A stretch of 64,000 nt of DNA from a bacterium (GTDB taxonomy: Bacteria > Chloroflexota > Dormibacteria > Aeolococcales > Bog-877). Below are positions 1 through 64,000 of the stretch, one piece after another. Under the pieces are notes generated by a model. The model was not told the origin of the DNA. It ran no database searches and saw nothing but the letters and a program-made list of their open reading frames with translations. The position numbers and the translations under genes are program-made. The DNA lies in contig JAKATL010000010.1 of assembly GCA_021827985.1 (NCBI GenBank), positions 1 to 64,000 of the forward strand. Reading direction: 5' to 3'. Position 1 is the first letter of the stretch, and every line of letters starts with the position of its first letter.

Positions 1-447
1 CTCGGCATCCGGCCAGGACACCAGTGCGCAACTCTGCCCGGCCTCACCTGGGCACCGGCCCAGATGGGTGTCCCTCGGGCGCGGCTTCCACCGCAACGCC
101 CATGCCACCGCGGTCGTCCCTCGTGGCGACTTCGGCCCCAGGGCGCTCGGCTACGCCCCGCTTAGAGTCGCTTAGAGTCGCAGAGACCCTGGAGTAGCCC
201 GCCCCGGCATCGTCCACGGCCCGGCGGACCCGGGGCACGAGGCGGCCCGGAGCTCCTCGTAATCCGCCACCTGGCTGTGCTCGGAGATCTCCACCACCAC
301 ATCGTGCCGCCGCCGGTGCAAGAGGCGACCCAGGTCCCCACCGGCGGACACCGGTCCCTCCGATGCGCTCTGGACATGCCCTGAGACTAGGCCGGCAAGC
401 TGGATTGGGTGGTCACAGGGCCGCAAAGTCGGCGTGACGCCCGGGGG
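1..447. other. no convincing gene
   Basis: Only short overlapping open frames occur here on the minus strand, none with a recognisable domain. The stretch lies downstream of the J-domain gene and could hold the end of a decayed gene, but nothing in it supports a product. Confidence 0.4.
161..180. repeat. 10-bp perfect tandem duplication
   Basis: The decamer CTTAGAGTCG occurs twice head to tail with no spacer. It lies in the gene-poor left edge and has no visible function; replication slippage is the simplest explanation. Confidence 0.8.
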
Positions 448-1776
448 CTACTGGAGCCCGACAGTCACTCCAAATCCAACGGCCCGTTCCAGAGCCTGCT
501 CGGCCGCGGCCTTGGCCACCGGACCCTCATCGGCGCCAGTCAGGCGTATGGTGACTAGGTTGCCCTTGAGGGAAACCAGCTCTCCCGGTCCCCCTTCCAG
601 GGCGGCGATCACCAGGGCCATCAGGCGGGCCGCGTGGTCGCCGAGCCTTCGGTCCCGACCACACTCCGCTCCGGCATCTCCCCAGGGGAGCCGGTCCGGG
701 ACCACCCCGGCGACCAGCCATTCGAAGGCGGAGGCGAAGCGCCGGAGCTCCGCTGCCCCGGGGGTGTCCCACCCCACCCCGTCCAGTGAGGAGCCCCAGA
801 GCGGCTCGTGGTGGTCGGCGCGTGGGCGGCGTCCGGCAAGAAAGCGCAGGAGGGCTGGGGAGGCGCCCCCAGCGCGGTGGTGGCCGAACCACCCCGCCGC
901 CAGTGCTCCCCGAAGCTCGCGGTCGTTGCTGTAGGCCGCCGCCAGGATCACGGAGGGAGGGGGGACGAGCAGCTTCCCCAGGTGGGAGCCACGCCGGGAG
1001 GCGGCCTCGGCTCGGTCGCGAGGGCGGGGCTCCTGGAGCTGGGTCAGGCCCGCCGGGTGCGGAAGGTTGAGCTCGAAGCCGCGAAGGGAAAGGCGGCCCA
1101 TCAGAAGCAGCTCCCGCCGGTAGGGGACCTCGCCCGGGGAGCCGATTCCCGTTGTTGCCCAGGCGCCCAGGCACCGCCTCACCTGGTCGAGCTTCCAGGC
1201 CCCCTCATCGTCCCCGCCCTTCCCTGCCTCCGCCCGCTCCTCGAACGGCACCTCGATACCCACCATCGCCGCCAGTCGACCCCGCTCGATGAAGGGGAGA
1301 CTGGAAAATGCCTCGCGCACCTCCCGGTGCGGCGGGAGGTCGCCGATCAGCAGCGCCGGCGCGGCTCCCAGCTCCACCTGCGCCGCGAACTGGGCCAGGC
1401 TTAGGTCCCAGCCCCCTCCCGGGACGGCTATGTGGAGGTCCCCGGGGCCGGCTCGGAGCAGCACCCCGGCCACCGGGCCAAAGGGCCATGAGGGGGCCCG
1501 CCGCGGCCGCTTGGGAGCCACCGGCTGCCTCCTGAGGTCGTAGGCGGCGCGACGCTCGGGGGTGCCGACCAGAGCCCAGGCCGCCTGCAGCCTGGTGAAC
1601 AGCCGAGTGGCCCGCTCCTCCTCCAACCTGGTCGTTTCGTGCCGCTGGGCCTGGACATCGGGATGGAGCTCCCTGGCCCGAGCGCGGTACTGCCTTCTAA
1701 GCTCGTTCCAGCTGTCCGTGGGCCGGGCGCCCAGCACCTCGTAGGCGTCGAACTCGACCCGGGGGCGTGGCGGCAT
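448..1776 (-). CDS. J-domain (DnaJ-like) protein
   Basis: The first ~65 residues form a J domain with the HPD motif at residues 38-40, the element that stimulates DnaK ATPase. The remaining ~370 residues show no glycine/phenylalanine stretch, no zinc-finger CxxCxGxG repeats and no recognisable DnaJ C-terminal domain, so this is a type III J protein rather than a full DnaJ. It is last in a minus-strand group after metG and ccdA, with 31 bp and a perfect hairpin between it and ccdA. The ATG start is placed directly at the J domain. A role as a dedicated DnaK partner is inferred; its client is unknown. Confidence 0.75.
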   Translation of the reverse strand: MPPRPRVEFDAYEVLGARPTDSWNELRRQYRARARELHPDVQAQRHETTRLEEERATRLFTRLQAAWALVGTPERRAAYDLRRQPVAPKRPRRAPSWPFGPVAGVLLRAGPGDLHIAVPGGGWDLSLAQFAAQVELGAAPALLIGDLPPHREVREAFSSLPFIERGRLAAMVGIEVPFEERAEAGKGGDDEGAWKLDQVRRCLGAWATTGIGSPGEVPYRRELLLMGRLSLRGFELNLPHPAGLTQLQEPRPRDRAEAASRRGSHLGKLLVPPPSVILAAAYSNDRELRGALAAGWFGHHRAGGASPALLRFLAGRRPRADHHEPLWGSSLDGVGWDTPGAAELRRFASAFEWLVAGVVPDRLPWGDAGAECGRDRRLGDHAARLMALVIAALEGGPGELVSLKGNLVTIRLTGADEGPVAKAAAEQALERAVGFGVTVGLQ

Positions 1777-1788
1777 CAGGGGCGCTCC

Positions 1789-1814
1789 CCTGTGAGCTGG
1801 GCCAGGCTCACAGG
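1789..1814 (-). terminator. hairpin between ccdA and the J-domain gene
   Basis: A perfect 9-bp inverted repeat (CCTGTGAGC / GCTCACAGG) with an 8-nt loop overlaps the ccdA stop codon and precedes the J-domain gene start. There is no T-run, so it may be a partial terminator, an mRNA-stability element or an attenuator. Confidence 0.4.
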
Positions 1815-2533
1815 TGGAAGGGGTCCTGGAAGAAGGCGGGGAGGTGGGCGGAGAGGAAGTCGTTGAAGATGGTGAAGCGGTCGGCCATCACCAGGATCCC
1901 CATAAGCATGACCAGCCCTCCGCCGGCCAGCGAAACCGCTCGCTGGTGCCGCCCCAGCGCTCGCAGGAGCGGGGTGGCACGGTCCATGAGCAGCGCCGCC
2001 AGCAGGAATGGGAGGGCCAGCCCCACCACATAGGCCACCATGAGGGCCATGCCCCGGGCGGTTGTCCCCTGCTCCAGGCCGGAGGTGAGCACCGCGCCCA
2101 GGACCGGGCCGATGCAGGGCGACCACCCCGCCCCCAGCCCCGCCCCAAGGAGGATCCCCCCTCCGAAACCGCCTCTCCCGTGCGGGAGCCAGCGGGCCTC
2201 CCGCCGCAGCCAGGGGAGTCGCAGCACGCCCATGAGCGCGAGGCCCAGGATCACCACCGCGAGGCCAAGGATCGGCGCCAGCACTCCCTTCCAGGGGGCC
2301 AGCAGCCGCTCCAACGCATAGAAGAATGCGAGGCAGAAGAGACCCAGGCCGAGGGCGAACCCCAGCGCTCCGCGGAGCACCCGCCACCTGACCGCTCCCA
2401 GGTCGCCACGTCCCCCGGCGGCCCGCGAGAGGAACGCCAGGTACGCGGGGACCAGCGGCAGGACGCAGGGGGACAGGAACGAGGCGGCCCCGGCGGCCAC
2501 CGCCAGAGGTAGGGTGACTGCTCCCAGGCTCAC
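1808..2533 (-). CDS. ccdA: cytochrome c biogenesis protein CcdA-like
   Basis: A 241-residue polytopic membrane protein with about six hydrophobic segments. Two family signatures are visible: an N-terminal SPCVLPLVPAYLAFLS segment in TM1 and a second GWSPCIGP segment near residue 135, each carrying the membrane cysteine used by CcdA/DsbD-type transporters to carry electrons from cytoplasmic thioredoxin to extracytoplasmic thiol proteins, usually for cytochrome c maturation. It begins with GTG, 45 bp after metG. No CcsA/ResB or c-type cytochrome gene lies beside it, so the final electron acceptor is not shown by context. Confidence 0.88.
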   Translation of the reverse strand: MSLGAVTLPLAVAAGAASFLSPCVLPLVPAYLAFLSRAAGGRGDLGAVRWRVLRGALGFALGLGLFCLAFFYALERLLAPWKGVLAPILGLAVVILGLALMGVLRLPWLRREARWLPHGRGGFGGGILLGAGLGAGWSPCIGPVLGAVLTSGLEQGTTARGMALMVAYVVGLALPFLLAALLMDRATPLLRALGRHQRAVSLAGGGLVMLMGILVMADRFTIFNDFLSAHLPAFFQDPFHL

Positions 2534-2578
2534 CGCGCCGCTTCCAGGCCCTGGAACGAAGCCAAGAGGCCACCCAGC

Positions 2579-4372
2579 CTAACGGAGCCGCTCCACCTCG
2601 GCGGCGGCCACGGCGGGATCGAGCTTGCGGAAGAGGGGCAGGGGGGCGGCGATCGGTCTCCCCGCGGGGAGACCGACCGGGCCCCAGCGGGTGACTGAGG
2701 TGCTGAGGTCCGTGCGCAAGACCAGGTGCGGGTCCTCATCGGGGCCCGCCTCCTGGAACTCTGGCAGCGGTGCCAGCTGCCCGCCCTCGCCCAGCATTTC
2801 ATGGAGGCGCTGGCAAGTGAAGGGAAGGAAGGGGGCCATCATCACCCCTAGGTCGGCGACGCATTGAAGCGCCACGTGGACCACGCTGGCGGCTCGCTCC
2901 CGGTCCCTGGTGATCAGCCGCCAGGGCTCCTGCTCGCCCAGGTACTGGTTCACCTGGGCGGCGAGGGCCATGGTCTGCTGCAGGGCCGCCTTGAAGCGCG
3001 CCTCCTCGAGCAGCCCGGCCACCTGCCCGAAGCCGTTCGTGACCGCCTGACGCACCGAGCGGTCCGCCTCCTGGAGTGCGCCCAGCTCCGGCACCCCGCC
3101 GAAGTGGCGGGCCGCCAGTTGCAGCGTGCGCTGGACCAGGTTCCCCCAGGTCGCCACCAGCTCGTCGTTGTTGCGCCGCACGAACTCCTCCCAGGTGAAG
3201 TCGGTGTCCTGGGTCTCGGGCCCGGCAGCGGTGAGGTAGTAGCGCAGCGGGTCGGGGTCGTAGCGCTCGAGGAAGTCCCGCACCTCGATCACGACGCCCC
3301 GACTGCTGGAGAACTTGGCCCCCTCCATGGTGAGGAACTCACTGCTCACCACGTTCTCAGGGAGCTGCAGGGGAGGATGCCCGGGCCCGCCCCCCAAGGT
3401 GCCTCCGCTGCCGTACCCCATGAGCATGCTGGGCCAGATGACCGAATGGAAGACGATGTTGTCCTTCCCCATGAAGTAGTAGTGACGGGAGTCGGGATCC
3501 TGCCACCATTTCCGCCAGGCCTCCGGTTCGCCACTTAGCTTGGCCCACTCCACGCTGGCGGAGAGGTACCCCACGACGGCGTCGAACCAGACGTAGATCC
3601 GCTTGTCTGGACGGTCCGAGAACTCTGGAAGTGGGATCGGCACTCCCCAGTCGATGTCCCGGGTAACCGCCCGGGGCCGAAGCTCGGCGAGGAGGTTGAG
3701 GGAGAAGGCGCGCACGTTGGGGCGCCAACCGTCGCGGCTCTCGATCCACTCTCGGAGCGCCTCGGCGAAGGCGGGGAGGTCCAGAAAGAAGTGCTCGGAG
3801 TCCCGGAAGACGGGGGTCGACCCGTCTATCCGGGACCTGGGGTTGATGAGGTCGGTGGGATCCAGCATCCGGCCGCAGCTGTCGCACTGGTCCCCGCGGG
3901 CGGCCGGGTAGCCGCAGTGGGGGCAGGTGCCCTCTATGTACCGGTCGGGCAGGGTGCGGCCGGTGCTCGGGGAGAACGCCCCCAGCTGGGTCCGCCGGAT
4001 CAGGTACCCCTTCTCAAACAGGGTGGAGAAGACGTCCTGGACGACCCTCTCATGGTTGCGGGTGGTGGTCCGGGTGAAGAGGTCGTAGGAGAGGCCGAGG
4101 CGGCGCAGATCGTCCGCGATCACCTGGCTGTAGCGATCGGCGACCTCCCGGGGGCTCACCCCCTCGCGGTCCGCCGCCACCAGGATCGGGGTCCCGTGCT
4201 CGTCGGTGCCGCTCACCATCAACACCGGGCGGCCGCGGAGCCGCTGGTAGCGGGCGAAAATGTCGGAGGGAACTCCGAAGCCGGCCACGTGACCGATGTG
4301 CCGGGGCCCGCTGGCGTAAGGCCAGGCCACCGCCACCAGGATGGGCGCGCTTGTACTGGGACGAAGGCTCAA
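2579..4372 (-). CDS. metG: methionyl-tRNA synthetase
   Basis: Class I aminoacyl-tRNA synthetase that charges tRNA-Met. The HIGH motif is at residues 25-28, the KMSKS-loop equivalent is KFSSS at about 353-357, and a single zinc knuckle is formed by Cys150, Cys153, Cys163 and Cys166. The anticodon-binding helical domain follows, but the protein ends at 597 residues without the C-terminal EMAP/Trbp111-like dimerisation domain found in many bacterial MetG. The best start is a TTG; no ATG is available in frame before the Rossmann core. It is divergent from the GT4 gene, only about 50 bp away. Confidence 0.95.
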
Positions 4373-4410
4373 AGCCCATCGATGGTATCGGCTGGGCGTG
4401 GCCCGGGTGG

Positions 4411-4416
4411 AACAAT
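4411..4416 (+). promoter_or_regulatory. candidate leaderless -10 element (AACAAT)
   Basis: AACAAT lies exactly 6 nt before the ATG of the GT4 gene, the spacing expected if transcription starts at the initiation codon. The first base departs from the TANNNT consensus seen at other genes in this window. Confidence 0.4.
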
Positions 4417-4422
4417 GCCGCC

Positions 4423-5496
4423 ATGCCCTTCCCTCCTCGGGTGGCCTTGGTGATCGCGGACAGCTCCCGCACCGGAGGACCTGAGCACGTCCTCCTGCAG
4501 GCGCTGGAGCTGAAGGAAGCCGGGTGGGGGCCGGTGGTCGTCTGCCCGGAGGGGCCCCTGCGCCCGCGCTGCGCTGCGGTGGGCGTCCCCAGCCTCGATC
4601 CCGGGCGGGGAGGTTGGGATCTCCTATCCGGGCCGGCCAGGCTACGCCAGCTGCTTCGCCGTCTAGGCCCGGACCTGGTCCACACCCATGGGCTCAGGGC
4701 GGGGGGCCTGGTCCGCAGGGCCCACCTTGGTGTTCCACTCGTCCACACCCACCACCTTGACTCCTGGTTCACCCAGGGGTCGCTGCGGCGGATGGCTCAC
4801 GCCCGCGAGCTGAGAAGGCTCTCCCGGGCCGCTCGGCTGGAGATCGCGGTCTCGCAATCGGTGCGCCGGTTCCTGGTCGACGAGGTGGGTGTCGACCGGG
4901 CGCGGGTCCGCGTCATCCCCAACGGCGTCCGCCCGCTGCTTGGCGAGCCCCGCCGGGGTCCTGAGGGGCACCGGGTGGTGACGCTCTCCTCGCTAGTACC
5001 CAGCAAGGGGGTCGACTTGGCCATCACCGCGCTGGCCACGCCCCTCGGGAGCCGGCTTCATCTGACCGTGGGAGGGTCCGGGCCGGAGCTGGCGGGGCTG
5101 CTGGACCTCGCCGCCGGGCTCAAGGTGGCCGACCGGGTCGACTTCGTGGGTCCGGTGGAGGACCGTGCCGCCTTCTTCGCCACCTGCGACGTCGCCTGGG
5201 TGCCCTCTCGCCAGGAGCCGTTCGGCCTAGTCGCCTGCGAGGCGATGACGTGCGGGGTGCCGGTGGTGGCCGCCCGGGTCGGCGGGCTCCCGGAGATCCT
5301 CGACCCGCCCCGGGCGGGGATCTGCGTCCCTCCGGCGAACCCCGCCGCGCTCGCCAGCGTGACCGCGGCGCTGCTCGACGACCGCGAGCGGTACGCGCGC
5401 CTCTCCCGGGCCGGGTTCGAGCGCGCCTCCGATGAGTTCAGCGCCTCCCGGATGGGCGCCCGCACTCGCCAGGTGTACCGTGAGGTGCTGAGCTGA
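4423..5496 (+). CDS. GT4-family glycosyltransferase
   Basis: A 357-residue GT-B fold retaining glycosyltransferase. The C-terminal half carries the GT4 donor-site signature around the [19 protein letters not shown] segment (E-x7-E), preceded by a [12 protein letters not shown] motif; the N-terminal half has the [14 protein letters not shown] acceptor-side loop. It probably transfers a sugar from a nucleotide-sugar to a cell-envelope or lipid acceptor; the specific sugar cannot be read. The ATG at 4423 is chosen over an in-frame upstream TTG at 4351 because it has a -10-like element at leaderless distance and starts directly before the first beta strand. It converges with the hybrid kinase gene. 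Confidence 0.85.
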
Positions 5497-5558
5497 GCTG
5501 CCATGGCTCAGGCGACGGGCCCCGGGGTGCGAAGGGCTGGGTGGCGGAGGGGTGCTTC

Positions 5559-7664
5559 TCATTGCTCCGGCAGGGCCGGGTGGTCCGTTGCTCCGGGGCT
5601 CACTTCACCGGGTGCGACTTCAGGCGCGATTCCGACCACCACAGTGGAGGCCCCGGGGTCAGCTGGCAGGTCGGACCCCAAGCCGCCCAGAACCCTGTCG
5701 AGGAGCGCCAAGAACTGGTCGACGTCGATTGGCTTAGTCAGGTATCCGTCGGCTCCCGCGGCGATGAGCCTCTGCTGCTGCCCCGGGGAGGCGTCCGCCG
5801 TCAGCACGTAAATGGCGCTCGCGGCGGTCGCGGGGTCGACCCGAAGGCGGCGAAGAACCTCGGCGCCGTCGATGTCCGGGAGATGGCGGTCCAGCAGCAC
5901 CAGCCGTGGCTCGTGCTGGTGCGCCAGCTCCAGGCCCAGACCTCCCTGCATGGCCGGCAGCAGGAGCACTTGGGGCCGGTGGCGGAGCAGGCGCTCCACC
6001 AATTTCAGGTTGGACAAGTTGTCCTCGATGTAGAGCACGGTGCCCTGGGCCGTCGAAAGAGCGGTGGGGCCAGGCCGTTCCGGCTCCGCACCTGGGGCCG
6101 CTTGGGCAGCTCGTGCACGTTTGAGCTCCACCGAAAACTTGGTGCCGACGCCGGGCTGGCTACTGACCCGAACGCTCCCGTTCATCGCCTCCACCAGCGA
6201 TTTGGACAGAGCCAGCCCGAGGCCCGTGCCTCCCACCTCGGAGGACTCCTGGCCGAGGCGGTCAAACGGACTGAACATCCTTCCGAGCAGCTCTGGCGCG
6301 ATGCCGATACCGGTGTCGGACACCTCGATGAGGACTCCGCCGGACTCGGAATACCCGGCCCGGACCGAGGCCGAGCCGCCAGCACGATTGTACTTGACCG
6401 CGTTGGAGAGGAGGTTCAACATCACCTGCTTGAGGCGCTGCCGGTCCGCGAGGGCCAGGATCGTCTCCTCCTCGAGATCCAGGTCCAGGGTGCATCCCTG
6501 CTGGCTCGCCGTCGGCGCCAAGAGGTGCACCGACTCGGCCACGACCTCGCTGACGTCCACCGGCTCGATCGAGAGGGTCATGCGCCCCGACTCGATCCGG
6601 GAGAGGTCGAGAATCTCGTTGATCAACTCCAGGAGGTGGCGGCCGGCCTTGAGGATCTGGTCAACGCTCTCCTGGTCGTCCGCGGACCGCGGCTCCAGCT
6701 CCAGGAGCTGTCCGAAGCCGAGGATGGCATTGAGCGGCGTTCGGAGCTCATGGCTCATGCGGGAAAGAAAGTCGGTCTTGGCCCGGTTGGCGGACTCGGC
6801 GGCGAGGGCCGACTCCCTCGCCGCCTCCTGGCGCTCGACCAGCAGTGTGCCCACCCCTCTGATGGCTTGCGCCAGCTGTCCCACCTCGTCCCCTTCGTTG
6901 GGGGCGAGGGGGGGCATGACCCCGGCGGGCAGGGCCTCAGCGGTGCGCTGCACCGCCGCGATCCGGCGGCCCACCCCGCGGGTGAAGAGCCACATCGCCA
7001 GCGCGCCGCCGGCGACTCCGAGCGGGACGGTGGCGATCAGGACCACCAGGACGCCGAGGTTGGCCTCCGCCAGCGCCCGATCGTGGGCGGCCACTCGGGC
7101 CTTCTCGTCGGCGACCAGGACAGAGATCGTGATGCGGGCCTGGTCCATGGTCGACTTTCCCAGCTCTAGGTAGGGCTGGAGCTCCGACAGGGGTGCCCCA
7201 GCGCGCGTACGTAGGAGCGCCAGGGTCGAGAGCTCGCGCTGCGCGAGGGCGCCGAGATGAGTCAATTCTGGGGCGATGCGCTCGGAGTGGGGGCCCGCGT
7301 CCCGACGCAGCGTCGAGAGCAGCCCCGGAAGCTCGGCAACCGCCGTCTGGTATGGCGCGAGGAAGCTTTGCTGATGGCTGAGGAGGTAGCCGCGGACCCC
7401 GGTCTCAGCATCCAGCAAGGCCACCAGGACCTGCTGCCCGTATTGGGTGGCATCTGCGGCCTGAACGGCTGCCACGCGGTCGGATTGCTGGGCCTGGGTC
7501 AGGTACAGGAGCGAGCCCCAATTGACGGCCAGCACCGCCATGGGGATGGCCACCACCACAGCACCCTTCCAGCTCAGGGGCAGGTCCGCCCAGCGGAGGA
7601 AGCCCCAGCGTCGCCTCCGTCCGCCAGCGGTTGGCTTCTGGGGTTGCGCGCTTCCGGCGCTCAT
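5559..7664 (-). CDS. CHASE3-type hybrid sensor histidine kinase with receiver domain
   Basis: Domain order in 701 residues: TM1 (about 33-55), an extracytoplasmic helical CHASE3-like sensor (about 56-200) with the DAETGVRGYLL motif, TM2 (about 203-226), HAMP, HisKA with the phospho-acceptor His305 in SHELRTPLNAI, HATPase_c with N, G1 and G2 boxes, and a C-terminal receiver with the acceptor Asp in LLDRHLPDIDG. This is a complete hybrid kinase. It lies 9 bp downstream of the EAL response regulator on the same strand, so the two are probably co-transcribed and may form a phosphorelay controlling cyclic-di-GMP breakdown. The ligand of the CHASE3 domain is unknown. Confidence 0.93.
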   Translation of the reverse strand: MSAGSAQPQKPTAGGRRRRWGFLRWADLPLSWKGAVVVAIPMAVLAVNWGSLLYLTQAQQSDRVAAVQAADATQYGQQVLVALLDAETGVRGYLLSHQQSFLAPYQTAVAELPGLLSTLRRDAGPHSERIAPELTHLGALAQRELSTLALLRTRAGAPLSELQPYLELGKSTMDQARITISVLVADEKARVAAHDRALAEANLGVLVVLIATVPLGVAGGALAMWLFTRGVGRRIAAVQRTAEALPAGVMPPLAPNEGDEVGQLAQAIRGVGTLLVERQEAARESALAAESANRAKTDFLSRMSHELRTPLNAILGFGQLLELEPRSADDQESVDQILKAGRHLLELINEILDLSRIESGRMTLSIEPVDVSEVVAESVHLLAPTASQQGCTLDLDLEEETILALADRQRLKQVMLNLLSNAVKYNRAGGSASVRAGYSESGGVLIEVSDTGIGIAPELLGRMFSPFDRLGQESSEVGGTGLGLALSKSLVEAMNGSVRVSSQPGVGTKFSVELKRARAAQAAPGAEPERPGPTALSTAQGTVLYIEDNLSNLKLVERLLRHRPQVLLLPAMQGGLGLELAHQHEPRLVLLDRHLPDIDGAEVLRRLRVDPATAASAIYVLTADASPGQQQRLIAAGADGYLTKPIDVDQFLALLDRVLGGLGSDLPADPGASTVVVGIAPEVAPGEVSPGATDHPALPEQ

Positions 7665-7673
7665 CCGCCCAGT

Positions 7674-8984
7674 CTACGGACCAGACCGCGACCAGGATGG
7701 CTGTCCCGCCGCCGCCGCGGCGGCTGGGCTCGGCACCAGGACTGGGGCCGGACGGCCGAGCAGGAACCCCTGGCCCAAGCGAACTCCGAGGCCTTTGAGG
7801 GCGTTCAGCTCGGCCATGGTCTCGATCCCCTCGGCCACGACCTCCGATCCGGTAGTGTCACTTAGGGCCATCAGAGCCCGCACTAGAACCCTCCTGGCGG
7901 GATCCGAATCGAGATCTTGGATCAGCGAACGGTCCAGCTTGATCACGTCGGGGTGCAAGCGGAGCACGTGCTGGAAGCTGGAGATCCCGGCGCCAGTGTC
8001 GTCGATAGCCAATCTGATCCCCGCGGACTGGAGCCTGGCTCGAACCTCGAGTAGCTGCGAGTAATCGGCCACCTCTACGTGCTCGGTCAGTTCCACCACG
8101 GCCACCCCCCTGGGGACCGACCCCAGCACCGCGCTGGCCTCGGGACAGCACAGAGCAGCGGGAGATAGGTTGACCGCCAGATAGCCCCTGGCCCCCAGCT
8201 GTCCCCATGCGGCGACCGCGTGGCGCACCAGAGAGAGTTCCGCCTCGACCCCCATCCCCACCGCCTCTGCCTCCGCCAACCATAGATTGGGGGGTCGAGC
8301 GGGGGTCTCCTGGAAGCGCGCCAGAGCCTCCACCCCTTCCATCTTCCCCGACCACAGGTCGACGATGGGCTGGAAGTGGATGCGGACCCCGTCACCATGG
8401 AGGACGCGCTCCACCCGCGCGACCACCGTCCGCCGTGCCTCCTCGACCATGGCCAGGCGGCGGCGCTCCCGATCCACTTCCATCTCAAGGTCGCGGTTGT
8501 GGCGACGCAGAGCCAGATTCAGCCGCCTTGTCTCCAGTAGGTTCCGCACCCGCAGGGTCACTTCCGTGTAGTCGAACGGTTTGGTCAGGAAATCGGCGGC
8601 CCCGGCAGCGAGTACCCTGTCCCGGGCCACCCGGGAAGCGTCTGCCGTCACCACGATCACCGGCAGGAACTCGCCGTCCGGCACCGCGGCTCGGATTCGA
8701 GCCATGACCTCCAGGCCGTCCATCTGTGGCATGTGGAGGTCGAGGAGCACCAGGTCCGGTTCGCTGGCGACGAAGGCATTGAAAGCTTCACCAGCTTCGA
8801 GGCAGGTGGCGACCTCGATATTCCCGGACCGGGCCAGGATCCGCTCCAGCAGCCGGACGTTCGAGGGATTGTCGTCGACCACCAGGACCGTCTCCCTCGA
8901 TGGCGCGTCCAGCGCCACGGTGGCCGCCGAGGCAGGGTGCCCGGAAGGGCTCGGCCTCCAGTCCTTCGCCATCGTCAAGTGCAC
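7674..8984 (-). CDS. response regulator with EAL (c-di-GMP phosphodiesterase) domain
   Basis: An N-terminal receiver (about residues 31-150) has the acidic pair in VVDDN and the phospho-acceptor Asp82 in LLDLHMPQMDG. A short coiled linker (about 150-190) leads to an EAL domain. Its catalytic set appears intact: EGVEALAR, LAVNLSP, ELTEH, the DD of AIDDTGAG, K of VIKLDRSL and E of VAEGIET, which predicts hydrolysis of cyclic di-GMP to pGpG. The DDFGTGYSSL-type motif is slightly changed to DDTGAGISSF. An in-frame ATG four codons downstream is an alternative start. It is immediately upstream of the hybrid kinase, its likely phosphodonor. Confidence 0.93.
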   Translation of the reverse strand: MHLTMAKDWRPSPSGHPASAATVALDAPSRETVLVVDDNPSNVRLLERILARSGNIEVATCLEAGEAFNAFVASEPDLVLLDLHMPQMDGLEVMARIRAAVPDGEFLPVIVVTADASRVARDRVLAAGAADFLTKPFDYTEVTLRVRNLLETRRLNLALRRHNRDLEMEVDRERRRLAMVEEARRTVVARVERVLHGDGVRIHFQPIVDLWSGKMEGVEALARFQETPARPPNLWLAEAEAVGMGVEAELSLVRHAVAAWGQLGARGYLAVNLSPAALCCPEASAVLGSVPRGVAVVELTEHVEVADYSQLLEVRARLQSAGIRLAIDDTGAGISSFQHVLRLHPDVIKLDRSLIQDLDSDPARRVLVRALMALSDTTGSEVVAEGIETMAELNALKGLGVRLGQGFLLGRPAPVLVPSPAAAAAAGQPSWSRSGP

Positions 8985-9176
8985 CCTCCGCTGGCATGGG
9001 GACTGGGCACCGGCACCATGCCCAGACTGTCCATGGAGGGGAGCTTGCTCCCAGGACTAAGCGGACGCCGCCCGCGTCACCGAATGGTGACCGGGAGGAC
9101 ATACGACCGCCACCCACTCGCTTGCCCGGGCCGGGAGAGGAGACTGCTTTCGCCTGTGCCGATCCCGGCAGAGGCC

Positions 9177-9773
9177 CTACTTCTTGGACGGCTGGTAGTA
9201 GGGGTTGGTGCCCTGGGCGTGGTCGGTGGTGTCCACCACGTCACTCAGCTCCGAGAACCGCTCGAGGATGGCGGTGCGAACCCCCTGGGAGAGGGTGACC
9301 TCGGCGAGGCCGCAGCCCTGGCAGCCCCCTCCCATCTGCACGTAGGCGACCCCGTCGGCGAGGTCCAGCAGCCCGATGTACCCACCATGGGCCGCCACCG
9401 CGGGGTTGATCTCCTCATCCAGCAGACGCTGGACCGCGCTCGCCAAGGGGTCGGAATCGGGGTCGTAGTCGGTCTGCAGCGCCAGCGCCCCCGTTAGGGG
9501 ATCGGCGTCCACCCGGGCACCGACCACGTGACGGGATATGACCTTGGGAGCCACGAACGTGATGTCGTCGGCGCCTGCCACCAGGACCTCGTCCGCTCGC
9601 GGGTCCCCCGCCTCGACCAAGGAGAAGGAGTACTGGAGCCGGTCACCCTGCAGGCCCCCCGGCGAGATCGCCACCCAGGCCTCGGGATGCCCCTGGCGCT
9701 CGCGGAACTGGCGGATGCGCGCGGCCGCCCTCTCAGTGAGATCGAGCTGGGGCAGGTCGGGCGCAGAGGTCAT
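9177..9773 (-). CDS. nfuA: NfuA-like Fe-S cluster carrier
   Basis: The 198 residues combine an N-terminal A-type-like domain that has lost the usual three cysteines with a C-terminal NifU domain containing the GGCQGC CxxC pair, which binds a shared [4Fe-4S] cluster at the dimer interface. This is the architecture of NfuA, which delivers clusters to apo-enzymes under stress. The gene is divergent from the ATP-grasp gene with only 17 bp between the two ATG codons, so their promoters must overlap the opposing genes. Two A-type carriers occur elsewhere in the window (45.1 and 50.3 kb). Confidence 0.9.
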   Translation of the reverse strand: MTSAPDLPQLDLTERAAARIRQFRERQGHPEAWVAISPGGLQGDRLQYSFSLVEAGDPRADEVLVAGADDITFVAPKVISRHVVGARVDADPLTGALALQTDYDPDSDPLASAVQRLLDEEINPAVAAHGGYIGLLDLADGVAYVQMGGGCQGCGLAEVTLSQGVRTAILERFSELSDVVDTTDHAQGTNPYYQPSKK

Positions 9774-9778
9774 GGCGA

Positions 9779-9784
9779 TAGTCT
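9779..9784 (+). promoter_or_regulatory. leaderless -10 element (TAGTCT)
   Basis: TAGTCT is followed by 6 nt and then the ATG of the ATP-grasp gene. The same 17-bp gap read on the other strand gives CAGACT 6 nt before the nfuA ATG, so the divergent pair may share a compact bidirectional leaderless promoter. Confidence 0.55.
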
Positions 9785-9790
9785 GACGCC

Positions 9791-10969
9791 ATGAGCGCGC
9801 GCGTGCTGCTGGTGATGCCCACCTCCACCTATCGCGCCTCGGCGTTCCTCAGAGCCTGTGATCAGCTGGGTCTGGAGGTGACCCTGGCCACCGACGATCC
9901 GGCCGGCCCGCCGGTGGGTGCCCCGGCCATTGCCTGGGGGCCTGTCGTCGAGGAGCTTGGGCCGCTCCCCCCGGCCCTGCGGGACGTGGCGGTCGTGGTC
10001 GGGGTCGACGAGACCTCGGTGTTGCCGGCGGCGAGGATCGCCGCCCGGCTGGGGCTGCCCGGCAACCCCCTAGACGCCGCCATGGTGACGCGGGACAAGT
10101 CCCGGTTGCGGCGGGCCCTGGAGGGTACCGGCTTGCCCCAGCCCCGGTGGTCGGCTTGGCCACCGGAATGCCCGGCCCCGGACCTCGGCTACCCCTGCGT
10201 GGTCAAGCCCACCTCGGGGGCGGCCAGCTTCGGGGTGATCCGAGCCGACAACCGCGAGGAGCTCCTTCTGGCCGGGGCCCGGGTGCGGCGTCTGCTGGGC
10301 GACCGGGCAACGCTTCTGGTGGAGTCCTACCTGCCCGGTCCCGAGATCGCCGTGGAGGCTCTGATGCAGGACGGCGAACTCCTGCCTCTGGCGATCTTCG
10401 ACAAGCCGGACCCGCTCGATGGGCCATACTTCGCAGAGTCGATCTACCAGTTACCCAGCGGATTGCCCTCCGCCGACCAGGAGGCCATTGCGGAGGTGCT
10501 GGCCGCAGCCGCCTCCGCCATCCACCTGCGGCAGGGACCGGTCCATGCGGAGTTCCGCCTGGGTTCCGGGACGCCCACCCTGATCGACCTAGCCTCGCGC
10601 TCCATCGGTGGCCGCTGCTCGGCGGTGCTGCGCTTCCGCTCCGGAGCCTCCCTGGAGGAGCTCATCCTGCGCCAGGCATTGGGCATGCCGCTCCCCGATC
10701 TGCAGCTGGAAGCCGATCCGGCGGGGGTTCTCATGCTCACCGCAGAGCGCTCCGGCCGGCTTGTCTCGATCGAGGGAAGGGAGGCTGTGCTTAGGATTCC
10801 TGGAATCGAGGCGGTGGACTTGACCGCCACGCCCGGCTCCGTGGTGGCCCCCGCCCCCGACGGGGACCGCTACCTCGGCTTCGTCTTCGCCCGCGCCGGG
10901 TCCCCGGATGGGGTCCGGGCGGCGTTGGAGGCCGCCCGGGACCGCCTGGTGATCACCGTGGAGGACTGA
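9791..10969 (+). CDS. ATP-grasp domain carboxylate-amine ligase-like protein
   Basis: A 392-residue protein with a Rossmann-like N-terminal domain (about 1-85), an ATP-grasp core (about 95-300) with YPCVVKPTSGAASFGV as the nucleotide-binding loop, EIAVEALMQDGE in the palm, and a HAEFRL...LIDLASRSIGG metal-site segment, and a C-terminal PurK/LAL-like domain. Relatives include biotin-carboxylase-like ligases and L-amino acid ligases that make an acylphosphate intermediate and couple it to an amine. The substrate cannot be predicted from sequence or neighbours. Confidence 0.8.
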   Translation: MSARVLLVMPTSTYRASAFLRACDQLGLEVTLATDDPAGPPVGAPAIAWGPVVEELGPLPPALRDVAVVVGVDETSVLPAARIAARLGLPGNPLDAAMVTRDKSRLRRALEGTGLPQPRWSAWPPECPAPDLGYPCVVKPTSGAASFGVIRADNREELLLAGARVRRLLGDRATLLVESYLPGPEIAVEALMQDGELLPLAIFDKPDPLDGPYFAESIYQLPSGLPSADQEAIAEVLAAAASAIHLRQGPVHAEFRLGSGTPTLIDLASRSIGGRCSAVLRFRSGASLEELILRQALGMPLPDLQLEADPAGVLMLTAERSGRLVSIEGREAVLRIPGIEAVDLTATPGSVVAPAPDGDRYLGFVFARAGSPDGVRAALEAARDRLVITVED

Positions 10970-11027
10970 CGGCCGGGAGCGCAACCTGGAGCGGCCCCCC
11001 AGGGGCTCGTGACGGGACCGATGAGAG

Positions 11028-11903
11028 GTGCTTGACCCATCGCCCGCTCCACCTTTCTTGCTCCGGAGTCGGTCTGAGGTGCTCGCAGCCCTCCGCGAGG
11101 GGGTGGAGCAGCTGACCGACTCTCGGCAGTGGGAGCGGTGGCTGAGGTTCCGAGCCCGATTCCATCGCTACAGCTTCCACAACCAGCTTCTCATCCTGCG
11201 CCAGTTCCCCGAGGCGTCCCAGGTGGCCGGCTACCGGGCGTGGCAAGAGCTGGGCCGGCAGGTCCGGCGGGGGGAGAGGGGGATGGCGATCATCGCCCCG
11301 GTAGCGCTGAAGCGCCCGGAGGCGGTTGAAGCCGAGCGGCTTCGCGACCTAGAGCTGCCGCTCTTGACCTATCGGATTGCCAGGGTCTTCGACGTCTCCC
11401 AGACCGAGGGCCAGGAGCTGCCGGCGCCAGTGGGGGAGATGCCCGCGGAAGCCCCTCCGGAGACCCTCGAGCGGCTCCTGGCACTGGTCCCGAGCCTGGG
11501 TTTCACGGTCGAGTTCACCGAGCTCCGCTCCGGGCGCCGGGGTGACTGCTCCCACGCCCTGCGGCGGATCCGGGTGGACCGGCGCCTGAGCCCGGGCGCC
11601 AAGGTGAAAACCCTGGGCCACGAGCTGGCACACGCCATCCTCCACGGCCCGGAGTTCACTGGCGGCCGGGAGCTGGCTGAGCTGGAGGCCGAGAGCGTTG
11701 CCTACGTCGTCTGCCAGCAACTGGGGCTGGACAGCTCCGCCTACAGCTTCGGTTACGTGGCCAGCTGGGCAGGGTCCGGCACGGTCGCCGCCCGGCAGAT
11801 CTCGCGGTCCGGTCAGCGGATTCTGCGGGCCGCCGCGGAAATCTCCCGGGATCGCGAGGAGGCCTGGCAACCCGTGGCCGCGCACCTGGCAGTCGCCGGC
11901 TGA
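11028..11903 (+). CDS. ArdC-like/ImmA-IrrE-like zinc metalloprotease-fold protein
   Basis: The N-terminal ~100 residues resemble the ssDNA-binding N-domain of ArdC antirestriction proteins (the SFHNQLLILRQFP ... GYRAWQELGRQVRRGERG pattern). The C-terminal part carries HELAHAILHG, an HExxH zinc motif typical of ImmA/IrrE (DUF955) zincins, with ELEAESVAYVV as the likely third-ligand helix. Such proteins can be plasmid antirestriction factors or chromosomal zincins. No conjugation genes are adjacent. GTG start at 11028. Function in this host is not known. Confidence 0.78.
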   Translation: MLDPSPAPPFLLRSRSEVLAALREGVEQLTDSRQWERWLRFRARFHRYSFHNQLLILRQFPEASQVAGYRAWQELGRQVRRGERGMAIIAPVALKRPEAVEAERLRDLELPLLTYRIARVFDVSQTEGQELPAPVGEMPAEAPPETLERLLALVPSLGFTVEFTELRSGRRGDCSHALRRIRVDRRLSPGAKVKTLGHELAHAILHGPEFTGGRELAELEAESVAYVVCQQLGLDSSAYSFGYVASWAGSGTVAARQISRSGQRILRAAAEISRDREEAWQPVAAHLAVAG

Positions 11904-11977
11904 TCTTCCGCCGGGGCTCCGGGAAGTCTCGAAGCCCTGCCCGGTAGGCGGCCCGATGCGACTAGAGGCGAGTATCT

Positions 11978-13666
11978 TTGAGCAAGGTGCCAACCACTTC
12001 TGCCATCGCCCACGGATCGGCCGCGCCACCGGCCCCGGACCGTGCGGCCCTCCTACTGGAGGCCGGGGTGCTGCTGGCCTCCGACCTCTCCCCGCGCAGG
12101 GTGTTGGAGCGGCTGGTGGAGCTGGCGGCCAGCGTTACCGGCGCCCGCTACGCGGCGTTCGGCGTCCTCGGTGAGGACGGACGGTTAGTGGACTTCATCC
12201 CCCACGGTCTGACGCCCGAGGAGGTGCGGGCGATCGGGCCGCCTCCCCAGGGGCGGGGGATCCTCGGCCTCCTGGTGGAGAGACCGGAGCCACTGCGCCT
12301 GGCGCGCATCTCCGAGCATCCCCGCGCCCACGGTTTCCCCGCGGGCCACCCTCAGATGACCACCTTCCTCGGGGTTCCCGTCCGGGGTCGGGGGGCTGTT
12401 TTGGGGAACCTCTACCTGACCGAGAAGGGCGGAGGGGCTGAGTTCGATGGGGACGACGAGGCCGCCGTCACGACCCTGGCGGCGCTGGCGGGGGCAATGG
12501 TGGTCAACGCCCGCGCCTACCGCGCTCTGGAGCAGCGGGAGACCTGGCTGAGGGCCCTGCAGCAGACCACCAACGCCATGCTCGAGGGCGCGTCGGTGCA
12601 GGGTTTGCTCGGGGCCATAGTGCGCGCCGCCCGAGAGCTCACGGACGCCGAGCTGGCCTGTGTGGTGCTCGCCGACCAGGACCACCCTTCCAGCCTTCGG
12701 GTGGCGGCCGTGGCCGGCCCCCGGGGGCACCGGCTCGATCACCTCCTGCTCCCCGAGAGGGGCACCGCCAGCCTCGCGGTGATCCGGGCCGGGCGGCCCC
12801 GCCTGGTGGCCGCCGGGAGTCGCCAGCTGGGTTGGATCGGAGATGCCGGAGTCAGCGTCGGTCCGGCGATGGTCCTTCCTTTGACCGTCGACCGGGAGGT
12901 GGCGGGCACCCTCCTGATCGCCGGGGGGGCGGACCGTCCTCCCTTCCGCCACGGCGACCTCACCCTGGTGGACAGCTTCGCCAGCCAGGCGGCCCTGGCA
13001 ATCGACCATGTCCGGCTCCAGGAGACCCTTCAGCACCTCGCGGTCCTGGAGGAGCGCCGCCGGATCGCCCGGGACCTGCACGATGAGCCGGTGCAGGCGC
13101 TGATCTACCTAGCGCGGAGGCTGGAGCGGGTGGCGGCGGAGCCGGACGTGGCCGGGGTGGCAGCCGCCCAGCTGGGGGAGGTCCGCGACCTGGCGGTGGC
13201 GGTGGCCGACGGGCTCCGCCAACTGACCGAGGGTCTCCGCTCCGAGGTCCTGGAGCAGAGAGGCCTGCCGGCGGCCCTGGCCGAGCTGGGGCGCCGCTTT
13301 GAGGAGCGCTCAGGGCTGGAGGTCAGGACGGCGCTGGAGGAGGGCGGAGTTAGATGGCCCTTGGAGGTGGAGAAGGGCTGGCTCCGCATCGCTCAGGAGG
13401 CCCTCTCCAACGTGGAGAGGCATGCGCGGGCCGGGCGGGTGGAGATCGGACTGCGCATGCGGGGGGATCGGCTCCTCCTCTGGATCCGGGACGACGGAGT
13501 GGGATTCCCAGTCCGGGCCGGCCGACCGCTCCGGGAGGGGTTGGGTCTGCTCGGGATGCGGGAGCGGGCCGCCCTGCTGGGCGGTGCGCTCCGGGTCTGC
13601 TCCGGGATCGGGCCCAGGGGAACCCTGATCCTGGCCCGGGTGCGCCGCGCTCGGGCGGCGAGCTGA
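11978..13666 (+). CDS. DosS/DevS-like GAF-GAF sensor histidine kinase
   Basis: Two GAF domains (about 30-180 and 195-345) are followed by HisKA_3 with the phospho-acceptor His368 in RIARDLHDEP and a HATPase domain with the EALSNVERHA N-box and DDGVGF G-box. GAF1 contains GFPAGHPQMTTFLGVPVR and GNLYLTEK, closely matching the heme-pocket segment of mycobacterial DosS/DosT, and His124 sits where the proximal heme ligand is expected. It is therefore a probable gas or redox (O2/NO/CO) sensor; heme binding is inferred. The TTG at 11978 is used, but a TATCTT -10-like element lies only 8 nt before an in-frame GTG at 11987, which may be the true leaderless start. A cognate NarL-type regulator follows. 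Confidence 0.9.
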   Translation: MSKVPTTSAIAHGSAAPPAPDRAALLLEAGVLLASDLSPRRVLERLVELAASVTGARYAAFGVLGEDGRLVDFIPHGLTPEEVRAIGPPPQGRGILGLLVERPEPLRLARISEHPRAHGFPAGHPQMTTFLGVPVRGRGAVLGNLYLTEKGGGAEFDGDDEAAVTTLAALAGAMVVNARAYRALEQRETWLRALQQTTNAMLEGASVQGLLGAIVRAARELTDAELACVVLADQDHPSSLRVAAVAGPRGHRLDHLLLPERGTASLAVIRAGRPRLVAAGSRQLGWIGDAGVSVGPAMVLPLTVDREVAGTLLIAGGADRPPFRHGDLTLVDSFASQAALAIDHVRLQETLQHLAVLEERRRIARDLHDEPVQALIYLARRLERVAAEPDVAGVAAAQLGEVRDLAVAVADGLRQLTEGLRSEVLEQRGLPAALAELGRRFEERSGLEVRTALEEGGVRWPLEVEKGWLRIAQEALSNVERHARAGRVEIGLRMRGDRLLLWIRDDGVGFPVRAGRPLREGLGLLGMRERAALLGGALRVCSGIGPRGTLILARVRRARAAS

Positions 13667-13748
13667 GCCGGGGCAATCACGCGCCGGTGGCCGGGTGGTA
13701 CCGTCCGATGGGTCAGCCGAGCTCCCAGCTATCTTGAGGGTCAAGAGC

Positions 13749-14405
13749 ATGAGCAGCCCGATCCGAGTCATCATCGCCGAGGACCACACCCTGGTCCGAG
13801 AAGGGACCCGGGAGATCCTGGAGCGGGAGCCGGACATCCAGGTCGTGGGCGAGGCCGCCCGGGGTGACGACGCCGTCCGACAGGCCCTGGAGCACAACCC
13901 CGACGTCCTGCTCATGGACATGCGGATGCCGGGGATGAACGGCATCGAGGCGACTCGGGAGGTCTCTGCCCAGGCACCCTCGGTCAAGGTGCTGATCCTG
14001 AGTGCCCACGAGGACGAGGACTACGTGCGCGAGGCGCTGGCCGTAGGCGCCTCCGGGTACCTGCTGAAGACCGCGCCAGGGCGCGAGCTGGTGGAGGGGA
14101 TCCGGGCGGTGGCGTCGGGATCCACGATCCTCTCGCCGGAGCTCACGCGCAAACTCGCCCAGGCGCGGCTCGAGCCCGCCAGAGCCTCCGACCGGCTGAG
14201 TAGCCGCGAGTTCGCCGTCCTCCGGCTGATCGCCCAGGGCCGGGCCAACAAGGAGGTCGCGTTGGAGCTGGGCATCAGCCTGCGCACGGTGGAGGGCCAT
14301 CTGCACAACATCTTCGAGAAGCTACGGGTGGGGTCGCGGACCGAGGCGGTGGTCCACGCCGTGAACCACGGACTGCTCTCCATCTCCGGACCCGACGGCG
14401 AATGA
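13749..14405 (+). CDS. NarL/DosR-family response regulator
   Basis: 218 residues: receiver domain (about 1-120) with AEDH acidic pocket and phospho-acceptor Asp57 in LLMDMRMPGMNG, then a LuxR-type helix-turn-helix (about 150-210; the LSSREFAVLRLIAQGRANKE and RTVEGHLHNIFEKL segments). Its position 82 bp after the DosS-like kinase makes it the likely cognate regulator. The ATG at 13749 is preferred to an upstream in-frame GTG because it begins directly at the receiver strand. Its stop overlaps the start of the pseudokinase gene (ATGA), implying translational coupling. Confidence 0.93.
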   Translation: MSSPIRVIIAEDHTLVREGTREILEREPDIQVVGEAARGDDAVRQALEHNPDVLLMDMRMPGMNGIEATREVSAQAPSVKVLILSAHEDEDYVREALAVGASGYLLKTAPGRELVEGIRAVASGSTILSPELTRKLAQARLEPARASDRLSSREFAVLRLIAQGRANKEVALELGISLRTVEGHLHNIFEKLRVGSRTEAVVHAVNHGLLSISGPDGE

Positions 14406-15148
14406 TTTACTCTGGCCCCGCCCGCTCCCCTGAATGGGGAGCGCCGGAGGCCGCACCCCACGACGAGCTAGCTCTGCTCCACGCTCAGGAGTGGGAACGG
14501 AAGTGGCTGGCGGAGCAAATCCAGGACGAACCGCTGCAGACGCTGGTGCAGGTGAGCAGGCTGCTGAAGGTCGCCGCTGAACCGGGCGGGCCATCATCGC
14601 GGGTCAGGGACAACGCCCGCGAGGCCCTGAGGCTCACCGAGCGCGCGAGTGAGGCGTTGCGCAGCCTGGCGCGCGAGCTCCGCCCCTCCATCCTCGACGA
14701 CTTCGGGATCGTTCGGGCTCTGCGAGCCCTCACCTCGGAGTTCGGGCTGCGCACCGGCGTGAGCGCACGTTTCGCGTTGGTGGGGAGCCCACACTCTTTG
14801 GGCGACGACCAGGACCTCACCTGTTACCGGGTGGCCCAGGAGGCGTTGCGGCTGATCGAGGGGCGGGGCCGAGCCGTCGAGGTCGAGGTGCGCTTGATCC
14901 TGGGGACCCAGGGGATCCGGCTCTTGGTCGTGGACGCGTCCCGGCGCCACGCCCCGCCGAAATATGAGAGGGCCACGGTTCTGGAGTTGCAGGCCCTGCG
15001 GCACCGGGCGGCGATGCTGGGCGGCAGCCTGAGGGTCCGGCGGCTTCGCGGCGGAGAGATGCTGCGGCTTCGTCTCCCGGCCCAGAACCTGCCCGAGCTG
15101 CTGGCCGGACCCGCCCCGATGAAAACCCCCGGGTGGGGGCGGCGGTAG
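14402..15148 (+). CDS. degenerate NarL-type histidine kinase (putative pseudokinase)
   Basis: 248 residues recognisably related to the kinase core of the upstream DosS-like protein: a HisKA_3-like dimerisation helix, the LARELRPSILDDFGIVRAL segment, and a HATPase-like C-terminus with RHRAAMLGGSLRV. The position equivalent to the phospho-acceptor histidine is Gln41 (IQDEPLQ against LHDEPVQ), and the DxGxG ATP-lid motif is replaced by VVDASRRHAP. No sensor domain or membrane segment is present. It is translationally coupled to the response regulator, so a regulatory role (phosphatase, sequestration or partner of the active kinase) is more likely than autophosphorylation; this is inference. Confidence 0.82.
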   Translation: MIYSGPARSPEWGAPEAAPHDELALLHAQEWERKWLAEQIQDEPLQTLVQVSRLLKVAAEPGGPSSRVRDNAREALRLTERASEALRSLARELRPSILDDFGIVRALRALTSEFGLRTGVSARFALVGSPHSLGDDQDLTCYRVAQEALRLIEGRGRAVEVEVRLILGTQGIRLLVVDASRRHAPPKYERATVLELQALRHRAAMLGGSLRVRRLRGGEMLRLRLPAQNLPELLAGPAPMKTPGWGRR

Positions 15149-15236
15149 CGCCCTATCCGGCGGGGCCTGCACTCATTCACACTGACCTTGGGGCGGTCCC
15201 CAGGATGGGGCGCTCAATTTGCGGGAGGTGATCCGA

Positions 15237-15728
15237 ATGGACAAGGCAGCAGGAGACAGGCCTTCGGACCGGGCTGTGCTAGTGGGGGTGGATGGATCTG
15301 ACGCCGGCCGGCGTGCCCTGAGGTGGGCCTTCGAGGAGGCGCGGCTCCGCGGGCTGCGGCTGAAGGCCATCGGCGTTGTCCAGCTCCACCTCGTGGCACT
15401 GTCAGTGCCTGGCTATCCCTACGCTGACGAGACCTATATCAACGACCTGGTGGCCGCCACCCGCGAGGAGGTCGCCAAGGAGGTCGCCCTGATCGGGGCG
15501 GACTTCCCCGGAGTGGAGGCGGACGTCGAAGCGGTGCTCGGCACTCCGGCCGAGACCCTGGTCGAGGCGTCCGAGGGGGCGGAGCTGCTGGTGGTCGGCT
15601 CGCGCGGACGGGGAGGCTTCTCCGGCCTGCTTCTGGGATCGGTATCCCAGCAGGTGGTTAGCCATGCCCACGTACCGGTCCTGGTGGTCAGGCCGCACCG
15701 GCACGCCAAGGCCGCCCCTGAGAGCTGA
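15237..15728 (+). CDS. universal stress protein (UspA family)
   Basis: 163 residues forming one Usp domain, starting with the AVLVGVDGSDAGRRAL strand and ending with the ATP-binding GSRGRGGFSGLLLGSVSQ loop (G-2x-G-9x-G-S type) and VPVLVVR. The ATG at 15237 follows a good ribosome-binding site (GGGAGGTG) and is preferred to an in-frame TTG 18 bp upstream. In mycobacteria several Usp genes belong to the DosR regulon, so its position after the DosS/DosR-like genes suggests control by them, which is inference. Confidence 0.92.
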   Translation: MDKAAGDRPSDRAVLVGVDGSDAGRRALRWAFEEARLRGLRLKAIGVVQLHLVALSVPGYPYADETYINDLVAATREEVAKEVALIGADFPGVEADVEAVLGTPAETLVEASEGAELLVVGSRGRGGFSGLLLGSVSQQVVSHAHVPVLVVRPHRHAKAAPES

Positions 15729-15827
15729 TCCCCGGGCCGCCGCGGCAGTACAATCCGCTCCCTGAGCCAGTCCATAGAGGTCGCGCCCCCCACCGGCGCC
15801 AGCGCCCCCAGCCTTCCCCGTCCCCGC

Positions 15828-16370
15828 GTGGAGGTCGTGCCACTTCGCGGGCTGCCGGTGGTGGGGGTGGTGCTCGCCCTGCTGGTGACAGCGATCGTGG
15901 GCAACTGGCTCTGGGCTCTGGACTTCTTCCACGTGGTGGGGGGCGCCCTATGGACCGCCATCGACCTCTTCGTGGGGCTGATCGTGGGACCGATCCTGGC
16001 CCGACTCTCCCCTCCGGCCCGCGCCGAATTCGCGGCCCGCTTCATGCCCAAGATGGTCCTGCTCATGCCCACACTGGTGACCTGCACCCTGGGTGCGGGC
16101 TTCCAGCTGGCTCGCAAGCTGGGCTACCTGGCGCCCCACTTCCAGTATCACGGCTGGCTGGTGGCGTCGTTCATGGTGGTCGGGGTGATGACCGTGATCG
16201 CCCTGGGGATCCTGGAGCCGGCCAACATCGCGGTGCTGTTCGAGATGCGCAAGCCCCGGCCTGATCCCGAGATCATCGGCCGGTTGATGCGTCGGTTCGC
16301 TTACACCGCAGGGATCACCGGGCTGATGCAGGTGGCCACCCTGGTGATCATGACCAGGCTGGCGACCTGA
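15828..16370 (+). CDS. integral membrane protein of unknown function
   Basis: About 180 residues with four hydrophobic segments (roughly 8-30, 35-58, 78-95, 110-135, with a further C-terminal one). Histidines lie at the ends of membrane segments (DFFHVVGG, HFQYHGW), a pattern seen in small CopD/DUF2269-like membrane proteins, but the match is too weak to name. GTG start is uncertain. Its stop overlaps the next gene's ATG by one base, so the two are probably co-translated. Confidence 0.65.
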   Translation: MEVVPLRGLPVVGVVLALLVTAIVGNWLWALDFFHVVGGALWTAIDLFVGLIVGPILARLSPPARAEFAARFMPKMVLLMPTLVTCTLGAGFQLARKLGYLAPHFQYHGWLVASFMVVGVMTVIALGILEPANIAVLFEMRKPRPDPEIIGRLMRRFAYTAGITGLMQVATLVIMTRLAT

Positions 16371-16780
16371 TGAGCCGCTCCCATTCCGGTGCCGGCCGGG
16401 CCCTGCCTCCGGTGGCGGAGTTGGCGGTGGGGGCGCTGGCGCTGGTCGTGGTCGGGGGGATCTACATGGCGGCCAACATCCCCGGACCAGCCTCGCTGGC
16501 TCCGGCCATCGGATTGCTGGCCGCGGCCCTGCTGGTGCTGCTGGTGGCCACCGTACTCCTGCTCGGCGTCCGGGAGTTCGCCTGGCGGCGCTTCCGCCAG
16601 GTGGGGCTGTGGGCGCTCCTCGCCTACTCGATAAGCGCCGGGATGCTCGAGTTGGTCTTCGCCCTAGACCGGGTGCCGGCCGCCCAGCTGCTGATCCTCA
16701 CCCTGATGCTGCTGGTGTACGCGGTGGACATTCCGCTCATCCTCGCCTATTCGGTGGCCCGCCACCAGATCGGGGGATGA
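16370..16780 (+). CDS. small four-TM membrane protein
   Basis: 136 residues with four predicted transmembrane helices (about 14-34, 40-62, 75-95, 102-125) and little else; no catalytic or metal-binding motif is visible. It is coupled by a one-base overlap (TGATG) to the preceding membrane protein and may form a complex with it. It converges with the thiolase gene. Confidence 0.65.
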   Translation: MSRSHSGAGRALPPVAELAVGALALVVVGGIYMAANIPGPASLAPAIGLLAAALLVLLVATVLLLGVREFAWRRFRQVGLWALLAYSISAGMLELVFALDRVPAAQLLILTLMLLVYAVDIPLILAYSVARHQIGG

Positions 16781-16839
16781 GCGCGGGCTGACGTCGCCAC
16801 CAAGAGCTGCCTCGCTCCGCGGGCCACCACGCGAAGGTG

Positions 16840-18003
16840 TCAGGCGAGCCTCTGCAGCAACATGGCCATGCCCATCCCTCCGCCCACGCACATGGTCTCC
16901 AGCCCGACCTCCTTGTCCAGGGTGCGCAACCCGTTGAGAAGGGTGCAGGTGATGCGGGCTCCAGTCATCCCGAAGGGGTGACCCAGAGCGATCGAGCCCC
17001 CGAAATGGTTGAGCTTCTCCCCGAAGGGGTCAATGCCGATCCCGCGGGCCGAGGGGATCACCTGGGCGGCGAAGGCCTCGTTGATCTCCACCAGGTCGAC
17101 GTCGTCTATGGTCATCCCCGCCCTCTCGAGGCAGCGCTTGGTGGCCGGGATTGGCCCCAGCCCCATGTACTCCGGCTCCAGGGCGGCCACCGCGGTGGCC
17201 ACGATCCGGGCCAGGGGGGTGATGCCCAGCTCCCTCGCCCGGCGCATCGACATCACGATCACCGCGGCCGCCCCGTCGTTGAGGGGACAGGCGTTCCCAG
17301 CGGTCACCCTCCCATCCTCCTTGAAGACGGGCTTCAGGGTGGCCAGCACCTCGACCGTGGTGTTGGGACGGGGTCCGTCATCCCTCACCATGAGCTGGCC
17401 GTCCGGGAGCTCCACGGGGATGATCTCCCGGGCGAAGAAACCGTCCTCCTCCGACGCCACGGCGCGGTTCTGGCTGAGGGCGGCGAACTGGTCCATCTCC
17501 TCCCTGCTGATGCCCTCCCGCTCGGCTACGTTCTCGGCGGTGAGGCCCATGGGGATGTAGAGGTCCGGTAGACCCTCGGGGTTTCCCGGCATCAGCCGGG
17601 GATTGCGCGCCTCGGGCGGGTCGGAGGTGCCGTAGCCGTAGCGGCTCACCGTCTCCACCCCGACCGAGGCGAAGACGTCCCCTTCCCCCGCCCGGATGGC
17701 ATGAAAGGCTATGCGCGTGGTCTGCAGGGAGGAGCTGCAGTAGCGGGTGAGTGTGGCTCCGGGGGCGTTCACCCCCGCCAGGATGCTGATTGCCCTCCCG
17801 AGGTTGAACCCCGACTCCCCTCCGGGGAGCCCGCAGCCGCAGAGCACATCCTCCACTTCCGAGGTGGGGAGCTCGGGGATCCGCTCCAGCACCCGGCGCA
17901 GGATCAGCGCCCCAAGGTCGTCCGGGCGGAAGCCCACCAGAGATCCCTTGCCGGCGCGACCGATCGGACTCCGGCCCGCAGCCACGATCACCGCCTCATC
18001 CAC
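16840..18003 (-). CDS. acetyl-CoA acetyltransferase / thiolase
   Basis: 387 residues with the full thiolase catalytic set: nucleophile Cys89 in TRYCSSSLQ, the NEAFAAQ motif, the His of GHPFGMTGAR and the C-terminal Cys of CVGGGMG. It cleaves 3-oxoacyl-CoA or condenses acetyl-CoA, and is the last enzyme of the adjacent beta-oxidation-like operon. Lies 21 bp after the upstream SDR gene and starts with ATG preceded by GGGAGGAG. Confidence 0.95.
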   Translation of the reverse strand: MDEAVIVAAGRSPIGRAGKGSLVGFRPDDLGALILRRVLERIPELPTSEVEDVLCGCGLPGGESGFNLGRAISILAGVNAPGATLTRYCSSSLQTTRIAFHAIRAGEGDVFASVGVETVSRYGYGTSDPPEARNPRLMPGNPEGLPDLYIPMGLTAENVAEREGISREEMDQFAALSQNRAVASEEDGFFAREIIPVELPDGQLMVRDDGPRPNTTVEVLATLKPVFKEDGRVTAGNACPLNDGAAAVIVMSMRRARELGITPLARIVATAVAALEPEYMGLGPIPATKRCLERAGMTIDDVDLVEINEAFAAQVIPSARGIGIDPFGEKLNHFGGSIALGHPFGMTGARITCTLLNGLRTLDKEVGLETMCVGGGMGMAMLLQRLA

Positions 18004-18024
18004 TTCGACTCCTCCCTGCAGATC

Positions 18025-18753
18025 TCACTCGCCGCCGCTCACCTGGAGGACCGCCCCGCTCACGTATGAGGCCTCGTCGGAGGCCAGGAAGCCGACCACC
18101 CGCGCCACCTCCTCCGGCTGAGCGAACCGTTGCATCGGGTTCCGCCGGCGGTTACGGTCGCCCAGTGGCCCCTCTTCCCAGAGCGGCCGGGCGAACTCGG
18201 TCTCCACGATTCCCGGGGTCACCGCATTCACCCGCACCCCGCTCCCGCCCAGCTCCCGGGCCAGCTGCCGGGTCAGCATGTTGAGGGCGGCCTTGGAGAC
18301 GCCATAGGCGCCCAGTCCGACCGCTGGGTTGACTCCGGCGATGCTGGAGACGTTGACCACCGCTCCACCATGGTCGGCCATCCACGCCCCATATACCAGG
18401 GAGGTGAGGAGGAGCGGCCCCCGGAGGTTGACCTCGAAGGTCTTGTCCCAGGCCTCCGGGGAGATCTCCAGGGTGGGGCCGAAATGGGGGTTGGTCCCGG
18501 CGTTGTTCACCAAAACGTCGATGCGACCCCAGCGCCTCATCACCGTGTCCACCAGCCGCTCCAGGTCGGCGATCCGCCCGGCGTGGGCGGCAACCGCCTC
18601 CACCTCGGCGCCGCTGGCAGCGGAGATCCGGGCAGCGGCCTGGCGCAGCGGCTCCTCCTTGCGAGCGCAGACAGCCACCCGGGCACCCCGGAGAGCCAGC
18701 TCCAAGGCGCAGGCCTCCCCGATCCCCCGGCTGGCCCCGGTGACCAGCGCCAC
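18025..18753 (-). CDS. short-chain dehydrogenase/reductase
   Basis: 242 residues with the classical SDR motifs: TGASRGIG cofactor loop at the very N-terminus, NNAG, catalytic Ser in NVSSIAG and YGVSK. The first in-frame start codon (GTG) begins only four residues before the glycine loop, unusually close; no ATG, GTG or TTG exists between it and the upstream stop, so the N-terminus is short or a non-standard codon is used. It lies in the beta-oxidation-like operon and probably oxidises a 3-hydroxyacyl-CoA or related alcohol. Confidence 0.9.
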   Translation of the reverse strand: MALVTGASRGIGEACALELALRGARVAVCARKEEPLRQAAARISAASGAEVEAVAAHAGRIADLERLVDTVMRRWGRIDVLVNNAGTNPHFGPTLEISPEAWDKTFEVNLRGPLLLTSLVYGAWMADHGGAVVNVSSIAGVNPAVGLGAYGVSKAALNMLTRQLARELGGSGVRVNAVTPGIVETEFARPLWEEGPLGDRNRRRNPMQRFAQPEEVARVVGFLASDEASYVSGAVLQVSGGE

Positions 18754-18806
18754 TCGACCCGCCAGCGACCCTTGGGCGCCCCAGCGGGTCCCCTCCGCCC
18801 CGGCGG

Positions 18807-19559
18807 CTACGGGCCGCCCCTCACGTATAGCGTCTGCCCGCTGATGTAGGAGGAGTCCGGCCCCACCAGGAAGGCGATGGTCCCGGCCACGTCGTCCGGA
18901 ACCCCGACCCGGGGGATGGGGGTTGCCGCCGCCACGGCCTCCTTGAAGCCCTCGAAGTCCACTCCCATCCGCTCGGCGGTCTGCATGGTCATGCGGGTCT
19001 CGATGAAGCCCGGGGCCACCACGTTGACGTTGATGTTGTACCGGCCTAGCTCGATGGCCAGAGTGCGCGCCAGCCCCTGGATACCCATCTTGGCCGCCGA
19101 GTAGTTGGCCTGGCCGCGGTTACCCAGGGCCGAGGTGGAGGAGATCAGGACCATCTTGCCCGAGCGCTGGGGAACCATCACCCGCTGCGCCGCCTGGCTG
19201 CAGAGGAAGCTGCCCTTCAGGTGGGTGTCGATGACCAGGTCCCAGTCCTCCTCGCTCATCTTGTGGACCAGGTTGTCACGCAGGATCCCGGCGCAGGTGA
19301 CCAGGGCGTCCAGCCGCCCCAGCTTGTCCACCGTCTCCTGGACCATCTGCTGGACGGGGCCCGGGAAGCGGACGTCGCAGGCCAGGGCGAGAGCCCTCCC
19401 GCCCTGGGCGGAGATCTTCTCCGCCACCTCCTGGGCCGGCTCCAGGTCCAGGTCTGATATCGCCACCGCCGCCCCCTCCCGGGCCAGCCGCAGCGCGGTA
19501 GCGGCGCCGATCCCGCGCCCCCCGCCGGTGACCAGCGCCACCATACCCTCGAGGTTCAT
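18807..19559 (-). CDS. FabG-like 3-oxoacyl/3-hydroxyacyl reductase (SDR)
   Basis: 250-residue classical SDR: TGGGRGIG cofactor motif (residues 11-18), CAG at the NAG position, catalytic Ser141, Tyr153 and Lys157 (YSAAK). Overlaps the MaoC gene by 4 bp (ATGA), placing it directly after the hydratase step, consistent with 3-hydroxyacyl-CoA dehydrogenase activity. A close paralogue with a nonsense codon sits at 57.9-58.7 kb. Confidence 0.93.
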   Translation of the reverse strand: MNLEGMVALVTGGGRGIGAATALRLAREGAAVAISDLDLEPAQEVAEKISAQGGRALALACDVRFPGPVQQMVQETVDKLGRLDALVTCAGILRDNLVHKMSEEDWDLVIDTHLKGSFLCSQAAQRVMVPQRSGKMVLISSTSALGNRGQANYSAAKMGIQGLARTLAIELGRYNINVNVVAPGFIETRMTMQTAERMGVDFEGFKEAVAAATPIPRVGVPDDVAGTIAFLVGPDSSYISGQTLYVRGGP

Positions 19560-20050
19560 GCGCTTCCTCCTCTGATCCCCTCTACGTAATAGCGCCCGAG
19601 GCTCTGGGCGACGCAGGCCGGTTTCTCCCGACCCTCAACCTCCACCGTGACCGAGATCTCCACCTCGGTGCCCCCCGGGATGGGATCAACCCTATCGACT
19701 CTCGCCCGGGCGCGCACCCTCCCCCCCACGGGGACGGGGGTCGGGAAGCGCACCCGGTTGAGCCCGTAGTTGACCTTCACCGCCATCCCCTCCACCTCCA
19801 CCATCTCGGAGAGGAAGGAGGGCAGAAGGCTGAGCGTCAGATGGCCGTGGGCGATCGTCCCGCCGAGGGGGCTGGCGGCCGCCCGCCGGCGATCCACATG
19901 GATCCACTGGTGGTCACCGGTGGCCTCCGCGAAGAGGTTGACCTGATCCTGAGTGATCTCCCTCCAGGTCGTGGGACCCAGCTCCCGGCCGGCCAGCCCC
20001 TGGACGCCAGCCACGCCCTTCACCCGCAGCACCATCAGCTGGGACCCCAA
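19556..20050 (-). CDS. MaoC-like (R)-specific enoyl-CoA hydratase
   Basis: About 155-164 residues of a single hot-dog fold with the hydratase-2 signature: ATGDHQWIHVD followed by GGTIAHGHLTLSL, which supplies the catalytic Asp and His. It hydrates enoyl-CoA and substitutes for a crotonase, which is absent from the operon. The 3' end of the PucR gene overlaps its first codons by 16 bp; an internal ATG five codons in is a possible alternative start. Confidence 0.9.
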   Translation of the reverse strand: MGSQLMVLRVKGVAGVQGLAGRELGPTTWREITQDQVNLFAEATGDHQWIHVDRRRAAASPLGGTIAHGHLTLSLLPSFLSEMVEVEGMAVKVNYGLNRVRFPTPVPVGGRVRARARVDRVDPIPGGTEVEISVTVEVEGREKPACVAQSLGRYYVEGIRGGSA

Positions 20051-21312
20051 CGCTCGTCCGCTGCCGGCCAGCGCTCCTCCAGCCCCAGGAGCCGGCTGGC
20101 GCGCAGGGCCAGTGAGAGTTCGGCCGCGTGGCCGGGTGCGGCGGGGTTGATCCCGGTGAGCTGCTCCATTCGCCGCAGCCGGTTGCGGACCGTGTTGCGA
20201 TGGCAGGGGAGGTAGGCGGCCGTGGCCGCCACGGAGCCCTCGTGCTCCAGGTAGGCCCGGGCGGTGCGCAGCAGGGAGCGCCTCTCACCTCCGGGAAGCC
20301 CGAGGACCGGAGCCAGCCACCGGCGCGCGAGCCGCTCGGAGATCTCCGGCGAGGCCGCCAGGATCACTAGCGGCAGATCCTCGTCCAGCTCCATGACCCG
20401 CGACGCCCCCTGGGGAATGGCCCGCAGCGCCAGCTCCGCCTGCCGATGGGCGCGGGGAGCGCCTTCCGGGCCGGAGAACTGGGGGCTCAGTCCGGCGCGC
20501 GCCCCTGGGGCGCGGCGCAGGTGGTCCGCTACCTGGCCGGAGCTGTGGGCCGCCACCAGGCCGACCAGGTGGCCCTGGAGGAGGGCCCACTCCGAGGCCA
20601 GACCAGCGGTTCTCATGAGGGCCGTGGCCTCGGGTGCCGAGATTGAGAGCGGATCGGCCGCCACCAGCACCAAAGGGCTCCCGGCCGGAAGCCCGAGGGA
20701 CTCCTGCGCCAGGTCGAGCTCGCCGGCGGGCACGGTCCCGATCAGGATCGAGTGCAGGAGGTCGTGGCGGCGCGCCTGGTCCCTGCCGCGGATCTCGGCC
20801 TCCGCTCTCCTGTAGGCGTCGGCTACCGCCGATGAATAGAGGTCGATGCCCTCCCAGACCACCACCGCTCCCTGCGCCAGCAGCTCCGGCCACCGCCCGC
20901 GAGACTCCTCCAAAAGTGCCTCCCAGATGATCCGACCTCCCAGGCGGTAGGCGTGGAGCAGGTTCTCCAGCGGGACTCCCTGGAGGGCCCGCCGCCTCCC
21001 GGTGGCGATGGCCGAGGAGCGGGTCGGCGAACCACCGCGCGGGAGCCGGGAGAGGTCGCGGAGCACCTCCTCCAGGTTCTCCCGGCAGGCCAGCAGCAGC
21101 TCGTCCCGGCTGACCCAGCCGCGCAGGCGGTAGCCGTCGTCGTCGGACCAGATAACTCGCGCCAGCAGCTCGGCCAGCTCCGCCGCCCGCGGCTCAAGGG
21201 CGCCGGCCAGTGACGCCACCGCCTCCTCGACCGCGGGGGACGGCAGCTGGTAGCGGGCCGGCGCGAGGCCACCAGTGGAGAGTGGTGGCGGTGCCTGGGC
21301 GGTGGGGGTCAC
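20035..21312 (-). CDS. PucR/CdaR-family transcriptional regulator
   Basis: 425 residues. The C-terminal ~60 residues form the PucR-type helix-turn-helix (EGSVAATAAYLPCHRNTVRNRLRRMEQLTG pattern), preceded by a central GGDEF-like/CdaR regulatory domain and an N-terminal helical region. It starts with GTG overlapping the stop of the acyl-CoA ligase gene (GTGA). Because it sits in the middle of the catabolic operon, it is the probable pathway regulator, sensing a substrate or acyl-CoA; the effector is not known. Confidence 0.85.
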   Translation of the reverse strand: MTPTAQAPPPLSTGGLAPARYQLPSPAVEEAVASLAGALEPRAAELAELLARVIWSDDDGYRLRGWVSRDELLLACRENLEEVLRDLSRLPRGGSPTRSSAIATGRRRALQGVPLENLLHAYRLGGRIIWEALLEESRGRWPELLAQGAVVVWEGIDLYSSAVADAYRRAEAEIRGRDQARRHDLLHSILIGTVPAGELDLAQESLGLPAGSPLVLVAADPLSISAPEATALMRTAGLASEWALLQGHLVGLVAAHSSGQVADHLRRAPGARAGLSPQFSGPEGAPRAHRQAELALRAIPQGASRVMELDEDLPLVILAASPEISERLARRWLAPVLGLPGGERRSLLRTARAYLEHEGSVAATAAYLPCHRNTVRNRLRRMEQLTGINPAAPGHAAELSLALRASRLLGLEERWPAADERWGPS

Positions 21313-22934
21313 CCCGGCCCCCCGGCGGGCGGCGGGGAGAAGCGCTGGCGGATCACCTTCTTGTCGAACTTCCCCACACTGGTCTTGGGGATGGCGTCAA
21401 CCAGCTCCAACCGGTCGGGGAGCTGCCACCTGGCCCAGCCGTGCCCCTCCAGGTGGGCGCGGACCCGTTCCAGGGTGATCTCGGACCCCTCCTTGGGGCT
21501 GACCACCGCCAGCGGGCGCTCCTGCCACTTGGGGTCGGGGACGCCGACGACCGCCGCCTCGGCCACGCCCTCCATCCCCATCAGGGTGCCCTCCATGTCG
21601 ACTGAGGAGATCCACTCGCCTCCGGTCTTGATGAGGTCCTTGGTGCGGTCCACGATCACGAAGTAACCCTCGGGAGAGATCACCGCCACGTCTCCGGTGC
21701 GCAGCCAGCCGTCCTTGGTGAACCGGTCCTCCCCCGCCCCCTTGAAGTAGCTGTCGGCCACCCACGGTCCCCGGATCAACAGCTCGCCCCTCGAGGTGCC
21801 GTCCCAGGGCAACTCCTGGCCCTGAGGGTCGACCACCTTCACGTCGATCCCGGGCAGCGGCAGCCCAGCCTTGGTGCGGACCTCGTCCATCAGCTGCTCC
21901 GGGCTCCAGTCCCGCATCGTGTTCTTGGGGGTCGCCAGGCTGCCCACTGGTGAGGTCTCGGTCATCCCCCACCCCTGGATCATGGTGACCCCGAACTCCC
22001 GCTGGAAACGCTCAAGCATGGAACGCGGCGGCTGGCTGCCGCCGACCGTGAGGTGGCGGATAGTGGGCAGCCCCACCCCCCGCCGGGTGAGCTCGTCGGC
22101 GACCGCCATCCACACCGTGGGCACCCCCGCGGCGACCGTCACCTCCTCGTCGAGCATGAGGTCGATCAGGGTTGGGGCGTCGAAGTTGGGGCCATTGAAC
22201 ACCTGCTTGGCGCCCACCAGAGTGGCCCCGAAGGGGATGCCCCAGGCGTTGACGTGGAACATTGGCACCACCGCCAGGACGCTGTCGGCGGGGCCAATCC
22301 CGATGGCTCCCCCGGATGTGTTGGCCAGGGCGTGGAGGAAGTTGGAGCGGTGGGTGTAGACCACGCCCTTGGGCTTCCCCTCGGTCCCCGAGGTGTAGCA
22401 GATCCCCATCGGGTTGTATTCGGGGATCTCCTTCCGGGGGTAGGAGATGGGCTGGTCCGCGAGGAGGTCCTCGTAGGAGATCCGACCCTCGATGGAGCTC
22501 TCGCCGATGCTGGTGTCCAGGACCACCACCTGAGGCTTCCGGTCGAGGGAGGGCCAGAGGCGGTCGAGCAGGGGCAGCAGGCTGGATTCCACCAGGATCA
22601 CCTGGTCCTCGGCGTCGTTGATGATGAACTCGAGGTCCCCCGGAGGGAGGCGGGGGTTGAGGGTGTGGTAGACCCGGCCAGAGCAGGGGATGCCGAAGTA
22701 GGCCTCCAGGTGGCGGTAGCCGTTCCAGGCCAGGGTGGCGACCAGGGCACCCTCCTCCAGATGCAGCCGGTCCAGGCCGTGCATCAGCTGCTGCGCCCGC
22801 TGGGCGAACTCGCGGTAGGTGTAGCGGTGGCGACGGCCCGGCGCCACCTGGGTCACGATCGGAGTGTCGCCGAAGTACCGTTCGGCGTGGCTGAAGAGCA
22901 TCCAGCTGTTCAGGGGGACGTCCATCATCGCCAT
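21309..22934 (-). CDS. fatty acyl-CoA ligase (AMP-binding)
   Basis: 541 residues of the ANL superfamily. Visible motifs: P-loop YTSGTEGKPKGVVYTH, the GWGMTETSP A5 motif, WLRTGDVAVISPEGYFVIVDRTKDL split by the hinge, and the catalytic Lys of KTSVGKFDKK near the C-terminus. It adenylates a medium/long-chain or aromatic acid and forms the CoA thioester, the entry step of the operon. The ATG at 22934, with GGGAGGA 8 bp upstream, is chosen; the 49 residues of open frame before it are the out-of-frame 3' end of the acyl-CoA dehydrogenase gene. Confidence 0.94.
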   Translation of the reverse strand: MAMMDVPLNSWMLFSHAERYFGDTPIVTQVAPGRRHRYTYREFAQRAQQLMHGLDRLHLEEGALVATLAWNGYRHLEAYFGIPCSGRVYHTLNPRLPPGDLEFIINDAEDQVILVESSLLPLLDRLWPSLDRKPQVVVLDTSIGESSIEGRISYEDLLADQPISYPRKEIPEYNPMGICYTSGTEGKPKGVVYTHRSNFLHALANTSGGAIGIGPADSVLAVVPMFHVNAWGIPFGATLVGAKQVFNGPNFDAPTLIDLMLDEEVTVAAGVPTVWMAVADELTRRGVGLPTIRHLTVGGSQPPRSMLERFQREFGVTMIQGWGMTETSPVGSLATPKNTMRDWSPEQLMDEVRTKAGLPLPGIDVKVVDPQGQELPWDGTSRGELLIRGPWVADSYFKGAGEDRFTKDGWLRTGDVAVISPEGYFVIVDRTKDLIKTGGEWISSVDMEGTLMGMEGVAEAAVVGVPDPKWQERPLAVVSPKEGSEITLERVRAHLEGHGWARWQLPDRLELVDAIPKTSVGKFDKKVIRQRFSPPPAGGPG

Positions 22935-22938
22935 CTCG

Positions 22939-23931
22939 CTATCCTCCCGTGGGTTCTCCCAGGAGCTCGGCGGCCACCTCGGCCCGGCACTCCGCCGGGG
23001 ACCAGGCGAACCGTTCCAGCCAGAGCGCCCGCTTGTAGTACCGGTGCAGCGGGGCGTCCCAGGTGAACCCCATGCCGCCATGCACCTGGATCACCCGCTC
23101 GCAGGCGGCGACGGCGGTCTCGCAGGCGAGGGCCCGAGCCGAGGCGGCTGCCACATCCGCCTCCGGGGCGTCCTCGGCAATGCACCATGCGGCCCAGTAC
23201 GCAGCGGACCGTGCCAGCTCCAGCTCCTGATAGGTGTCGGCCAGCTTGTGGGCCACCGCCTGGTAGGCGCCGATCGGCCGTCCGAACTGCTCCCGGGTGC
23301 GGGCGTGGGCGACGCCCAGCTCCAGTACCGCTGCCCCCAGGCCCACCGCCTCCAGCGCCAGTCCGGCCCGGGCGCGCCGACGCATCAGCCGCTGGGCCCG
23401 CGCCGCGGCCGGCCCCTCCAGGAGTAGGGTCTCCGGCCCCTGGGCCAGATGGCCGGTCCGTCGAGAGGGGTCCACGGTGGGGCCGAGGGCTCCGGCCGCT
23501 GGGATCGCCACCAGCCTCTCGTCCCTCTCCGCGACCACCAAGTCGACCTGGGACAGATTGGGCACCGGCCACCCCGGGCGCAGCTCCACCGACCATCGCC
23601 TGCGACCGGCGGCCATCTCCGCCAGCTGCTCCTCCGGGAGGGCGGGAAGGGCCAGCCCCACCGTGGCCAGGTAGGGTCCGGGGTAGAGCGCCCGCCCAAA
23701 CTCCTCCAGAAGGAGTGCCTCCTCGAGGAAGCTGAGGCCTGCTCCACCGAGGCGCTCAGGGACGGACGCCCCCAGCCACCCGAGGCCAGCGATCTCCGCC
23801 CAGCCGCCCGCATCCCACCCCTCGTCCGTCTCGGCGAGCTCCGCCACCCGACTCAGCGGGGATCTGGAGGCCAAGAAGGAGCGTGCCTGGGAGCGCAGCT
23901 CCTCCTGGGCCTCGTCCAGGGTGAAGTCCAT
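22939..23931 (-). CDS. acyl-CoA dehydrogenase (short, second subunit)
   Basis: 330 residues with the acyl-CoA dehydrogenase N-terminal helical domain and C-terminal helical domain (TREQFGRPIGAYQAVAHKLAD, QVHGGMGFTWDAPLHRYYKRA), but a poorly conserved middle beta domain. It is coupled by one base to the upstream, better conserved dehydrogenase. Paired genes of this type encode alpha2beta2 heterotetramers in actinobacterial sterol and fatty acid degradation, so this is probably the non-catalytic or half-site partner. The assembly is inferred. Confidence 0.9.
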   Translation of the reverse strand: MDFTLDEAQEELRSQARSFLASRSPLSRVAELAETDEGWDAGGWAEIAGLGWLGASVPERLGGAGLSFLEEALLLEEFGRALYPGPYLATVGLALPALPEEQLAEMAAGRRRWSVELRPGWPVPNLSQVDLVVAERDERLVAIPAAGALGPTVDPSRRTGHLAQGPETLLLEGPAAARAQRLMRRRARAGLALEAVGLGAAVLELGVAHARTREQFGRPIGAYQAVAHKLADTYQELELARSAAYWAAWCIAEDAPEADVAAASARALACETAVAACERVIQVHGGMGFTWDAPLHRYYKRALWLERFAWSPAECRAEVAAELLGEPTGG

Positions 23932-25088
23932 CAGCGCGACCTCGGCATGCCCAGTACCCGCTCGGCCACGATGCTGCGCAGCACCTCGGACGTGCCCGCC
24001 TCGATGGTGTTGCCCCGGCTGCGCAGCTGCTGGTACAGCCAGGAGCCGTCATCCAGGACGGCCTCCTCGCCGAGCAGCTCACGCGCCAGCTTGGTGACCC
24101 GCTGGTTGGTCTCCGAGAAGGTGAGCTTCACGATCGAGCCCTCGGGCCCCGGGATCCCGGTACGCGCGTGCTGCCCGAGCGATCGCTGGGCGGTGAGCTG
24201 GAGCGCCCTGGTCATGATCCACTCCCGGGCCACCAGGTCCCGCAGCCGGGCGTCCTGTCCGGCCCGCTCGCGGGCCAGCTCCACCAGCTTGCGCACCGTG
24301 GTGTCCAGGGAGCCGGTGAGGGCGAACCCCAGGGTGCCCCTCTCGTGAAGCAGGGTGGTCATCGCCACCTGCCATCCCTCACCGACCTCGCCGACCACGT
24401 TCTCCTCCGGGACCATGACGTCGGTGAAGAAGATCTCGTTGAAGTCAGAGTCACCGGTGAGCTGGCGGATCGGACGCACCTCCACTCCAGGAGAGTGCAT
24501 ATCCACCAGGAGGAAGGTCATTCCCTGATGTGGGGGCCGGGACGGGTCGCTGCGAGTGAGGAGGATGCACCAGTCGGCGATGTGGGCGTAGGAGGACCAC
24601 ACCTTCTGCCCGTTTACCAGGAACCCACCCGGACGGGCCTCGGCCCTGGTCCGCAGCGAGGCCAGGTCGGAGCCGGCCCCGGGCTCTGAGAACCCCTGGC
24701 ACCAGATCTCACTCGCGTCCAGGATTCGCGAAAGGTGGCGCTGGCGCTGGTCCTCGGTCCCGTGGGCCATGATGGTCGGCCCGGCCATGCCCAGCCCGAT
24801 GACCCCCAGGTGCTGGGGTGCCTCGGCCGCGGCCAGCTCCTCCAGCCAGATCGCCTCCATCGCCAAGGGCAACCCCTGCCCGCCGTATTCCCGGGGCCAG
24901 GTCAGGCCGGCGTACCCAGCCTCGGACATGGCCTGGCTCCACTCCCGAGCCAGCTCCAGCTGCTCGATCCTGGGGTAGAACCCTCTTAGGCCGGGGGGCA
25001 GGTGCACCGCGATCCACTGGCGGGCGCGCCGCCGGAAGTCCGCCTCCTCCGCCGTGTCCCTGAGATCCAACTGTGCAGAACTCCACAT
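23931..25088 (-). CDS. acyl-CoA dehydrogenase (catalytic-type subunit)
   Basis: 385 residues with all three acyl-CoA dehydrogenase domains: WPREYGGQGLPLAMEAIWLEEL, the FAD-binding CQGFSEPGAGSDLASLRTRA and WSSYAHIADW segments, and a C-terminal RSRGNTIEAGTSEVLRSIVAERVLG stretch carrying the candidate base. The ATG at 25088 matches the family N-terminus; the longer open frame continuing to 25850 only reads antisense through the LLM gene. First gene of the beta-oxidation-like operon, divergent from the LLM oxidoreductase. Confidence 0.94.
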   Translation of the reverse strand: MWSSAQLDLRDTAEEADFRRRARQWIAVHLPPGLRGFYPRIEQLELAREWSQAMSEAGYAGLTWPREYGGQGLPLAMEAIWLEELAAAEAPQHLGVIGLGMAGPTIMAHGTEDQRQRHLSRILDASEIWCQGFSEPGAGSDLASLRTRAEARPGGFLVNGQKVWSSYAHIADWCILLTRSDPSRPPHQGMTFLLVDMHSPGVEVRPIRQLTGDSDFNEIFFTDVMVPEENVVGEVGEGWQVAMTTLLHERGTLGFALTGSLDTTVRKLVELARERAGQDARLRDLVAREWIMTRALQLTAQRSLGQHARTGIPGPEGSIVKLTFSETNQRVTKLARELLGEEAVLDDGSWLYQQLRSRGNTIEAGTSEVLRSIVAERVLGMPRSR

Positions 25089-25190
25089 CAGCCCGCCAGA
25101 CCTGTCTGTGGACCTGGGCGGATCTGCGCAGTATGGCGCGCCAGGCCGGGGGGGACAATGTCGCCGCCCACACTCTTCAGGTGACCGGAT

Positions 25191-25204
25191 TGTGCAGATG
25201 CACA
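25191..25204. promoter_or_regulatory. palindromic operator candidate TGTGCA-N2-TGCACA
   Basis: A perfect 6-bp inverted repeat with a 2-bp centre in the divergent region between the acyl-CoA dehydrogenase operon and the LLM gene. Additional half-sites lie at 25072-25077 (TGTGCA) and 25219-25224 (TGCACA). Placement between divergent catabolic promoters and the repeated half-site suggest a regulator binding region; the PucR protein of this operon is one candidate. Confidence 0.45.
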
Positions 25205-25253
25205 GAGGTTGGGGGACATGCACAGGTCGACTCCAACATCCCAGCTGGTTCGC

Positions 25254-25259
25254 TACCCT
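25254..25259 (+). promoter_or_regulatory. leaderless -10 element (TACCCT)
   Basis: TACCCT is followed by 6 nt (CGAGGG) and the ATG of the LLM oxidoreductase, the same geometry seen at several other genes here. This supports 25266 as the start codon. Confidence 0.55.
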
Positions 25260-25265
25260 CGAGGG

Positions 25266-26297
25266 ATGTCTAGTTCTCGCCCCCGTCTCGGTCTGGCGCT
25301 CGGCTACTGGGGCCCGGGGCCCCCCGAGGGAGTGGGGGAGATGGTGGCCGAGGCGGACCGGTTGGGGTTCCACTCCCTCTGGACCTCGGAGGCATACGGG
25401 TCGGATGCCGTCGCACCTCTGGCCTGGTGGGGGTCCCGGACCACGCAGATGCGTCTCGGCACCGCGGTGATGCAGCTGCACGCTCGCACCCCGGCCGCCA
25501 CCGCCATGACCGCCGTGACCCTGGACCACCTGAGCGAGGGAAGGTTCATTCTGGGCCTCGGGGTGTCGGGCCCCCAGGTGGTCGAGGGCTGGCACGGGGT
25601 GCCCTTTGGCCGCCCCCTGGAGACCACCAGGGAGTACGTGGAAATCGTCCGGCAGGCCATCCGCCGCCAGGGACCGCTGGAGTACCGGGGGCGCCGATAC
25701 CAACTTCCGCTTCCCGGCACCGGAGGGAAGCCACTGCGGCTCACCGTCCATCCGCGACGGGAGCAGATCCCCATCTGGCTGGGGGCCGAGGGTCCTCGCA
25801 ACATCGCGCTGGCCGCCGAGATTGGCGACGGCTGGCTGGCTGGATTTCACTCCCCGTCCGGGAGCAGTTGGCAGGTCCGGGCCCTGGAGGAGGGGTTCGC
25901 GCGCCGGGCCGGAGGCCGGCCGCCAGACTTCGAAGTCGCAGCCCTTCTACCCATCGTTCCTGCACCGGACGTTGAGTCGGCGGCGGACCAGGTCCGCCCC
26001 GTTCTGGCTCTCTACCTGGGAGGCATGGGGAGCCGGGAGCAGAATTTCCATTTCAACCTCTTCGCCCGCATGGGGTTCGAGGGAGAGGCGACCCGGGTGC
26101 GCGATCTGTATCTGGAGGGTCGCCGGGCGGAGGCCGTGGCCGCGGTCCCCACCCGGCTGGTGGAGGCGGTGGCGCTGGTTGGCCCGACCGCCAAGATCAG
26201 CGAGGAGGCGTCCGCCTGGCGGCAGGGGCTGCCCTCCCTGCTGATGGTGAGTGGCCCCCCGCCGCTGCTCCGGCTGGCGGCGGAGCTCTTCAGGTGA
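25266..26297 (+). CDS. LLM-class flavin/F420-dependent oxidoreductase
   Basis: 343 residues of the luciferase-like monooxygenase TIM barrel: N-terminal LGLALGYWGPGPPEGVGEMVAEAD strand-helix unit, the SEAYGSDAVAPLAWW segment, LGTAVMQLHARTPAATAM, and LSEGRFILGLGVSGPQVVEGWHG. Members use F420 or FMN; F420 is plausible because the window encodes cofD, cofC and cofE. Divergent from the fatty-acid operon, so it may act on a related lipid substrate, but this is inference. Confidence 0.9.
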   Translation: MSSSRPRLGLALGYWGPGPPEGVGEMVAEADRLGFHSLWTSEAYGSDAVAPLAWWGSRTTQMRLGTAVMQLHARTPAATAMTAVTLDHLSEGRFILGLGVSGPQVVEGWHGVPFGRPLETTREYVEIVRQAIRRQGPLEYRGRRYQLPLPGTGGKPLRLTVHPRREQIPIWLGAEGPRNIALAAEIGDGWLAGFHSPSGSSWQVRALEEGFARRAGGRPPDFEVAALLPIVPAPDVESAADQVRPVLALYLGGMGSREQNFHFNLFARMGFEGEATRVRDLYLEGRRAEAVAAVPTRLVEAVALVGPTAKISEEASAWRQGLPSLLMVSGPPPLLRLAAELFR

Positions 26298-26463
26298 CGG
26301 GTCGGCAGGCGGCTGCAGGGGGAGGCAGGGAAATCTCGGGCACGCGGGTCCCCCTCGCGGCGCTCCCCGCGGTCACCGGCCTGTAGAGGGCGCCCACGGC
26401 TTCGGCCGGCGGCGCCGGACGACCAGGCGCCCGTCTGGGCACGCCATTCCCTAACGCTCGGCC

Positions 26464-26484
26464 CCAGGGCGTCAGCCGCCCTGG
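26464..26484. terminator. bidirectional terminator-like hairpin
   Basis: An 8-bp perfect GC-rich stem (CCAGGGCG / CGCCCTGG) with a 5-nt loop lies between the convergent LLM and helicase genes. No T-run follows, so intrinsic termination would be weak; its location between convergent ends is the main support. Confidence 0.4.
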
Positions 26485-26577
26485 CCAGAAGCTGTGATCA
26501 GCGGCGCCGCCCGTCCAAGGAGAGGCCCTCGGGCAGCGTCCGGCCCACCAAGGGCGGGGACAGGTGGGGCGGGACGG

Positions 26578-27873
26578 TCAGCGCGAGCCCCCGTTCCCCC
26601 TCGGGCCGGGCCGGCTCTGAGCCCGGTAGGACCCCGACCCGAAGGGACGCCGCCCGCGGGGTCGCGCTCCCCCGCGCCTTCCTCCGGGGGACAGCGCAGC
26701 CGACGGAGACGGGCCGGCCCCGCGAGGGGGATCAGCCAGATAGCGCAGGGCTCCGGTGGCGATGAGCTGGGCGGGGTCTACGAACCTCAGAGCGGGGGCC
26801 CCCTCGCGGCGGAGCTTGCGCCACTTCTCCGAGTCATCCTCTGAGAGGAATGTGAGGGCTCGGCCGTGGGCCCCGTTCCGGGCGGTTCGACCCACCCGGT
26901 GGGTGAGCCACTGAGCGGTGTCGGGCAGCTCGAAGTTGACGACAAGGCTGACGTCCTTGACGTCGAGGCCTCGGGCGGCGACGTTGGTCGCCACCAGCAC
27001 CTTGGCCTCGCGGCGGTGGAAGGACGCGAGCGCCCGATCGCGGGCGGCCTGCGAGAGGTTGCCCTGCAGCTCGGCGGTGGGGTGTCCCAGCAGGCTCAGG
27101 TCGCGGGCCAGCTTCTTGGTCCCGTGCTTGGTGCGGTGGAAGACGATGGTGGAGGACGAATGGGCCAGCAGCTGGCTGAGGTACGCCACCTTCCCGGCCC
27201 GCGGCAGGGACACCAGGCCGTGCTCCAGCGCCACCTCCTCTGGCGGCTCGACAGCCACCCTTCCCGGGCTCTTCAGATGGCGAGCCGCCATCTTGGTGAC
27301 CCAGTCGGGCATGGTGGCGGAGGCGAGGACCGTCTGCCGGGCCTTCGTGGTGGTTCGCTGGTTGGTCCGCTCGACCAGCTTTTCGACATCCTTGGCGAAC
27401 CCGGCATCCAGCATCTCGTCCGCCTCGTCCAGGACCAGGTACTGCACCGCGCCCAGCCGCGCGGCGCCTCGCTCCGCCAGGTCCACCAGCCGGCCCGGGC
27501 AGCCAATCACCACATCGGCTGTCCGCAGCTGGTTGATCTGGCCCTGATAGCCGACTCCCCCGAAGACCAGGGCCTGCCGCAGCCGCGGGTCGAGGCGGCT
27601 CAGGACACCTCCGATCTGGGTCGCCAGCTCCCGCGTGGGGGTCACGATGAGGGCCCGGGGAGGGCTCTGCTGATGACCGTCGAGGTGCTCCGACATGGGG
27701 ATCAGGAAGGCCAGGGTCTTCCCCGACCCCGTAGGCGACTGGATGACGCAGTCCCTACCGTCAATGAGGAGGGGTAGCGCCTCCGTCTGCACCGGGGTCG
27801 GGGTGTCCAGGCCCTGGCGCCGCAGGTTCTCCAGAGTGCGCGCGCGCACTCCCAGCTGTTCGAATCGATTCAT
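26578..27873 (-). CDS. DEAD-box ATP-dependent RNA helicase
   Basis: 431 residues with the ordered DEAD-box motifs: TPVQTEALP (Q motif), SPTGSGKT (I), PTRELA (Ia), GCPGRLVDL (Ib), DEAD (II), SAT (III), then TIVFHRTK (IV), [14 protein letters not shown] (V) and [10 protein letters not shown] (VI). A glycine/arginine-rich basic tail of about 50 residues follows, as in RNA helicases that act on rRNA or cold-stabilised mRNA. The ATG at 27873 is used; the upstream in-frame extension has no family similarity. Confidence 0.95.
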
Positions 27874-28637
27874 GTGGGTGTTCCCGGGCCCATGGCCCCA
27901 ATGCGCCCTCGCCGACTTCGCTGTAAGCACGCTTCTCGAGGACGCCGCTTCGTCAGCGGGGCGAGGTATCACCAAGAGGCCGCATCGCCAAATTGCGAAT
28001 GCCGGACCAGCATAGCAGGGCTGGCGCTGCGCACCTGCCCAGGGGTCCGGTCGGGAGGGGCCCTCAGGAGGCGAACAGTGCGGCGCGGATCAGGTTGGCG
28101 ACGGTCAGGGCAGAAATGTACCGACGAGGAGGTGCCCTGCAGACCGACGCCCGTCCCGCCGCTGGAACCCGTGAATTGGGCGACGGACTCAATCGATGCC
28201 ACAGCCTACCCGTGAGGTCGGAGGAGGCGCCCCGCTGGCCACCGGCAGGGTGGGTGTGCGTTCGCGGGCGGAGAGGCCCCTGTCGGCGGGGCCGGCGATC
28301 CCCAGGCAAAGGGGGAACGGGCCCGCGATCCCTAGCACCTCAAGGACCCCGGCCGCCATGGCCCGATTTGTGAGGGTGGCAGACACTTTAGCCCGACGAA
28401 TTGGTCGCGTCCGCGTGCAAGCTCTCAGCCGACCCGCCCCAACCGGAAGCCAAATTAAGCAGCCGCAGTCCGCTGCCAGGACCGCCCGGGTCGGACACGC
28501 TCACCTCGAAATGAGCCTGACCGGTGTCGATCCGGTCGGCCTGGCAGGAGGTGTCGACGGCGTCGAAAGGTGCCCCGGTGGCGCTCTCAGTCTGTGGGCG
28601 TCCTGTGGCTCGATCCGCTTGTGGGATCAAGGCTGAC
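27874..28637. other. gene-poor stretch, left edge of accessory region
   Basis: No convincing gene is seen. Short frames occur on both strands without recognisable domains. A minus-strand frame ending near 28388 has a compositionally protein-like run, possibly a remnant of a secreted protein, but its origin cannot be identified. The looser coding density marks the transition to the decayed region. Confidence 0.4.
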
Positions 28638-29237
28638 GTGGTGGACTGGCCCAAGTGGGCGAGCGAGGAAGTTGAGATCCGCCCGGCGGATCCCGCGTGG
28701 TTGCGACTCGGCGATCGGCTGCGCCGCCAGCTGGACGCGGCCCCGTCACGCTGGCTAGTTGCTCCCCTGGAGCACGTCGGGTCGACCGCCATCCCGGGGC
28801 TTGCAGCCAAGCCGATCCTCGACTTCCAATCTGCCGTTGCCAATCTCGAATGCGCGCCCGCTGCCGTCGACTCACTCGGAGAGGGATGGCATCTGGTGCC
28901 TCCGGATCTTGACGCGCGACCTTGGCGTCGTTTCCTCGTGCAAGTCGTTGAGGACGTCCGAACCGCTCATCCACACGTGCTGACTCCTGACAGCGGCCGC
29001 TGGGCAGAGCAGCTGGCCTTCCGAGACGCGCTACGCGCCAACCCCCGGCTGGTGCAGCGGTACGCGGAGCTCAAGCAAGAACTGGCGAAAAGGCATGCCC
29101 ATGACCGGGAGGCATACTCCCCGGCCAAGACCAGGTTCATCATGTCCGGGCTCCGCGAACCAGCGTCGCAGGACCGGTCCCCAAGGGACGCGGACGCAGG
29201 TTGCCGCCCAGTAGAGCGGGCGTTCAAGAGTGGCTGA
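28638..29237 (+). CDS. GrpB/UPF0157-family protein
   Basis: About 199 residues. The signature LEHVGSTAIPGLAAKPILDFQ, a nucleotidyltransferase-like fold motif, and the C-terminal FRDALRANPRLVQRYAELKQELA ... DREAYSPAKTRFI pattern identify the GrpB (UPF0157) family. Biochemical function is not established; members are often on mobile or accessory regions. The start is uncertain: tandem GTG codons at 28638 and 28641 precede the conserved domain, and an ATG at 28524 would add 38 unconserved residues. Confidence 0.8.
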   Translation: MVDWPKWASEEVEIRPADPAWLRLGDRLRRQLDAAPSRWLVAPLEHVGSTAIPGLAAKPILDFQSAVANLECAPAAVDSLGEGWHLVPPDLDARPWRRFLVQVVEDVRTAHPHVLTPDSGRWAEQLAFRDALRANPRLVQRYAELKQELAKRHAHDREAYSPAKTRFIMSGLREPASQDRSPRDADAGCRPVERAFKSG

Positions 29238-29464
29238 TCTATGCGTGGCCACCGACAGGGAGTGCCCAAGAAGGGGCCCCGAACTTCATGACCGCCCGTG
29301 CAAGAGTCACCCCACCCGGCTCGTCGCCGGTCGGTCACCTCGACAGGGCGAGCGGGGGCGACAGTCGCCACACGTCCACTCATTCCCACCTGCCGGCCCG
29401 ATCGTGCACTGACCTGGAGCAGCCGGGGGTGGAGTGGTCCCGGGTGGCCCGAGGATGATTGAGG

Positions 29465-30077
29465 TCAAGGCTGCGCTGACAGGCGGGCTATGACGTCTGC
29501 CCCGGCCCGACGACGTTCGGCCAGGTGCCGAATCCACGCGTCACTCATCTGGGTCAACTCCACCTCATTGCCATCCGGGTCGCGGACGGCGGTGACCCAC
29601 GAACCTTCCCCCAATCTCTCGATCGGATACAGGCACTCGATTCCCGTACGCTGCAGCCCCGCTACGTAGGTGGCTAGGTCAAATACCCACAGGGCGAAGC
29701 GTACTGGGCCGGCACCGGTACCGGGGTCGCCGGGATGAATCGCGAAGTGGACGTCGCCGAGTTCGCAGCCAAAGTGAGCCCCCGCGCCATGCTCCTCGGC
29801 GACCAGTGCAGACCTCCGGACATCCTGCTCTCCGATGGGGTGCAGCGGTTCCCTCGGGATTGGCTTGTCGGGGCGGGCATCGAAGTCAAGGAGACCGCCC
29901 AGCGGCGAGTCAGAGAAATTGACTGCACCACAATCATGTTCGACTCACCAAACTCGAATGTCCAGATCTCTGCAGTGGGAGCCCCAGCCCATCCCGGTAG
30001 AACGCCGCCAGCCGTGCCGGGTCGGGGGACCGGATCAAAACCGCTGACAGGAACTCGATGCGCTCTGCGTCGACCAA
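29465..30077 (-). pseudogene. VOC/glyoxalase-family gene interrupted by a 164-bp element
   Basis: Read on the minus strand from TTG 30077 (with GGAGGG 6 nt upstream) the frame gives a VOC N-terminus (SPDPARLAAFYRDGLGLPL), then runs into the insertion at 29972 and stops inside it. Beyond the insertion the same gene continues (VAEEHGAGAHFGCELGDVHF ... VTAVRDPDGNEVELTQ) to a TGA at 29465. Removing the element and one 5-bp duplication leaves 444 bp, exactly 148 codons, and joins PL directly to VAEEHG in frame. The ancestral product was a one-domain vicinal-oxygen-chelate protein of 147 residues. Confidence 0.88.
29809..29972 (-). mobile_element. MITE-like insertion, copy 1
   Basis: A 164-bp sequence identical, by direct reading, to 30674-30837 in the opposite orientation. 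It is flanked by a 5-bp direct repeat CAGTG (29804-29808 and 29973-29977). Its ends form an imperfect inverted repeat of about 17 bp (CAGA-N2-TC-N-GGACAT-N-C, 13 of 17 positions). It encodes no transposase, so it would need one in trans. It disrupts the VOC gene. Confidence 0.85.
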
Positions 30078-30326
30078 AGTTTGCCCTCCGCCGTCCACAC
30101 GTTGGCGAGATGAAGCCCATCGCCGGCCGAGTTGCGGGAGGCATTATGGCGCCACGTCGGCGGCGGCAGGGCCAGGCCGCCCTGGGTCGACTGACTCGCC
30201 CCGGGGGCCGCCGGCAGCTGTGCCCCGAGGGCGCGTCGAGTGGGCTCGGTGCAGGCTTGCAAAGCGAGGGAGTTCCCCAGCCCCTTCTGCGATCGATGGG
30301 TCTGCTGCCCCGCCGAGGCCGACCCG

Positions 30327-30491
30327 TCAGATGGTCCCTGGGGCACCGGGCCAGGACTCGCGAAGGTGGGCCCGCCTTCGGAGCCCGTCGTAGGCAGCGT
30401 ACTTGAAGCTGCCCGCTCGGCTCAGGAACTTGAACGCAGTGTCGAGGAACTCGTCTACCTTTCTGACCGCAGTGAGCACCGCCTGGGCTAC
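30327..30491 (-). pseudogene. duplicated 3' fragment of a SthA-like transhydrogenase
   Basis: The minus-strand frame reads AQAVLTAVRKVDEFLDTAF ... KYAAYDGLRR ... HLRES before a TGA, clearly homologous to the C-terminus of the broken sthA at 31669-33123. DNA similarity to 31.65-31.87 kb is extensive but imperfect, so the duplication is old or comes from a related source. No N-terminal part is present. Confidence 0.75.
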
Positions 30492-30673
30492 TCAAACCAT
30501 CTCGGTAGCTGCCCCGCCCGCGCGAGTCCCAACCGCCGATCAGATGACGGCGGAAACTCGGAGCCCAATGACCACCCCTGGGTGGGCCAGGCGCCTGCTG
30601 GCGGGGAGGTCCTTGCCGGACAGGGCTGCCACCCCCACGGTTCAGCCGGACCGCACCCCGGGCACGTTCAGTT

Positions 30674-30837
30674 CAGAGATCTGGACATTCGAGTTTGGTG
30701 AGTCGAACATGATTGTGGTGCAGTCAATTTCTCTGACTCGCCGCTGGGCGGTCTCCTTGACTTCGATGCCCGCCCCGACAAGCCAATCCCGAGGGAACCG
30801 CTGCACCCCATCGGAGAGCAGGATGTCCGGAGGTCTG
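30674..30837 (+). mobile_element. MITE-like insertion, copy 2
   Basis: Second 164-bp copy, in opposite orientation to 29809-29972. It is flanked by its own 5-bp direct repeat CAGTT (30669-30673 and 30838-30842), different from that of copy 1, showing two independent insertions rather than one segmental inversion. It lies between the sthA fragment and vapC. Confidence 0.85.
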
Positions 30838-30906
30838 CAGTTCAGGTCACGCAGTCGCGACAGGCATGACTCTGGCACTCGCGTCTCACATTGCGAGAGC
30901 CATGAG

Positions 30907-31308
30907 TCAGGAAGGTGCCGCGACTACCAGTCCACTGGCGGAGGCTGCCGTCTGCAGCCGGTCGTCATAGGTGAAGAAGACCCCGAGGTCAGGCCCGATC
31001 GCCATGGCCGTTGCCAAGTGGATGGCGTCAAGCGTTCTCAAATGCGCCGGCTCCAGCTCAGACGCGCGATCTAGCAGCGGCTCGTCGAGACGCACCAGCC
31101 GCATGGCGCCGATCAACCGGCGCGCTGCTCCCACCAGGTGACCGTTGCCCGAGCGCCGGAGCGCCCTGACCACCTCGGTCCTGATCAGCGTCGATGACAC
31201 TTGGTCGGGCCACCGGCCCAGGACCCGGCGCAGGGCCGCGGAATCTGGCTCGGCGACCACAAGCTTGACGAAGGCCGAACTGTCCAGGTACGCGACCCTA
31301 CCGCTCAT
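30907..31308 (-). CDS. vapC: PIN-domain toxin, VapC family
   Basis: 133 residues of a PIN domain. The acidic catalytic set is visible: Asp9 in AYLDSSAFVKL, Glu in RTEVVRAL, Asp in RTLDAIHLATA and Asp in TYDDRL. VapC proteins are site-specific ribonucleases that cut tRNA or rRNA. It overlaps the antitoxin gene by 11 bp, the usual order and coupling of a VapBC operon. Appears intact although its surroundings are decayed. Confidence 0.92.
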   Translation of the reverse strand: MSGRVAYLDSSAFVKLVVAEPDSAALRRVLGRWPDQVSSTLIRTEVVRALRRSGNGHLVGAARRLIGAMRLVRLDEPLLDRASELEPAHLRTLDAIHLATAMAIGPDLGVFFTYDDRLQTAASASGLVVAAPS

Positions 31309-31582
31309 CAGATCGCAGCTCGGACAGCGCCTCGGACGGGAGCATGGCTCCCACAGCTTCCGCCGGCAGTCCCAGGTTGTCGAGTAGGTCCAGTAGGTCG
31401 CCCGCGCTCTCGGTGGCTCTGCCCTCGAGCACCATCTGGTCCAGCACCCCTGGGTTGAGGGGCACGATCCTAGCGATTGGGTGCCCGTGCTCAGTGATCT
31501 GGATGGCCTCTCCGGCGGTCACCCGGCGGAGGATGGCGCTCGCCTGCAGTCGCAGCTCCCTAATGCCCACTGAGTAACTCAT
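31298..31582 (-). CDS. vapB: Phd/YefM-type antitoxin (VapB)
   Basis: 94 residues with the Phd/YefM N-terminus (SVGIRELRLQASAILRRV, then GEAIQITEHGHPIARIVPL), a DNA-binding fold that also represses its own operon, followed by a disordered acidic toxin-binding tail. Upstream of and overlapping vapC. The ATG at 31582 starts the conserved domain; another in-frame ATG lies three codons upstream. Confidence 0.9.
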   Translation of the reverse strand: MSYSVGIRELRLQASAILRRVTAGEAIQITEHGHPIARIVPLNPGVLDQMVLEGRATESAGDLLDLLDNLGLPAEAVGAMLPSEALSELRSDER

Positions 31583-31668
31583 GGTGTGCACATGGTAGCA
31601 CTAATGACCCGTGAACCTCCTCAGTACGCGAGCCCCTGCGGCGATCGATGGCGCGGCCGCGCGTCCGG

Positions 31669-33123
31669 TCACCTGCTCGTCAGTGGGCCCATGGCATCGG
31701 GCCCGGACTCGCGGAGGTGGTCCAGCCTCTGGAGCCCGTCGTAGGCGGCGTACTTGTAGGCGTCCGCCGGGCTCGGGAAGTTGAAGGTGGTGTCGATGAA
31801 CTCGTCGATTTTTCCGCCCGCATGAAGCACCGCCTGGGCCAGATGGACCAGTTCGGTGGCCTCCTCGCCCAATATGTGGGCCCCAGGAGGCGGCGGTCGG
31901 AGGCCCGGAACACCAGCTCGAGCAGCCCCTCACTGGAACCCGCGATCCCGGCCCGGGCGTTGCCCTCGAGGAGCGCTCGACCGGTCAGCACATCCTCACC
32001 GGCCGTCACCGCAGCCGCTTCCGTCAGTCCGATCATCGAGACCTCGAGAAGGGTGTAGATACCGGTGCGGACAAGGGGGTCCGCGGCGTCCTTGAAGTGG
32101 ATCTGGAAGGCGCGACACATGGCCACCCGAGCCTGCTCCATGCTCACAGACGCCAACCCGGGGGGACCGATGATGTCGCCGGCGGCAAAGATGCCGGCGG
32201 TGGTCGTCTGGAAGTCTCGGTCGACGAGGATGCGCCCCCCTGGCGTCGGCCTCCACCCCCACCTCGGCCAGGCCGAGCCCCTCCACGTTGCCGACCCTCC
32301 CAACGGCGTGGACCACCACATCGGGACGGAGGGGCCTCCAGTTCACCACCACCCGCAGCCCTCTGCGGTCCCGCCCCACGGAATCCACCTCGGTACCGGA
32401 CATGAACCTCACCCCGGCGCCACCCAGGATCCAGAGAGGCCAGACGAGACCTCCGCGTCGAGCACCGGAAGGAGACGCTGCCCTCGGTCCACCAGGGTTA
32501 CTCGAACACCGAGGGCGGCGAAGATCGAGGCATACTCGGAGCCAACCGGGCCGCCACCCACCACCATCATTTCCGATGGCAACCGCTCCATCGCCAGTAC
32601 GGTCTCGGAATCATGGACGTCCGGGTCCTCGAACGGTACCTCCGGTGGGTGCAGCGGGTGGGAGCCGGTGGCGATCAGGATCACCCCAGCTCGCAGAATC
32701 CGCTCATCGCCGTCGTCATCTCGCACTACCACGGTCAGATCGGGCCCAAGCCGCCCCTCACCCGGGACCACCTTCGACCAGGTGGCGCAGGAGGTTCTCC
32801 CGCCGCACGGTGGCCGTGCTGGCCATCACGTCGAGCGTCCGACGCCGAAGGCGGTCCATGGCCAGCTCCGGCGAGAGCCGGATCGCGATGCCTTAGGTCT
32901 CGCGGCGGGCCCACCCGGACAGGTATATGGCGGTGTCCTGGAGCGCCTTGACCTGGACTCCCCCCACGACGACGCTGGCAGCTTCGAGCGGACGGGTGCG
33001 GCGCTCCACCACGGCCACGCTATGGCCGTGGTAGGCGGCTTGGGCCGCCCCCTTCTCCCCGGCCGGACCGCCGCCGATTACGACCAGATCGAACTGGTCT
33101 CGATCGGGGGCGCTCGTTCTCAC
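31669..33123 (-). pseudogene. broken Si-specific NAD(P)+ transhydrogenase (SthA-like)
   Basis: Fragments in all three minus frames together cover a full soluble pyridine nucleotide transhydrogenase: FAD site FDLVVIGGGPAGEKGA at the N-terminus, ATGSHP and VVGGGPVGSEYASIFAALG in the NAD domain, GIFAAGDIIGPPGLAS, and the C-terminal EEATELVHLAQAV ... FIDTTFNFPSPADAYKYAAYDGL. Lesions include loss of about 8-9 residues where the GTIPSK-type segment should be, an in-frame TAA at 32893-32895, and frameshifts near 32765, 32420, 32235 and 31875. The gene is clearly inactive. Confidence 0.88.
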
Positions 33124-33144
33124 TTGGAGGGCGAGCCTATCGGG

Positions 33145-33522
33145 CTACTGGGGGCCTCCCCTCACACCCTCTGCGTCCAGCTGCCGAACGTGGCCCACGG
33201 TGAAGCTGCGCGGGAAGGTGCCCAGGGTGGAGGGCGCCAGGACCGCATGGCCCAGCACCTCCTGAGTCGCTCCGGCCCGGAGCACATTCGTGTCATCGAT
33301 GCTGTCCCCGCCGGCCAGCATGGAGTGGATGAGCGACATCGACTTGGGGCCGACATTGGCCCGGCCCGGGGCATCTCCCAAGTCGAGGTGCTCCTCCACC
33401 ACCTACCTCAAGCACAGGTGCTGAGCCAGTGTGGCGGGTAGGAGGAGTCCGGCATTGGCCACCAGGCGAGGGTCGTCGAACTCCACCCCCAGGCGGTCCA
33501 AAGTGCGCGATGATGGCTGCAT
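33145..33522 (-). pseudogene. IS1380-family transposase N-terminal remnant
   Basis: From ATG 33522 the minus frame encodes the start of an IS1380 transposase (FDDPRLVANAGLLLPATLA; MSLIHSMLAGGDSIDDTNVLRAG; PSTLGTFPRSFTVGHVRQLD) with an in-frame TAG at about 33406 and truncation after about 125 codons. The catalytic DDE domain is missing. It ends 21 bp before the start of the broken sthA. Confidence 0.8.
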
Positions 33523-33705
33523 CGAAAAGGTGCTCCTTTGCTGGGGCTGATTGGCGTCTTGTCCGCACCAATTATCCCAGCACTGAGCGCTTTTTCTTCG
33601 TCTGCCGGCCTCTGAGCCTCCCTACCTCGCCTGTGGATCCAGGCTACAGAAGCCGCCGTTGTGATAGCCGCTCCTGGTGGAGATACGAGTGCCCAGCCCA
33701 CGGGC

Positions 33706-33999
33706 TCAACTCCGGTGGCGCCGCTCAGCACAAACTGTAGCGGCTTCTCGATCGGACTGGGTTCGGCGTGCATTGACGTTAAAGATCTCAGCTTGCCGGG
33801 AGGTGATGTCGGTGCGCTGGTGGGACTCGCCGGCGGGGCCGCGGAACGCGCCCAGATGCATGAGCTGGAGCTCGTGGCGGAGGTTGCGCCAGCTGTCGTG
33901 GGTGCGGATCTCGGCCACCCGGATCAGCAAGAGGGCCAGCCTGCGGCACGCGACAGGAGTCTCCAGCAACCCTGGAGCGGTCACTCCTCGCTGTGACAC
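33706..33999 (-). pseudogene. DDE transposase C-terminal remnant (IS1634/IS4-like)
   Basis: A minus-strand fragment reads LETPVACRRLALLLIRVAEI ... WRNLRHELQLMHLGAFRGPA ... QRTDITSRQAEIF, resembling the extreme C-terminus of IS1634/IS4-superfamily transposases. A stop codon lies directly upstream of the fragment and the tail after AEIF is unrelated, so both ends are truncated. The family assignment is tentative. Confidence 0.5.
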
Positions 34000-34494
34000 C
34001 TACGCGGCCGCTGCCGGGCCCACGGCCAACTTACCAATTAGGTGCAGACCATCCTCTCCCGATATCTGGAGATTAGGGATGTCCAATACGAACTCCACCA
34101 TGATCCACCAACTGCCGGAATGAGGAGTCCGCCATTTCAACGTGAGAGTCTGGGAGTGCCTCAGCGCCCTCGGGCTTACCCAGAGCACTACGGCCCCGAG
34201 GGCCGATAGTCTCCTCGTGTCCACAGTGATAGGAAGAGGCATCCTATTCGCGGGAGCAAAGTCGAGCACGACCTTCCGGATCACCTGCCCTGGTGGCACC
34301 ACGATTCGCAGCGCTACGTCAACCGATGTTGTTGGCCCTACGGTCAGTGCGTGGGTGAGGGACAACCCGTGCCCCGCCACCGCGGCCGTGAACCCCGGCC
34401 CCGGGGGCGGGGGCCCAGGTTCTGGCCCGCACGCGGTCACTGCGCCAGCGAGACTAGCCGCCAGAGCCAATACCGCTACGGCGGTGCGCAACAC
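34000..34494 (-). CDS. putative lipoprotein
   Basis: 164 residues. A hydrophobic signal peptide ends in a lipobox with Cys22 (GAVTAC), followed by a proline-rich linker and a single beta-rich domain (SVDVALRIVVPPGQVIRKVVLDF ... TLTLKWRTPHSGSWWIMVEFVLD). No family is recognised. GTG start. It shares the accessory region with the membrane protein upstream and may be an island cargo gene. Confidence 0.65.
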   Translation of the reverse strand: MLRTAVAVLALAASLAGAVTACGPEPGPPPPGPGFTAAVAGHGLSLTHALTVGPTTSVDVALRIVVPPGQVIRKVVLDFAPANRMPLPITVDTRRLSALGAVVLWVSPRALRHSQTLTLKWRTPHSGSWWIMVEFVLDIPNLQISGEDGLHLIGKLAVGPAAAA

Positions 34495-34522
34495 GCGCCC
34501 CTTCCCGAGCTGCGTGGCAAAA

Positions 34523-34978
34523 TCACTTCGCCACTCCCAACGCGAACATCACCCTCTCACGTTGTTGCCGTGAACCGGCAGTCAACGGCAAATTGGCAGC
34601 CTGCGGCCCCCGACGGTCGCTTTCGGATGGATGCACGCCAAGACTCCTCGAGCACCACTCGCGCATACTCGCGGACAGCCGGCCGATCGGGACTGCTACA
34701 GCTGCTGCCAAGGCCATCATCGCCACCATCCACAGAGCGAATGCGAGCGCGGCGAAGAACAAGGCCTGATGGCCAAGGCCAGCTACCCCAAGGGGCTGTC
34801 CCAGGCTAGTCCACCCGTTCACGGCGACCATAGGGTAGTGGTGACCGCCCGGGGTGGCGCAGTTGTACCAGTCGGAGCAGGTCCGGCTGGCCCATGTCGC
34901 GCTGATGTATTGCTGCCCGTTCAAAGTGCTGCGGCAGCCGATCTCGGTCCCCTGCGGCATTGCCGCTACACCGAGCAC
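34523..34978 (-). CDS. small membrane protein, start uncertain
   Basis: 151 residues from GTG 34978. An extracytoplasmic loop with three cysteines (GCRSTLNG, RTCSDWYNC) precedes a strong transmembrane helix (ALFFAALAFALWMVAMMALA). The open frame continues upstream through a second hydrophobic stretch (LATLAAVIFAAFAVLG) to an AGGAGG at 35057-35062, but no ATG, GTG or TTG follows it; an ATC codon at 35048-35050 lies 6 nt after the ribosome-binding site. The true protein is therefore probably about 24 residues longer. No family recognised. Confidence 0.55.
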   Translation of the reverse strand: MLGVAAMPQGTEIGCRSTLNGQQYISATWASRTCSDWYNCATPGGHHYPMVAVNGWTSLGQPLGVAGLGHQALFFAALAFALWMVAMMALAAAVAVPIGRLSASMREWCSRSLGVHPSESDRRGPQAANLPLTAGSRQQRERVMFALGVAK

Positions 34979-35339
34979 GGCGAAAGCGGCAAAGATAACG
35001 GCGGCAAGGGTGGCGAGGCCTGTTCGCCACTCTTGAGCAGCGCGGCTGATCCCGTACCTCCTAGGTTCCGTCGAGCTGTGGAGATGCTGGCCGTTCCATC
35101 GGCGGACGCCGCGAGTCTACGGCCTCTGACCTGAAAGAGTGGATAGGCTGGGAGGAGGCCGGCGAGAGGGCTGAGGTACGCAGCGCCGGCACCAGTTGGG
35201 CACGGTCGCGGGCCTGGGCAGCTGGTCACAGATGGGGGTCTGGGGCTTGCTGCTCCGGAACAGGGTGTGGAGGGGCCGCCGAGGGCGTGTTGAACCTAAG
35301 GGAGCCGCAGCGGCCGGTCGCTGGAGGGTGGTGGGTGGC

Positions 35340-36794
35340 CTACCCGGTCGGGGCCAGGCGGAGGATCTGGAGGTGCAGGGCCCAGAACTCCTCCTTGTGG
35401 AGCATCCCAGGCGCCAGCCGCAGGCGGAGCCGCCGCCCACCCCGCACCAGCCGGGCCGGCACCGAGAACAGCCAGCGGCGCAGCAGCTGGCTGTTGTGGG
35501 GCTGGCCCACGGCCGCCAGCTGCTCACCTCCAAGGCTGCCCCCAGCAGCGGCCTTCGCCTCCTGCCGCTCCCGGCAGACGTTGACCGCCGAGAGCATGGC
35601 GGTCAGGTTGGTGGCGATCACGGCCGCGGTCTGCCAGGCGTAGTTGGCCCGGCGCCTTTGCTTGGGCAGGTGGATCAGGCCGCAGCCCAGCTTGAGGTCC
35701 TTGATCCGCTCCTCGATGTGGGCCCGGCGCCGCTGCCAGAACTCCAGCTCCACCGCGTCCTGGGCCAGGTCGGTGGCGATGAAGGAATAGGCGTAGGTGT
35801 GGCTCACCATCCCCTTGAGGGCCAGCTGCAGCTGCCCCTTGGGGATGGTCCTCCTCCGCCGGCTCCTGGGGCACTTTGAGATCTCCTTCGCCTCCACCCT
35901 GACCCGCCGCACCAGAAGCCGCAGCGGCTCATGCTGCCAGCCGGTGGGCGTGAACCGCAGCTCCGCCCCCTCCGCCCCCGCCATCTCCCGGCAGGGCCGC
36001 CAGCTGCTGGGCGAGAGGTGCCGCCGCAGCTCCCACATCACCTGGTAGTGGGGCACCACCACGCAGAACCGCAGCCGGTGCCCCCGGCACCAGTTGAGGA
36101 ACCCCGCGCTGTAGAAGCCGCTGTCCGCCCTAAGCCGCACCTCCCCGTGTCCCCGGGGCAGGGTGCGCAGCGCCCTCAGCACCAGGCGGGGGGCGATCGG
36201 CTTGTCGGAAGCGGATCCTGACCGCAGCCCCGCCGCCAGCACCCGGCGGCGCTCCGCCCAGGTGCAGAGCAGGGAGCCGAAGCTCAGCTTCCCCTCGTAG
36301 TTGTAGGTGGCCTCCTCCTTCAGCTCGCCGTGGACCTCGGTGGTGGTGGAGTCGAGGTCCAGGGTCACCGGGTCTTTCTCCGCCAGCCCCAGCATCCGGT
36401 CCAGCTCCACTCCCGCCTGGGCCAGCTCGGCCACCACCGCCTCCACCTGGCGCTGGGTGAACCGCGGCAGCAGCTGGCTGGCGGTCTCTGGAGCGGGCAC
36501 CCTGGCCACCGCCCGCAGCACCCGGCCGGCCTCATCCTCACGCAGAGGATCCAGGTGAGCCAGATGGCTGCCCCCGGCCAGGATGGACTCCCCAAGGCAG
36601 ACCAGCAGCTCGCCGCCGCTCAGCCCCCGGCGCCGCTGCTTGAACTGCCGCACCCTCTCCACCGCCGCGTCCAGCCGCTCCACCAAGTGCAGCTTGGAGT
36701 TCAGATCCCGGACCAGCAGCAGCCCGGCATGGCCGGTCAGGGTCGGGTCATCGGGGCCGCGGTGAACGGTGGGGACGGTTGCGCTACGCTTCAC
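35340..36794 (-). CDS. IS1380-family DDE transposase
   Basis: About 484 residues, the usual size for the family. The catalytic triad is visible: first Asp in LDLDSTTTEVHG, second in RADSGFYSAG, Glu in HIEERIKDLK, plus ATYNYEGKLSF and the conserved C-terminal NYAWQTAAVIATNL segment. The GTG at 36794 is chosen because GCAGGAGG lies 10 nt upstream; a TTG at 36836 would add 14 residues. Only an 8-bp ATGGGGGT match in inverted orientation (35232-35239 / 36836-36843) was noted near the ends, too short to define the element's termini. It looks intact and potentially active. Confidence 0.9.
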   Translation of the reverse strand: MKRSATVPTVHRGPDDPTLTGHAGLLLVRDLNSKLHLVERLDAAVERVRQFKQRRRGLSGGELLVCLGESILAGGSHLAHLDPLREDEAGRVLRAVARVPAPETASQLLPRFTQRQVEAVVAELAQAGVELDRMLGLAEKDPVTLDLDSTTTEVHGELKEEATYNYEGKLSFGSLLCTWAERRRVLAAGLRSGSASDKPIAPRLVLRALRTLPRGHGEVRLRADSGFYSAGFLNWCRGHRLRFCVVVPHYQVMWELRRHLSPSSWRPCREMAGAEGAELRFTPTGWQHEPLRLLVRRVRVEAKEISKCPRSRRRRTIPKGQLQLALKGMVSHTYAYSFIATDLAQDAVELEFWQRRRAHIEERIKDLKLGCGLIHLPKQRRRANYAWQTAAVIATNLTAMLSAVNVCRERQEAKAAAGGSLGGEQLAAVGQPHNSQLLRRWLFSVPARLVRGGRRLRLRLAPGMLHKEEFWALHLQILRLAPTG

Positions 36795-37540
36795 TCGCTG
36801 AGTGCCTCCTGCTTGGAGCCGATGGGCGAATCTCAACCCCCATTTTCCAAGTCAGCGAGGCACTTCTGCTACCTGCCCCCAACCCTTCTTCCTGTCCTTA
36901 TCCACTCCTTCAGGTCTGACGCCTGTAGATGGTCAGGGTGAGCCAGCCAGGTGCCCGGCCACACCAGCTCAACGATCGTCACGCCATGGACAATACCCGC
37001 CTGGCGCCGCTTACCGGTCACGGCCACGGACCGGGAGTCGGCGTCGGGCTCCCGCTGTGCGTTGCCCTCGGGCCAGATGGACCTCTTGGAGTACTCTCGA
37101 TGCGGGCGAACGCAGGCCGCGCGCACGGAAGTCTCGGGTGTTACGTGATGCGCCGACTGGACGGGAGCGATACGAATGACTCCTGTGGTCCCGGGTTCAC
37201 CGTTGGCCGTGGGGGAAGATGTCAGTCACTTGGTCTTATACCTTGTGAGGGTTGGCCATCGGGCTACGACGAGGGGCTCAGTCGAAAATCAGTCGGGGGC
37301 GGAGATGGCGAAAAGCTAGCTCGATGAGCGCAGAGTGAGCGGTACGTGCACTCGGGGGTGCGAGGCGCTCGGCAGGCCTGGGGCGTCCTGACGGAGCAGC
37401 CGACCTCCACGAGGTACCTCACCGCGCCGCCCGTTGTCTACTCGGCCCGTGTTCGGCCAGCTCTCCCTGAGCGGGGATCGGACCGAGAGTCGGCCCTGCA
37501 GTGAAATTACCCTCAGCACAGCTGGCACCGGCTGGTGGAG
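36795..37540. other. no recognised gene between IS and att-like repeat
   Basis: Includes the right flank of the IS1380 element and about 600 bp of sequence with only short, unrecognisable frames on both strands. Base composition is less GC-rich than the flanking core genes. Nothing functional is identified. Confidence 0.4.
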
Positions 37541-37653
37541 TTGTTGTCAAGGCTGTTGTCAGTTGTCCGGTCAAGTTGCCGGTATATCGTCCATTTGAGA
37601 TCAAAGTGGTGGTGCCGAGGGCGGGATCGAAGCGCTGACACCGGGTGTTTCAG
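37541..37653. repeat. left att-like direct repeat with tRNA-Phe 3' fragment
   Basis: Matches 41686-41798 in direct orientation. Conserved blocks: TTGTTGTCA-GG-TGTTGTCAG (20 of 22), TTGAGATCAAA (11 of 11), and a tRNA-like block from TGGTGCCGAGG through GCGGGATCGA and GACACCGGGT to TTTCAG (about 40 of 44, one base missing). The tRNA-like part corresponds to the 3' end and T-arm of tRNA-Phe but lacks the 5' half. The yhaN-like stop codon (37650-37652) lies inside it. Confidence 0.75.
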
Positions 37654-40319
37654 CTGGGAGCAAGACGAACCAGGGTGACATCTCCCAGCTGGCGGTAACG
37701 ATCGGGACTGGACGTCATGATCACCACCTGGGCCTGCGCGGCGGCAGCGCCAAATGCCGGCGCCAAGCGCTTCAGCCTTGTGGGGTCCGAGTTACCCAGG
37801 GCATCATCGAGGATCACCGGCACCCCCGCGTCCCCGGCGGTGCCCTCGGGGTTGACCAGGATGGCGCAGGCGAGGCGCGCCAGCACAGCGAGTTGCTCTC
37901 GAGCCCCGGTGGAGAGCGAGTCGAAGGGAACCGTGACACCTGCGACGGTCCGGGTCTGGACGGAGAAGGTGTCGGGGTCCACCCGGATCAGCGTGTCCGG
38001 GCCGAACACTAGGCGCGCGAGCCTCTGAATCTGATCCTCGTATGGGGCGACGTAGGCCTGTCGCGCCAGGTCGCGGTGTCGGGAGAAGGTCTCGTAGAGA
38101 AGCTTGGCGGCCCTGGCCCGTCGCTCCAGCCCCGCGTGCTCGGGAGCCAGGCGGGCGACCTCCAGTTCGGCATCGTCGAGAGCTGCCTGCAGGTCGCTGG
38201 ACCCCTTGACCCGGAGGGTGGTTTCCACCTCTGCCTGCTCTCGGGCCAGGTCAAGGTGCTCGGCCTGGAGCCGTCGCAGCAGGGCCTCCGCGTTCGCGAG
38301 GCGGGCTTCGACTCCCTCGGGGTCCCCCTCGGCGTACCTTGCGTCGGCGTGGGCCAATTGGGCTTCCTGGCGTTCCACCTCTCCGTGAGCCGCGGCCAGG
38401 CCGGACAGGAGGGCATCATCCGGGACCTGGCTGCGCGCGTGCGCAAGTGTGGCTGCGATGGCGGCGAGGTGCCCCCGCTGGGACGCGACCAGGGCGGTGT
38501 TGGCACCTGCTTGGACCCGAAGCGAGTTCAGATGCCGCTCGGCGGACTCCGCCGCCGCCCGGGCCACTGCAATGTCCTCGGCGGCAACGCGCCTCCGCTC
38601 CTCCGCGGCGCGGTGGGCGGCCTCCGCCTCTTCCAAGGAACCCGGAATGGGCGGCACAGCAGGGCGGGACCCTGGATAGCCATCGGCAATGGCGCCGGTG
38701 CTCTGGACCTTGGCGGCCAGCTCCTCTTCAGATAGGTCCTCAAGGGCGTCGGCGCGGGTGCGGCGGGCGCTCTCGATGTCGTGCTCTGCCTTGGCCCTCG
38801 TCTCCAGCGTCTCGTTCAGTTCCGCAAGGGGATCGGAGGACGTCAGCCCCAGCTGCTTTGCGATTTCATCTACCGCGCTCTCCGCGTCCTTCGCCCTGGC
38901 CTGGAGGTCCCTTCCCGTCCCTCCGCCGGTCACCCGCACGGTGACCAAGTCCTGGAGCTGTACCACGACTTCTCCCACGACCTGGGTCCGGTGCTGCGAC
39001 CCGGGTTCGAGGTGGATAGTCGCTCCGTCGACCGAGAGGTCCACCGCGGAGTGGGCTTCCAGGCTCAGGGCTGAACTGGAGACCGCGAGCGCAGCCCGCG
39101 CCTCCCCGCGGCGACGCAGGGCCCGCTCGAGCAGCTTCCGGCCTTCCGTGGTGGCCTTGCACTCGTCAACGAACTGTCGGGCGCGGATCTCGTGCCTGCG
39201 ACTGCTGAGTACGCGTTCCAGGCGGTTACTGAGCAGTCGGTGATCGATCTCGGCTCGGCGATAAGCCATGTCGCCCTGGGCGAGTGCCAGTCCCGTGGAT
39301 GCGAGGTCCAGCTCCTCCTGGGCGCTGGATTGTCGCAGTGATGCCTCGGCGTAGGCAGCCTCAGCCTCCTCCATGGGCCCAGCTTCCTTCCGGCTTTGCT
39401 CGAGGAGCTTCTCCAGTTCTGCTTCGGTGCTCCTCACCGCCTCTGCCTGGGCCTGCCTTGAATCAAGCGCCTGGCGCGCAGCCTGTTCCCGCGCCCTGGC
39501 TCCGGCGAGGTCGGCTCTGAGGGTCTGGAGTTCCAAGGCGAGGACCCCGAGGCTGCGCGACCGCTCCTGATGCTCCGCCAGGTCTGTGGCCGCCTCCGCT
39601 TGGGCCAGCCGGTTAACTGCCAAGCGTCTCGTGATGTCCCGGTGCCTCTCGCCGGCGTTCTCGATCTCCTCCAGGCTTACCTGCACGGCGCTGGCCCTGG
39701 CCCGGGCGGCCGCTAATTGGGCGGACGCCTGTTCACGGGCCTGGGAGACGCGTCCGGTGGAGGTGAAGTACCGGCCCCACTCGGCGCGGATGGCTTCCCA
39801 TAGCGTCGACTCCGACCTGGGGTCCGCCGTTCCTCCGGACGCCGCCCGGTCCAAAGCGCCGACCAGGGTGGTCGAGGTCCCGACGTCCCCCTGCTGGACC
39901 CGCTCACCCTGGACGAAGCGCAGCGCTCTGTACAAGCTCCAGTCCAGAGTTTCGTCGAGGATCGCCCGGACCCGGTCGTGGGCGGTTCGGGCCGTGAGAC
40001 TTTCTGGCGCAGGGGTAAAGATCTGCAGGCGGGTCTCGGGCCGGTGGAACCAGCGTTTGAAGTAGACCAAGTGATACGGGCCGGTCGTGAACTCCGCTTC
40101 GACCTCCGTACCGACGCTCCGATGCACCGGCCGTACCGCCTCGAGCCGCCTGTGAGTCGAGTCGTGAGGAAAGTCCAGAAGGACATCGAGGGCTTCGGCC
40201 AGGCTGGACTTGCCGATCTCGTTCGGGCCCTCTATGAGCGTGATGCCGGTGCTTGGTATGGAGACCTCACTTGCCTCTACTCCGCGGTAGTTGCGGATGG
40301 AGATACGAATGACCCTCAT
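37650..40319 (-). CDS. YhaN/SbcC-like SMC-type ATPase
   Basis: 889 residues. Walker A is GPNEIGKSS at about residues 31-39; the ABC signature LSTGAREQLAVLARLACA and Walker B VPVILDDALGNSD are near the C-terminus; a long coiled-coil rich in Ala, Glu and Arg connects them. No CxxC zinc hook is seen, so it resembles YhaN rather than Rad50/SbcC proper. It overlaps the nuclease gene by 4 bp (ATGA), the classic arrangement of an SbcCD/YhaNO pair that processes DNA ends. It lies between att-like repeats, so a role in mobile-element biology or phage defence is possible. Confidence 0.85.
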   Translation of the reverse strand: MRVIRISIRNYRGVEASEVSIPSTGITLIEGPNEIGKSSLAEALDVLLDFPHDSTHRRLEAVRPVHRSVGTEVEAEFTTGPYHLVYFKRWFHRPETRLQIFTPAPESLTARTAHDRVRAILDETLDWSLYRALRFVQGERVQQGDVGTSTTLVGALDRAASGGTADPRSESTLWEAIRAEWGRYFTSTGRVSQAREQASAQLAAARARASAVQVSLEEIENAGERHRDITRRLAVNRLAQAEAATDLAEHQERSRSLGVLALELQTLRADLAGARAREQAARQALDSRQAQAEAVRSTEAELEKLLEQSRKEAGPMEEAEAAYAEASLRQSSAQEELDLASTGLALAQGDMAYRRAEIDHRLLSNRLERVLSSRRHEIRARQFVDECKATTEGRKLLERALRRRGEARAALAVSSSALSLEAHSAVDLSVDGATIHLEPGSQHRTQVVGEVVVQLQDLVTVRVTGGGTGRDLQARAKDAESAVDEIAKQLGLTSSDPLAELNETLETRAKAEHDIESARRTRADALEDLSEEELAAKVQSTGAIADGYPGSRPAVPPIPGSLEEAEAAHRAAEERRRVAAEDIAVARAAAESAERHLNSLRVQAGANTALVASQRGHLAAIAATLAHARSQVPDDALLSGLAAAHGEVERQEAQLAHADARYAEGDPEGVEARLANAEALLRRLQAEHLDLAREQAEVETTLRVKGSSDLQAALDDAELEVARLAPEHAGLERRARAAKLLYETFSRHRDLARQAYVAPYEDQIQRLARLVFGPDTLIRVDPDTFSVQTRTVAGVTVPFDSLSTGAREQLAVLARLACAILVNPEGTAGDAGVPVILDDALGNSDPTRLKRLAPAFGAAAAQAQVVIMTSSPDRYRQLGDVTLVRLAPS

Positions 40320-41452
40320 CGTCCCCTCGCTGCCAACCGCCGGACTAGCATCAAGGCGTCTCGTGCGGCATCGGCTTCCTCGCCACTGTTGGCTGCGGCG
40401 CGCGAGAGCTCCGCCACGGCCTCGCTGGCGAACCCGGAGAGGTCGATGGAAGCCAGGTCCGAATCGGCAGGGATCACCACCAGTTCGCTCCGGCCCTCCG
40501 AGACCTCGAGGCTCGCTAGCAGGTCCCGGCCCGCGGCCAGGGTCTCGTCCAGGAGTTCCGCCGTGGCGAGGTCGACCGTGCCCACCAAGGCGAGGCGCAC
40601 GACCGTCCGCTCCTTGTCAGGAAGGCTTGAAAGCGAATCGGCAAGCGCTCGGACGCTCTCTTCGCCGTCCAGATCGAGGTGCCGGCGCACGAAGTGCCAC
40701 CGGCCGATCGCTACGGGCTCGACGGCAACCCCGCCAGGGTCTAGGTCGACCACCAGCGCCTTGTTGCTGTCGGCCTCGTCGAAGTCGGTCGCGACCGGGG
40801 CGCCCGAGTACCAGACGCGCTCGGTGACCTCGGTGACGGAGTGGCGATCGCCGAGCGCCACGTAGCTGACCCGCCGGCTTGTGATCGCCGCCCTGAGTCC
40901 CGCCACCGAGATGAGCGAAGCATCCAGTGGGTCGGCAGCGAGGGAGTCCACTGCGCCGTGCCCGATGGCTACCCGCAGCGTTCCGGAAGGCGCCGGATCG
41001 AGAGGCGCAAGGGCGGCCCCCAAGAGGTCCATGTCGGGCTTGCGGCTCGGCCACGGCGCTCCCACCACCTCCACGGGCAAGTCGGGCACCTGGACCGGTG
41101 TCGCATCGTGGAGCACGTGTGCCGCCGGAGGTAGCGGTACGGGCATCCGTCCTGGCGCCCACAGCCCCGCAGGGTTGTCGGCGTCGTGGTTGCCCGGGAG
41201 CAGGAACACTGGCACTGTGAAGGTGGCCAGAGCGTCAAGAGCTCTGGTGATGACGCGCCGAGCGGGAAGGAGCGAGTCGAAGACATCGCCTGCGACCACG
41301 ACGAAGGCGCACCCCCGTTCGGATGCCGTCAGGGCAAGCCGACGTATTGCCTCGATCTGGTCATCCGCATAGCGGGCCTGGGCGTCCGCCGAGAGGAAGG
41401 CGCGGGTCATCCCCAGCTGCCAGTCCGATGTGTGGAGGAACCGAATGCTCAC
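40316..41452 (-). CDS. YhaO/SbcD-like metallophosphoesterase (Mre11-type nuclease)
   Basis: 378 residues from GTG 41452. The calcineurin-like phosphoesterase motifs are present in order: HTSDWQLG (motif I), VVAGDVFDS (II), LPGNHD (III), and ALGDRHSVTEV (later metal-ligand region). Predicted Mn-dependent exo/endonuclease working with the overlapping YhaN-like ATPase. The C-terminal third is poorly conserved. Open frame extends 42 codons upstream but without homology; no strong ribosome-binding site marks either start. Confidence 0.87.
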   Translation of the reverse strand: MSIRFLHTSDWQLGMTRAFLSADAQARYADDQIEAIRRLALTASERGCAFVVVAGDVFDSLLPARRVITRALDALATFTVPVFLLPGNHDADNPAGLWAPGRMPVPLPPAAHVLHDATPVQVPDLPVEVVGAPWPSRKPDMDLLGAALAPLDPAPSGTLRVAIGHGAVDSLAADPLDASLISVAGLRAAITSRRVSYVALGDRHSVTEVTERVWYSGAPVATDFDEADSNKALVVDLDPGGVAVEPVAIGRWHFVRRHLDLDGEESVRALADSLSSLPDKERTVVRLALVGTVDLATAELLDETLAAGRDLLASLEVSEGRSELVVIPADSDLASIDLSGFASEAVAELSRAAANSGEEADAARDALMLVRRLAARGR

Positions 41453-41685
41453 CCGGGCGAACTCCGAAGCGCAAGGTCTCGCCGCACTGTACACCTCCAT
41501 GCGGCGACTTCGGCCACCCCAGGCGGAGCGCGATCGGTGGCTGTCGCGTCCCCTGAGCTGTGCCGTGGCCCCAGTCATGTGTTAGTCGGTCGGAAGGTCC
41601 GTGCCCGGCGCTGTGCCGGTGCGGGATGCTGCCCAATGAAACTTGCCTGCACGGGCCCACGGGGGTGCTGGCTTCCACGCTCCGG

Positions 41686-41798
41686 TTGTTGTCACGGTTG
41701 TTGTCAGCGGACCGTACCACTTGCCTGGCCAGCCGCTGATTGAGATCAAAAACTGGTGCCGAGGGGCGGGATCGAACCGCCGACACCGGGTTTTTCAG
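41686..41798. repeat. right att-like direct repeat overlapping tRNA-Phe
   Basis: Partner of 37541-37653. It contains the 3' end, T-arm and anticodon-proximal part of the intact tRNA-Phe plus about 68 bp downstream of it. The direct orientation, the fact that the intact tRNA is on this side and the truncated copy on the far side, and the tRNA 3' end pointing into the bracketed segment all fit integrase-mediated insertion at the tRNA 3' end. Confidence 0.75.
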
Positions 41799-41829
41799 AC
41801 CCGTGCTCTACCAACTGAGCTACCTCGGC
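41754..41829 (-). tRNA. tRNA-Phe (GAA)
   Basis: A 76-nt cloverleaf on the minus strand: acceptor GCCGAGG pairs with CCTCGGC, D-arm GCTC-AGTTGGTA-GAGC, anticodon stem CGGGT/ACCCG with loop CTGAAAA (anticodon GAA), T-arm GGCGG-TTCGATC-CCGCC, and encoded ACCA 3' end. All stems are fully paired. Confidence 0.97.
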
Positions 41830-41975
41830 CCGGGGTGCCGCGCCGGGCTTCCGGAGAGGACCGACCGTCTGCCGGTCAGCTGCGGGCGGCCGCAGCGGCA
41901 AGTCTACCGAGGCCACCCCGCCTTCGGACACCCGTTCAGCCGCAACCATCTTGGGTCGCAGGCGGCGGCCCGGGC

Positions 41976-42716
41976 TCAGAGCGCGGGCGCCCTCTCCGCG
42001 GCGTGGGCCTGGGCCCAGGTGATGTACCCGTCCGTCGCCATCTGCTCCAGGACGATGGCTCGCCGCTCCACCGCTCCCTCTGGGTTCGTTATGGGGTCGA
42101 GCAGAGCCGGAGCCTGGGGCAGCCCGGCCAGGAGTGCCAGTTGGGCCAAGTCGTCCCGGAGGAGCGGCCGGTGGAAGTATTTGAGGCTCGCCTGGGCGAA
42201 CCCCACGGTGCCGGATCCGAGGTGCACCTCGGAGAGGTAGGCATCCAGTACCTGGGTCTTGGTCAGGTGGTCCTCGATCTTGAGTGCCAGGGTGATGTCC
42301 ACCCACCTCCCCCAGAGCGAGCGGTCGGAGCCGTGGAGGTAGGCGTCTTCCGCCAGCTGTTCGGTGATGGTCGAGCCGCCCTCACAGGCGCAGTGGTTCA
42401 CGAGGTCGTATCCCGCCGCCCGGATGAGCCCTTCGAGGTTCACCCCGCGATCCAGATAGAAGTTCTGGTCCTCCACCGCGACCACCGCCTGGGCCAGGTA
42501 ACGGGGCACCTGGGAAGGGGTGACGGGAGCTGTCCCGTGCGCCTGGTCCAGATTGGCGACCCAACCCCGTATGCCCTGTGTGGAGGGGGTCGAGATCCAG
42601 GTGAGACACCAGACCACGGTCGCGGCGGTGACAGCCAGTCCGGCCGCCCATCGCCACCTCTGCCCCGGCTCGGTGCTGTCCGGCGATACCCTAGCCCGAT
42701 GCTGCCCAGGACCCAC
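41976..42716 (-). CDS. GT51 peptidoglycan glycosyltransferase (monofunctional)
   Basis: About 246 residues: an N-terminal transmembrane anchor (about 25-45) and a GT51 domain with AVVAVEDQNFYLDRGVNLEGLIRA (catalytic Glu of EDxxFxxHxG-type motif, here with R for H), GGSTITEQLAEDAYL and KIEDHLTKTQVLDAYLSEVHLGSG. No transpeptidase domain follows, so it resembles MtgA, polymerising lipid II. The start is uncertain (GTG 42716 or GTG 42800); either overlaps the 5' end of the divergent small membrane protein gene. Confidence 0.85.
   Translation of the reverse strand: MGPGQHRARVSPDSTEPGQRWRWAAGLAVTAATVVWCLTWISTPSTQGIRGWVANLDQAHGTAPVTPSQVPRYLAQAVVAVEDQNFYLDRGVNLEGLIRAAGYDLVNHCACEGGSTITEQLAEDAYLHGSDRSLWGRWVDITLALKIEDHLTKTQVLDAYLSEVHLGSGTVGFAQASLKYFHRPLLRDDLAQLALLAGLPQAPALLDPITNPEGAVERRAIVLEQMATDGYITWAQAHAAERAPAL
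42687..42692 (+). promoter_or_regulatory. leaderless -10 element (TACCCT)
   Basis: TACCCT is followed by 6 nt (AGCCCG) and the ATG of a 58-residue membrane protein. Supports transcription of that small gene. Confidence 0.5.
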
Positions 42717-42875
42717 GTGCGTCGACTCTATCTGGCCCTGCTCGGGCTGATCTGCTTCGGGATCGCCCTTGGACTCTCCTGGGGGCTGGGGGCGAGCCAC
42801 CTCTGGGTGCAGGGAGTGGCCATGGTGATCGCGCTGGGAGCCTTCGGGCTGGCGGCGCTCGCCGCTCGAGCGTAG
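42699..42875 (+). CDS. small two-helix membrane protein
   Basis: 58 residues with two hydrophobic helices (LYLALLGLICFGIALGLSW and VQGVAMVIALGAFGLAALA) and a short N-terminal basic segment (RTHVRR). It overlaps the 5' end of the divergent transglycosylase gene. The well-placed -10 element and helix-helix pattern argue it is real; function unknown. Confidence 0.55.
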   Translation: MLPRTHVRRLYLALLGLICFGIALGLSWGLGASHLWVQGVAMVIALGAFGLAALAARA

Positions 42876-43021
42876 GCCCGACCCCCGCCCGTTCCTCAGG
42901 CTGTGCTAAGCTTGTGCCGTCCCGCGAAGTTGTTTGGGGACCGTTCGCCGTCGCTTTCCTCGCGAGCCGGCCGATCGATGAGGCCGCGAGGAGGCCGCGT
43001 AGCGGCGCAGGAGAAGGGCAT

Positions 43022-43219
43022 ATGCCAATCGGAACCATCAAGTCAATCAACGAGCGCGGGTTTGGATTCCTCGCCGCCGAGGACGGAGTGGAGTATTTCT
43101 TCCACCGTTCCAGCGTTGAGGGCGGGGCGTTCGAGTCTCTGACCCGCGGAGCGCAGGTCGAGTTCGAGATCGAGCCCAGCACCCGCGGTCCTCGGGCAGG
43201 CAGGGTCCGCGCCGCCTGA
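43022..43219 (+). CDS. cold-shock domain protein
   Basis: 65 residues of a single OB-fold cold-shock domain: GTIKSINERGFGFLA (RNP1) and VEYFFHRSSVEG (RNP2). Single-stranded nucleic acid binding and RNA chaperone activity are expected. ATG at 43022 follows AGGAGAAGGG. A TAAGCT -10-like box around 42907-42912 would give a leader of about 110 nt, typical of cold-shock mRNAs. Confidence 0.93.
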   Translation: MPIGTIKSINERGFGFLAAEDGVEYFFHRSSVEGGAFESLTRGAQVEFEIEPSTRGPRAGRVRAA

Positions 43220-43644
43220 TGTCGGCGCAGGCCGTCGGTAAGCCGCCGGTCCAGCGCCCCTTCCGAAGGCTCCATCCTGACCTGCCGCCCGCCAGGAACT
43301 CCCTGTACGACCCTTGGCAGTGCGGGTTCCTGCACGACGGTAGGCGGAAGACCTGCCTGTTCGACGTGAGAGACGCCCAGCGCGCGATGCGCGCGCTGGG
43401 CTTCCCACCCGAACTCTGGATTCCTCTCGGGGAGGCGAGGATCACCCACGACGAGTTCCTCCTGCACGTGCAGGAGGTCCACGCGGCGCTGTCGGTGCAT
43501 GCCGACACCGCGGAGGCGCGGCGCCGTTCCATGGTGCCCTCAGCGGTCCGGATCGTGCAGAACTACCTGGGCTGGGCGGACCGGGTGTGCGCCCACGGCA
43601 CCGGGGTAGTGGAAACCGATGACCGCCGTCGGCCCATCCCTTGA
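43219..43644 (+). CDS. conserved-looking hypothetical protein
   Basis: 141 residues overlapping the cold-shock gene's stop by one base (TGATG). No domain recognised; composition is soluble, with DPWQCGFLHDGRRKTCLFDVRDAQRA containing two cysteines and a helical C-terminal half. The codon use and tight coupling on both sides support a real gene; function unknown. Confidence 0.6.
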   Translation: MSAQAVGKPPVQRPFRRLHPDLPPARNSLYDPWQCGFLHDGRRKTCLFDVRDAQRAMRALGFPPELWIPLGEARITHDEFLLHVQEVHAALSVHADTAEARRRSMVPSAVRIVQNYLGWADRVCAHGTGVVETDDRRRPIP

Positions 43645-43648
43645 GCTG

Positions 43649-44413
43649 ATGGCATCCGCCCCTGAGACGCTCAAGGTCGAGGTGGACCAGGCGTCCTTCG
43701 CGACCGAGGTTCTGGAGCGTTCGACAGACCGCCCGGTGGTGGTGGACTTCTGGGCCGCCTGGTGCGGCCCCTGCCGCCAGCTGGGTCCGGTGCTGGAGCA
43801 GGAGGTTGCCCGCCTGGAAGGGCAGGTTCTGCTGCGGGCGGTGGATGTGGACCAGAGTCCGGAGCTGGCCCGAATGTTCGGGATCCGTGGGATACCCGCG
43901 GTCAAGGCCTTCCGGGATGGCCATGTGGTGGCGGAGTTTGTGGGAGCCCAGCCGGCGCCCCAGGTGCGGAGCTTCCTTCAGGGGCTGCTGCCCTCCGAGG
44001 TGGACCTCTTGGCGGAGGGTGGGGATGAGGCGTCCCTCCGGGCGGCTCTCTCCGCGGATCCCTCCCACCTGCCGGCCCGGCGCCGGCTCGCGGAGCTCCT
44101 CCTGCGGGAGGGAAGGTCGCGCGAGGCGGGGGAGGTGGCCGCGCTCGCGCCCCAGGACAGGGTCTGTGACGGCCTCTGCGCTTGGGCGCAGCTCCAGGAG
44201 GAGTCAATGGCCGCTGACGCCCGGCTGCTGGCGGCGCTCCGAGCGGGCGACTTCGCTCAGGCGGCCACGGACGCCATCCGAGCGGTGGCGGACTCCTCCG
44301 GGGAACGTCGGGACCTCCTGCGACGGTTGGCCATCCTCTGCTTCGAGCAGCTGGGGCCGGAGCACCCGGCCGTAGGCCCTGGCCGGGCCAGCCTGGCGTC
44401 CTCTCTGTACTGA
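43649..44413 (+). CDS. thioredoxin-TPR co-chaperone (CnoX/YbbN-like)
   Basis: 254 residues: an N-terminal thioredoxin domain with VVDFWAAWCGPCRQLGP (WCGPC at 38-42) and the cis-Pro loop GIRGIPAVKAF, followed by a helical C-terminal region with TPR-like repeats (SHLPARRRLAELLLREG, DFAQAATDAIRAV). This is the architecture of CnoX/YbbN, a holdase that protects proteins from oxidation and works with GroEL or DnaK. An ATG 30 bp upstream (43619) overlapping the previous gene is an alternative start. Confidence 0.88.
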   Translation: MASAPETLKVEVDQASFATEVLERSTDRPVVVDFWAAWCGPCRQLGPVLEQEVARLEGQVLLRAVDVDQSPELARMFGIRGIPAVKAFRDGHVVAEFVGAQPAPQVRSFLQGLLPSEVDLLAEGGDEASLRAALSADPSHLPARRRLAELLLREGRSREAGEVAALAPQDRVCDGLCAWAQLQEESMAADARLLAALRAGDFAQAATDAIRAVADSSGERRDLLRRLAILCFEQLGPEHPAVGPGRASLASSLY

Positions 44414-44497
44414 ACCTCCCGGCCCGACCTTCCCGGCGGCGGGATGTGCCCGGCAGTGGTTTGATAGATCCCTGAACCAGCACAGGTGGAGGTAACG

Positions 44498-44827
44498 ATG
44501 GCTTACTTGAGAGGTTTGCGGCACGGCCTGGCTGCCGGCCTGGCTGTGGGCATACTGGTGGCCCCCCGACCCGGACCGGAGACGAGGCGGCGCCTGGCCC
44601 AGGGCTACCGTGGGGTTCGCGAGGTGGCCACTCGCACCGGGGAACAGGGCGCGCGTACCTGGCAGCTGGTCCGGCCCATGGCTGCTGGGGCGGCAGGCGC
44701 CGCTGCCGGCGCGGTGCGCCTGGCCGGCCCTTTAGCCCATGGTTTGACGGAGAGGCTTCGCAGTGGCGAACGGGACCAGGAGCCCTTCTTCTCGTTTCCT
44801 GAGCCGGGCGGGGACCAGGAGAGGTGA
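44498..44827 (+). CDS. YtxH-like small protein with hydrophobic N-terminus
   Basis: 109 residues: a glycine/alanine-rich N-terminal hydrophobic helix (HGLAAGLAVGILVAPRPGPETRRRL, similar to YtxH/gas-vesicle-adjacent proteins), then an amphipathic alanine-rich helix. ATG at 44498 follows GGTGGAGGT. The next gene's GTG overlaps its stop by 4 bp. Likely membrane-associated; function unknown. Confidence 0.65.
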   Translation: MAYLRGLRHGLAAGLAVGILVAPRPGPETRRRLAQGYRGVREVATRTGEQGARTWQLVRPMAAGAAGAAAGAVRLAGPLAHGLTERLRSGERDQEPFFSFPEPGGDQER

Positions 44828-45054
44828 GTTCACCCGAAGCCACGCCCGAGGAGCGCATCGCCGCCTTCTGGCGGGCGGTCGACGAGGAGCTCCTGACCCC
44901 CGCTCGGCGCTACCTCAAGGGCTTCCGGGTGGGACTGGTCCTGGGCTTGGTGGTGGCCATTCTTCTCACCCCCTGGAGGGGCGAGTCCGTGCGGGGACGG
45001 TTCGCGGCGATCCGGGGCGGGGTGTGCCGCGCCCGCCGGCGGCACCGCGGCTGA
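44824..45054 (+). CDS. small membrane protein
   Basis: 76 residues: charged N-terminus, one transmembrane helix (VGLVLGLVVAILLTPW) followed by GRGESVR-like basic tail, resembling the preceding YtxH-like protein in layout (helix, TPWRGES/APRPGPE turn, basic tail). Starts with GTG overlapping the previous stop. Probable paralogue or partner of its neighbour. Confidence 0.6.
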   Translation: MSSPEATPEERIAAFWRAVDEELLTPARRYLKGFRVGLVLGLVVAILLTPWRGESVRGRFAAIRGGVCRARRRHRG

Positions 45055-45061
45055 GCTGCGG

Positions 45062-45457
45062 TCAGCCGGCTCCGGCCACCACTTGGTCGTATGAGCCGTC
45101 GACGTCGACATCCGCCTCGTCGTAGTCGGCCATGAACGAGGTCCCGCAGCCGCAGGCGTTGCGCGCCCTGGGGTTGGCGAGGCGGAACCCCCGACCCCGG
45201 TAGCTGTCCTCGAAGTCCACGATCGACCCGGCGACAAGCGGCAGCCCGTCCCTCTGGACCACGATCCGGACCCCGTCGACCTCAACCACCTCGTCGTCGT
45301 CGTTGACCTGGTCTTCGAGGTCGAAGAAGAGCTTGAATCCACGGCAGCCACCCAGGCGCACGTCGACCCGGAAGGCGGCCGTGGGCCGACCTTCCCGCTC
45401 CCTCCAGGCGGCGATCTCCTGGACGGCATCGACCGTGACGTGCAGCACGGCTCCCAC
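45062..45457 (-). CDS. HesB/IscA-family A-type Fe-S protein
   Basis: 131 residues of the A-type carrier fold with the three cysteines typical of cluster binding: GGCRGF and NACGCGTSF. The GTG at 45457 is chosen because TACAAT sits exactly 6 nt upstream, the leaderless geometry repeated across this window; an ATG seven codons upstream would place that -10 element inside the coding region. An acidic tail follows the last cysteines. Divergent from the MOSC gene. Confidence 0.85.
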   Translation of the reverse strand: MGAVLHVTVDAVQEIAAWREREGRPTAAFRVDVRLGGCRGFKLFFDLEDQVNDDDEVVEVDGVRIVVQRDGLPLVAGSIVDFEDSYRGRGFRLANPRARNACGCGTSFMADYDEADVDVDGSYDQVVAGAG

Positions 45458-45463
45458 GCGCCG

Positions 45464-45469
45464 ATTGTA
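45464..45469 (-). promoter_or_regulatory. leaderless -10 element (TACAAT)
   Basis: On the minus strand TACAAT is followed by CGGCGC (6 nt) and a GTG. It lies inside the longer open frame of the HesB-type gene and so helps decide its start. Confidence 0.55.
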
Positions 45470-45499
45470 GGCCGACATCGCCGGGGAGCCTCGACACGG

Positions 45500-45505
45500 T
45501 AGGTT
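45500..45505 (+). promoter_or_regulatory. leaderless -10 element (TAGGTT)
   Basis: TAGGTT is followed by TGGGCC (6 nt) and the ATG of the MOSC gene. Confidence 0.5.
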
Positions 45506-45511
45506 TGGGCC

Positions 45512-46189
45512 ATGCGGCTCGAGCAGATCTGGCGCTATCCGGTGAAGTCGATGGCCGGCGAGATGCTCGACTCCGTCGAGCTGGAATCGGCAGGCCTGCC
45601 CGGCGACCGCCGGGTGGCCATCGTGGACCCTGCAGGCCGCCGCCCAGGACATCCGGTGACCGCCCGCGAGATTCCCCTTCTGCTCTCATTCGCCGCCCGG
45701 TGGGAGTCCGGAGAGGCGGTGATCTCCGGGCCCGGTCTGGCAGCCGTTTGTCACCGGGACCCCGCCGCCGCCGAGGCGCTCTCCGAGCACGTGGGCCGGC
45801 GGCTCGCATTCCTGGAGCTGGACCTGCCGGCCGTGGACGATTCCCCGGTGCATGCCGTCCACCTCTCCTGGGTGGGTCAGCTGGAGGCCGAGCTCGGCGC
45901 CCCAGTGGACTCCCGCCGCTTCCGGGCCAACCTTTACCTCGGAGGCACCACACCAGCCCCTGAGCGGTCGTGGACTGGGCGCCGGCTCCGCGCCGGAGCC
46001 GCCGTGCTGGAAGTCGTCGAAGTCTGCCGGCGCTGTGCCCTGACCACTCGGGACCCCGCTGCACCAGCTCACTCGTGGCCCCTGCTCCTGAGGCACCTCG
46101 TGGAGCGACGGTCAGAGGTGCTGGGCGTCTATCTGGGGATCGCCGTTCCCGGAGAGGTGAGCGTCGGGATGGGTGCAAAGCTCGACTGA
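45512..46189 (+). CDS. MOSC-domain protein
   Basis: 225 residues: an N-terminal MOSC_N beta-barrel segment (LEQIWRYPVKSMAGEML ... GLPGDRRVAIVD) and a MOSC domain with the conserved cysteine in EVCRRCALTTRDP, the sulfur/molybdenum cofactor site seen in mARC and YiiM proteins. Probably handles N-hydroxylated or sulfur substrates with the molybdenum cofactor, whose synthesis genes (MoaD-MoaE) lie 8 kb away. Confidence 0.9.
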   Translation: MRLEQIWRYPVKSMAGEMLDSVELESAGLPGDRRVAIVDPAGRRPGHPVTAREIPLLLSFAARWESGEAVISGPGLAAVCHRDPAAAEALSEHVGRRLAFLELDLPAVDDSPVHAVHLSWVGQLEAELGAPVDSRRFRANLYLGGTTPAPERSWTGRRLRAGAAVLEVVEVCRRCALTTRDPAAPAHSWPLLLRHLVERRSEVLGVYLGIAVPGEVSVGMGAKLD

Positions 46190-46241
46190 GGCGTCCCGGG
46201 GTTGCGCCGCTACCGCTCTCGTGCCGGGCGCCTCCCTCCGC

Positions 46242-46247
46242 TAACCT
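46242..46247 (+). promoter_or_regulatory. leaderless -10 element (TAACCT)
   Basis: TAACCT is followed by TCGGAC (6 nt) and the ATG at 46254. Confidence 0.5.
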
Positions 46248-46253
46248 TCGGAC

Positions 46254-46655
46254 ATGGGCAGCATCGCCGAGGCGCACTCCGACGCGATCTTCGAGGCCAG
46301 CGCTCATCCGCCGGCCAGCCGGACGCTGGGGGTGGTGGGGGCGGAGCTTATGGTCCGGTCGAGGGTCACCGCCCTGGCGGCGCCGCGGGGGTGGATGGTG
46401 CAGGATGTCCGTACTCCGGCCGAGGCGCTGAGCGTGGACCTCCTGCTCGTGGACCTCAACCGGGATGCGGACCTCCGTCTGGCGCTGCTTGGCCGGGTGC
46501 GGAGCACCACTCCGGAACTCCCGGCCGTCTGTTTCGGTGCCCACCTGGGGGCCGCTGGCTGGGCCCCGGCGGCGCGCCGCCTCGGCGCGGTCTGCTGCGC
46601 CAATTCCAGCCTCCCGAAGGTCCTCCTCGGGCAGCTATCCCGGGTGCCAGGGTGA
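46254..46655 (+). CDS. receiver-like protein of unknown function
   Basis: 133 residues. The alternating strand-helix pattern with LLLVDLNRDADLRLALLGRVR and LPAVCFGAHLG resembles a response-regulator receiver domain, but the acidic pocket is incomplete and the switch Lys is not evident, so phosphorylation is doubtful. Its stop overlaps the GTG of the amidohydrolase gene (GTGA), indicating co-translation. Confidence 0.6.
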   Translation: MGSIAEAHSDAIFEASAHPPASRTLGVVGAELMVRSRVTALAAPRGWMVQDVRTPAEALSVDLLLVDLNRDADLRLALLGRVRSTTPELPAVCFGAHLGAAGWAPAARRLGAVCCANSSLPKVLLGQLSRVPG

Positions 46656-47842
46656 GCGCCCTCGACCCCCGACAGCTGGCCGTGGAGATGGCAGGTCGGC
46701 TCTCCCAGGACCGCCGCCATCTGCACCGGCATCCTGACCTCTCCGGGGCTGAGGGGCCGACCGCCCAGTACATCGCCTCCCGGCTCACCGAGATAGGGTG
46801 GCGCCCCCGCTTCCTGGTGGGAGGGCGGGCGGTGGTCGCCGAGTTGGAGGGCGGGGCCGGCTCCGGCCAGCGTCTTCTGATTCGGGCTGACATCGACGCC
46901 CTCCCGATTCAGGAGCGGGGACCCGAGCGGACCTACCGCTCGGAGGTGCCTGGGGTGATGCACGCCTGTGGCCACGACGCTCACGTGGCCATCGCCTTGG
47001 GGGTCGCCCAGGGGCTGATGCAGCTCAGGGGGGAACTCCATGGCGTGGTTCGCCTGGCCTTCCAGCCGGCCGAGGAGACCGCCGGAGGAGCGGACGAGAT
47101 GATCCAGGAGGGAGTCATGGACGACCCCCCGGTTGAGGGGGCGCTCGGTCTTCACATCTGGAGCGGGGTGCCGGCGGGCACGGTTGGGGTTCGCGATGGG
47201 GCGATCTTCGCCTCCGCGGACGAGTTCGCCTTGGTGGTGAGGGGCCGCGGTGGCCACGGTGCCCTGCCCCACCAGGCCCTGGACCCCGTTCCGATCACCA
47301 GCCTGATCGTGCTCGGCCTCCAGACCCTGGTCTCCCGAGAGACCTCGCCCTTCGAGTCGGCGGTGGTCACCGTGGGGCAGATCCACGGAGGCCAGGCGTT
47401 CAACGTGATTCCCGAGGAGGTGCGACTCTCCGGCACCGTCCGAGCCTTCAGCGCCGAGACCAGGCTGCGCCTCCTGCGGCGCATCGAAGAGACCGCCGCC
47501 GGGATCGCCGCCTCCTTCGGAGCCTCGGCCGAGACCGTGGTGGGCGCCGGCTGCCCCCCGGTGGTGTCGGACCCCCGGATGGCGTCCCTGGTCCGGGCGG
47601 CGGTGGCCGCCAGCCCCGGAGTTCAGCTGGTGGAGCCGGATCCGATCACCGTGGGTGACGATGTGGCCCTCTTCCTGGAACGGGTGCCCGGGTGCTACTT
47701 CCTGCTGGGGGGCGGCAACCGCGAGGCGGGGATAGTGGCTCCCCACCACCACCCGGAGTTCGACCTGGACGAGGCTTGCCTTCCCTTGGGGGTCGAGGTC
47801 ATGCTGCGGGCGGCACTCGCTTTCTGCGCCGGTGGGAGCTGA
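46652..47842 (+). CDS. M20-family amidohydrolase (IAA-amino acid hydrolase-like)
   Basis: 396 residues. Metal-site motifs: MHACGHDAHVAIALGVA, FQPAEETAGGADEMIQEGVM and the C-terminal PHHHPEFDLDE; the lid domain contains RGRGGHGALPHQALDPV. It is a di-zinc/manganese peptidase-like enzyme of the AbgB/hippurate hydrolase type, removing an acyl or amino-acid group from an amide. GTG start overlapping the previous stop. Confidence 0.93.
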   Translation: MSALDPRQLAVEMAGRLSQDRRHLHRHPDLSGAEGPTAQYIASRLTEIGWRPRFLVGGRAVVAELEGGAGSGQRLLIRADIDALPIQERGPERTYRSEVPGVMHACGHDAHVAIALGVAQGLMQLRGELHGVVRLAFQPAEETAGGADEMIQEGVMDDPPVEGALGLHIWSGVPAGTVGVRDGAIFASADEFALVVRGRGGHGALPHQALDPVPITSLIVLGLQTLVSRETSPFESAVVTVGQIHGGQAFNVIPEEVRLSGTVRAFSAETRLRLLRRIEETAAGIAASFGASAETVVGAGCPPVVSDPRMASLVRAAVAASPGVQLVEPDPITVGDDVALFLERVPGCYFLLGGGNREAGIVAPHHHPEFDLDEACLPLGVEVMLRAALAFCAGGS

Positions 47843-48059
47843 GTTGCTCCTCAACCCACCCCCTTCGAGGTGCGAACATTGCGGCAGCGACCCCGCACCA
47901 TGGGAGTCGCTGGACGGGTCCGAGCGGCTGGTTCGGCTCGGGGACGGCAGGGAGGTGGCGCGTCGCGGTCGGGGACACCTCTGCCGCACCTGCGGGCACC
48001 TGGAGCCGGTCGGCAGCGAGGGGATCCAGCAGGGCACAATGGAGTTCAGGCAGAGATGA
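47832..48059 (+). CDS. small zinc-ribbon protein
   Basis: 75 residues with two CxxC pairs (CEHCG and CRTCG) about 35 residues apart, an isolated zinc-ribbon. It overlaps both neighbours (11 bp with the amidohydrolase, 4 bp with the HemQ-like gene), so translation is coupled. Nothing else is known; the overlap pattern supports a real gene. Confidence 0.55.
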   Translation: MGAELLLNPPPSRCEHCGSDPAPWESLDGSERLVRLGDGREVARRGRGHLCRTCGHLEPVGSEGIQQGTMEFRQR

Positions 48060-48811
48060 CCGAGGTCGCCAGTCCCCCGGAGCCGCAGATCGGGCCTGTC
48101 CGGGTCCGGGACGCTACCCGTCCCGCCCCCCGGCAACTGGTGCGGTTCGCCTTCTTCCGTGTGGACCCCGCCTGGAGGAGGCTGGATCCCGAGTTGCGGC
48201 GGGCGCATCGGGACGAGTACGCCTCGCGGCTCGCGGAGCACAACCAGCGGATCCTCCTGCGCAGCTACACGCTGGTGGGGACCCGAGGCGACTGCGACTT
48301 CATGCTCTGGGCGGTCAGCGAGGAGGTTGACCGTCTCCAGTCCCTCTTTCAAGACCTGAACCGGACCTCCCTGGCCGGATATTTGAGCTGCGCCTACAGC
48401 TACACCGCCATGACTAAGCGGTCCACTTACGTGGACGCCGAGCACCCTCAGGCCGGGGGGACCACCGACCGTCTGATCCTGGCCCCCGGGAAGCTGCGCT
48501 ACCTCTTCGTGTACCCGTTCGTCAAGACCCGGGCCTGGTGGTCACTCCCAGACCAGGAGCGCCAGCGCATGATGCAGGAGCACATCCGCATCGGGCATCT
48601 CTTCCCCAGCGTGAAGATCAACACCACCTACTCCTTTGGCCTGGACGACCAGGAGTTCGTGGTGGCCTTCGAGACTGACAGCGCAGCGGACTTCCTGGAC
48701 TGCGTCCAGGCGCTGCGGGACTCGGAGGCCTCCTCGTACACCCTGCGGGACGTGCCCAGCTTCACCTGCGTGAGGGCCAGCTTCGACGAAACCTTGACGG
48801 CCCTGGGGTGA
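48056..48811 (+). CDS. chlorite dismutase-family protein (HemQ-like coproheme decarboxylase)
   Basis: 251 residues with two ferredoxin-like repeats; the C-terminal half carries the family hallmark RIGHLFPSVKINTTYSFGLDDQEFVVAFE, and YPFVKTRAWWSLP precedes it. In Gram-positive and related bacteria this family (HemQ/ChdC) decarboxylates coproheme to heme b using peroxide, the last step of the coproporphyrin-dependent pathway. No other heme genes are nearby. Start ATG overlaps the zinc-ribbon stop. Confidence 0.9.
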   Translation: MTEVASPPEPQIGPVRVRDATRPAPRQLVRFAFFRVDPAWRRLDPELRRAHRDEYASRLAEHNQRILLRSYTLVGTRGDCDFMLWAVSEEVDRLQSLFQDLNRTSLAGYLSCAYSYTAMTKRSTYVDAEHPQAGGTTDRLILAPGKLRYLFVYPFVKTRAWWSLPDQERQRMMQEHIRIGHLFPSVKINTTYSFGLDDQEFVVAFETDSAADFLDCVQALRDSEASSYTLRDVPSFTCVRASFDETLTALG

Positions 48812-48839
48812 GGCCGGGGCCTCCCGTGGCGGCCCCGGG

Positions 48840-49631
48840 ATGGTGAGGGAGACCGAGCCGGAGATCTTCCTGCTCAGCCGTCCCAGTGTGGACCGCCAGG
48901 CGATGCGGGCGTACCTGGAGGCGGTTGGAGGTGCGAGTTGGCTCGACCGCCGACTCTCCGAGGCCGAAGGGGAGGTGAACGACGGCGAGCTCCTGGTGGA
49001 ATTCGCCGGGCGAGCCTGCTACAGGAGTTGGGAGCCTGGTCTCAACCCCAACGTGCGCAAGGTGCGGCGGGACCAGCGCGCCTACTTTCTCAACATCCTC
49101 TCCAGCCGTCATGGCAGCGTGCTGGAGCACGCCAACTACACCTTCGTCCTTCACGGGGTGAGCCGGGTGGCCACCCACGAGATCGTTCGCCACCGGGCCG
49201 GCGCTGCCTACAGCCAGGAGAGCCTGCGCTACGTCCGGCTGGTGGACATAGGGTTCCGGGTGCCGCCGGCGCTGGAGCCGGTCCGCCAGCGATGCCTGGA
49301 GATCGTCGAGCGGCTGGAGGAGTTCCAGGTGGAAGCTGCCCGCGAACTTGGCATCGACGCCGAGGGTATCCCCTTCCACGTTAAGAAGGAGGTCACCTCG
49401 GCGCTGCGCCGCCTCGCCCCCATCGGCCTCAGCACCGACCTGGTGATGACCATGAACCTGCGCACGCTGCGCCATGTGGTCGAGATGCGCACCGCTCCCG
49501 GTGCCGAGGAGGAGATGCGGCTCATCTTCTCCAGGATCGCCGAGCTCATGATTCGGGAGTCATCGGGGGTCTTCCAGGACTTCCACCGAGAGGACGACGG
49601 CAGCTGGGTGCCCGCCCACAGCAAGGTGTGA
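48840..49631 (+). CDS. thyX: flavin-dependent thymidylate synthase
   Basis: 263 residues. The ThyX motif RHRAGAAYSQESLRY is at residues 117-131, and ARTA-like FAGRACYRSW, SSRHGSVLEHANYTF and the C-terminal LRTLRHVVEMR segments match the family. It methylates dUMP to dTMP with FAD, NADPH and methylene-tetrahydrofolate. Its stop is followed by the sulfite-oxidase-like gene. Confidence 0.96.
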   Translation: MVRETEPEIFLLSRPSVDRQAMRAYLEAVGGASWLDRRLSEAEGEVNDGELLVEFAGRACYRSWEPGLNPNVRKVRRDQRAYFLNILSSRHGSVLEHANYTFVLHGVSRVATHEIVRHRAGAAYSQESLRYVRLVDIGFRVPPALEPVRQRCLEIVERLEEFQVEAARELGIDAEGIPFHVKKEVTSALRRLAPIGLSTDLVMTMNLRTLRHVVEMRTAPGAEEEMRLIFSRIAELMIRESSGVFQDFHREDDGSWVPAHSKV

Positions 49632-49648
49632 GCGCCCGGGCGGTGGCT

Positions 49649-49654
49649 TACGAT
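49649..49654 (+). promoter_or_regulatory. leaderless -10 element (TACGAT)
   Basis: TACGAT is followed by GGGGCC (6 nt) and a GTG at 49661, in frame with a longer open frame starting at 49628. It favours the shorter start. Confidence 0.5.
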
Positions 49655-49660
49655 GGGGCC

Positions 49661-50260
49661 GTGAAGGCATTGAGGCGCGCCCCTGACCCCCGGGTCGCCG
49701 CCAATCCCGCCCGTCTGCCTCCGGGACAGGTCCTCACGGAGAAGTGGCCGGTTCTCCATTACGGCTCGGTGCCTCGCTACGACATCTCCATCTGGCAGCT
49801 CCGGGTCTTCGGGGAGGTGGAGCGCGAGCAGCTGCTCTCGTACTCAGAGCTGCGGGCCATGCCCGCGCGGGAGCTGCTCTGCGACATCCACTGTGTGACC
49901 ACCTGGAGCCGCTTCGACAACCGCTTCCTCGGGGTTCCTCTCGCCGACCTGGCCCAGGCCGCCGGAGTGAGCCCGGCGGCCGCCTTCGTGGAGTTCCACT
50001 GTCACCAGGGGTTCACCACCTCGGTCCCCCTGGAGTTCGCCACCTCGGAGGATGCGCTTCTCGCCTACTCCCACGACGGGTCGCCCCTGGCACCGGAGCA
50101 CGGGTATCCCGTGAGGGCGGTCTTCCCCCGCAAGTACTTCTGGAAGAGCGCCAAGTGGGTGGAGGGGATCGAGTTCCTCCGGGAGGACCGGCTGGGCTTT
50201 TGGGAGCGCAACGGCTATAACAACAGCGCCGACCCCTGGTGCGAGGAGCGCTACTGGTAA
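49661..50260 (+). CDS. sulfite oxidase-fold molybdopterin oxidoreductase
   Basis: 199 residues of the sulfite-oxidase fold. The molybdenum-ligating cysteine is in LLCDIHCVTTWSRFDNRFLGV, followed by FVEFHCHQGFTTSVPLE and RAVFPRKYFWKSAKWVEGIEF. No twin-arginine signal peptide and no heme domain are visible, so it is a cytoplasmic, YedY-like core. Substrate unknown. Confidence 0.9.
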   Translation: MKALRRAPDPRVAANPARLPPGQVLTEKWPVLHYGSVPRYDISIWQLRVFGEVEREQLLSYSELRAMPARELLCDIHCVTTWSRFDNRFLGVPLADLAQAAGVSPAAAFVEFHCHQGFTTSVPLEFATSEDALLAYSHDGSPLAPEHGYPVRAVFPRKYFWKSAKWVEGIEFLREDRLGFWERNGYNNSADPWCEERYW

Positions 50261-50300
50261 GCCGCGGGCACGCTAAACTGAACCGAAACGGGTCGCTCCC

Positions 50301-50687
50301 ATGGCAAGTCGAGGTACAGCATTCATGATCAGCGTCACCGATCAGGCTCTGAGCCAGCTCAAGACCCTGCTCGCCCAGCAGGAGAACGCCGACATGGGCC
50401 TCAGGGTTTACGTCACCCCCGGCGGATGTTCCGGATTCAGCTACGGCATGGGCTTCGACGACGCCCCGGCCGCCGATGACGAGGTGACCGAGCAGGACGG
50501 CATCAAGGTGTTCATAGACCCCTACAGCGCCACCTACCTGGAAGGAGCGGAGATCGACTACATCGACAGCCTGATGGGGGGCGGTTTCACCGTCCACAAT
50601 CCCCAGGCGGTGCGCACCTGCTCCTGCGGCAGCTCCTTCGACGCCGGCGACGGCGCGGGCGCGGCCAAGGCCTGCAGCGCGGTCTGA
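50301..50687 (+). CDS. erpA: ErpA/IscA-type iron-sulfur insertion protein
   Basis: 128 residues with the three conserved A-type cysteines: GGCSGFSYGM and RTCSCGSSF. It carries [2Fe-2S] or [4Fe-4S] clusters to target proteins. A second in-frame ATG at 50325, preceded by GAGG, begins the typical family N-terminus (MISVTDQAL) and may be the true start. A TAAACT -10-like box lies about 20 bp before the first ATG. Confidence 0.92.
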   Translation: MASRGTAFMISVTDQALSQLKTLLAQQENADMGLRVYVTPGGCSGFSYGMGFDDAPAADDEVTEQDGIKVFIDPYSATYLEGAEIDYIDSLMGGGFTVHNPQAVRTCSCGSSFDAGDGAGAAKACSAV

Positions 50688-50830
50688 TCCCCCAGGGGCC
50701 GGGAGCTGTGGCCCTGGCCCTTAGGGCCCGAGCCGGGAGGCATGGGCCGCCGGTGGTGGACTCGTCCTGGGCTGATGGGCCGGGCTGCTCGGGTGCCGCT
50801 GCTCCCGGTTGGCCTGCCTGCAGGAAGGTC

Positions 50831-50859
50831 CCTCAGCCGGCCTCCCCAGCCGGCTGAGG
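50831..50859. terminator. perfect hairpin upstream of cofD
   Basis: A 10-bp perfect stem (CCTCAGCCGG / CCGGCTGAGG) with a 9-nt loop lies between erpA and the F420 cluster. No T-run is present. It may terminate erpA transcription or act in the leader of cofD. Confidence 0.4.
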
Positions 50860-50873
50860 CCAGGTCGCACCCC

Positions 50874-51854
50874 GTGACTTTGGGTGGCGCGCTGACCCGA
50901 CGGCGCCTCACGGTGCTGGCGGGTGGGGTGGGGGCGGCTCGATTCCTGTCCGGCCTGGTCGAGGCGGCGCCGGCCGCGGAGATCACGGTGATCGGCAACA
51001 CCGCCGACGACTTCGAGGTGCATGGTCTCCACGTCAGCCCGGACCTGGATACGGTGGCCTACACCCTCGCCGGGCATGCCGACGCCCAGCGCGGCTGGGG
51101 GCTCGCCGGGGAGAGTTGGACCACTCTGCGCCAGTTGCGGCGGCTGGGCGGGGAGACCTGGTTCCAGCTGGGTGACCGGGACCTTGCCACCCACCTGCGC
51201 CGCACCGAGCTGCTGCGTGCCGGCTTCACCCTGAGCGCGGCCACCAGCGAGCTTTGCGAACGGCTCGGGGTCCCCGTGCGACTCTTGCCCATGACCGATG
51301 ACCGGGTGGAGTCGAGAGTCCTCACCGAGGATGGACGCGATCTCCATCTCCAGGAGTTTCTGGTGCGCGAGGCGGCTCGACCGGCGATCAGAGAGGTCGT
51401 GATCCGGGGGGTGGACCAGGCCCGGGCCCCGCAGGAGGTGCTCCGAGCGCTGGCATCGGCAGACGCCATTCTGTTCGCGCCCAGCAACCCGGTGATCTCG
51501 ATCGGCCCCATCCTGGCGGTACCGGGCGTTACCGAGGCGGTCCGCGCCCATCCCCTGGTGGCTGCGGTCAGCCCCATCGTGGCGGGCCGGGCGATCAAGG
51601 GACCGGCGGTGGAGATGCTGCGCTCTCGGGGCCTTGACCCGAGCGCCCTGGGAGTGGCGCAGGCCTACCGCGGCCTGGCCCACCTGCTGGTGCTGGACGA
51701 GGCGGACTGGGAGCTCTCGGCGCGGGTCGCCGACCTCGGACTGCGAGTTCACACCTGTCCCACCTTGATGGTGGACCGGGCCGCCCGGCGCCGGCTGGCA
51801 GAGGAGGTGCTGGCATCCCTCGCCCCCCTTGCCGGCGCCGGCAGTCGTCCTTGA
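50874..51854 (+). CDS. cofD: 2-phospho-L-lactate transferase (CofD/FbiA)
   Basis: 326 residues. Family motifs: LAGGVGAARFLSGL at the N-terminus, VIGNTADDFEVHGLHVSPDLDTVAYTLAG, and APSNPVISIGPILAVPGV. It transfers the phospholactyl or phosphoenolpyruvyl moiety from its guanylyl donor to the deazaflavin FO, forming F420-0 or dehydro-F420-0. The GTG at 50874 gives the usual length; the longer frame upstream runs through the hairpin and lacks homology. Starts the cofD-cofC-cofE operon. Confidence 0.94.
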   Translation: MTLGGALTRRRLTVLAGGVGAARFLSGLVEAAPAAEITVIGNTADDFEVHGLHVSPDLDTVAYTLAGHADAQRGWGLAGESWTTLRQLRRLGGETWFQLGDRDLATHLRRTELLRAGFTLSAATSELCERLGVPVRLLPMTDDRVESRVLTEDGRDLHLQEFLVREAARPAIREVVIRGVDQARAPQEVLRALASADAILFAPSNPVISIGPILAVPGVTEAVRAHPLVAAVSPIVAGRAIKGPAVEMLRSRGLDPSALGVAQAYRGLAHLLVLDEADWELSARVADLGLRVHTCPTLMVDRAARRRLAEEVLASLAPLAGAGSRP

Positions 51855-52495
51855 CTGGCGGGGTGCGGGTCGAGCCTTGGCTGGTGATCCCGGTGAAGGG
51901 CGCCCCGGGGGCGAAGCAGCGGCTGGCCTCGGCGGTGCCCCAGCCGGAGCGCGAGTTGCTGAGCGCGACCGTCTCCCGGAGGGTCATCCGCGTCGCTGCC
52001 GAGGTGTGGCCCGCGGAGGCGGTGGTCGTGGTCACCCCTGACCCCGAGGTCGCCGAACTGTGCCGGGCGCTTACTCTCGGGGTGCTGCCCGACCCCGGAG
52101 CCTCCCAGACTGAGGCCGTCCGGCTCGGTGCTCACCACGCGCTCGAACGGGGGGCGCGGGTGGTGGCCACCCTGGCGGCGGACCTCCCACTTCTGGCTCA
52201 CGGGGATCTGGTGGTCCTGCTCCGGCTCTCGCGCAGGCTACCCGGACGGACGATGCTCCTGCTCCCCGACCTGGGAGGAACCGGCAGCAACGGGATGGTG
52301 GTCCGACCGGGGGCGGTGCTGGCACATGCCTTCGGCCCCGGCTCCCGCCTGCGCCACCTGAGGATGGCGGGCGCGCTCGGGCTGAGGGCCAGAGAGCTGG
52401 TCCGGCCGGGGCTCGCCGCCGATCTGGACCGCCCCCGGGACCTCGAGGAGCTGGGTGGCGCGCAGGGGGTTCTGGCGGGGGCCGTGCGTGGTTGA
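51851..52495 (+). CDS. cofC: phospholactate/phosphoenolpyruvate guanylyltransferase (CofC/FbiD)
   Basis: 214 residues of the NTP-transferase fold: PWLVIPVKGAPGAKQRLA at the nucleotide site, GASQTEAVRLGAHHALERGA and VVATLAADLPLL, then GTGSNGMVVRPG. It activates 2-phospho-L-lactate (archaea) or phosphoenolpyruvate (mycobacteria, FbiD) with GTP; which one is used here cannot be read. TTG start overlaps the cofD stop (TTGA). Confidence 0.9.
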   Translation: MTGGVRVEPWLVIPVKGAPGAKQRLASAVPQPERELLSATVSRRVIRVAAEVWPAEAVVVVTPDPEVAELCRALTLGVLPDPGASQTEAVRLGAHHALERGARVVATLAADLPLLAHGDLVVLLRLSRRLPGRTMLLLPDLGGTGSNGMVVRPGAVLAHAFGPGSRLRHLRMAGALGLRARELVRPGLAADLDRPRDLEELGGAQGVLAGAVRG

Positions 52496-52508
52496 CGCCC
52501 CGCGGCCC

Positions 52509-53300
52509 ATGATCCGCACGACCCGGATCGAGTGCTGGGCCGTCGCCGGGCTTCCCGAGGTGGGCCCCGGAAGTGACCTGGCGCACCTGGCCGAGGCGGC
52601 GCTGGCGGCGGGCGGAGGATTGCTCCCCTGGGACGTGGTGGTGGTGACTAGCAAGGTGGTCTCCAAGGCCGAGGGGCTGGCGACCCGGCTATCCGAGATC
52701 TCCCCTTCGCCGGCGGCGCTGGAGGTGGCCGTCCGTACCGGACAGGACCCCCGACTGGTCCAGGTGGTGCTCGAGGAGAGCCGGATGGTGGTGCGGTCGG
52801 GGCCGGGTCTCCTCGTGACCGAAACCCGCCACGGGCTCATCTGCGCCAATGCCGGGGTGGACCGGAGCAATGTCGGTGGCGGCGAGGTGGTGCTGCGGCT
52901 GCCCCGGGACCCGGATGGGTCCGCGGCCAGCCTGCGTTCGGCGTGGCTGGGGCTTGCCGCCGGCGGTCCGCTGGGGGTGGTGGTCTCGGACACCTTCGGG
53001 CGGCCCTTCCGCGAGGGGTCGGTGAACGTGGCGATCGGGGTGGCCGGGTTGCCCGCACTGGCGGACCACCGAGGGCAGATGGACCAAGGTGGCTACCTCC
53101 TTCACGCCTCCACCATCGGGAGCGCGGACGAGATCGCCGGCCTTGCCGAACTGGTGATGGGCAAGTTGGACGGGCTGCCGCTGGCGGTGGTGCGGGGACT
53201 CCGCTGGGAAGGCCCGGAGGCCGGGGCGGGAGCTCTCCAGAGAGCCCCCGACCGGGACGTCTTCCGCTCCGGGGCCGTCCCGGTCGGCGAGGTGGGTTAA
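52509..53300 (+). CDS. cofE: coenzyme F420-0:L-glutamate ligase (CofE)
   Basis: 263 residues: the single-domain CofE form, with VVVTSKVVSKAEG, ICANAGVDRSNVGGG and VVSDTFGRPFREGSVNVAIGVAGL. It adds L-glutamates to F420-0 with GTP. The C-terminal flavin-binding reductase domain of mycobacterial FbiB is absent. ATG at 52509 is used; a GTG at 52488 overlapping cofC is possible. Confidence 0.93.
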   Translation: MIRTTRIECWAVAGLPEVGPGSDLAHLAEAALAAGGGLLPWDVVVVTSKVVSKAEGLATRLSEISPSPAALEVAVRTGQDPRLVQVVLEESRMVVRSGPGLLVTETRHGLICANAGVDRSNVGGGEVVLRLPRDPDGSAASLRSAWLGLAAGGPLGVVVSDTFGRPFREGSVNVAIGVAGLPALADHRGQMDQGGYLLHASTIGSADEIAGLAELVMGKLDGLPLAVVRGLRWEGPEAGAGALQRAPDRDVFRSGAVPVGEVG

Positions 53301-53303
53301 GTT
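53298..53303 (+). promoter_or_regulatory. leaderless -10 element (TAAGTT)
   Basis: TAAGTT is followed by ACTCAG (6 nt) and the ATG of the MoaD-MoaE gene. It overlaps the cofE stop codon. Confidence 0.5.
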
Positions 53304-53309
53304 ACTCAG

Positions 53310-53954
53310 ATGGCCGAGGAGAGGGTTCGGGTGCTGCTGTTCGCCGGCCTGCGCCAGCTGGTGGGGAGCTCGGAGGTGACGCTCGCGTCCGGCGCCGGGA
53401 TCACGGTGAGGCGGTGCTGGGACGAGCTCTGCGGGAGATTTCCGGCGCTTGCCGCCCATTCGGGCTCGGTGCGGCCGGCGCGCAACCGGGAGTACTGCGA
53501 GTGGGATGACGAGCTCCGCCCGGGCGACGAGCTGGCCTTCATCCCGCCGGTGTCGGGCGGGGCGGGGTCGGGGTTGCCCCGGGTCAGGGTGGGGCCCGAG
53601 CCCATCGACGTGCCGGCCATGCAGGCGGAGCTGGAGCTCGGCGGACAGGGGGCGGTGGCGGTGTTCGTCGGGGTGGTGCGCGACCCCGATGAGGGCCGCG
53701 AGGTGACCCACCTCACCTATGAGGCCTATCCGGAGATGGCGGAGGCCGAGCTGGGCAGGATCGTGGGCGAGGCGCTGGCCCGGGATGGTGTCGGGGAGGT
53801 CCTGGTCCACCACCGGACCGGCCGCGTGGATCGGGGGGTGGCCTCGGTCGCGGTGGTGGTGGCCGCTGCGCACCGCCACCAGGCGCTGGAGGCCTGCACC
53901 ATGGTGATCGACGAGCTCAAGGAGCGGGCGCCGATATGGAAGACCGCCGGCTGA
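53310..53954 (+). CDS. MoaD-MoaE fusion (molybdopterin synthase, MoaX-like)
   Basis: 214 residues. Residues 1-84 are a ubiquitin-like MoaD domain ending in IPPVSGG (Gly83-Gly84), and the rest is MoaE with GAVAVFVGVVRDPDEGREVTHLTYEAYPEMAE, VLVHHRTGRVDRGVASVAVVV and ERAPIWKTAG. MoaD must normally end in a free Gly-Gly for thiocarboxylation, so the fusion needs cleavage after Gly84, as reported for mycobacterial MoaX. Makes molybdopterin from cyclic pyranopterin monophosphate. Confidence 0.93.
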   Translation: MAEERVRVLLFAGLRQLVGSSEVTLASGAGITVRRCWDELCGRFPALAAHSGSVRPARNREYCEWDDELRPGDELAFIPPVSGGAGSGLPRVRVGPEPIDVPAMQAELELGGQGAVAVFVGVVRDPDEGREVTHLTYEAYPEMAEAELGRIVGEALARDGVGEVLVHHRTGRVDRGVASVAVVVAAAHRHQALEACTMVIDELKERAPIWKTAG

Positions 53955-53968
53955 TCTCGGGCCGCTGG

Positions 53969-53974
53969 TAGACT
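53969..53974 (+). promoter_or_regulatory. -10-like element (TAGACT)
   Basis: TAGACT lies 8 nt before the GTG of the ABC permease gene, giving a leaderless or near-leaderless transcript. Confidence 0.4.
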
Positions 53975-53982
53975 CGAGGGTC

Positions 53983-54846
53983 GTGGCCACCACCGACGCC
54001 CTGCGGGAGGGGACGTTTCCGTCCCGCCCCCGGGCGCCCCAGTCAGGCCCCTGGGCGAGGCACCTGGAGCTGCTCTGGGAGCTGGTGCGCCGGGACGTCC
54101 GCGCCCGTTACCGGGGATCGGTGCTGGGGATCGGCTGGACCCTTCTCAACCCGCTGGTCTTCATGCTGGTCTACGCACTGGTCTTCGGGTCGCTCCTCAA
54201 GGTGCAGGGGCCGAGCGGCAAGCCCTACCTGGTCTTCCTCCTCTCGGGCCTCCTGGCCTGGACCTTCTTCCAGCAGGCGCTGGTGATGGCCGCCAGCAGC
54301 ATCATCTTCAACGCCGGGGTGGTGCGCAAGGTGGCCTTTCCCTGGATGCTGCTGACGGTCTCCACCGTGGCCGCGGCCCTGGTGAACTTCCTCATCAGCC
54401 TGGTGCTGCTGGTGCCCTTCCTGATCGCCAGCCACTCCCCGGTCGGGCTTCCGCTCTTGGCGCTCCCAGGGCTGATCTTGGTCGCCTTCGGCCTTTGCCT
54501 GGGGCTCGGACTGATGCTGGCGGCGGGTAGCGTCTACTTCCGTGACCTCCAGTACATCATCAACCTTGCCACCATGGTCTGGTTCTACCTCACCCCGGTG
54601 ATCTGGCCCCTCTCCCGCTATCAGGGCTTCTTCGGCCACGGCAAGCTGGGCCTGCTCGCCCACGTGATCGTGTACGCCAACCCCATGACCTGGGTGGTGG
54701 TCTCGTTCCAGGACATCTTCGTGTTCAACCGCTGGCCTCAGCACTGGCACGGGTTGATCTACACCACCCTGCTGGCAGCGGTACTCATCTGGCTCGGGGT
54801 TCTGGTCTTCCGCCGCCTGCGCCGGCGGTTCGCGGAGGAGATCTGA
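53983..54846 (+). CDS. ABC-2-type polysaccharide export permease (Wzm-like)
   Basis: 287 residues with six transmembrane helices and the ABC2-membrane signature near the N-terminus (WELVRRDVRARYRGSVLGIGWTLLNPL). In Wzm/TagG systems it forms the channel exporting O-antigen, teichoic acid or another undecaprenyl-linked glycan. Its stop overlaps the ATPase start by one base. Confidence 0.92.
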   Translation: MATTDALREGTFPSRPRAPQSGPWARHLELLWELVRRDVRARYRGSVLGIGWTLLNPLVFMLVYALVFGSLLKVQGPSGKPYLVFLLSGLLAWTFFQQALVMAASSIIFNAGVVRKVAFPWMLLTVSTVAAALVNFLISLVLLVPFLIASHSPVGLPLLALPGLILVAFGLCLGLGLMLAAGSVYFRDLQYIINLATMVWFYLTPVIWPLSRYQGFFGHGKLGLLAHVIVYANPMTWVVVSFQDIFVFNRWPQHWHGLIYTTLLAAVLIWLGVLVFRRLRRRFAEEI

Positions 54847-56069
54847 TGCCCGAGGCGCCCATCCAGGTCGAGCAGCTGAGCAAGCGCTTTCGCATCTACC
54901 ACCAGCGCAGCGAGACCCTGAAGCAGGCTCTGGTCGACCGGCGGCGCTCCAGGTACGAGGAGTTCTGGGCGGTGCGGGACGCCCAGTTCGAGGTCCCCGA
55001 GGGTGAGACCTTCGGGATCATCGGGGCCAACGGATCGGGGAAGTCCACCCTGCTCAAGTGCATCGCCGGGATCCTGGTGCCCGATCGGGGCCGGGTGTCG
55101 GTGCGGGGCCGGCTCGCCTCCCTCCTGGAGGTGGGCGCCGGGTTCCACCCGGACTACAGCGGCCGGGAGAACATCTTCCTCAACGGGGCCATCCTGGGGC
55201 TGCCCCGGCGCTACATCAACTCCGTGCTGGAAGAGATCATTGGCTTCGCCGAGCTGGAGCAGTTCATCGACAACCCGGTGCGCAACTACAGCTCGGGGAT
55301 GTACACCCGGCTGGGGTTCTCCATTGCCATCCACATGGACCCGGACGTCCTGCTCATCGATGAGGTGCTGGCGGTGGGGGACGAGGCTTTCCAGCGCCGC
55401 TGCATGGACCACATCGATTCGATGCGCCAGGAAGGGCGCACCCTGGTGTTCGTCTCCCACGCCGCGGAGACGGTGCGCAACCTCTGCGACCGCTGCCTCT
55501 GGCTGGAGCATGGCCGGGAGCGCATGCTCGGACCCACCGGGGAGGTGGTGGATGGCTATCTGGAGGACGTCAACCTGCGCGAGATGGCCGCTCTGAGCTC
55601 CTCGGGCCAGGCGGCCACCGGTCCCGGATGGATGGGGGTGAGGATCACCTCGGTCACGGTCACCGGGGGGGGAGGTCACGAGGGGCTCACCAGCACCGGG
55701 GAGCCGCTCCGCGTGGTGATCGGCTACGAGGCCCCCTCCGGGCTCCGGCGCGCGCGGTTCCGGGTCTCCTTCCACCCGGCCGAGGGCCCCGAGCTGGCGA
55801 GCGTCCAGACCGACGACCGAGAGATGGATGAGCGGCTGCTCCCGCCCCGGGGCGAGGTGGCCCTGGCCATCCCTGAGCTGCCCTTCCTGGACGGGGTCTA
55901 TGGGACCAAGGTGGAGATCGAGGACATCGCCAGCGGCCGCGCCTACGTGACCCTTGACCGACCCCAGAGCTTCCGGGTCCACGGCCCCGGGCGCCGGGAG
56001 CAGGGGGTGGCCCTGGTCGGCCACCAGTGGGTCCTCCCGGCGCTCGACCCCTCGGCGGTCTCGGCCTGA
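54846..56069 (+). CDS. ABC transporter ATPase with Wzt-like C-terminal domain
   Basis: 407 residues. Walker A GANGSGKSTLLK, ABC signature NYSSGMYTRLGFSIA and Walker B DVLLIDEVLAVGDE mark the nucleotide-binding domain (about 1-245). The last ~150 residues form a beta-sandwich like the carbohydrate-binding domain of Wzt, which selects the finished polysaccharide. Together with the upstream permease this is a complete Wzm-Wzt exporter. Confidence 0.93.
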   Translation: MPEAPIQVEQLSKRFRIYHQRSETLKQALVDRRRSRYEEFWAVRDAQFEVPEGETFGIIGANGSGKSTLLKCIAGILVPDRGRVSVRGRLASLLEVGAGFHPDYSGRENIFLNGAILGLPRRYINSVLEEIIGFAELEQFIDNPVRNYSSGMYTRLGFSIAIHMDPDVLLIDEVLAVGDEAFQRRCMDHIDSMRQEGRTLVFVSHAAETVRNLCDRCLWLEHGRERMLGPTGEVVDGYLEDVNLREMAALSSSGQAATGPGWMGVRITSVTVTGGGGHEGLTSTGEPLRVVIGYEAPSGLRRARFRVSFHPAEGPELASVQTDDREMDERLLPPRGEVALAIPELPFLDGVYGTKVEIEDIASGRAYVTLDRPQSFRVHGPGRREQGVALVGHQWVLPALDPSAVSA

Positions 56070-56071
56070 CG

Positions 56072-57289
56072 GTGGGGTCGGCGCACAGGGGTAACCCGGC
56101 ACCGGTGAGCGTGGTCGTGGTCACCTACGACCCCGCTCCCGAGATGCTCATTGAGTGCCTTGACTCCCTGGCCAGGTCGAAGGCCGCCCCCCAGGAGGTC
56201 CTGGTGGTGGACAACAGCCGGCGACACGACGCGGTCGAGCAGCTGCTCGGAAGGGTGCTCCCCTCCGGCTTGGGCCCAATCTTCCTGCCTCAGTTGAGCA
56301 ACCTCGGCTACGCCGCGGCGACCAACGCCGGAGTGGCGGCCAGCTCCTCCGAGCTGGTGCTGCTGCTGAATCCGGACGCCGCTTTGGAGCCGGAGGCGCT
56401 GGGGGAGCTCTGCGAGGCTGCCTCCGCCCACCCGGAGACTCTGGGGTTCGCCCCTAAGATCCGGCTGAATGACCCGGGATTCGTCATCGACTCGGTGGGG
56501 ATGGCCATCGGCCGCGACGGGGTGGGGGTTCAAAGGGGGTTGGGGCAGGCGGACCTCGGCCAGTACGACCGTCCGGAGCGGGTGGCGGGTGTCTGCTTCG
56601 CGGCTGCCCTGGTCCGCCGCAGAGCGTTCTTCCCCGCGTCCGTGGGCGCCCTGGACGAGCGCTACTTCATGTACTACGAGGACGTGGACTGGTCGATGCG
56701 GGCCGCGATCATGGGCGAGGTGTTCCGCACCGCCCCCCGGGCCGCGGTCCGGCACCTCCACTCCGGCAGCACCAGAAGCCTTGGGCAGGGCTTCAAGCAT
56801 CGGCTCATCCAGCGCAACCTGATCTGGACGGCCGTCAAGAACCTGGAGCCCGAGGGCGCCGTGAGGGTCCTGGCCCGGCGCAGCTCGGCCAACCTCAAGT
56901 GGGCGGCCGCAGGCCGCCATCCCGGCGCGGCGCTGCGGGCGGTAGCCGAGGCGTGGCTGGGGCTCTCCGGGGTCATGCTGAGCCGCCGCGAGGTCCAGCG
57001 CCGGCGCCGCCGCCGGGACCGCGAGGTTCTGGGTCTGGAGGATGCGCCGGTCTTCTTTGACGCCGAGACCTATCGGCCGGAAGTCTCCGCGGCCGCCTTG
57101 GTGGCCGCGGTCGGGCGGCTGTTCGCGCTCTCCCCGACTCCGGCCCTGGAGCGCAGTCTGCTGCGACTCCGGAGCGCGGAGGCCACCGGCCTGGGGCGGG
57201 ACCGCGCGCTGCTGGCCGCGATGCTGGATGGGGCTGGGCTTGCCGAAGGGCCGGCTCTCACCTGGCTGAGGCACGAGCTCAGCTCCTGA
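56072..57289 (+). CDS. GT2-family glycosyltransferase (WbbL-like)
   Basis: 405 residues. The GT-A core begins with PVSVVVVTYDPAPEMLIECLDSL, carries the acceptor/metal segment LLLNPDAALEPEALGELC and DERYFMYYEDVDWSMRAAIMG (catalytic ED-type base), typical of rhamnosyltransferases. A helical ~130-residue C-terminal extension follows. Likely builds the glycan exported by the adjacent Wzm-Wzt. The GTG at 56072 is used; a second GTG at 56105 is possible. Confidence 0.9.
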   Translation: MGSAHRGNPAPVSVVVVTYDPAPEMLIECLDSLARSKAAPQEVLVVDNSRRHDAVEQLLGRVLPSGLGPIFLPQLSNLGYAAATNAGVAASSSELVLLLNPDAALEPEALGELCEAASAHPETLGFAPKIRLNDPGFVIDSVGMAIGRDGVGVQRGLGQADLGQYDRPERVAGVCFAAALVRRRAFFPASVGALDERYFMYYEDVDWSMRAAIMGEVFRTAPRAAVRHLHSGSTRSLGQGFKHRLIQRNLIWTAVKNLEPEGAVRVLARRSSANLKWAAAGRHPGAALRAVAEAWLGLSGVMLSRREVQRRRRRRDREVLGLEDAPVFFDAETYRPEVSAAALVAAVGRLFALSPTPALERSLLRLRSAEATGLGRDRALLAAMLDGAGLAEGPALTWLRHELSS

Positions 57290-57308
57290 CCCCGAGGGGC
57301 CCAATCGC

Positions 57309-57809
57309 CTACTCGGCGGCGAAGGTCACGTTGTGATTGACGAGATAGTTCCAGATGGCCGCCAGCCCGATGCCCACCAGCAGGGCCACCAGATAAAAGA
57401 GGTGGAAGAGGTGCACGCCGGTGAGCAGGGCTGCCTCCTGGATGCCCATGCCCACCAGGGAGACCGCCTCGAAGGTCCCGGCCCGGCGCCAGCCGCTCCC
57501 CGTCCGCCGGTCCCTCCAGGTGACCAGGGAGTTCACCGTGAAGGTGACCGCGATCGCCGTTTGAATGGCCACCGCGGAGGCCAGCCAGAGGGGCAGGAAG
57601 AGGACGTGGTGGTAGAGGAGGGCGGTGCCGCCCAGAGTGGTGAGCGCGCCGAGCACGCCGGCGACGCCGAAGGACGCGACCCGGCGGCCGTGCTCCTGCA
57701 CGCGTTCCAGGGCCGGGACCGCGGGCAGCTGCTCCCAGGCGGACGAAAGCCTTCCCACTTCCCCGAGATTAGCAGAGGGGCCACCGGGGCGATCCGGTTC
57801 CTCCCGCAC
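57309..57809 (-). CDS. GtrA-family membrane protein
   Basis: 166 residues with a cytoplasmic N-terminus and four transmembrane helices: SFGVAGVLGALTTLGGTALLY, LASAVAIQTAIAVTFTVN, VSLVGMGIQEAALLTGV and LVALLVGIGLAAIWNYLVNHNVTF. GtrA proteins are associated with flipping or handling lipid-linked sugars. Convergent with the glycosyltransferase, 19 bp apart. Confidence 0.88.
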   Translation of the reverse strand: MREEPDRPGGPSANLGEVGRLSSAWEQLPAVPALERVQEHGRRVASFGVAGVLGALTTLGGTALLYHHVLFLPLWLASAVAIQTAIAVTFTVNSLVTWRDRRTGSGWRRAGTFEAVSLVGMGIQEAALLTGVHLFHLFYLVALLVGIGLAAIWNYLVNHNVTFAAE

Positions 57810-57934
57810 ATTCCGGCAACGATCAGGTGGCGCCCGCCGCGGCGCTCGCGGTCGGAAGTGATGGGTGCCCGCACGGCGCGCCTCCCAGGGCCCTTCCGAT
57901 AGGATCGCCGCCGGACTCCAGAGGAGGTGCGCAG

Positions 57935-58693
57935 GTGCGTTTTGAGCAGCTGACCGCGGTGGTGACCGGGGGCGGCCAGGGGATCGGGGCGGCCACCTGC
58001 CGGCTTCTGGCCGGCGAGGGGGCTCGCGTGGCCGTCCTGGATCTGGACCTCCGCGCCGCCACCGGGGTGGCGGAGGAGATCGCGGCCCAGGGCGGCAGCG
58101 CGCTCGCCTTGGGGGTGGACGTCGAGGTCGAGGAGGAGGTGGAGGCGGCCTTCGCCCGGATCGGCGAGCAGATGGGGGGAGCGGACATCCTGGTGAGCAA
58201 CGCCAGGGTCACCCGCGACAGGACCATCCTGCGCATGACCGTTTAGGAGTGGGACCAGGTGATCCAGGTCCACTGCCGGGGCGCCTTCCTCTGCGCCCGG
58301 GCCGCCGCCCAGCAGATGGCGGAGCGGCGCCGGGGCAAGATGGTCTTCCTCTCGTCCACCTCCGCCCTGGGCAATCGGGGGCAGGCCAACTACGCGACCG
58401 CCAAGGCCGGGATCCAGGGCTTGGTGCGCACCCTGGCCCTGGAGCTGGGGCCGTCCAACGTCAACGTAAACGCGGTGGCGCCGGGCTTCGTGGATACGGC
58501 CATGACCCGGGCGGTGGCCGGCCGGCTGGGGCTATCCCTCGAGGACTTCCACCGCCAGCAGCGAGGGCGCATTCCTCTCGGTAGGCTGGGCCAGCCCGAG
58601 GACATCGCCCGGGTGATCGCCTTCCTCTGCTCCGAGGAGGCGGCTTACGTCTCGGGGCAGGTGCTCTACGTCAACGGTGGCCGCCCCAGCTGA
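57935..58693 (+). pseudogene. FabG-like SDR with in-frame amber codon
   Basis: From GTG 57935 (AGGAGG 7 bp upstream) the frame encodes an SDR of about 252 residues: TGGGQGIGAAT cofactor loop, then a single TAG at 58244-58246, then, in the same frame, EWDQVIQVHCRGAFLCARA ... SSTSALGNRGQANYATAK and VSGQVLYVNGG. Aligned to the paralogue at 18.8-19.6 kb, the TAG replaces a Glu codon (GAG), a one-base change. The NAG motif is also altered to NAR. Without readthrough it yields a truncated, inactive protein. Confidence 0.85.
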
Positions 58694-58783
58694 GGTAGGA
58701 ATCTCAGCTTCCGCACAGCCGCAGCCCAGGGTGGGGCTATAGGCTAGGCTCTCGGTGGTCGTGGTGCTGGAGGCTCGGCAGAG

Positions 58784-59854
58784 GTGACAATCCCGCGTCT
58801 TTGGAAGTCGGGCCTGGTGGCCGTCCCGGTCCTGGCGCTGGTCCTGGCGGGGTGCGCCTCGGGAACGCCCAAGGGATCCGCCCCCAAGACCCAGCAGATT
58901 CCCAAGGAGACCCTCTCGCCCGCCAGCCTCTCCCAGGCCCTGCTGGCTCTCCAAGCCGACTACGTCAACCTCTACAAGGAGGTGGCCCCCTCAGTGGTGC
59001 AGATCTCCACCTCCCAGGACCTCGGCTCGGGGATCATCTTCAACGCTCAGGGCGACATCGTGACCAACAACCACGTGGCCAACGGGCAGCACAGCTTCAC
59101 GGTCACGCTCTCCGATGGGCGCACCTACACCGGAACTTTGGTCAATGCCTTCGCCGGTGACGACCTGGCGGTGATCCGCATCTCCGCCCCCAATTTGAAG
59201 CCCGCGGTCTTCGCCAACTCCTCCCAGCTCCAAGTGGGCGACATCGTAATGGCCATCGGCAACCCCCTGGGTTATCAGAGCTCGGCCACGGACGGGATCG
59301 TCTCAGCCGTGGGCCGGACGGTCAGCGAGCCCAATGGGGTCACCCTGCCGGACGTGATCCAGACCTCGGCGCCCATCAACCCGGGCAACAGCGGGGGCGC
59401 ATTAGTCGATCTGGAGGGCCAGGTGGTGGGCATCCCCACGCTGGCCGCCCTCGACCCCCAGCTGGGGAGCTCCCAGGCGCCGGGGATCGGCTTCGCCATC
59501 CCCAGCAACGTGGTCACCAACATCGCCGGCCAGATCGTCAAGTACGGGAAGGTGGTGAACTCCGGGCGGGCCTACATCGGTGTCGACGTCGAGCAGGTGA
59601 CCAACGGCCAGGGGCAGCCCGCAGGAGTCCTGATCGTCAAGGTCACCCGTACGGCGGCCAGCCAGGCCGGGCTGAAAGCCCAGGACGTGATCACCTCGAT
59701 AAATGGACAGGCCACACCTTCGGTGCAGGACCTCACCGACGCCCTGGCCAATCTCAGCCCCGGTCAGACGGTGAAGCTGGGGATCACCGAACCCAACGGG
59801 GCCAAGATCACCGTCAGCGTCCAGCTCGGTGAGCTGCCCGCCGGCGCGAGCTGA
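58784..59854 (+). CDS. HtrA-like S1C serine protease lipoprotein
   Basis: 356 residues. A signal peptide ends in a lipobox with Cys24 (LVLAGC). The trypsin-like domain has His97 (TNNHV), Asp127 (DDLAV) and Ser203 (PGNSGG), followed by one PDZ domain (AGVLIVKVTRTAASQAGLKAQDVITSINGQ). It is a membrane-tethered extracytoplasmic quality-control protease. GTG start at 58784. Confidence 0.94.
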   Translation: MTIPRLWKSGLVAVPVLALVLAGCASGTPKGSAPKTQQIPKETLSPASLSQALLALQADYVNLYKEVAPSVVQISTSQDLGSGIIFNAQGDIVTNNHVANGQHSFTVTLSDGRTYTGTLVNAFAGDDLAVIRISAPNLKPAVFANSSQLQVGDIVMAIGNPLGYQSSATDGIVSAVGRTVSEPNGVTLPDVIQTSAPINPGNSGGALVDLEGQVVGIPTLAALDPQLGSSQAPGIGFAIPSNVVTNIAGQIVKYGKVVNSGRAYIGVDVEQVTNGQGQPAGVLIVKVTRTAASQAGLKAQDVITSINGQATPSVQDLTDALANLSPGQTVKLGITEPNGAKITVSVQLGELPAGAS

Positions 59855-59895
59855 GCCTAACCGGGCCGACCCGGCAGCCAGAATTGGAGGTTGAC

Positions 59896-60240
59896 ATGCC
59901 TGAAGACATCGTGGCGGAGGGTGAGGACCAGGTCGCTTGGATGATGACCCCCTACCACGCGCCGGTCCTGGACCAGGAGGGAAGCGAGTTCGGGACTACG
60001 GCCTCGCTGCTCGGCGACGAGGCCAGCGACATCTTCCACGGACTGGCGGTCAAGCCCAACTCGGGCCGTCAGCTGCTGGAGCTTGAGGCTGCCCACGTGG
60101 TGAAGATCACCACCCGGGCGGTCCACACCGACCTCAGCCCGGACGAGGCGGCTGCCCTTCCCGCTTACCAGCAGGAGCGCTGGTATCACCTCGGCGAGGG
60201 TGGCCTGTTCCGCAAGCGCCCGGAGTGGCGGGATGGTTGA
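59896..60240 (+). CDS. hypothetical protein, PRC-barrel-like
   Basis: 114 residues, soluble and acidic; the pattern SEFGTTASLLGDEASDIFHGLAVKP ... LELEAAHVVKITTRAVHTDL suggests a small beta-barrel of the PRC type that binds RNA or proteins, but the match is weak. ATG at 59896 follows GGAGGT. The promoter of the sulfurtransferase gene begins at its stop codon. Confidence 0.6.
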   Translation: MPEDIVAEGEDQVAWMMTPYHAPVLDQEGSEFGTTASLLGDEASDIFHGLAVKPNSGRQLLELEAAHVVKITTRAVHTDLSPDEAAALPAYQQERWYHLGEGGLFRKRPEWRDG

Positions 60241-60265
60241 GGGCAGTCGGCTCGGTGTCTAGAAT
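60237..60265 (+). promoter_or_regulatory. sigma-70-type promoter TTGAGG-N17-TAGAAT
   Basis: A near-consensus -35 (TTGAGG, 60237-60242) and -10 (TAGAAT, 60260-60265) are separated by exactly 17 bp, overlapping the upstream stop codon. Transcription would start near 60272, leaving a leader of about 180 nt before the sulfurtransferase start, long enough for a structured regulatory element. Confidence 0.6.
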
Positions 60266-60453
60266 CCCTGGCGTGAGGCTGGCCCCGCTGTTTCCTCGCC
60301 ACCTCGGGCCCGCCGGTCCGCGATGTATGCGCGGGTCCGCTGGGTTGGGCGTCTGAGCCGTCGGCAGCGGACCTCTCACGGGTTGGGGGCATCCCCTTCC
60401 CCGACGGCTGGCAGTTCCTGTCGTACCCGCGCGCACCCTTGAGGAGTGCCACC

Positions 60454-61305
60454 TTGAGCAAATACGCCAATCCCGGGTCCCTGGTCAGCACCGACTGGCT
60501 GGCGACCCATCTTCAGGACCCCGACCTGCGGGTCCTGGACGTGGACGAGGACACCGACGCCTACCGCCTCGGCCACATCCCCGGGGCACTCGGGGTCCAC
60601 TGGCGGCTGGACTTGCAGGCTCCAGTCAACCGCGACTTTGTGAGCCCGGAGGGATTCGCCGCCCTGATGGACCGTTTGGGGATCGGACCGGACACCCGGG
60701 TCGTCCTCTACGGCGGCAACAAGAACTGGTTCGCCGCCTACGGCTACTGGTACTTCAAGTACTACTCCCACCCAAATGTCCAGCTTTTGAACGGGGGTCG
60801 GCGCAAGTGGGAGCTTGAGGGGCGGCCCCTCGTCATCGAGGTGCCGGAGGTGGCCCCCAGCCCCAGCTACCCCATTCCCAATGAGGACCAGTCGATCCGC
60901 GCGTATCGGGACCAGATCGCCGCCGAGTTCCTGGGGCGATCTGGCAAAACCCTGGTCGACGTCCGCTCTCCGGAGGAGTACCGGGGCGAGCGCATCTCAC
61001 CCGACCACCTCCCCCAGGAGGGCGCCCAGCGTCCCGGGCACATCCCGGGGGCCCGCAACATCCCCTGGAGCCGCGCGGTGGACCCGGAGCAGGAGACGTT
61101 CCTCCCGCCCGACCAGCTGCGCGCCCTGTACCTCACGGAGGGGGTCGATCCGGGGCATGAGGTGGTCGCCTACTGCCGCATCGGGGAGCGCTCGGCGCAC
61201 ACCTGGTTCGTGCTGCGCGAGCTCCTCGGATACCCGCGGGTTCGCAACTACGACGGCTCGTGGACGGAGTGGGGGAGCCTGGTCAAGGCACCGATCGAGC
61301 GCTGA
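60454..61305 (+). CDS. thiosulfate/3-mercaptopyruvate sulfurtransferase
   Basis: 283 residues with two rhodanese domains. Catalytic Cys241 is in VVAYCRIGERSAHTWF, the CRIGERS loop typical of actinobacterial CysA/SseA rhodaneses; the N-terminal domain (GHIPGALGVHW ... NWFAAYGYWYFKYY) is the inactive one. It moves sulfane sulfur from thiosulfate or mercaptopyruvate to acceptors such as cyanide or thiols. TTG at 60454 with GAGGAG upstream; an earlier TTG at 60439 is less likely. Confidence 0.93.
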   Translation: MSKYANPGSLVSTDWLATHLQDPDLRVLDVDEDTDAYRLGHIPGALGVHWRLDLQAPVNRDFVSPEGFAALMDRLGIGPDTRVVLYGGNKNWFAAYGYWYFKYYSHPNVQLLNGGRRKWELEGRPLVIEVPEVAPSPSYPIPNEDQSIRAYRDQIAAEFLGRSGKTLVDVRSPEEYRGERISPDHLPQEGAQRPGHIPGARNIPWSRAVDPEQETFLPPDQLRALYLTEGVDPGHEVVAYCRIGERSAHTWFVLRELLGYPRVRNYDGSWTEWGSLVKAPIER

Positions 61306-61310
61306 CCTGG

Positions 61311-61335
61311 GCGGGGGCCGGGCTCCGGCCCCCGC
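61311..61335 (+). terminator. GC-rich hairpin after sulfurtransferase gene
   Basis: A perfect 11-bp stem (GCGGGGGCCGG / CCGGCCCCCGC) with a 3-nt loop starts 5 bp after the stop codon. No T-run follows, but the position directly after the gene and high stability favour termination or mRNA end protection. Confidence 0.55.
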
Positions 61336-61409
61336 TGCAGGGTTCCCCGGGAAGGCGGTACCTTGCCAGCGGCAGTCCGGTGACGGCTCAGTGGTTCAGG
61401 AGGTCATCG

Positions 61410-62846
61410 ATGCGAGACATCTCGGAAGCCGGGCCCCGGACCGCCTTTCCCACCGAGGCCGGCCAGGCCCCGGCGGGCGTCTCGCCGTACCGGATCCAGC
61501 GAACCCTACGCCTGCGCAACCAGAACCGCCCGGGGGTGCTGGGGGAGGTGGCGACGGCCATCGGTTCGGTGGGCGGGAACCTGGGTGACATCCGCACCGT
61601 GGAGCGGGGTTCGCTCCACAAGGTGCGCGACATCGACGTCAGCACCACCGACCTGGTGATGCTGGAGGCGGTGCTGGCCGCGGTCCGGGCCCTGCCCCAC
61701 ACCGAGCTGCTGGACGTCCGGGATGAGGTTCTGCGCGTCCATCTGGGGGGCAAGCTCAAGGTGAGCCCACGCTACCCGGTGCGCAGCGTGACCGACCTGC
61801 GCCACGTGTACACCCCGGGGGTGGCCGAGGTGTGCCGGCTGATCCAGGCCGACCCCGCTGTGGCCGACCGCTACACCGGGATCGCCAACGCCGTGGCGGT
61901 GGTGACGGACGGTACCGCCGTGCTGGGGCTGGGCAACATCGGGCCGGTGGCGGGCATGCCTGTGATCGAGGGCAAGTGCGCCCTCATGGCCCAGATGGTG
62001 GCCATCGACGCCTACCCGCTGCTGGTCGAGCCGGGGCCGCCGGGGGAGATCGTGGCGGCGCTGTCCCGGCTCGCGCCCTCCTTCGGCGCCATCCAGCTGG
62101 AGGACTTCGCCGCCCCCCACTGCTTCGAAATCACCCCCCAGCTGCAGGACCGGGTCTCCATTCCCGTCATGCACGACGACCAGCACGGGACGGCCACCGT
62201 GGTGCTGGCCGCGGTGCTGCGAGCAGCCGAGCTCACCGGCAGGAAGGTGGCCGACCTCACGGCTGGGGTGGTGGGCTTGGGGGCCGCCGGCTCGGCCATC
62301 GCTCAGCTGCTGATGCACCATCAGGGACGGCCGGTGTACGGCACCGGAAGGACCCCGGACTCGATCCAGCGGCTGGAGGCCGGGGGCGGGATCGCCGTTG
62401 AGCTGGACGAGCTCCTGCGTCGCAGTGACCTGGTCATTGCCGCCACCGCCCAACCGGGGCTGATCCGGCCCGAGCAGGTCCGACCCGGGCAGATCATCTT
62501 CGCCATCTCGAACCCCCTGCCGGAGATCGAGCCGGAGGCGGCCATGGATGCCGGGGCGGCGCTCGCCGTGGACGGCTCGGTCGTCAACAACCTGCTGGGC
62601 TTCCCCGGACTTTTCCGGGGTGCCTTGGACACCCGCGCCCGGCGGTTCAACACCGAGATGTACCTGGCTGCGGCCCTGGCGATCTCGGCGAGGGCCGAGC
62701 ACGACGAGGTGGTGCCGGACTCGCTGGACCCCGCCGTCCACCGGGCGGTGGCGCGGGCGGTGGCCCGGGCCGCTGTGGCGACCGGCGTCGCCAGGGTGGA
62801 GCCGTCCCCGGAGTACTTCGAGGACTGGACTCCCCAAGTGGGGTGA
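61410..62846 (+). CDS. NAD(P)-dependent malic enzyme with N-terminal ACT domain
   Basis: 478 residues. An ACT domain (about 30-100; LRLRNQNRPGVLGEVATAIG) precedes a malic-enzyme domain with VYTPGVAEVCRLI, TDGTAVLGLGNIGPVAGMPVIEGKC and IPVMHDDQHGTATVVLA, then an NAD-binding VVGLGAAGSAIA. It decarboxylates malate to pyruvate; the ACT domain suggests allosteric control by an amino acid. ATG at 61410 with AGGAGGT upstream. Confidence 0.94.
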   Translation: MRDISEAGPRTAFPTEAGQAPAGVSPYRIQRTLRLRNQNRPGVLGEVATAIGSVGGNLGDIRTVERGSLHKVRDIDVSTTDLVMLEAVLAAVRALPHTELLDVRDEVLRVHLGGKLKVSPRYPVRSVTDLRHVYTPGVAEVCRLIQADPAVADRYTGIANAVAVVTDGTAVLGLGNIGPVAGMPVIEGKCALMAQMVAIDAYPLLVEPGPPGEIVAALSRLAPSFGAIQLEDFAAPHCFEITPQLQDRVSIPVMHDDQHGTATVVLAAVLRAAELTGRKVADLTAGVVGLGAAGSAIAQLLMHHQGRPVYGTGRTPDSIQRLEAGGGIAVELDELLRRSDLVIAATAQPGLIRPEQVRPGQIIFAISNPLPEIEPEAAMDAGAALAVDGSVVNNLLGFPGLFRGALDTRARRFNTEMYLAAALAISARAEHDEVVPDSLDPAVHRAVARAVARAAVATGVARVEPSPEYFEDWTPQVG

Positions 62847-62860
62847 GCGGCGTTGCGCCG

Positions 62861-62866
62861 TACGAT
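62861..62866 (+). promoter_or_regulatory. leaderless -10 element (TACGAT)
   Basis: TACGAT is followed by GGCAGC (6 nt) and the GTG of the GNAT gene. Confidence 0.5.
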
Positions 62867-62872
62867 GGCAGC

Positions 62873-63337
62873 GTGGAGATCGCGGCCCTGGCGGATTCCG
62901 AGCTCGACTCGATTCGCCCACTTCTGATCGAGCTGCTCGCCCAGGACGCCGCCCCCACGCCCACTTTGGGCCTGCGCCACCGCCTCGACGCCACCCTGCC
63001 CCGCACCCGGGCCACCTTCATGGGCGAAAACCACGTCTTCGCCGCCCGCAGCTCGGGCGCAGTCCTGGGGTTCTGCTGGTGCGTTCTCTTCGACCCTGGG
63101 ACCGGGCTCGAGGGCGAGGTCGCAGAGCTCTTCGTGCGCCCGGACGCTCGGGGCCAGGGGCTGGCCACCAGGCTGTTGCGGGAGGCCACCCGACTCTTTC
63201 GCGACCGGCGGGTGACCTTCGCCAGCGTCTGGACGGACCACGACAATCGGCCGGCGGTCAGCGCCTACCTAGAGGCTGGATTCTCACCAACCCGGCAGCT
63301 CGTGCTCACCTGGGATCCGGACCATGGACGGGGCTGA
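62873..63337 (+). CDS. GNAT-family N-acetyltransferase
   Basis: 154 residues. The acetyl-CoA binding motif is ELFVRPDARGQGLATRLLREATRLF; FAARSSGAVLGFCWCVLF precedes it and VSAYLEAGFSPTRQ follows. The acyl acceptor is unknown. The GTG at 62873 has a leaderless -10 element; an ATG/GTG 30 bp upstream is unneeded for homology. Confidence 0.88.
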   Translation: MEIAALADSELDSIRPLLIELLAQDAAPTPTLGLRHRLDATLPRTRATFMGENHVFAARSSGAVLGFCWCVLFDPGTGLEGEVAELFVRPDARGQGLATRLLREATRLFRDRRVTFASVWTDHDNRPAVSAYLEAGFSPTRQLVLTWDPDHGRG

Positions 63338-64000
63338 TCCCTCCCCGTCGGCAAGGGCGGATCGCACCTCCACCCGCGGACTGCTGGCGGTGGCGGCGGT
63401 GGCGGCGGCGGTCGGTGTCGCCGTCGGTGGGGGGGTTGCCTTCTTGGCCTACCGGCAGCTCTCGTCCACTCCCAGCGCGCCCGTGGTTAACCCTGGGGGG
63501 GGCGGCGGCTCCACCCAAGGCACCTCGCTCAGTTCGGTGGTGGCGGCCGTGGCCCCGTCAGTGATCCAGGTGATCCGGGAGCATGGCTCCGCAGCTCCCA
63601 CTCCCGCCAGCGTCTCAGACGGGTTCGTGGCCACCTCCACCGGGCTGGTGGTCACCAGCGAGGCGGCGGTGGCCGGGGCTTCGGGGGTGGAGGTGGTCCT
63701 GGCCAGCGGGGAGGTGCTGCCGGCCACCATCGCCAGCTCCGATCCTCACACCGGCATCGTCCTCCTGCAGGTGAGTTCCAGCTCACTTCCTCCGGCGTTG
63801 GGCTTCGCTGCCAACCCCGCTTTGGGGTCGACAGCCATCGCCGTCTCCGCCTCTCTGGGAGGCTCGGTCAGCGTGGACGTGGGCACCATCTCCGAGTTGG
63901 GGATCACGGCTTCCGTCTCCGACCCCACCGCCTCCGGGGGCAGTGTCACCTGGGACGGAATGATGCGCACCGATGTCCCCGAGCCTCCGGGGAGCTCGGG
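63324..64000 (+). CDS. S1C/HtrA-like protein lacking catalytic residues (partial)
   Basis: The frame is open to the window edge. After a cytoplasmic N-terminus and one transmembrane helix (about 18-42) and a Gly/Ser linker, a trypsin-like domain starts (SSVVAAVAPSVIQVIR). Where active HtrA proteins have TN-x-HV this one reads VTSEAAV, and the DLAV aspartate position reads THTGIVLL-like sequence (DPHTGIVLL), so both His and Asp are missing. It appears to be a pseudo-protease, perhaps regulatory or a scaffold. The Ser region and any PDZ domain are beyond the window. Confidence 0.75.
   Translation, partial: MDGADPSPSARADRTSTRGLLAVAAVAAAVGVAVGGGVAFLAYRQLSSTPSAPVVNPGGGGGSTQGTSLSSVVAAVAPSVIQVIREHGSAAPTPASVSDGFVATSTGLVVTSEAAVAGASGVEVVLASGEVLPATIASSDPHTGIVLLQVSSSSLPPALGFAANPALGSTAIAVSASLGGSVSVDVGTISELGITASVSDPTASGGSVTWDGMMRTDVPEPPGSS

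Follow-up and report, generated by a model that had tools for sequence, protein, structure and literature searches.

Two inverted copies of a 164-bp element

The window analysed here is a 64,000-nucleotide stretch of a bacterial MAG assembly (G000; 2.83 Mb in 80 contigs, 93% complete), and it carries two copies of a 164-bp sequence that we term element A. Copy 1 (positions 29809..29972, + strand) interrupts a gene on the - strand (29465..30077) for a VOC (glyoxalase-superfamily) protein, which comprises 147 codons without the element and one target duplication. Copy 2 (30674..30837, - strand) is 100% identical, lies in the opposite orientation and is spaced 701 bp from copy 1. Copy 1 is abutted on both sides by the 5-bp direct repeat CAGTG (29804..29808 and 29973..29977), and copy 2 by CAGTT (30669..30673 and 30838..30842).

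The ends of the element form an imperfect terminal inverted repeat of ~17 bp. In copy 1, the left end (CAGACCTCCGGACATCC, 29809..29825, + strand) agrees with the right end (CAGAGATCTGGACATTC, 29956..29972, - strand) at 13 of the first 17 bases, for which the naive chance of at least 13 matches is ~1e-5, and the consensus of these repeats is CAGANNTCTGGACATCC. Further inward, there is a subterminal GGTGCA box at element position 31 (29839..29844, + strand) and an inverted TGCACC box at position 116 (29924..29929, - strand). The 164 bp contain no transposase ORF. The identical inverted copies, their flanking 5-bp repeats, the terminal inverted repeat and the lack of an internal transposase had all been described in the original prediction, and each is borne out by our reading of the sequence.

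Several other features are present in this neighbourhood. Between the two copies (30340-30560) is a duplicated, now decayed version of the 3ˊ end of the neighbouring gene at 31669-31872 (- strand), with frames reading ...KFLSRAGSFKYAAYDGLRRRAHLRESWPGAPGT versus ...FNFPSPADAYKYAAYDGLQRLDHLRESGPDAMG. This duplicate predates the MITE insertions, because the same-genus genome G003 has it as well. Genes for a PIN-domain toxin and a Phd/YefM-type antitoxin (30907-31591, - strand) adjoin copy 2. At 31669-33123 (- strand), the reading of an oxidoreductase resembling dihydrolipoamide dehydrogenase is split over several frames, which suggests frameshifts or a pseudogene. A scan of the region with Rfam gave one sub-threshold chance match and nothing else, and nothing resembling a promoter or terminator was seen in 29700-30950.

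A third copy, empty sites and restored reading frames

A search of the G000 assembly with a cut-off of E<=0.001 revealed a third copy of element A, of which the original prediction was unaware, and no others. It is located on a different contig (G000:C17:37369-37532), is likewise 100% identical, and splits the OrfB transposase gene of an IS3-family element. Its target duplication is CATCT (AGATG in the orientation of the element). Each of the three copies in this genome is at an unrelated site and has a 5-bp duplication that differs from the other two.

Natural empty alleles exist for all three sites. The 2.4 kb of the window that span copies 1 and 2 align with G003 at 94.3% identity, and both elements are absent from G003. 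In their place are a single AAGTG at the first site, one substitution away from CAGTG, and CAGTT once at the second. For the third site, an IS3 paralogue that is 86% identical and lies on the same contig as the third copy (locus L023) is free of the element and carries CATCT once. These same-genus and within-genome empty sites are the strongest kind of sequence evidence for very recent transposition in this uncultured lineage.

Removal of the element also repairs the interrupted genes. When copy 1 and one CAGTG are removed, a 147-residue frame with a TTG start is read from 30077 to 29465 on the - strand, and the protein matches Glyoxalase (PF00903, E 7e-13) in Pfam; its homologue in G003 is intact and 98% identical. 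Removal of copy 3 brings the IS3 OrfB back in frame, and the joined protein matches rve (PF00665, E 2e-20). Thus, this MITE inactivates genes, including the transposase of another mobile element. The restored VOC protein, which the original prediction had offered as proof of insertion, holds up and now has its Pfam match. Further copies and empty alleles, proposed there as checks, were found as the third copy, a 95% identical copy in another genome (G017, below) and the single target sequences exactly at the predicted junctions. Natural empty alleles at three sites, in-frame restoration at two and several non-orthologous locations confirm the description of element A as a MITE-like non-autonomous insertion with a 5-bp target duplication.

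The IS3-family element that carries the third copy (L003) and its uninterrupted paralogue (L023, G000:C17:107459-110857) share a contig and have diverged to 86% identity; they are ~1.76 kb long including the MITE, with ends TGTGGCCCTA...TAGGGCCACA. We rule out this IS3 element as the helper of element A, because its ends begin TGTGGCCCTA, unlike the CAGA of the MITE.

Age of the insertions

Comparison of the flanking sequences of G000 and G003 reveals 134 differences among 2362 aligned bases (5.7%). Had the copies been present since these two genomes diverged, ~14 substitutions would be expected on the G000 branch in 3 x 164 bp, and none are seen. This deficit supports recent movement, which the original prediction had deduced from copy identity and which is the simplest reading of three identical copies. 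Gene conversion between the copies is a possible alternative source of their identity.

Distribution and related elements

A search of 110 genomes of the class found element A only in G000, apart from the single 95% identical copy in G017, which belongs to another genus of the same family. Close copies are thus present in two genera, and a 400-genome sample of the phylum yielded nothing beyond G000 and G017. The site in G017 is unrelated to those in G000, and the copy there is flanked by AACCG and AACTG, a duplication that has since undergone one change. A PIN-like frame lies near this copy, together with a small adjacent frame that has no Pfam match.

Other searches returned no additional members. 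Plasmid blastn searches with element A, the related element B (below) or the left end of the candidate insertion sequence (IS) gave short, weak matches only. An 18-mer of the end gave chance 18-base matches in genome_contigs and viral_contigs, except for the copy already known from G017 (L016). A 29-base match to element A in another genome (G036) was rejected because it sits in unrelated sequence, and one family of end-like matches (f3, AAGATGTCYGGACATTC) was rejected because it is coding sequence reading MSGHSKWSSIKHKKAL and is conserved across species.

Searching with the end consensus uncovered three further elements in G017, each 165 bp long and flanked by a perfect 5-bp duplication. These are element B (C93:32776-32940, AGGGT), element C (C155:93181-93345, AGGTT) and element D (on C108, AAATT). 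The interiors of A to D are ~40-70% identical pairwise, which is above shuffled controls in almost all comparisons. GGTGCA occurs at position 31 in all four (in B, on its other strand), and the inverted TGCACC occurs at 116-117 in A, C and D, specifically at 117 in C and D. Given the same ends, a length of 164-165 bp, the GGTGCA box and the above-control homology, element A is a member of a family with a constant length and a common plan, rather than a single chance deletion product. The terminal inverted repeats are conserved across these four related subfamilies, and the target duplication is 5 bp at all seven MITE sites seen.

As a separate observation, G017 (L044, contig C8) and G015 (L045, contig C79), which are counted as different species, have 3.2 kb in common at 99.7% identity, for which recent transfer, a shared mobile region and binning carry-over are alternative explanations.

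A candidate helper insertion sequence in G017

Five contigs of G017 (C10, C26, C75, C88 and C89) stop ~125 bp inside a repeat with MITE-like ends, as is expected of assemblies, which break at multicopy elements. Three of these contigs carry the end CAGACGTCTGGACATGA followed by the last 34 codons of an ORF on the inward strand (...HGLCADLSQLGATFPGTDIPVTYEVAVHHSELAA*), and the other two carry the end CAGATGACTGGACATCG, an AT-rich stretch and then the start of an ORF (METAPDHQEEFELEA). Both ends fit the MITE consensus, and one of them (IS_L) has 16 of 17 bases in common with a MITE end (C_L); the left end of element A matches the MITE and IS ends of G017 as well. The IS gene is readable from its 34 C-terminal residues and from ~15 N-terminal residues, whereas its body is unassembled in G017 and absent from every assembly searched. 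From its position between MITE-like ends, we infer that this gene encodes a transposase. The best candidate for an autonomous partner of the MITEs is thus this IS, a multicopy coding element that bears their ends.

The 34-residue C-terminus had no match in NCBIfam, PHROG or PDB, and none above chance in Pfam. Matches to it by tblastn were rejected in Gloeothece, where the strand is opposite to the annotated genes, and in Streptomyces, where both matches are antisense to a TetR-like frame.

Pairing of the IS flanks permitted reconstruction of two target sites. At one, a methyltransferase frame is restored (PF08241, E 7e-22), and at the other, the insertion lies in an open frame that has no counterpart in Pfam. 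The two sites each parse as 6-bp duplications (CAAGGG and CAGATG), compared to 5 bp for the MITEs. However, the two sites share the base at that position, so that a duplication of 5 bp fits as well, provided that the IS extends one base further at one end; the difference is thus not a contradiction.

The original prediction had concluded that an active transposase must reside somewhere in this genome. In the 93%-complete G000 assembly, the only pairs of matching ends (up to 2 mismatches) are the MITE copies, and the search revealed no autonomous element there whose ends are close to theirs. This claim is only partly supported, the candidate autonomous element being in the relative G017.

Mechanism and alternative explanations

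Element A is very probably a MITE mobilized in trans by a transposase recognizing its ends, with the G017 IS as the best candidate for the source of this enzyme. Its transposition history, target duplications, ends and family members can be read directly from the genomes compared, as can the coding element with matching ends in a relative. We infer that the MITE is moved by the transposase of this IS, or by a close relative of that enzyme, and that the host has or once had an enzyme of this kind. The transposase, presumably of the DDE type, would act in trans on both inverted ends of the MITE and make 5-bp staggered cuts in the target that give rise to the 5-bp duplications, and movement could occur by cut-and-paste or by copying. 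The subterminal GGTGCA boxes may serve as a second binding site for the transposase. A more speculative proposal, which we regard as rather unlikely, is that these elements are an old, independently evolving MITE lineage in which the constant length of 164-165 bp and the conserved GGTGCA/TGCACC boxes reflect a transposase that requires a pair of sites at each end, a fixed distance apart, and that the helper is an IS of an undescribed family.

Unlikely on balance, yet a serious alternative, is that another transposase with similar ends, one not yet seen, acts as the helper and that the G017 IS is only its cousin. The 5-bp duplications at seven MITE sites, set against the 6-bp parse of the two IS sites, would favour such an enzyme, as would the occurrence of element A in G000, where the search found no matching IS end. 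Countering this, a one-base shift of the IS boundary would remove the discrepancy in duplication length, and the near-identity of C_L and IS_L points back to the G017 IS.

We also considered whether element A might be a structured repeat, REP/BIME-like or otherwise, that spreads through recombination or a Y1-type transposase rather than through a DDE-type enzyme, and judge this very improbable. Element A is an imperfect palindrome that folds into an imperfect long hairpin with some internal pairing, although such a hairpin is expected from a partly palindromic MITE. When folded as RNA, the family yields a fitted consensus that looks covarying, but leave-one-out folding is inconsistent (p <0.001 to 0.7) and shared ancestry confounds the analysis. 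For these reasons, we do not claim a conserved folded internal RNA in this family. Moreover, single-strand Y1 transposition makes no target duplications, and the perfect duplications and matching empty sites of element A contradict this explanation. Finally, it is scarcely credible that the two copies in the window arose through misassembly or through inverted duplication of a segment: a MAG assembly with identical copies so close together might raise this concern, but their identity ends at the element boundaries, the similar duplications aside, every copy is flanked by a duplication of its own, another contig carries a third copy, and the sister genome G003 has both empty sites.

Returning to a MITE moved in trans, the end consensus can be used as bait for finding the helper transposase.

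Comparison with known systems

Tn3 elements generate a target duplication of 5 bp and have ~38-bp terminal repeats beginning GGGG. The Tn3-derived TIMEs (PMC4133298) are likewise small and non-autonomous, but a TIME origin was rejected because the ends of element A begin CAGA, not GGGG.

Of the families tabulated in PMC2266710, two emerging ones related to IS4, IS1634 and ISH3, come nearest in their ends and duplication length. IS1634 elements have 5-6 bp duplications and ends of the form C-----YT. The duplication length fits and the MITE ends also start with C, but position 8 is mostly C rather than T, so that most ends do not fit the IS1634 consensus. ISH3 elements have 4-5 bp duplications, often of the form A...T as in B, C and D, and ends beginning CRGT. 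The MITE ends share the CRG, but position 4 is A in 12 of 12 ends, not T, which does not fit ISH3; furthermore, ISH3 has been reported from archaea only, whereas G000 is bacterial. For the G017 IS, the comparison with IS1634 and ISH3 transposases is confined to the 34-residue C-terminus, which has no profile match.

Prokaryotic MITEs are shorter than 500 bp, have terminal inverted repeats of 4-30 bp and flanking direct repeats, lack a transposase gene and are partly palindromic (PMC10969869). Element A resembles them in being a short, multicopy, non-coding and partly palindromic sequence with terminal inverted repeats and direct repeats, and its target duplication is accompanied by three empty alleles. 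Ends shared with a candidate autonomous element are seen in G017, where the body of that element is unassembled, and not in G000. There are also differences. The family has a GC content of 59-62%, whereas prokaryotic MITEs are AT-rich, and copies 1 and 3 are inside genes, whereas MITEs are said to prefer AT-rich intergenic sites (PMC10969869). A further difference from prokaryotic MITEs generally is that, in the genomes searched, these elements are confined to a single bacterial family. It is a new, GC-rich MITE family of a well-known kind of element.

Follow-up and report, generated by a model that had tools for sequence, protein, structure and literature searches.

The window, a 64,000-nucleotide stretch of DNA, carries beside its tRNA-Phe gene a two-gene cell that is very probably what remains of an integrated mobile element. 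A tyrosine-integrase element with a Mre11/Rad50-like pair would have inserted into tRNA-Phe at the anticodon loop. The copy of nucleotides (nt) 32-76 that it brought along would have restored the tRNA gene, and the copy that it displaced would mark the far end. The rad50 stop codon and the far core have CTGA in common, and a deletion between them would then have taken out the integrase together with the right repeat pair. This would have left a two-gene cell flanked by cores, with older remnants stacked behind it at this site.

Organisation of the two-gene cell

The cell and its borders comprise the following features.

41754..41829, minus strand: intact tRNA-Phe (GAA), the integration target (ARAGORN)
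41754..41798, minus strand: tRNA-proximal attachment core, tRNA nt 32-76, which recurs as a half-tRNA in relatives
41685..41706, minus strand: left repeat pair, TGACAACAACCG twice with a 12-nt period, the copies beginning 47 and 59 nt after the CCA
40316..41578, minus strand: Mre11-like metallophosphoesterase, 420 aa (PF00149; aligns to Thermotoga-type Mre11/SbcD PDB chains)
37650..40319, minus strand: Rad50-like ATPase, 889 aa (PF13175/PF13476/PF13514, AAA_15/AAA_23/AAA_27)
37610..37653, minus strand: distal half-tRNA core, 44 nt, about 91% identical to nt 32-76 (sequence alignment)
37540..37561, minus strand: repeat pair of the next element, TGACAACAGCCTTGACAACAAC (repeat search)

The first-pass annotation had described an imperfect 113-bp direct repeat with copies about 4.1 kb apart, and this description holds: positions 37541-37653 and 41686-41798, at a spacing of 4145 nt, are identical at 80 of 113 positions without gaps, the next best ungapped match scoring 52 in the window and 51 on the opposite strand. 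Alignment of the two copies, which had been proposed as a means of defining the core att sequence, divides the repeat into a tRNA core (about 91% identity) and a downstream tail (about 71%) that contains paired TGACAACAAC repeats. The distant copy has the 3′ part of the tRNA without its 5′ half, as claimed; nt 32-76 align at 91% (E 1e-10 in a search of the whole assembly) and nt 1-31 are missing. This distal core is mutated and has lost one base. The 3′ end of the tRNA gene does point into the bracketed segment, which is filled by two intact open reading frames, both on the minus strand and encoding the Rad50-like and Mre11-like proteins. The Rad50-like stop codon falls inside the distal core, the gene overlapping the repeat by 4 nt. 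The absence of an integrase was also borne out: the assembly has 15 PF00589 matches, all of them on contigs other than C57, and tblastn with eight integrase sequences found none in the cell.

Integration at tRNA-Phe in related genomes

We searched 61 draft genomes, that of the window (G000) and those of related uncultured bacteria assembled from metagenomes, with the 76-nt tRNA. Alongside intact genes, relatives have half-tRNAs that begin at nt 31-33 and extend to the 3′ end. Clear extra copies occur in at least 10 of the 61 genomes (G000, G006, G012, G015, G017, G026, G036, G041, G042 and G044), a count that excludes G039, whose copy lies at a contig end, G009:C84, whose copy has 85% identity and lacks a repeat pair, and G021. 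The same half-tRNA core stands beside unrelated cargo in different relatives, and intact integrases adjoin tRNA-Phe in G004, G014 and G026. Across relatives the flanks of the site are syntenic and the content between them is variable. A transglycosylase gene lies upstream, and in G000, G002, G006 and G007 the downstream flank is the same 484-aa gene region and/or a DEAD helicase. The two conserved neighbours in the window are:

41976..42800, minus strand: transglycosylase, upstream of tRNA-Phe (profile match and synteny)
26578..27975, minus strand: DEAD helicase, beyond the variable region (synteny with relatives)

These observations support the earlier proposal of integrase-mediated insertion into the tRNA. 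In G009:C36, G012:C7 and G016:C41 the 5′ part of the tRNA (nt 1-42 or 43) runs into other DNA after CTGAAAAACCC or a variant of it, and these broken ends would place strand exchange, probably by the integrase, within about nt 32-42, that is, in the anticodon loop and stem. We conclude from the sequence comparisons that tRNA-Phe is a hotspot for tyrosine-integrase elements whose attachment core extends from the anticodon loop to the CCA. The locus comparison that had been suggested yielded integrases beside tRNA-Phe in relatives; within the genus, among draft genomes, no unoccupied tRNA-Phe turned up. No tRNA-Phe locus was found in G003 or G005, both of which are outside the locus comparison. 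The G012 and G017 bins may be mixed, since G012:C7 is identical to G006 over the 84 nt upstream of the tRNA and a different flank occurs on another G012 contig, and since G017:C4 and G015:C123 share an identical 6-kb stretch.

The presence of non-tRNA downstream sequence in both copies of the repeat would also be expected from a duplication of the tRNA 3′ half together with the DNA that follows it, involving no integrase. The same half, starting at nt 31-33, is however found in many genomes with unrelated cargo, fixed-position repeat pairs and integrases, and its occurrence in more than one genus, and in a second family as well, largely refutes such an origin, which we find hardly credible.

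Repeat pairs on either side of the cores

The tails that follow the tRNA CCA have in common a TTTGATCTCA-like motif and then a direct-repeat pair with a 12-nt period, about 47 or 59 nt on. The repeat sequences in these tails are TGACAACAAC, TTGACCACAG, TGATCCAACC and TACCCCAAC, with TGACACCTTCG in a second family. When tails were searched for repeats without a prescribed motif and scored against 60 shuffles per tail, the observed score was reached by none of the 60 shuffles for the proximal tail of the window, by one for its distal tail and by 10 for the proximal tail of G007; in many other tails, including several of intact, seemingly unoccupied tRNAs, this search found no repeats beyond those of the shuffles. 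Of 48 att-adjacent segments, 21, representing 20 distinct sequences, have a left pair at +46..49 or +60..61, against 3 of 1812 internal windows, under repeat classes that were derived from those same 48 segments and that leave 27 of them without a pair. Right-hand pairs precede the cores at about -117/-105 or -127/-115 and are present in five of eight bounded cells. The window cell retains its left pair and has no right pair, that stretch being rad50 coding sequence.

Elements that target tRNA genes by a tyrosine integrase are known that have a lambda-like attP with arm sites on two sides. The arrangement seen here, with a core in the tRNA and paired repeats at fixed distances on either side, resembles such an attP, the repeats being putative integrase-binding sites.

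Origin of the window cell

The closest counterpart of the cell is found in G007, a genome of the same genus in which the pair also lies beside tRNA-Phe, with amino acid identities to the window of 88% (Mre11) and 86% (Rad50) and with a similar tail after the tRNA. The alignment of the two genomes runs to CAGCTGA at the end of rad50, where they part. In G007 the C-terminus of a convergent integrase directly adjoins rad50, its best stretches matching G017:C69 over 62 aa (66% identity) and G004 over 64 aa (58%); its nucleophile region has LDPHPP in place of LDLYSH, so it is broken. The core of the window begins instead at the rad50 stop codon, and CTGA is common to the stop and to the start of the core. 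This suggests a deletion at microhomology, although the shared CTGA could be a coincidence. No distal core was found in G007 above shuffled controls, and the intact ancestral element was not recovered whole among the relatives.

The first-pass annotation had offered three explanations for the missing integrase: a satellite, a deletion derivative or an element mobilised in trans. Because G007 has a broken integrase after rad50 and the window cell has no right pair such as is seen in the best-preserved cells, we favour a deletion derivative, probably no longer mobile, over the other two.

Stable core synteny of the pair beside tRNA-Phe had been named as evidence that would speak against insertion. 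That is not what the genus shows: the pair is found at tRNA-Phe in two of its genomes, the window's and G007; G001, G002, G004 and G006 have other cargo there, and relatives of the pair in G012 and G017 lie away from tRNA-Phe. The flank proteins, at 87-95% amino acid identity, have diverged about as much as the pair (86-88%), and inheritance of the pair from the genus ancestor onwards is therefore conceivable. It could then be an old chromosomal neighbour of tRNA-Phe, the half-tRNA belonging only to an element further left that inserted behind it. Against this, an attP-like tail follows the intact tRNA in both the window and G007, the integrase remnant adjoins rad50 in G007, and the relatives with the most similar flanks (G004 for G000, G002 for G007) do not have the pair; we consider this arrangement very unlikely. 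Within the preferred reading, an inserted element that has suffered a deletion, the history of the pair could be either inheritance with losses or separate acquisition. The dN/dS values between window and G007, 0.19 for rad50 and 0.22 for mre11, indicate selection to maintain both proteins over most of the period after the two genomes separated.

Cells without an integrase

The bounded cells are 2.5-12 kb long with unrelated cargo, and none of the eight has a full-length integrase, partial ones occurring in two (G021 and G012:C228). Cargo in or near these cells includes DUF6788, GNAT, AbiEi and AbiEii; PIN_3, HTH_17 and RrnaAD; an alpha/beta hydrolase with a sigma factor; FtsX and ABC proteins with a sigma factor; and APH with a methyltransferase. 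Three cells without an integrase, the RrnaAD cells of G015 and G017 and the AbiE cell of G017, have both repeat pairs. The RrnaAD cell (G017:C146 and G015:C123), 2.5 kb long, encodes an rRNA adenine dimethylase of an Erm-like family and a PIN protein; it is 93% identical from core to core, over the whole 2475 nt, between genomes in which its neighbours differ. G001:C76 and G012:C228 are 99.7% identical over 1105 nt from the core, a match that can be called no more than suggestive, because the G012 bin may be mixed.

Such two-sided cells, and the recurrence of one of them among different neighbours, would also fit a window cell that is a live satellite, which an integrase encoded elsewhere excises and inserts in trans; both cores and the left pair are in place, and G000 has three integrases related to those at tRNA-Phe. 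These integrases, however, are found close to predicted tRNAs other than Phe (Ser, SeC, Thr), and the window cell has a degraded distal core and only its left pair. We regard a live satellite as unlikely.

More speculatively, and with more doubt than belief on our part, the site might be an integron-like platform. On this view, integrases acting in trans would insert and reshuffle small cells that have no integrase of their own (Erm-like methylase, PIN and HTH; AbiE and acetyltransferase) and keep complete, two-sided attP-like ends, and would carry them from one lineage to another; the Mre11/Rad50 cell would be a stranded member. Integrons are defined by an integron integrase and attC sites; the att core here is half of a tRNA.

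Remnants to the left of the cell

In our reading, at least four element remnants are stacked between 33.1 and 41.75 kb, with the cell at their head. The segments assigned to the older remnants are listed below.

37506..37656, minus strand: core and left end of a second element, 78% identical to G017:C56 (blastn)
35340..36836, minus strand: transposase of the DDE_Tnp_1_4 family, inside the second remnant (profile match)
34678..35125, minus strand: left-end segment of a third element, 90% identical to the integrase-bearing element of G004:C83 (blastn)
33784..33944, minus strand: segment 84% identical to DNA shortly before the att core in G012:C228 (blastn)
33167..33645, minus strand: left-end segment of a fourth element, 87% identical to G006:C25 just after tRNA-Phe (blastn)
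31665..33144, minus strand: chromosomal DNA common to G002 (87%) and G006 (84%), the left edge of the variable region (blastn)

The transposase is presumably of the IS1380 type. Cores for the third and fourth remnants were sought and none was found above shuffled controls. G002 has about 2 kb between the tRNA and the left flank, the window 8.6 kb and G006 12.3 kb. The 484-aa gene of this flank, open in G002 and G006, is represented only by broken frames in the window (31665-33144).

The Mre11/Rad50-like pair

As had been described, the cargo of the cell is just this pair. The two proteins presumably resemble YhaO/YhaN or Rv1277/Rv1278. Mre11/SbcD proteins are defined by five phosphoesterase motifs. 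The nuclease matches Mre11/SbcD chains of the PDB with E 7e-9 and retains the GD, GNHD and GH motifs, whereas motif I reads DWQ rather than DWH and motif V reads GDRH rather than GHxH; the histidines replaced bind metal in Mre11. The loss of one histidine from each of these motifs is common to all four homologues examined (window, G007, G017, G012). In Rad50/SbcC the Walker A motif is near the N-terminus and Walker B near the C-terminus, separated by a long coiled coil; the Rad50-like sequence reads GPNEIGKSS and VILDDALGNSD and matches N-terminal ATPase profiles. Like SbcCD and Mre11-Rad50, the pair couples a metallophosphoesterase with an SMC-like ATPase in one operon, and it scores below the NCBIfam cut-offs for SbcD and Rad50. 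We predict that it is probably a working ATP-gated DNA-end nuclease kept as cargo.

The nuclease is patchily distributed, being found at E 1e-40 in 5 of the 251 genomes of a sample of the phylum, the window's included, and in close forms in 4 of the 61 relatives (the window's own, and at 88%, 59% and 45% identity). It has matches in 127 plasmid records, the best at 42%. A biological role in repair or defence may be supposed. The relative of the pair in G012 adjoins FtsH, DNA polymerase IV-like and RecA-like genes, a neighbourhood that leans towards a possible repair role. Assignment to a known defence system was rejected, since PADLOC matches only the N-terminal ATPase motif region of the ATPase and nothing in the nuclease. 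A viral origin was likewise set aside, the att pattern having no exact match in viral contigs and the nuclease one weak phage match. No tRNA gene was found at five other pair loci that were scanned (G280, G112, G264, G017 and G012). A XerC/XerD-like recombinase is encoded about 3 kb from the 59% relative of the pair in G017:C104, where 16 kb were scanned and no tRNA was found.

Relation to known systems

The window cell has features of a decayed tRNA-targeted tyrosine-integrase element in that a direct repeat of the tRNA 3′ part lies at its far end in the same orientation and the content of the site varies between conserved flanks; the integrase is absent in the window, a remnant beside rad50 in G007 and present in other elements at tRNA-Phe. 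Structures of this kind are already known. Cis-mobilizable elements (CIMEs; PMC5704250) have lost integration and transfer genes, retain their att sites and are stacked by tandem accretion at one site; mobilisation in cis by a neighbouring element is a further mark of the class. The window cell is similarly stacked and has neither integration nor transfer genes (two genes only, no integrase match). It differs in having only two cargo genes and in that, where a CIME keeps attL and attR, it has a left core with a left pair and a distal core with no right pair. The Dehalococcoides ssrA locus, as set out in the relevant part of PMC3146451, has tandem islands bounded by repeats of the 3′ end of an RNA gene, with 28 direct repeats aligned and 15 islands without an integration module; the target there is tmRNA and the recombinases are of the serine type, whereas here they are tRNA-Phe and the tyrosine type. 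Integrase-less cells with both repeat pairs could go beyond these precedents.

Little was found on genomic islands in Dormibacterota in the literature searched, and no published account of this locus was found among titles and abstracts. The locus offers a readable case of a mobile element decaying to bare cargo, a genome of the same genus still having the broken integrase, and the fixed-position pairs on both sides of integrase-less cells make mobilisation in trans at a tRNA testable.

Related loci elsewhere

In G009 a chromosomal tRNA-Phe is cut to nt 1-42 (C36:11596-11637), and an intact tRNA-Phe lies beside an integrase on a separate contig (C35:17748-17822), TGGCAACCAT pairs flanking both places. 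Genes on these contigs include those for a TraG/TraD-like coupling protein, TrwC relaxase, Cas3, Cas_GSU0053 and Cas4-Cas1. G016 shows the same pattern, with a decayed 5′ remnant of tRNA-Phe (C41:1507-1548) and, on another contig, an intact gene preceded by GATCTGATCTCA (C30:8238-8313). The element in G009 may supply a promoter-bearing 5′ half of the tRNA, or it may resemble tRNA-dependent lysogeny (PMC10865867).

A repeat pair near a XerD-like integrase in G000:C55 was considered as a helper site and rejected, its core being too decayed to assign. The integrases of G000 related to those at tRNA-Phe lie on C38, C54 and C3, near tRNA-Ser, a predicted tRNA-SeC and tRNA-Thr, and other tRNAs may therefore hold similar stacks.
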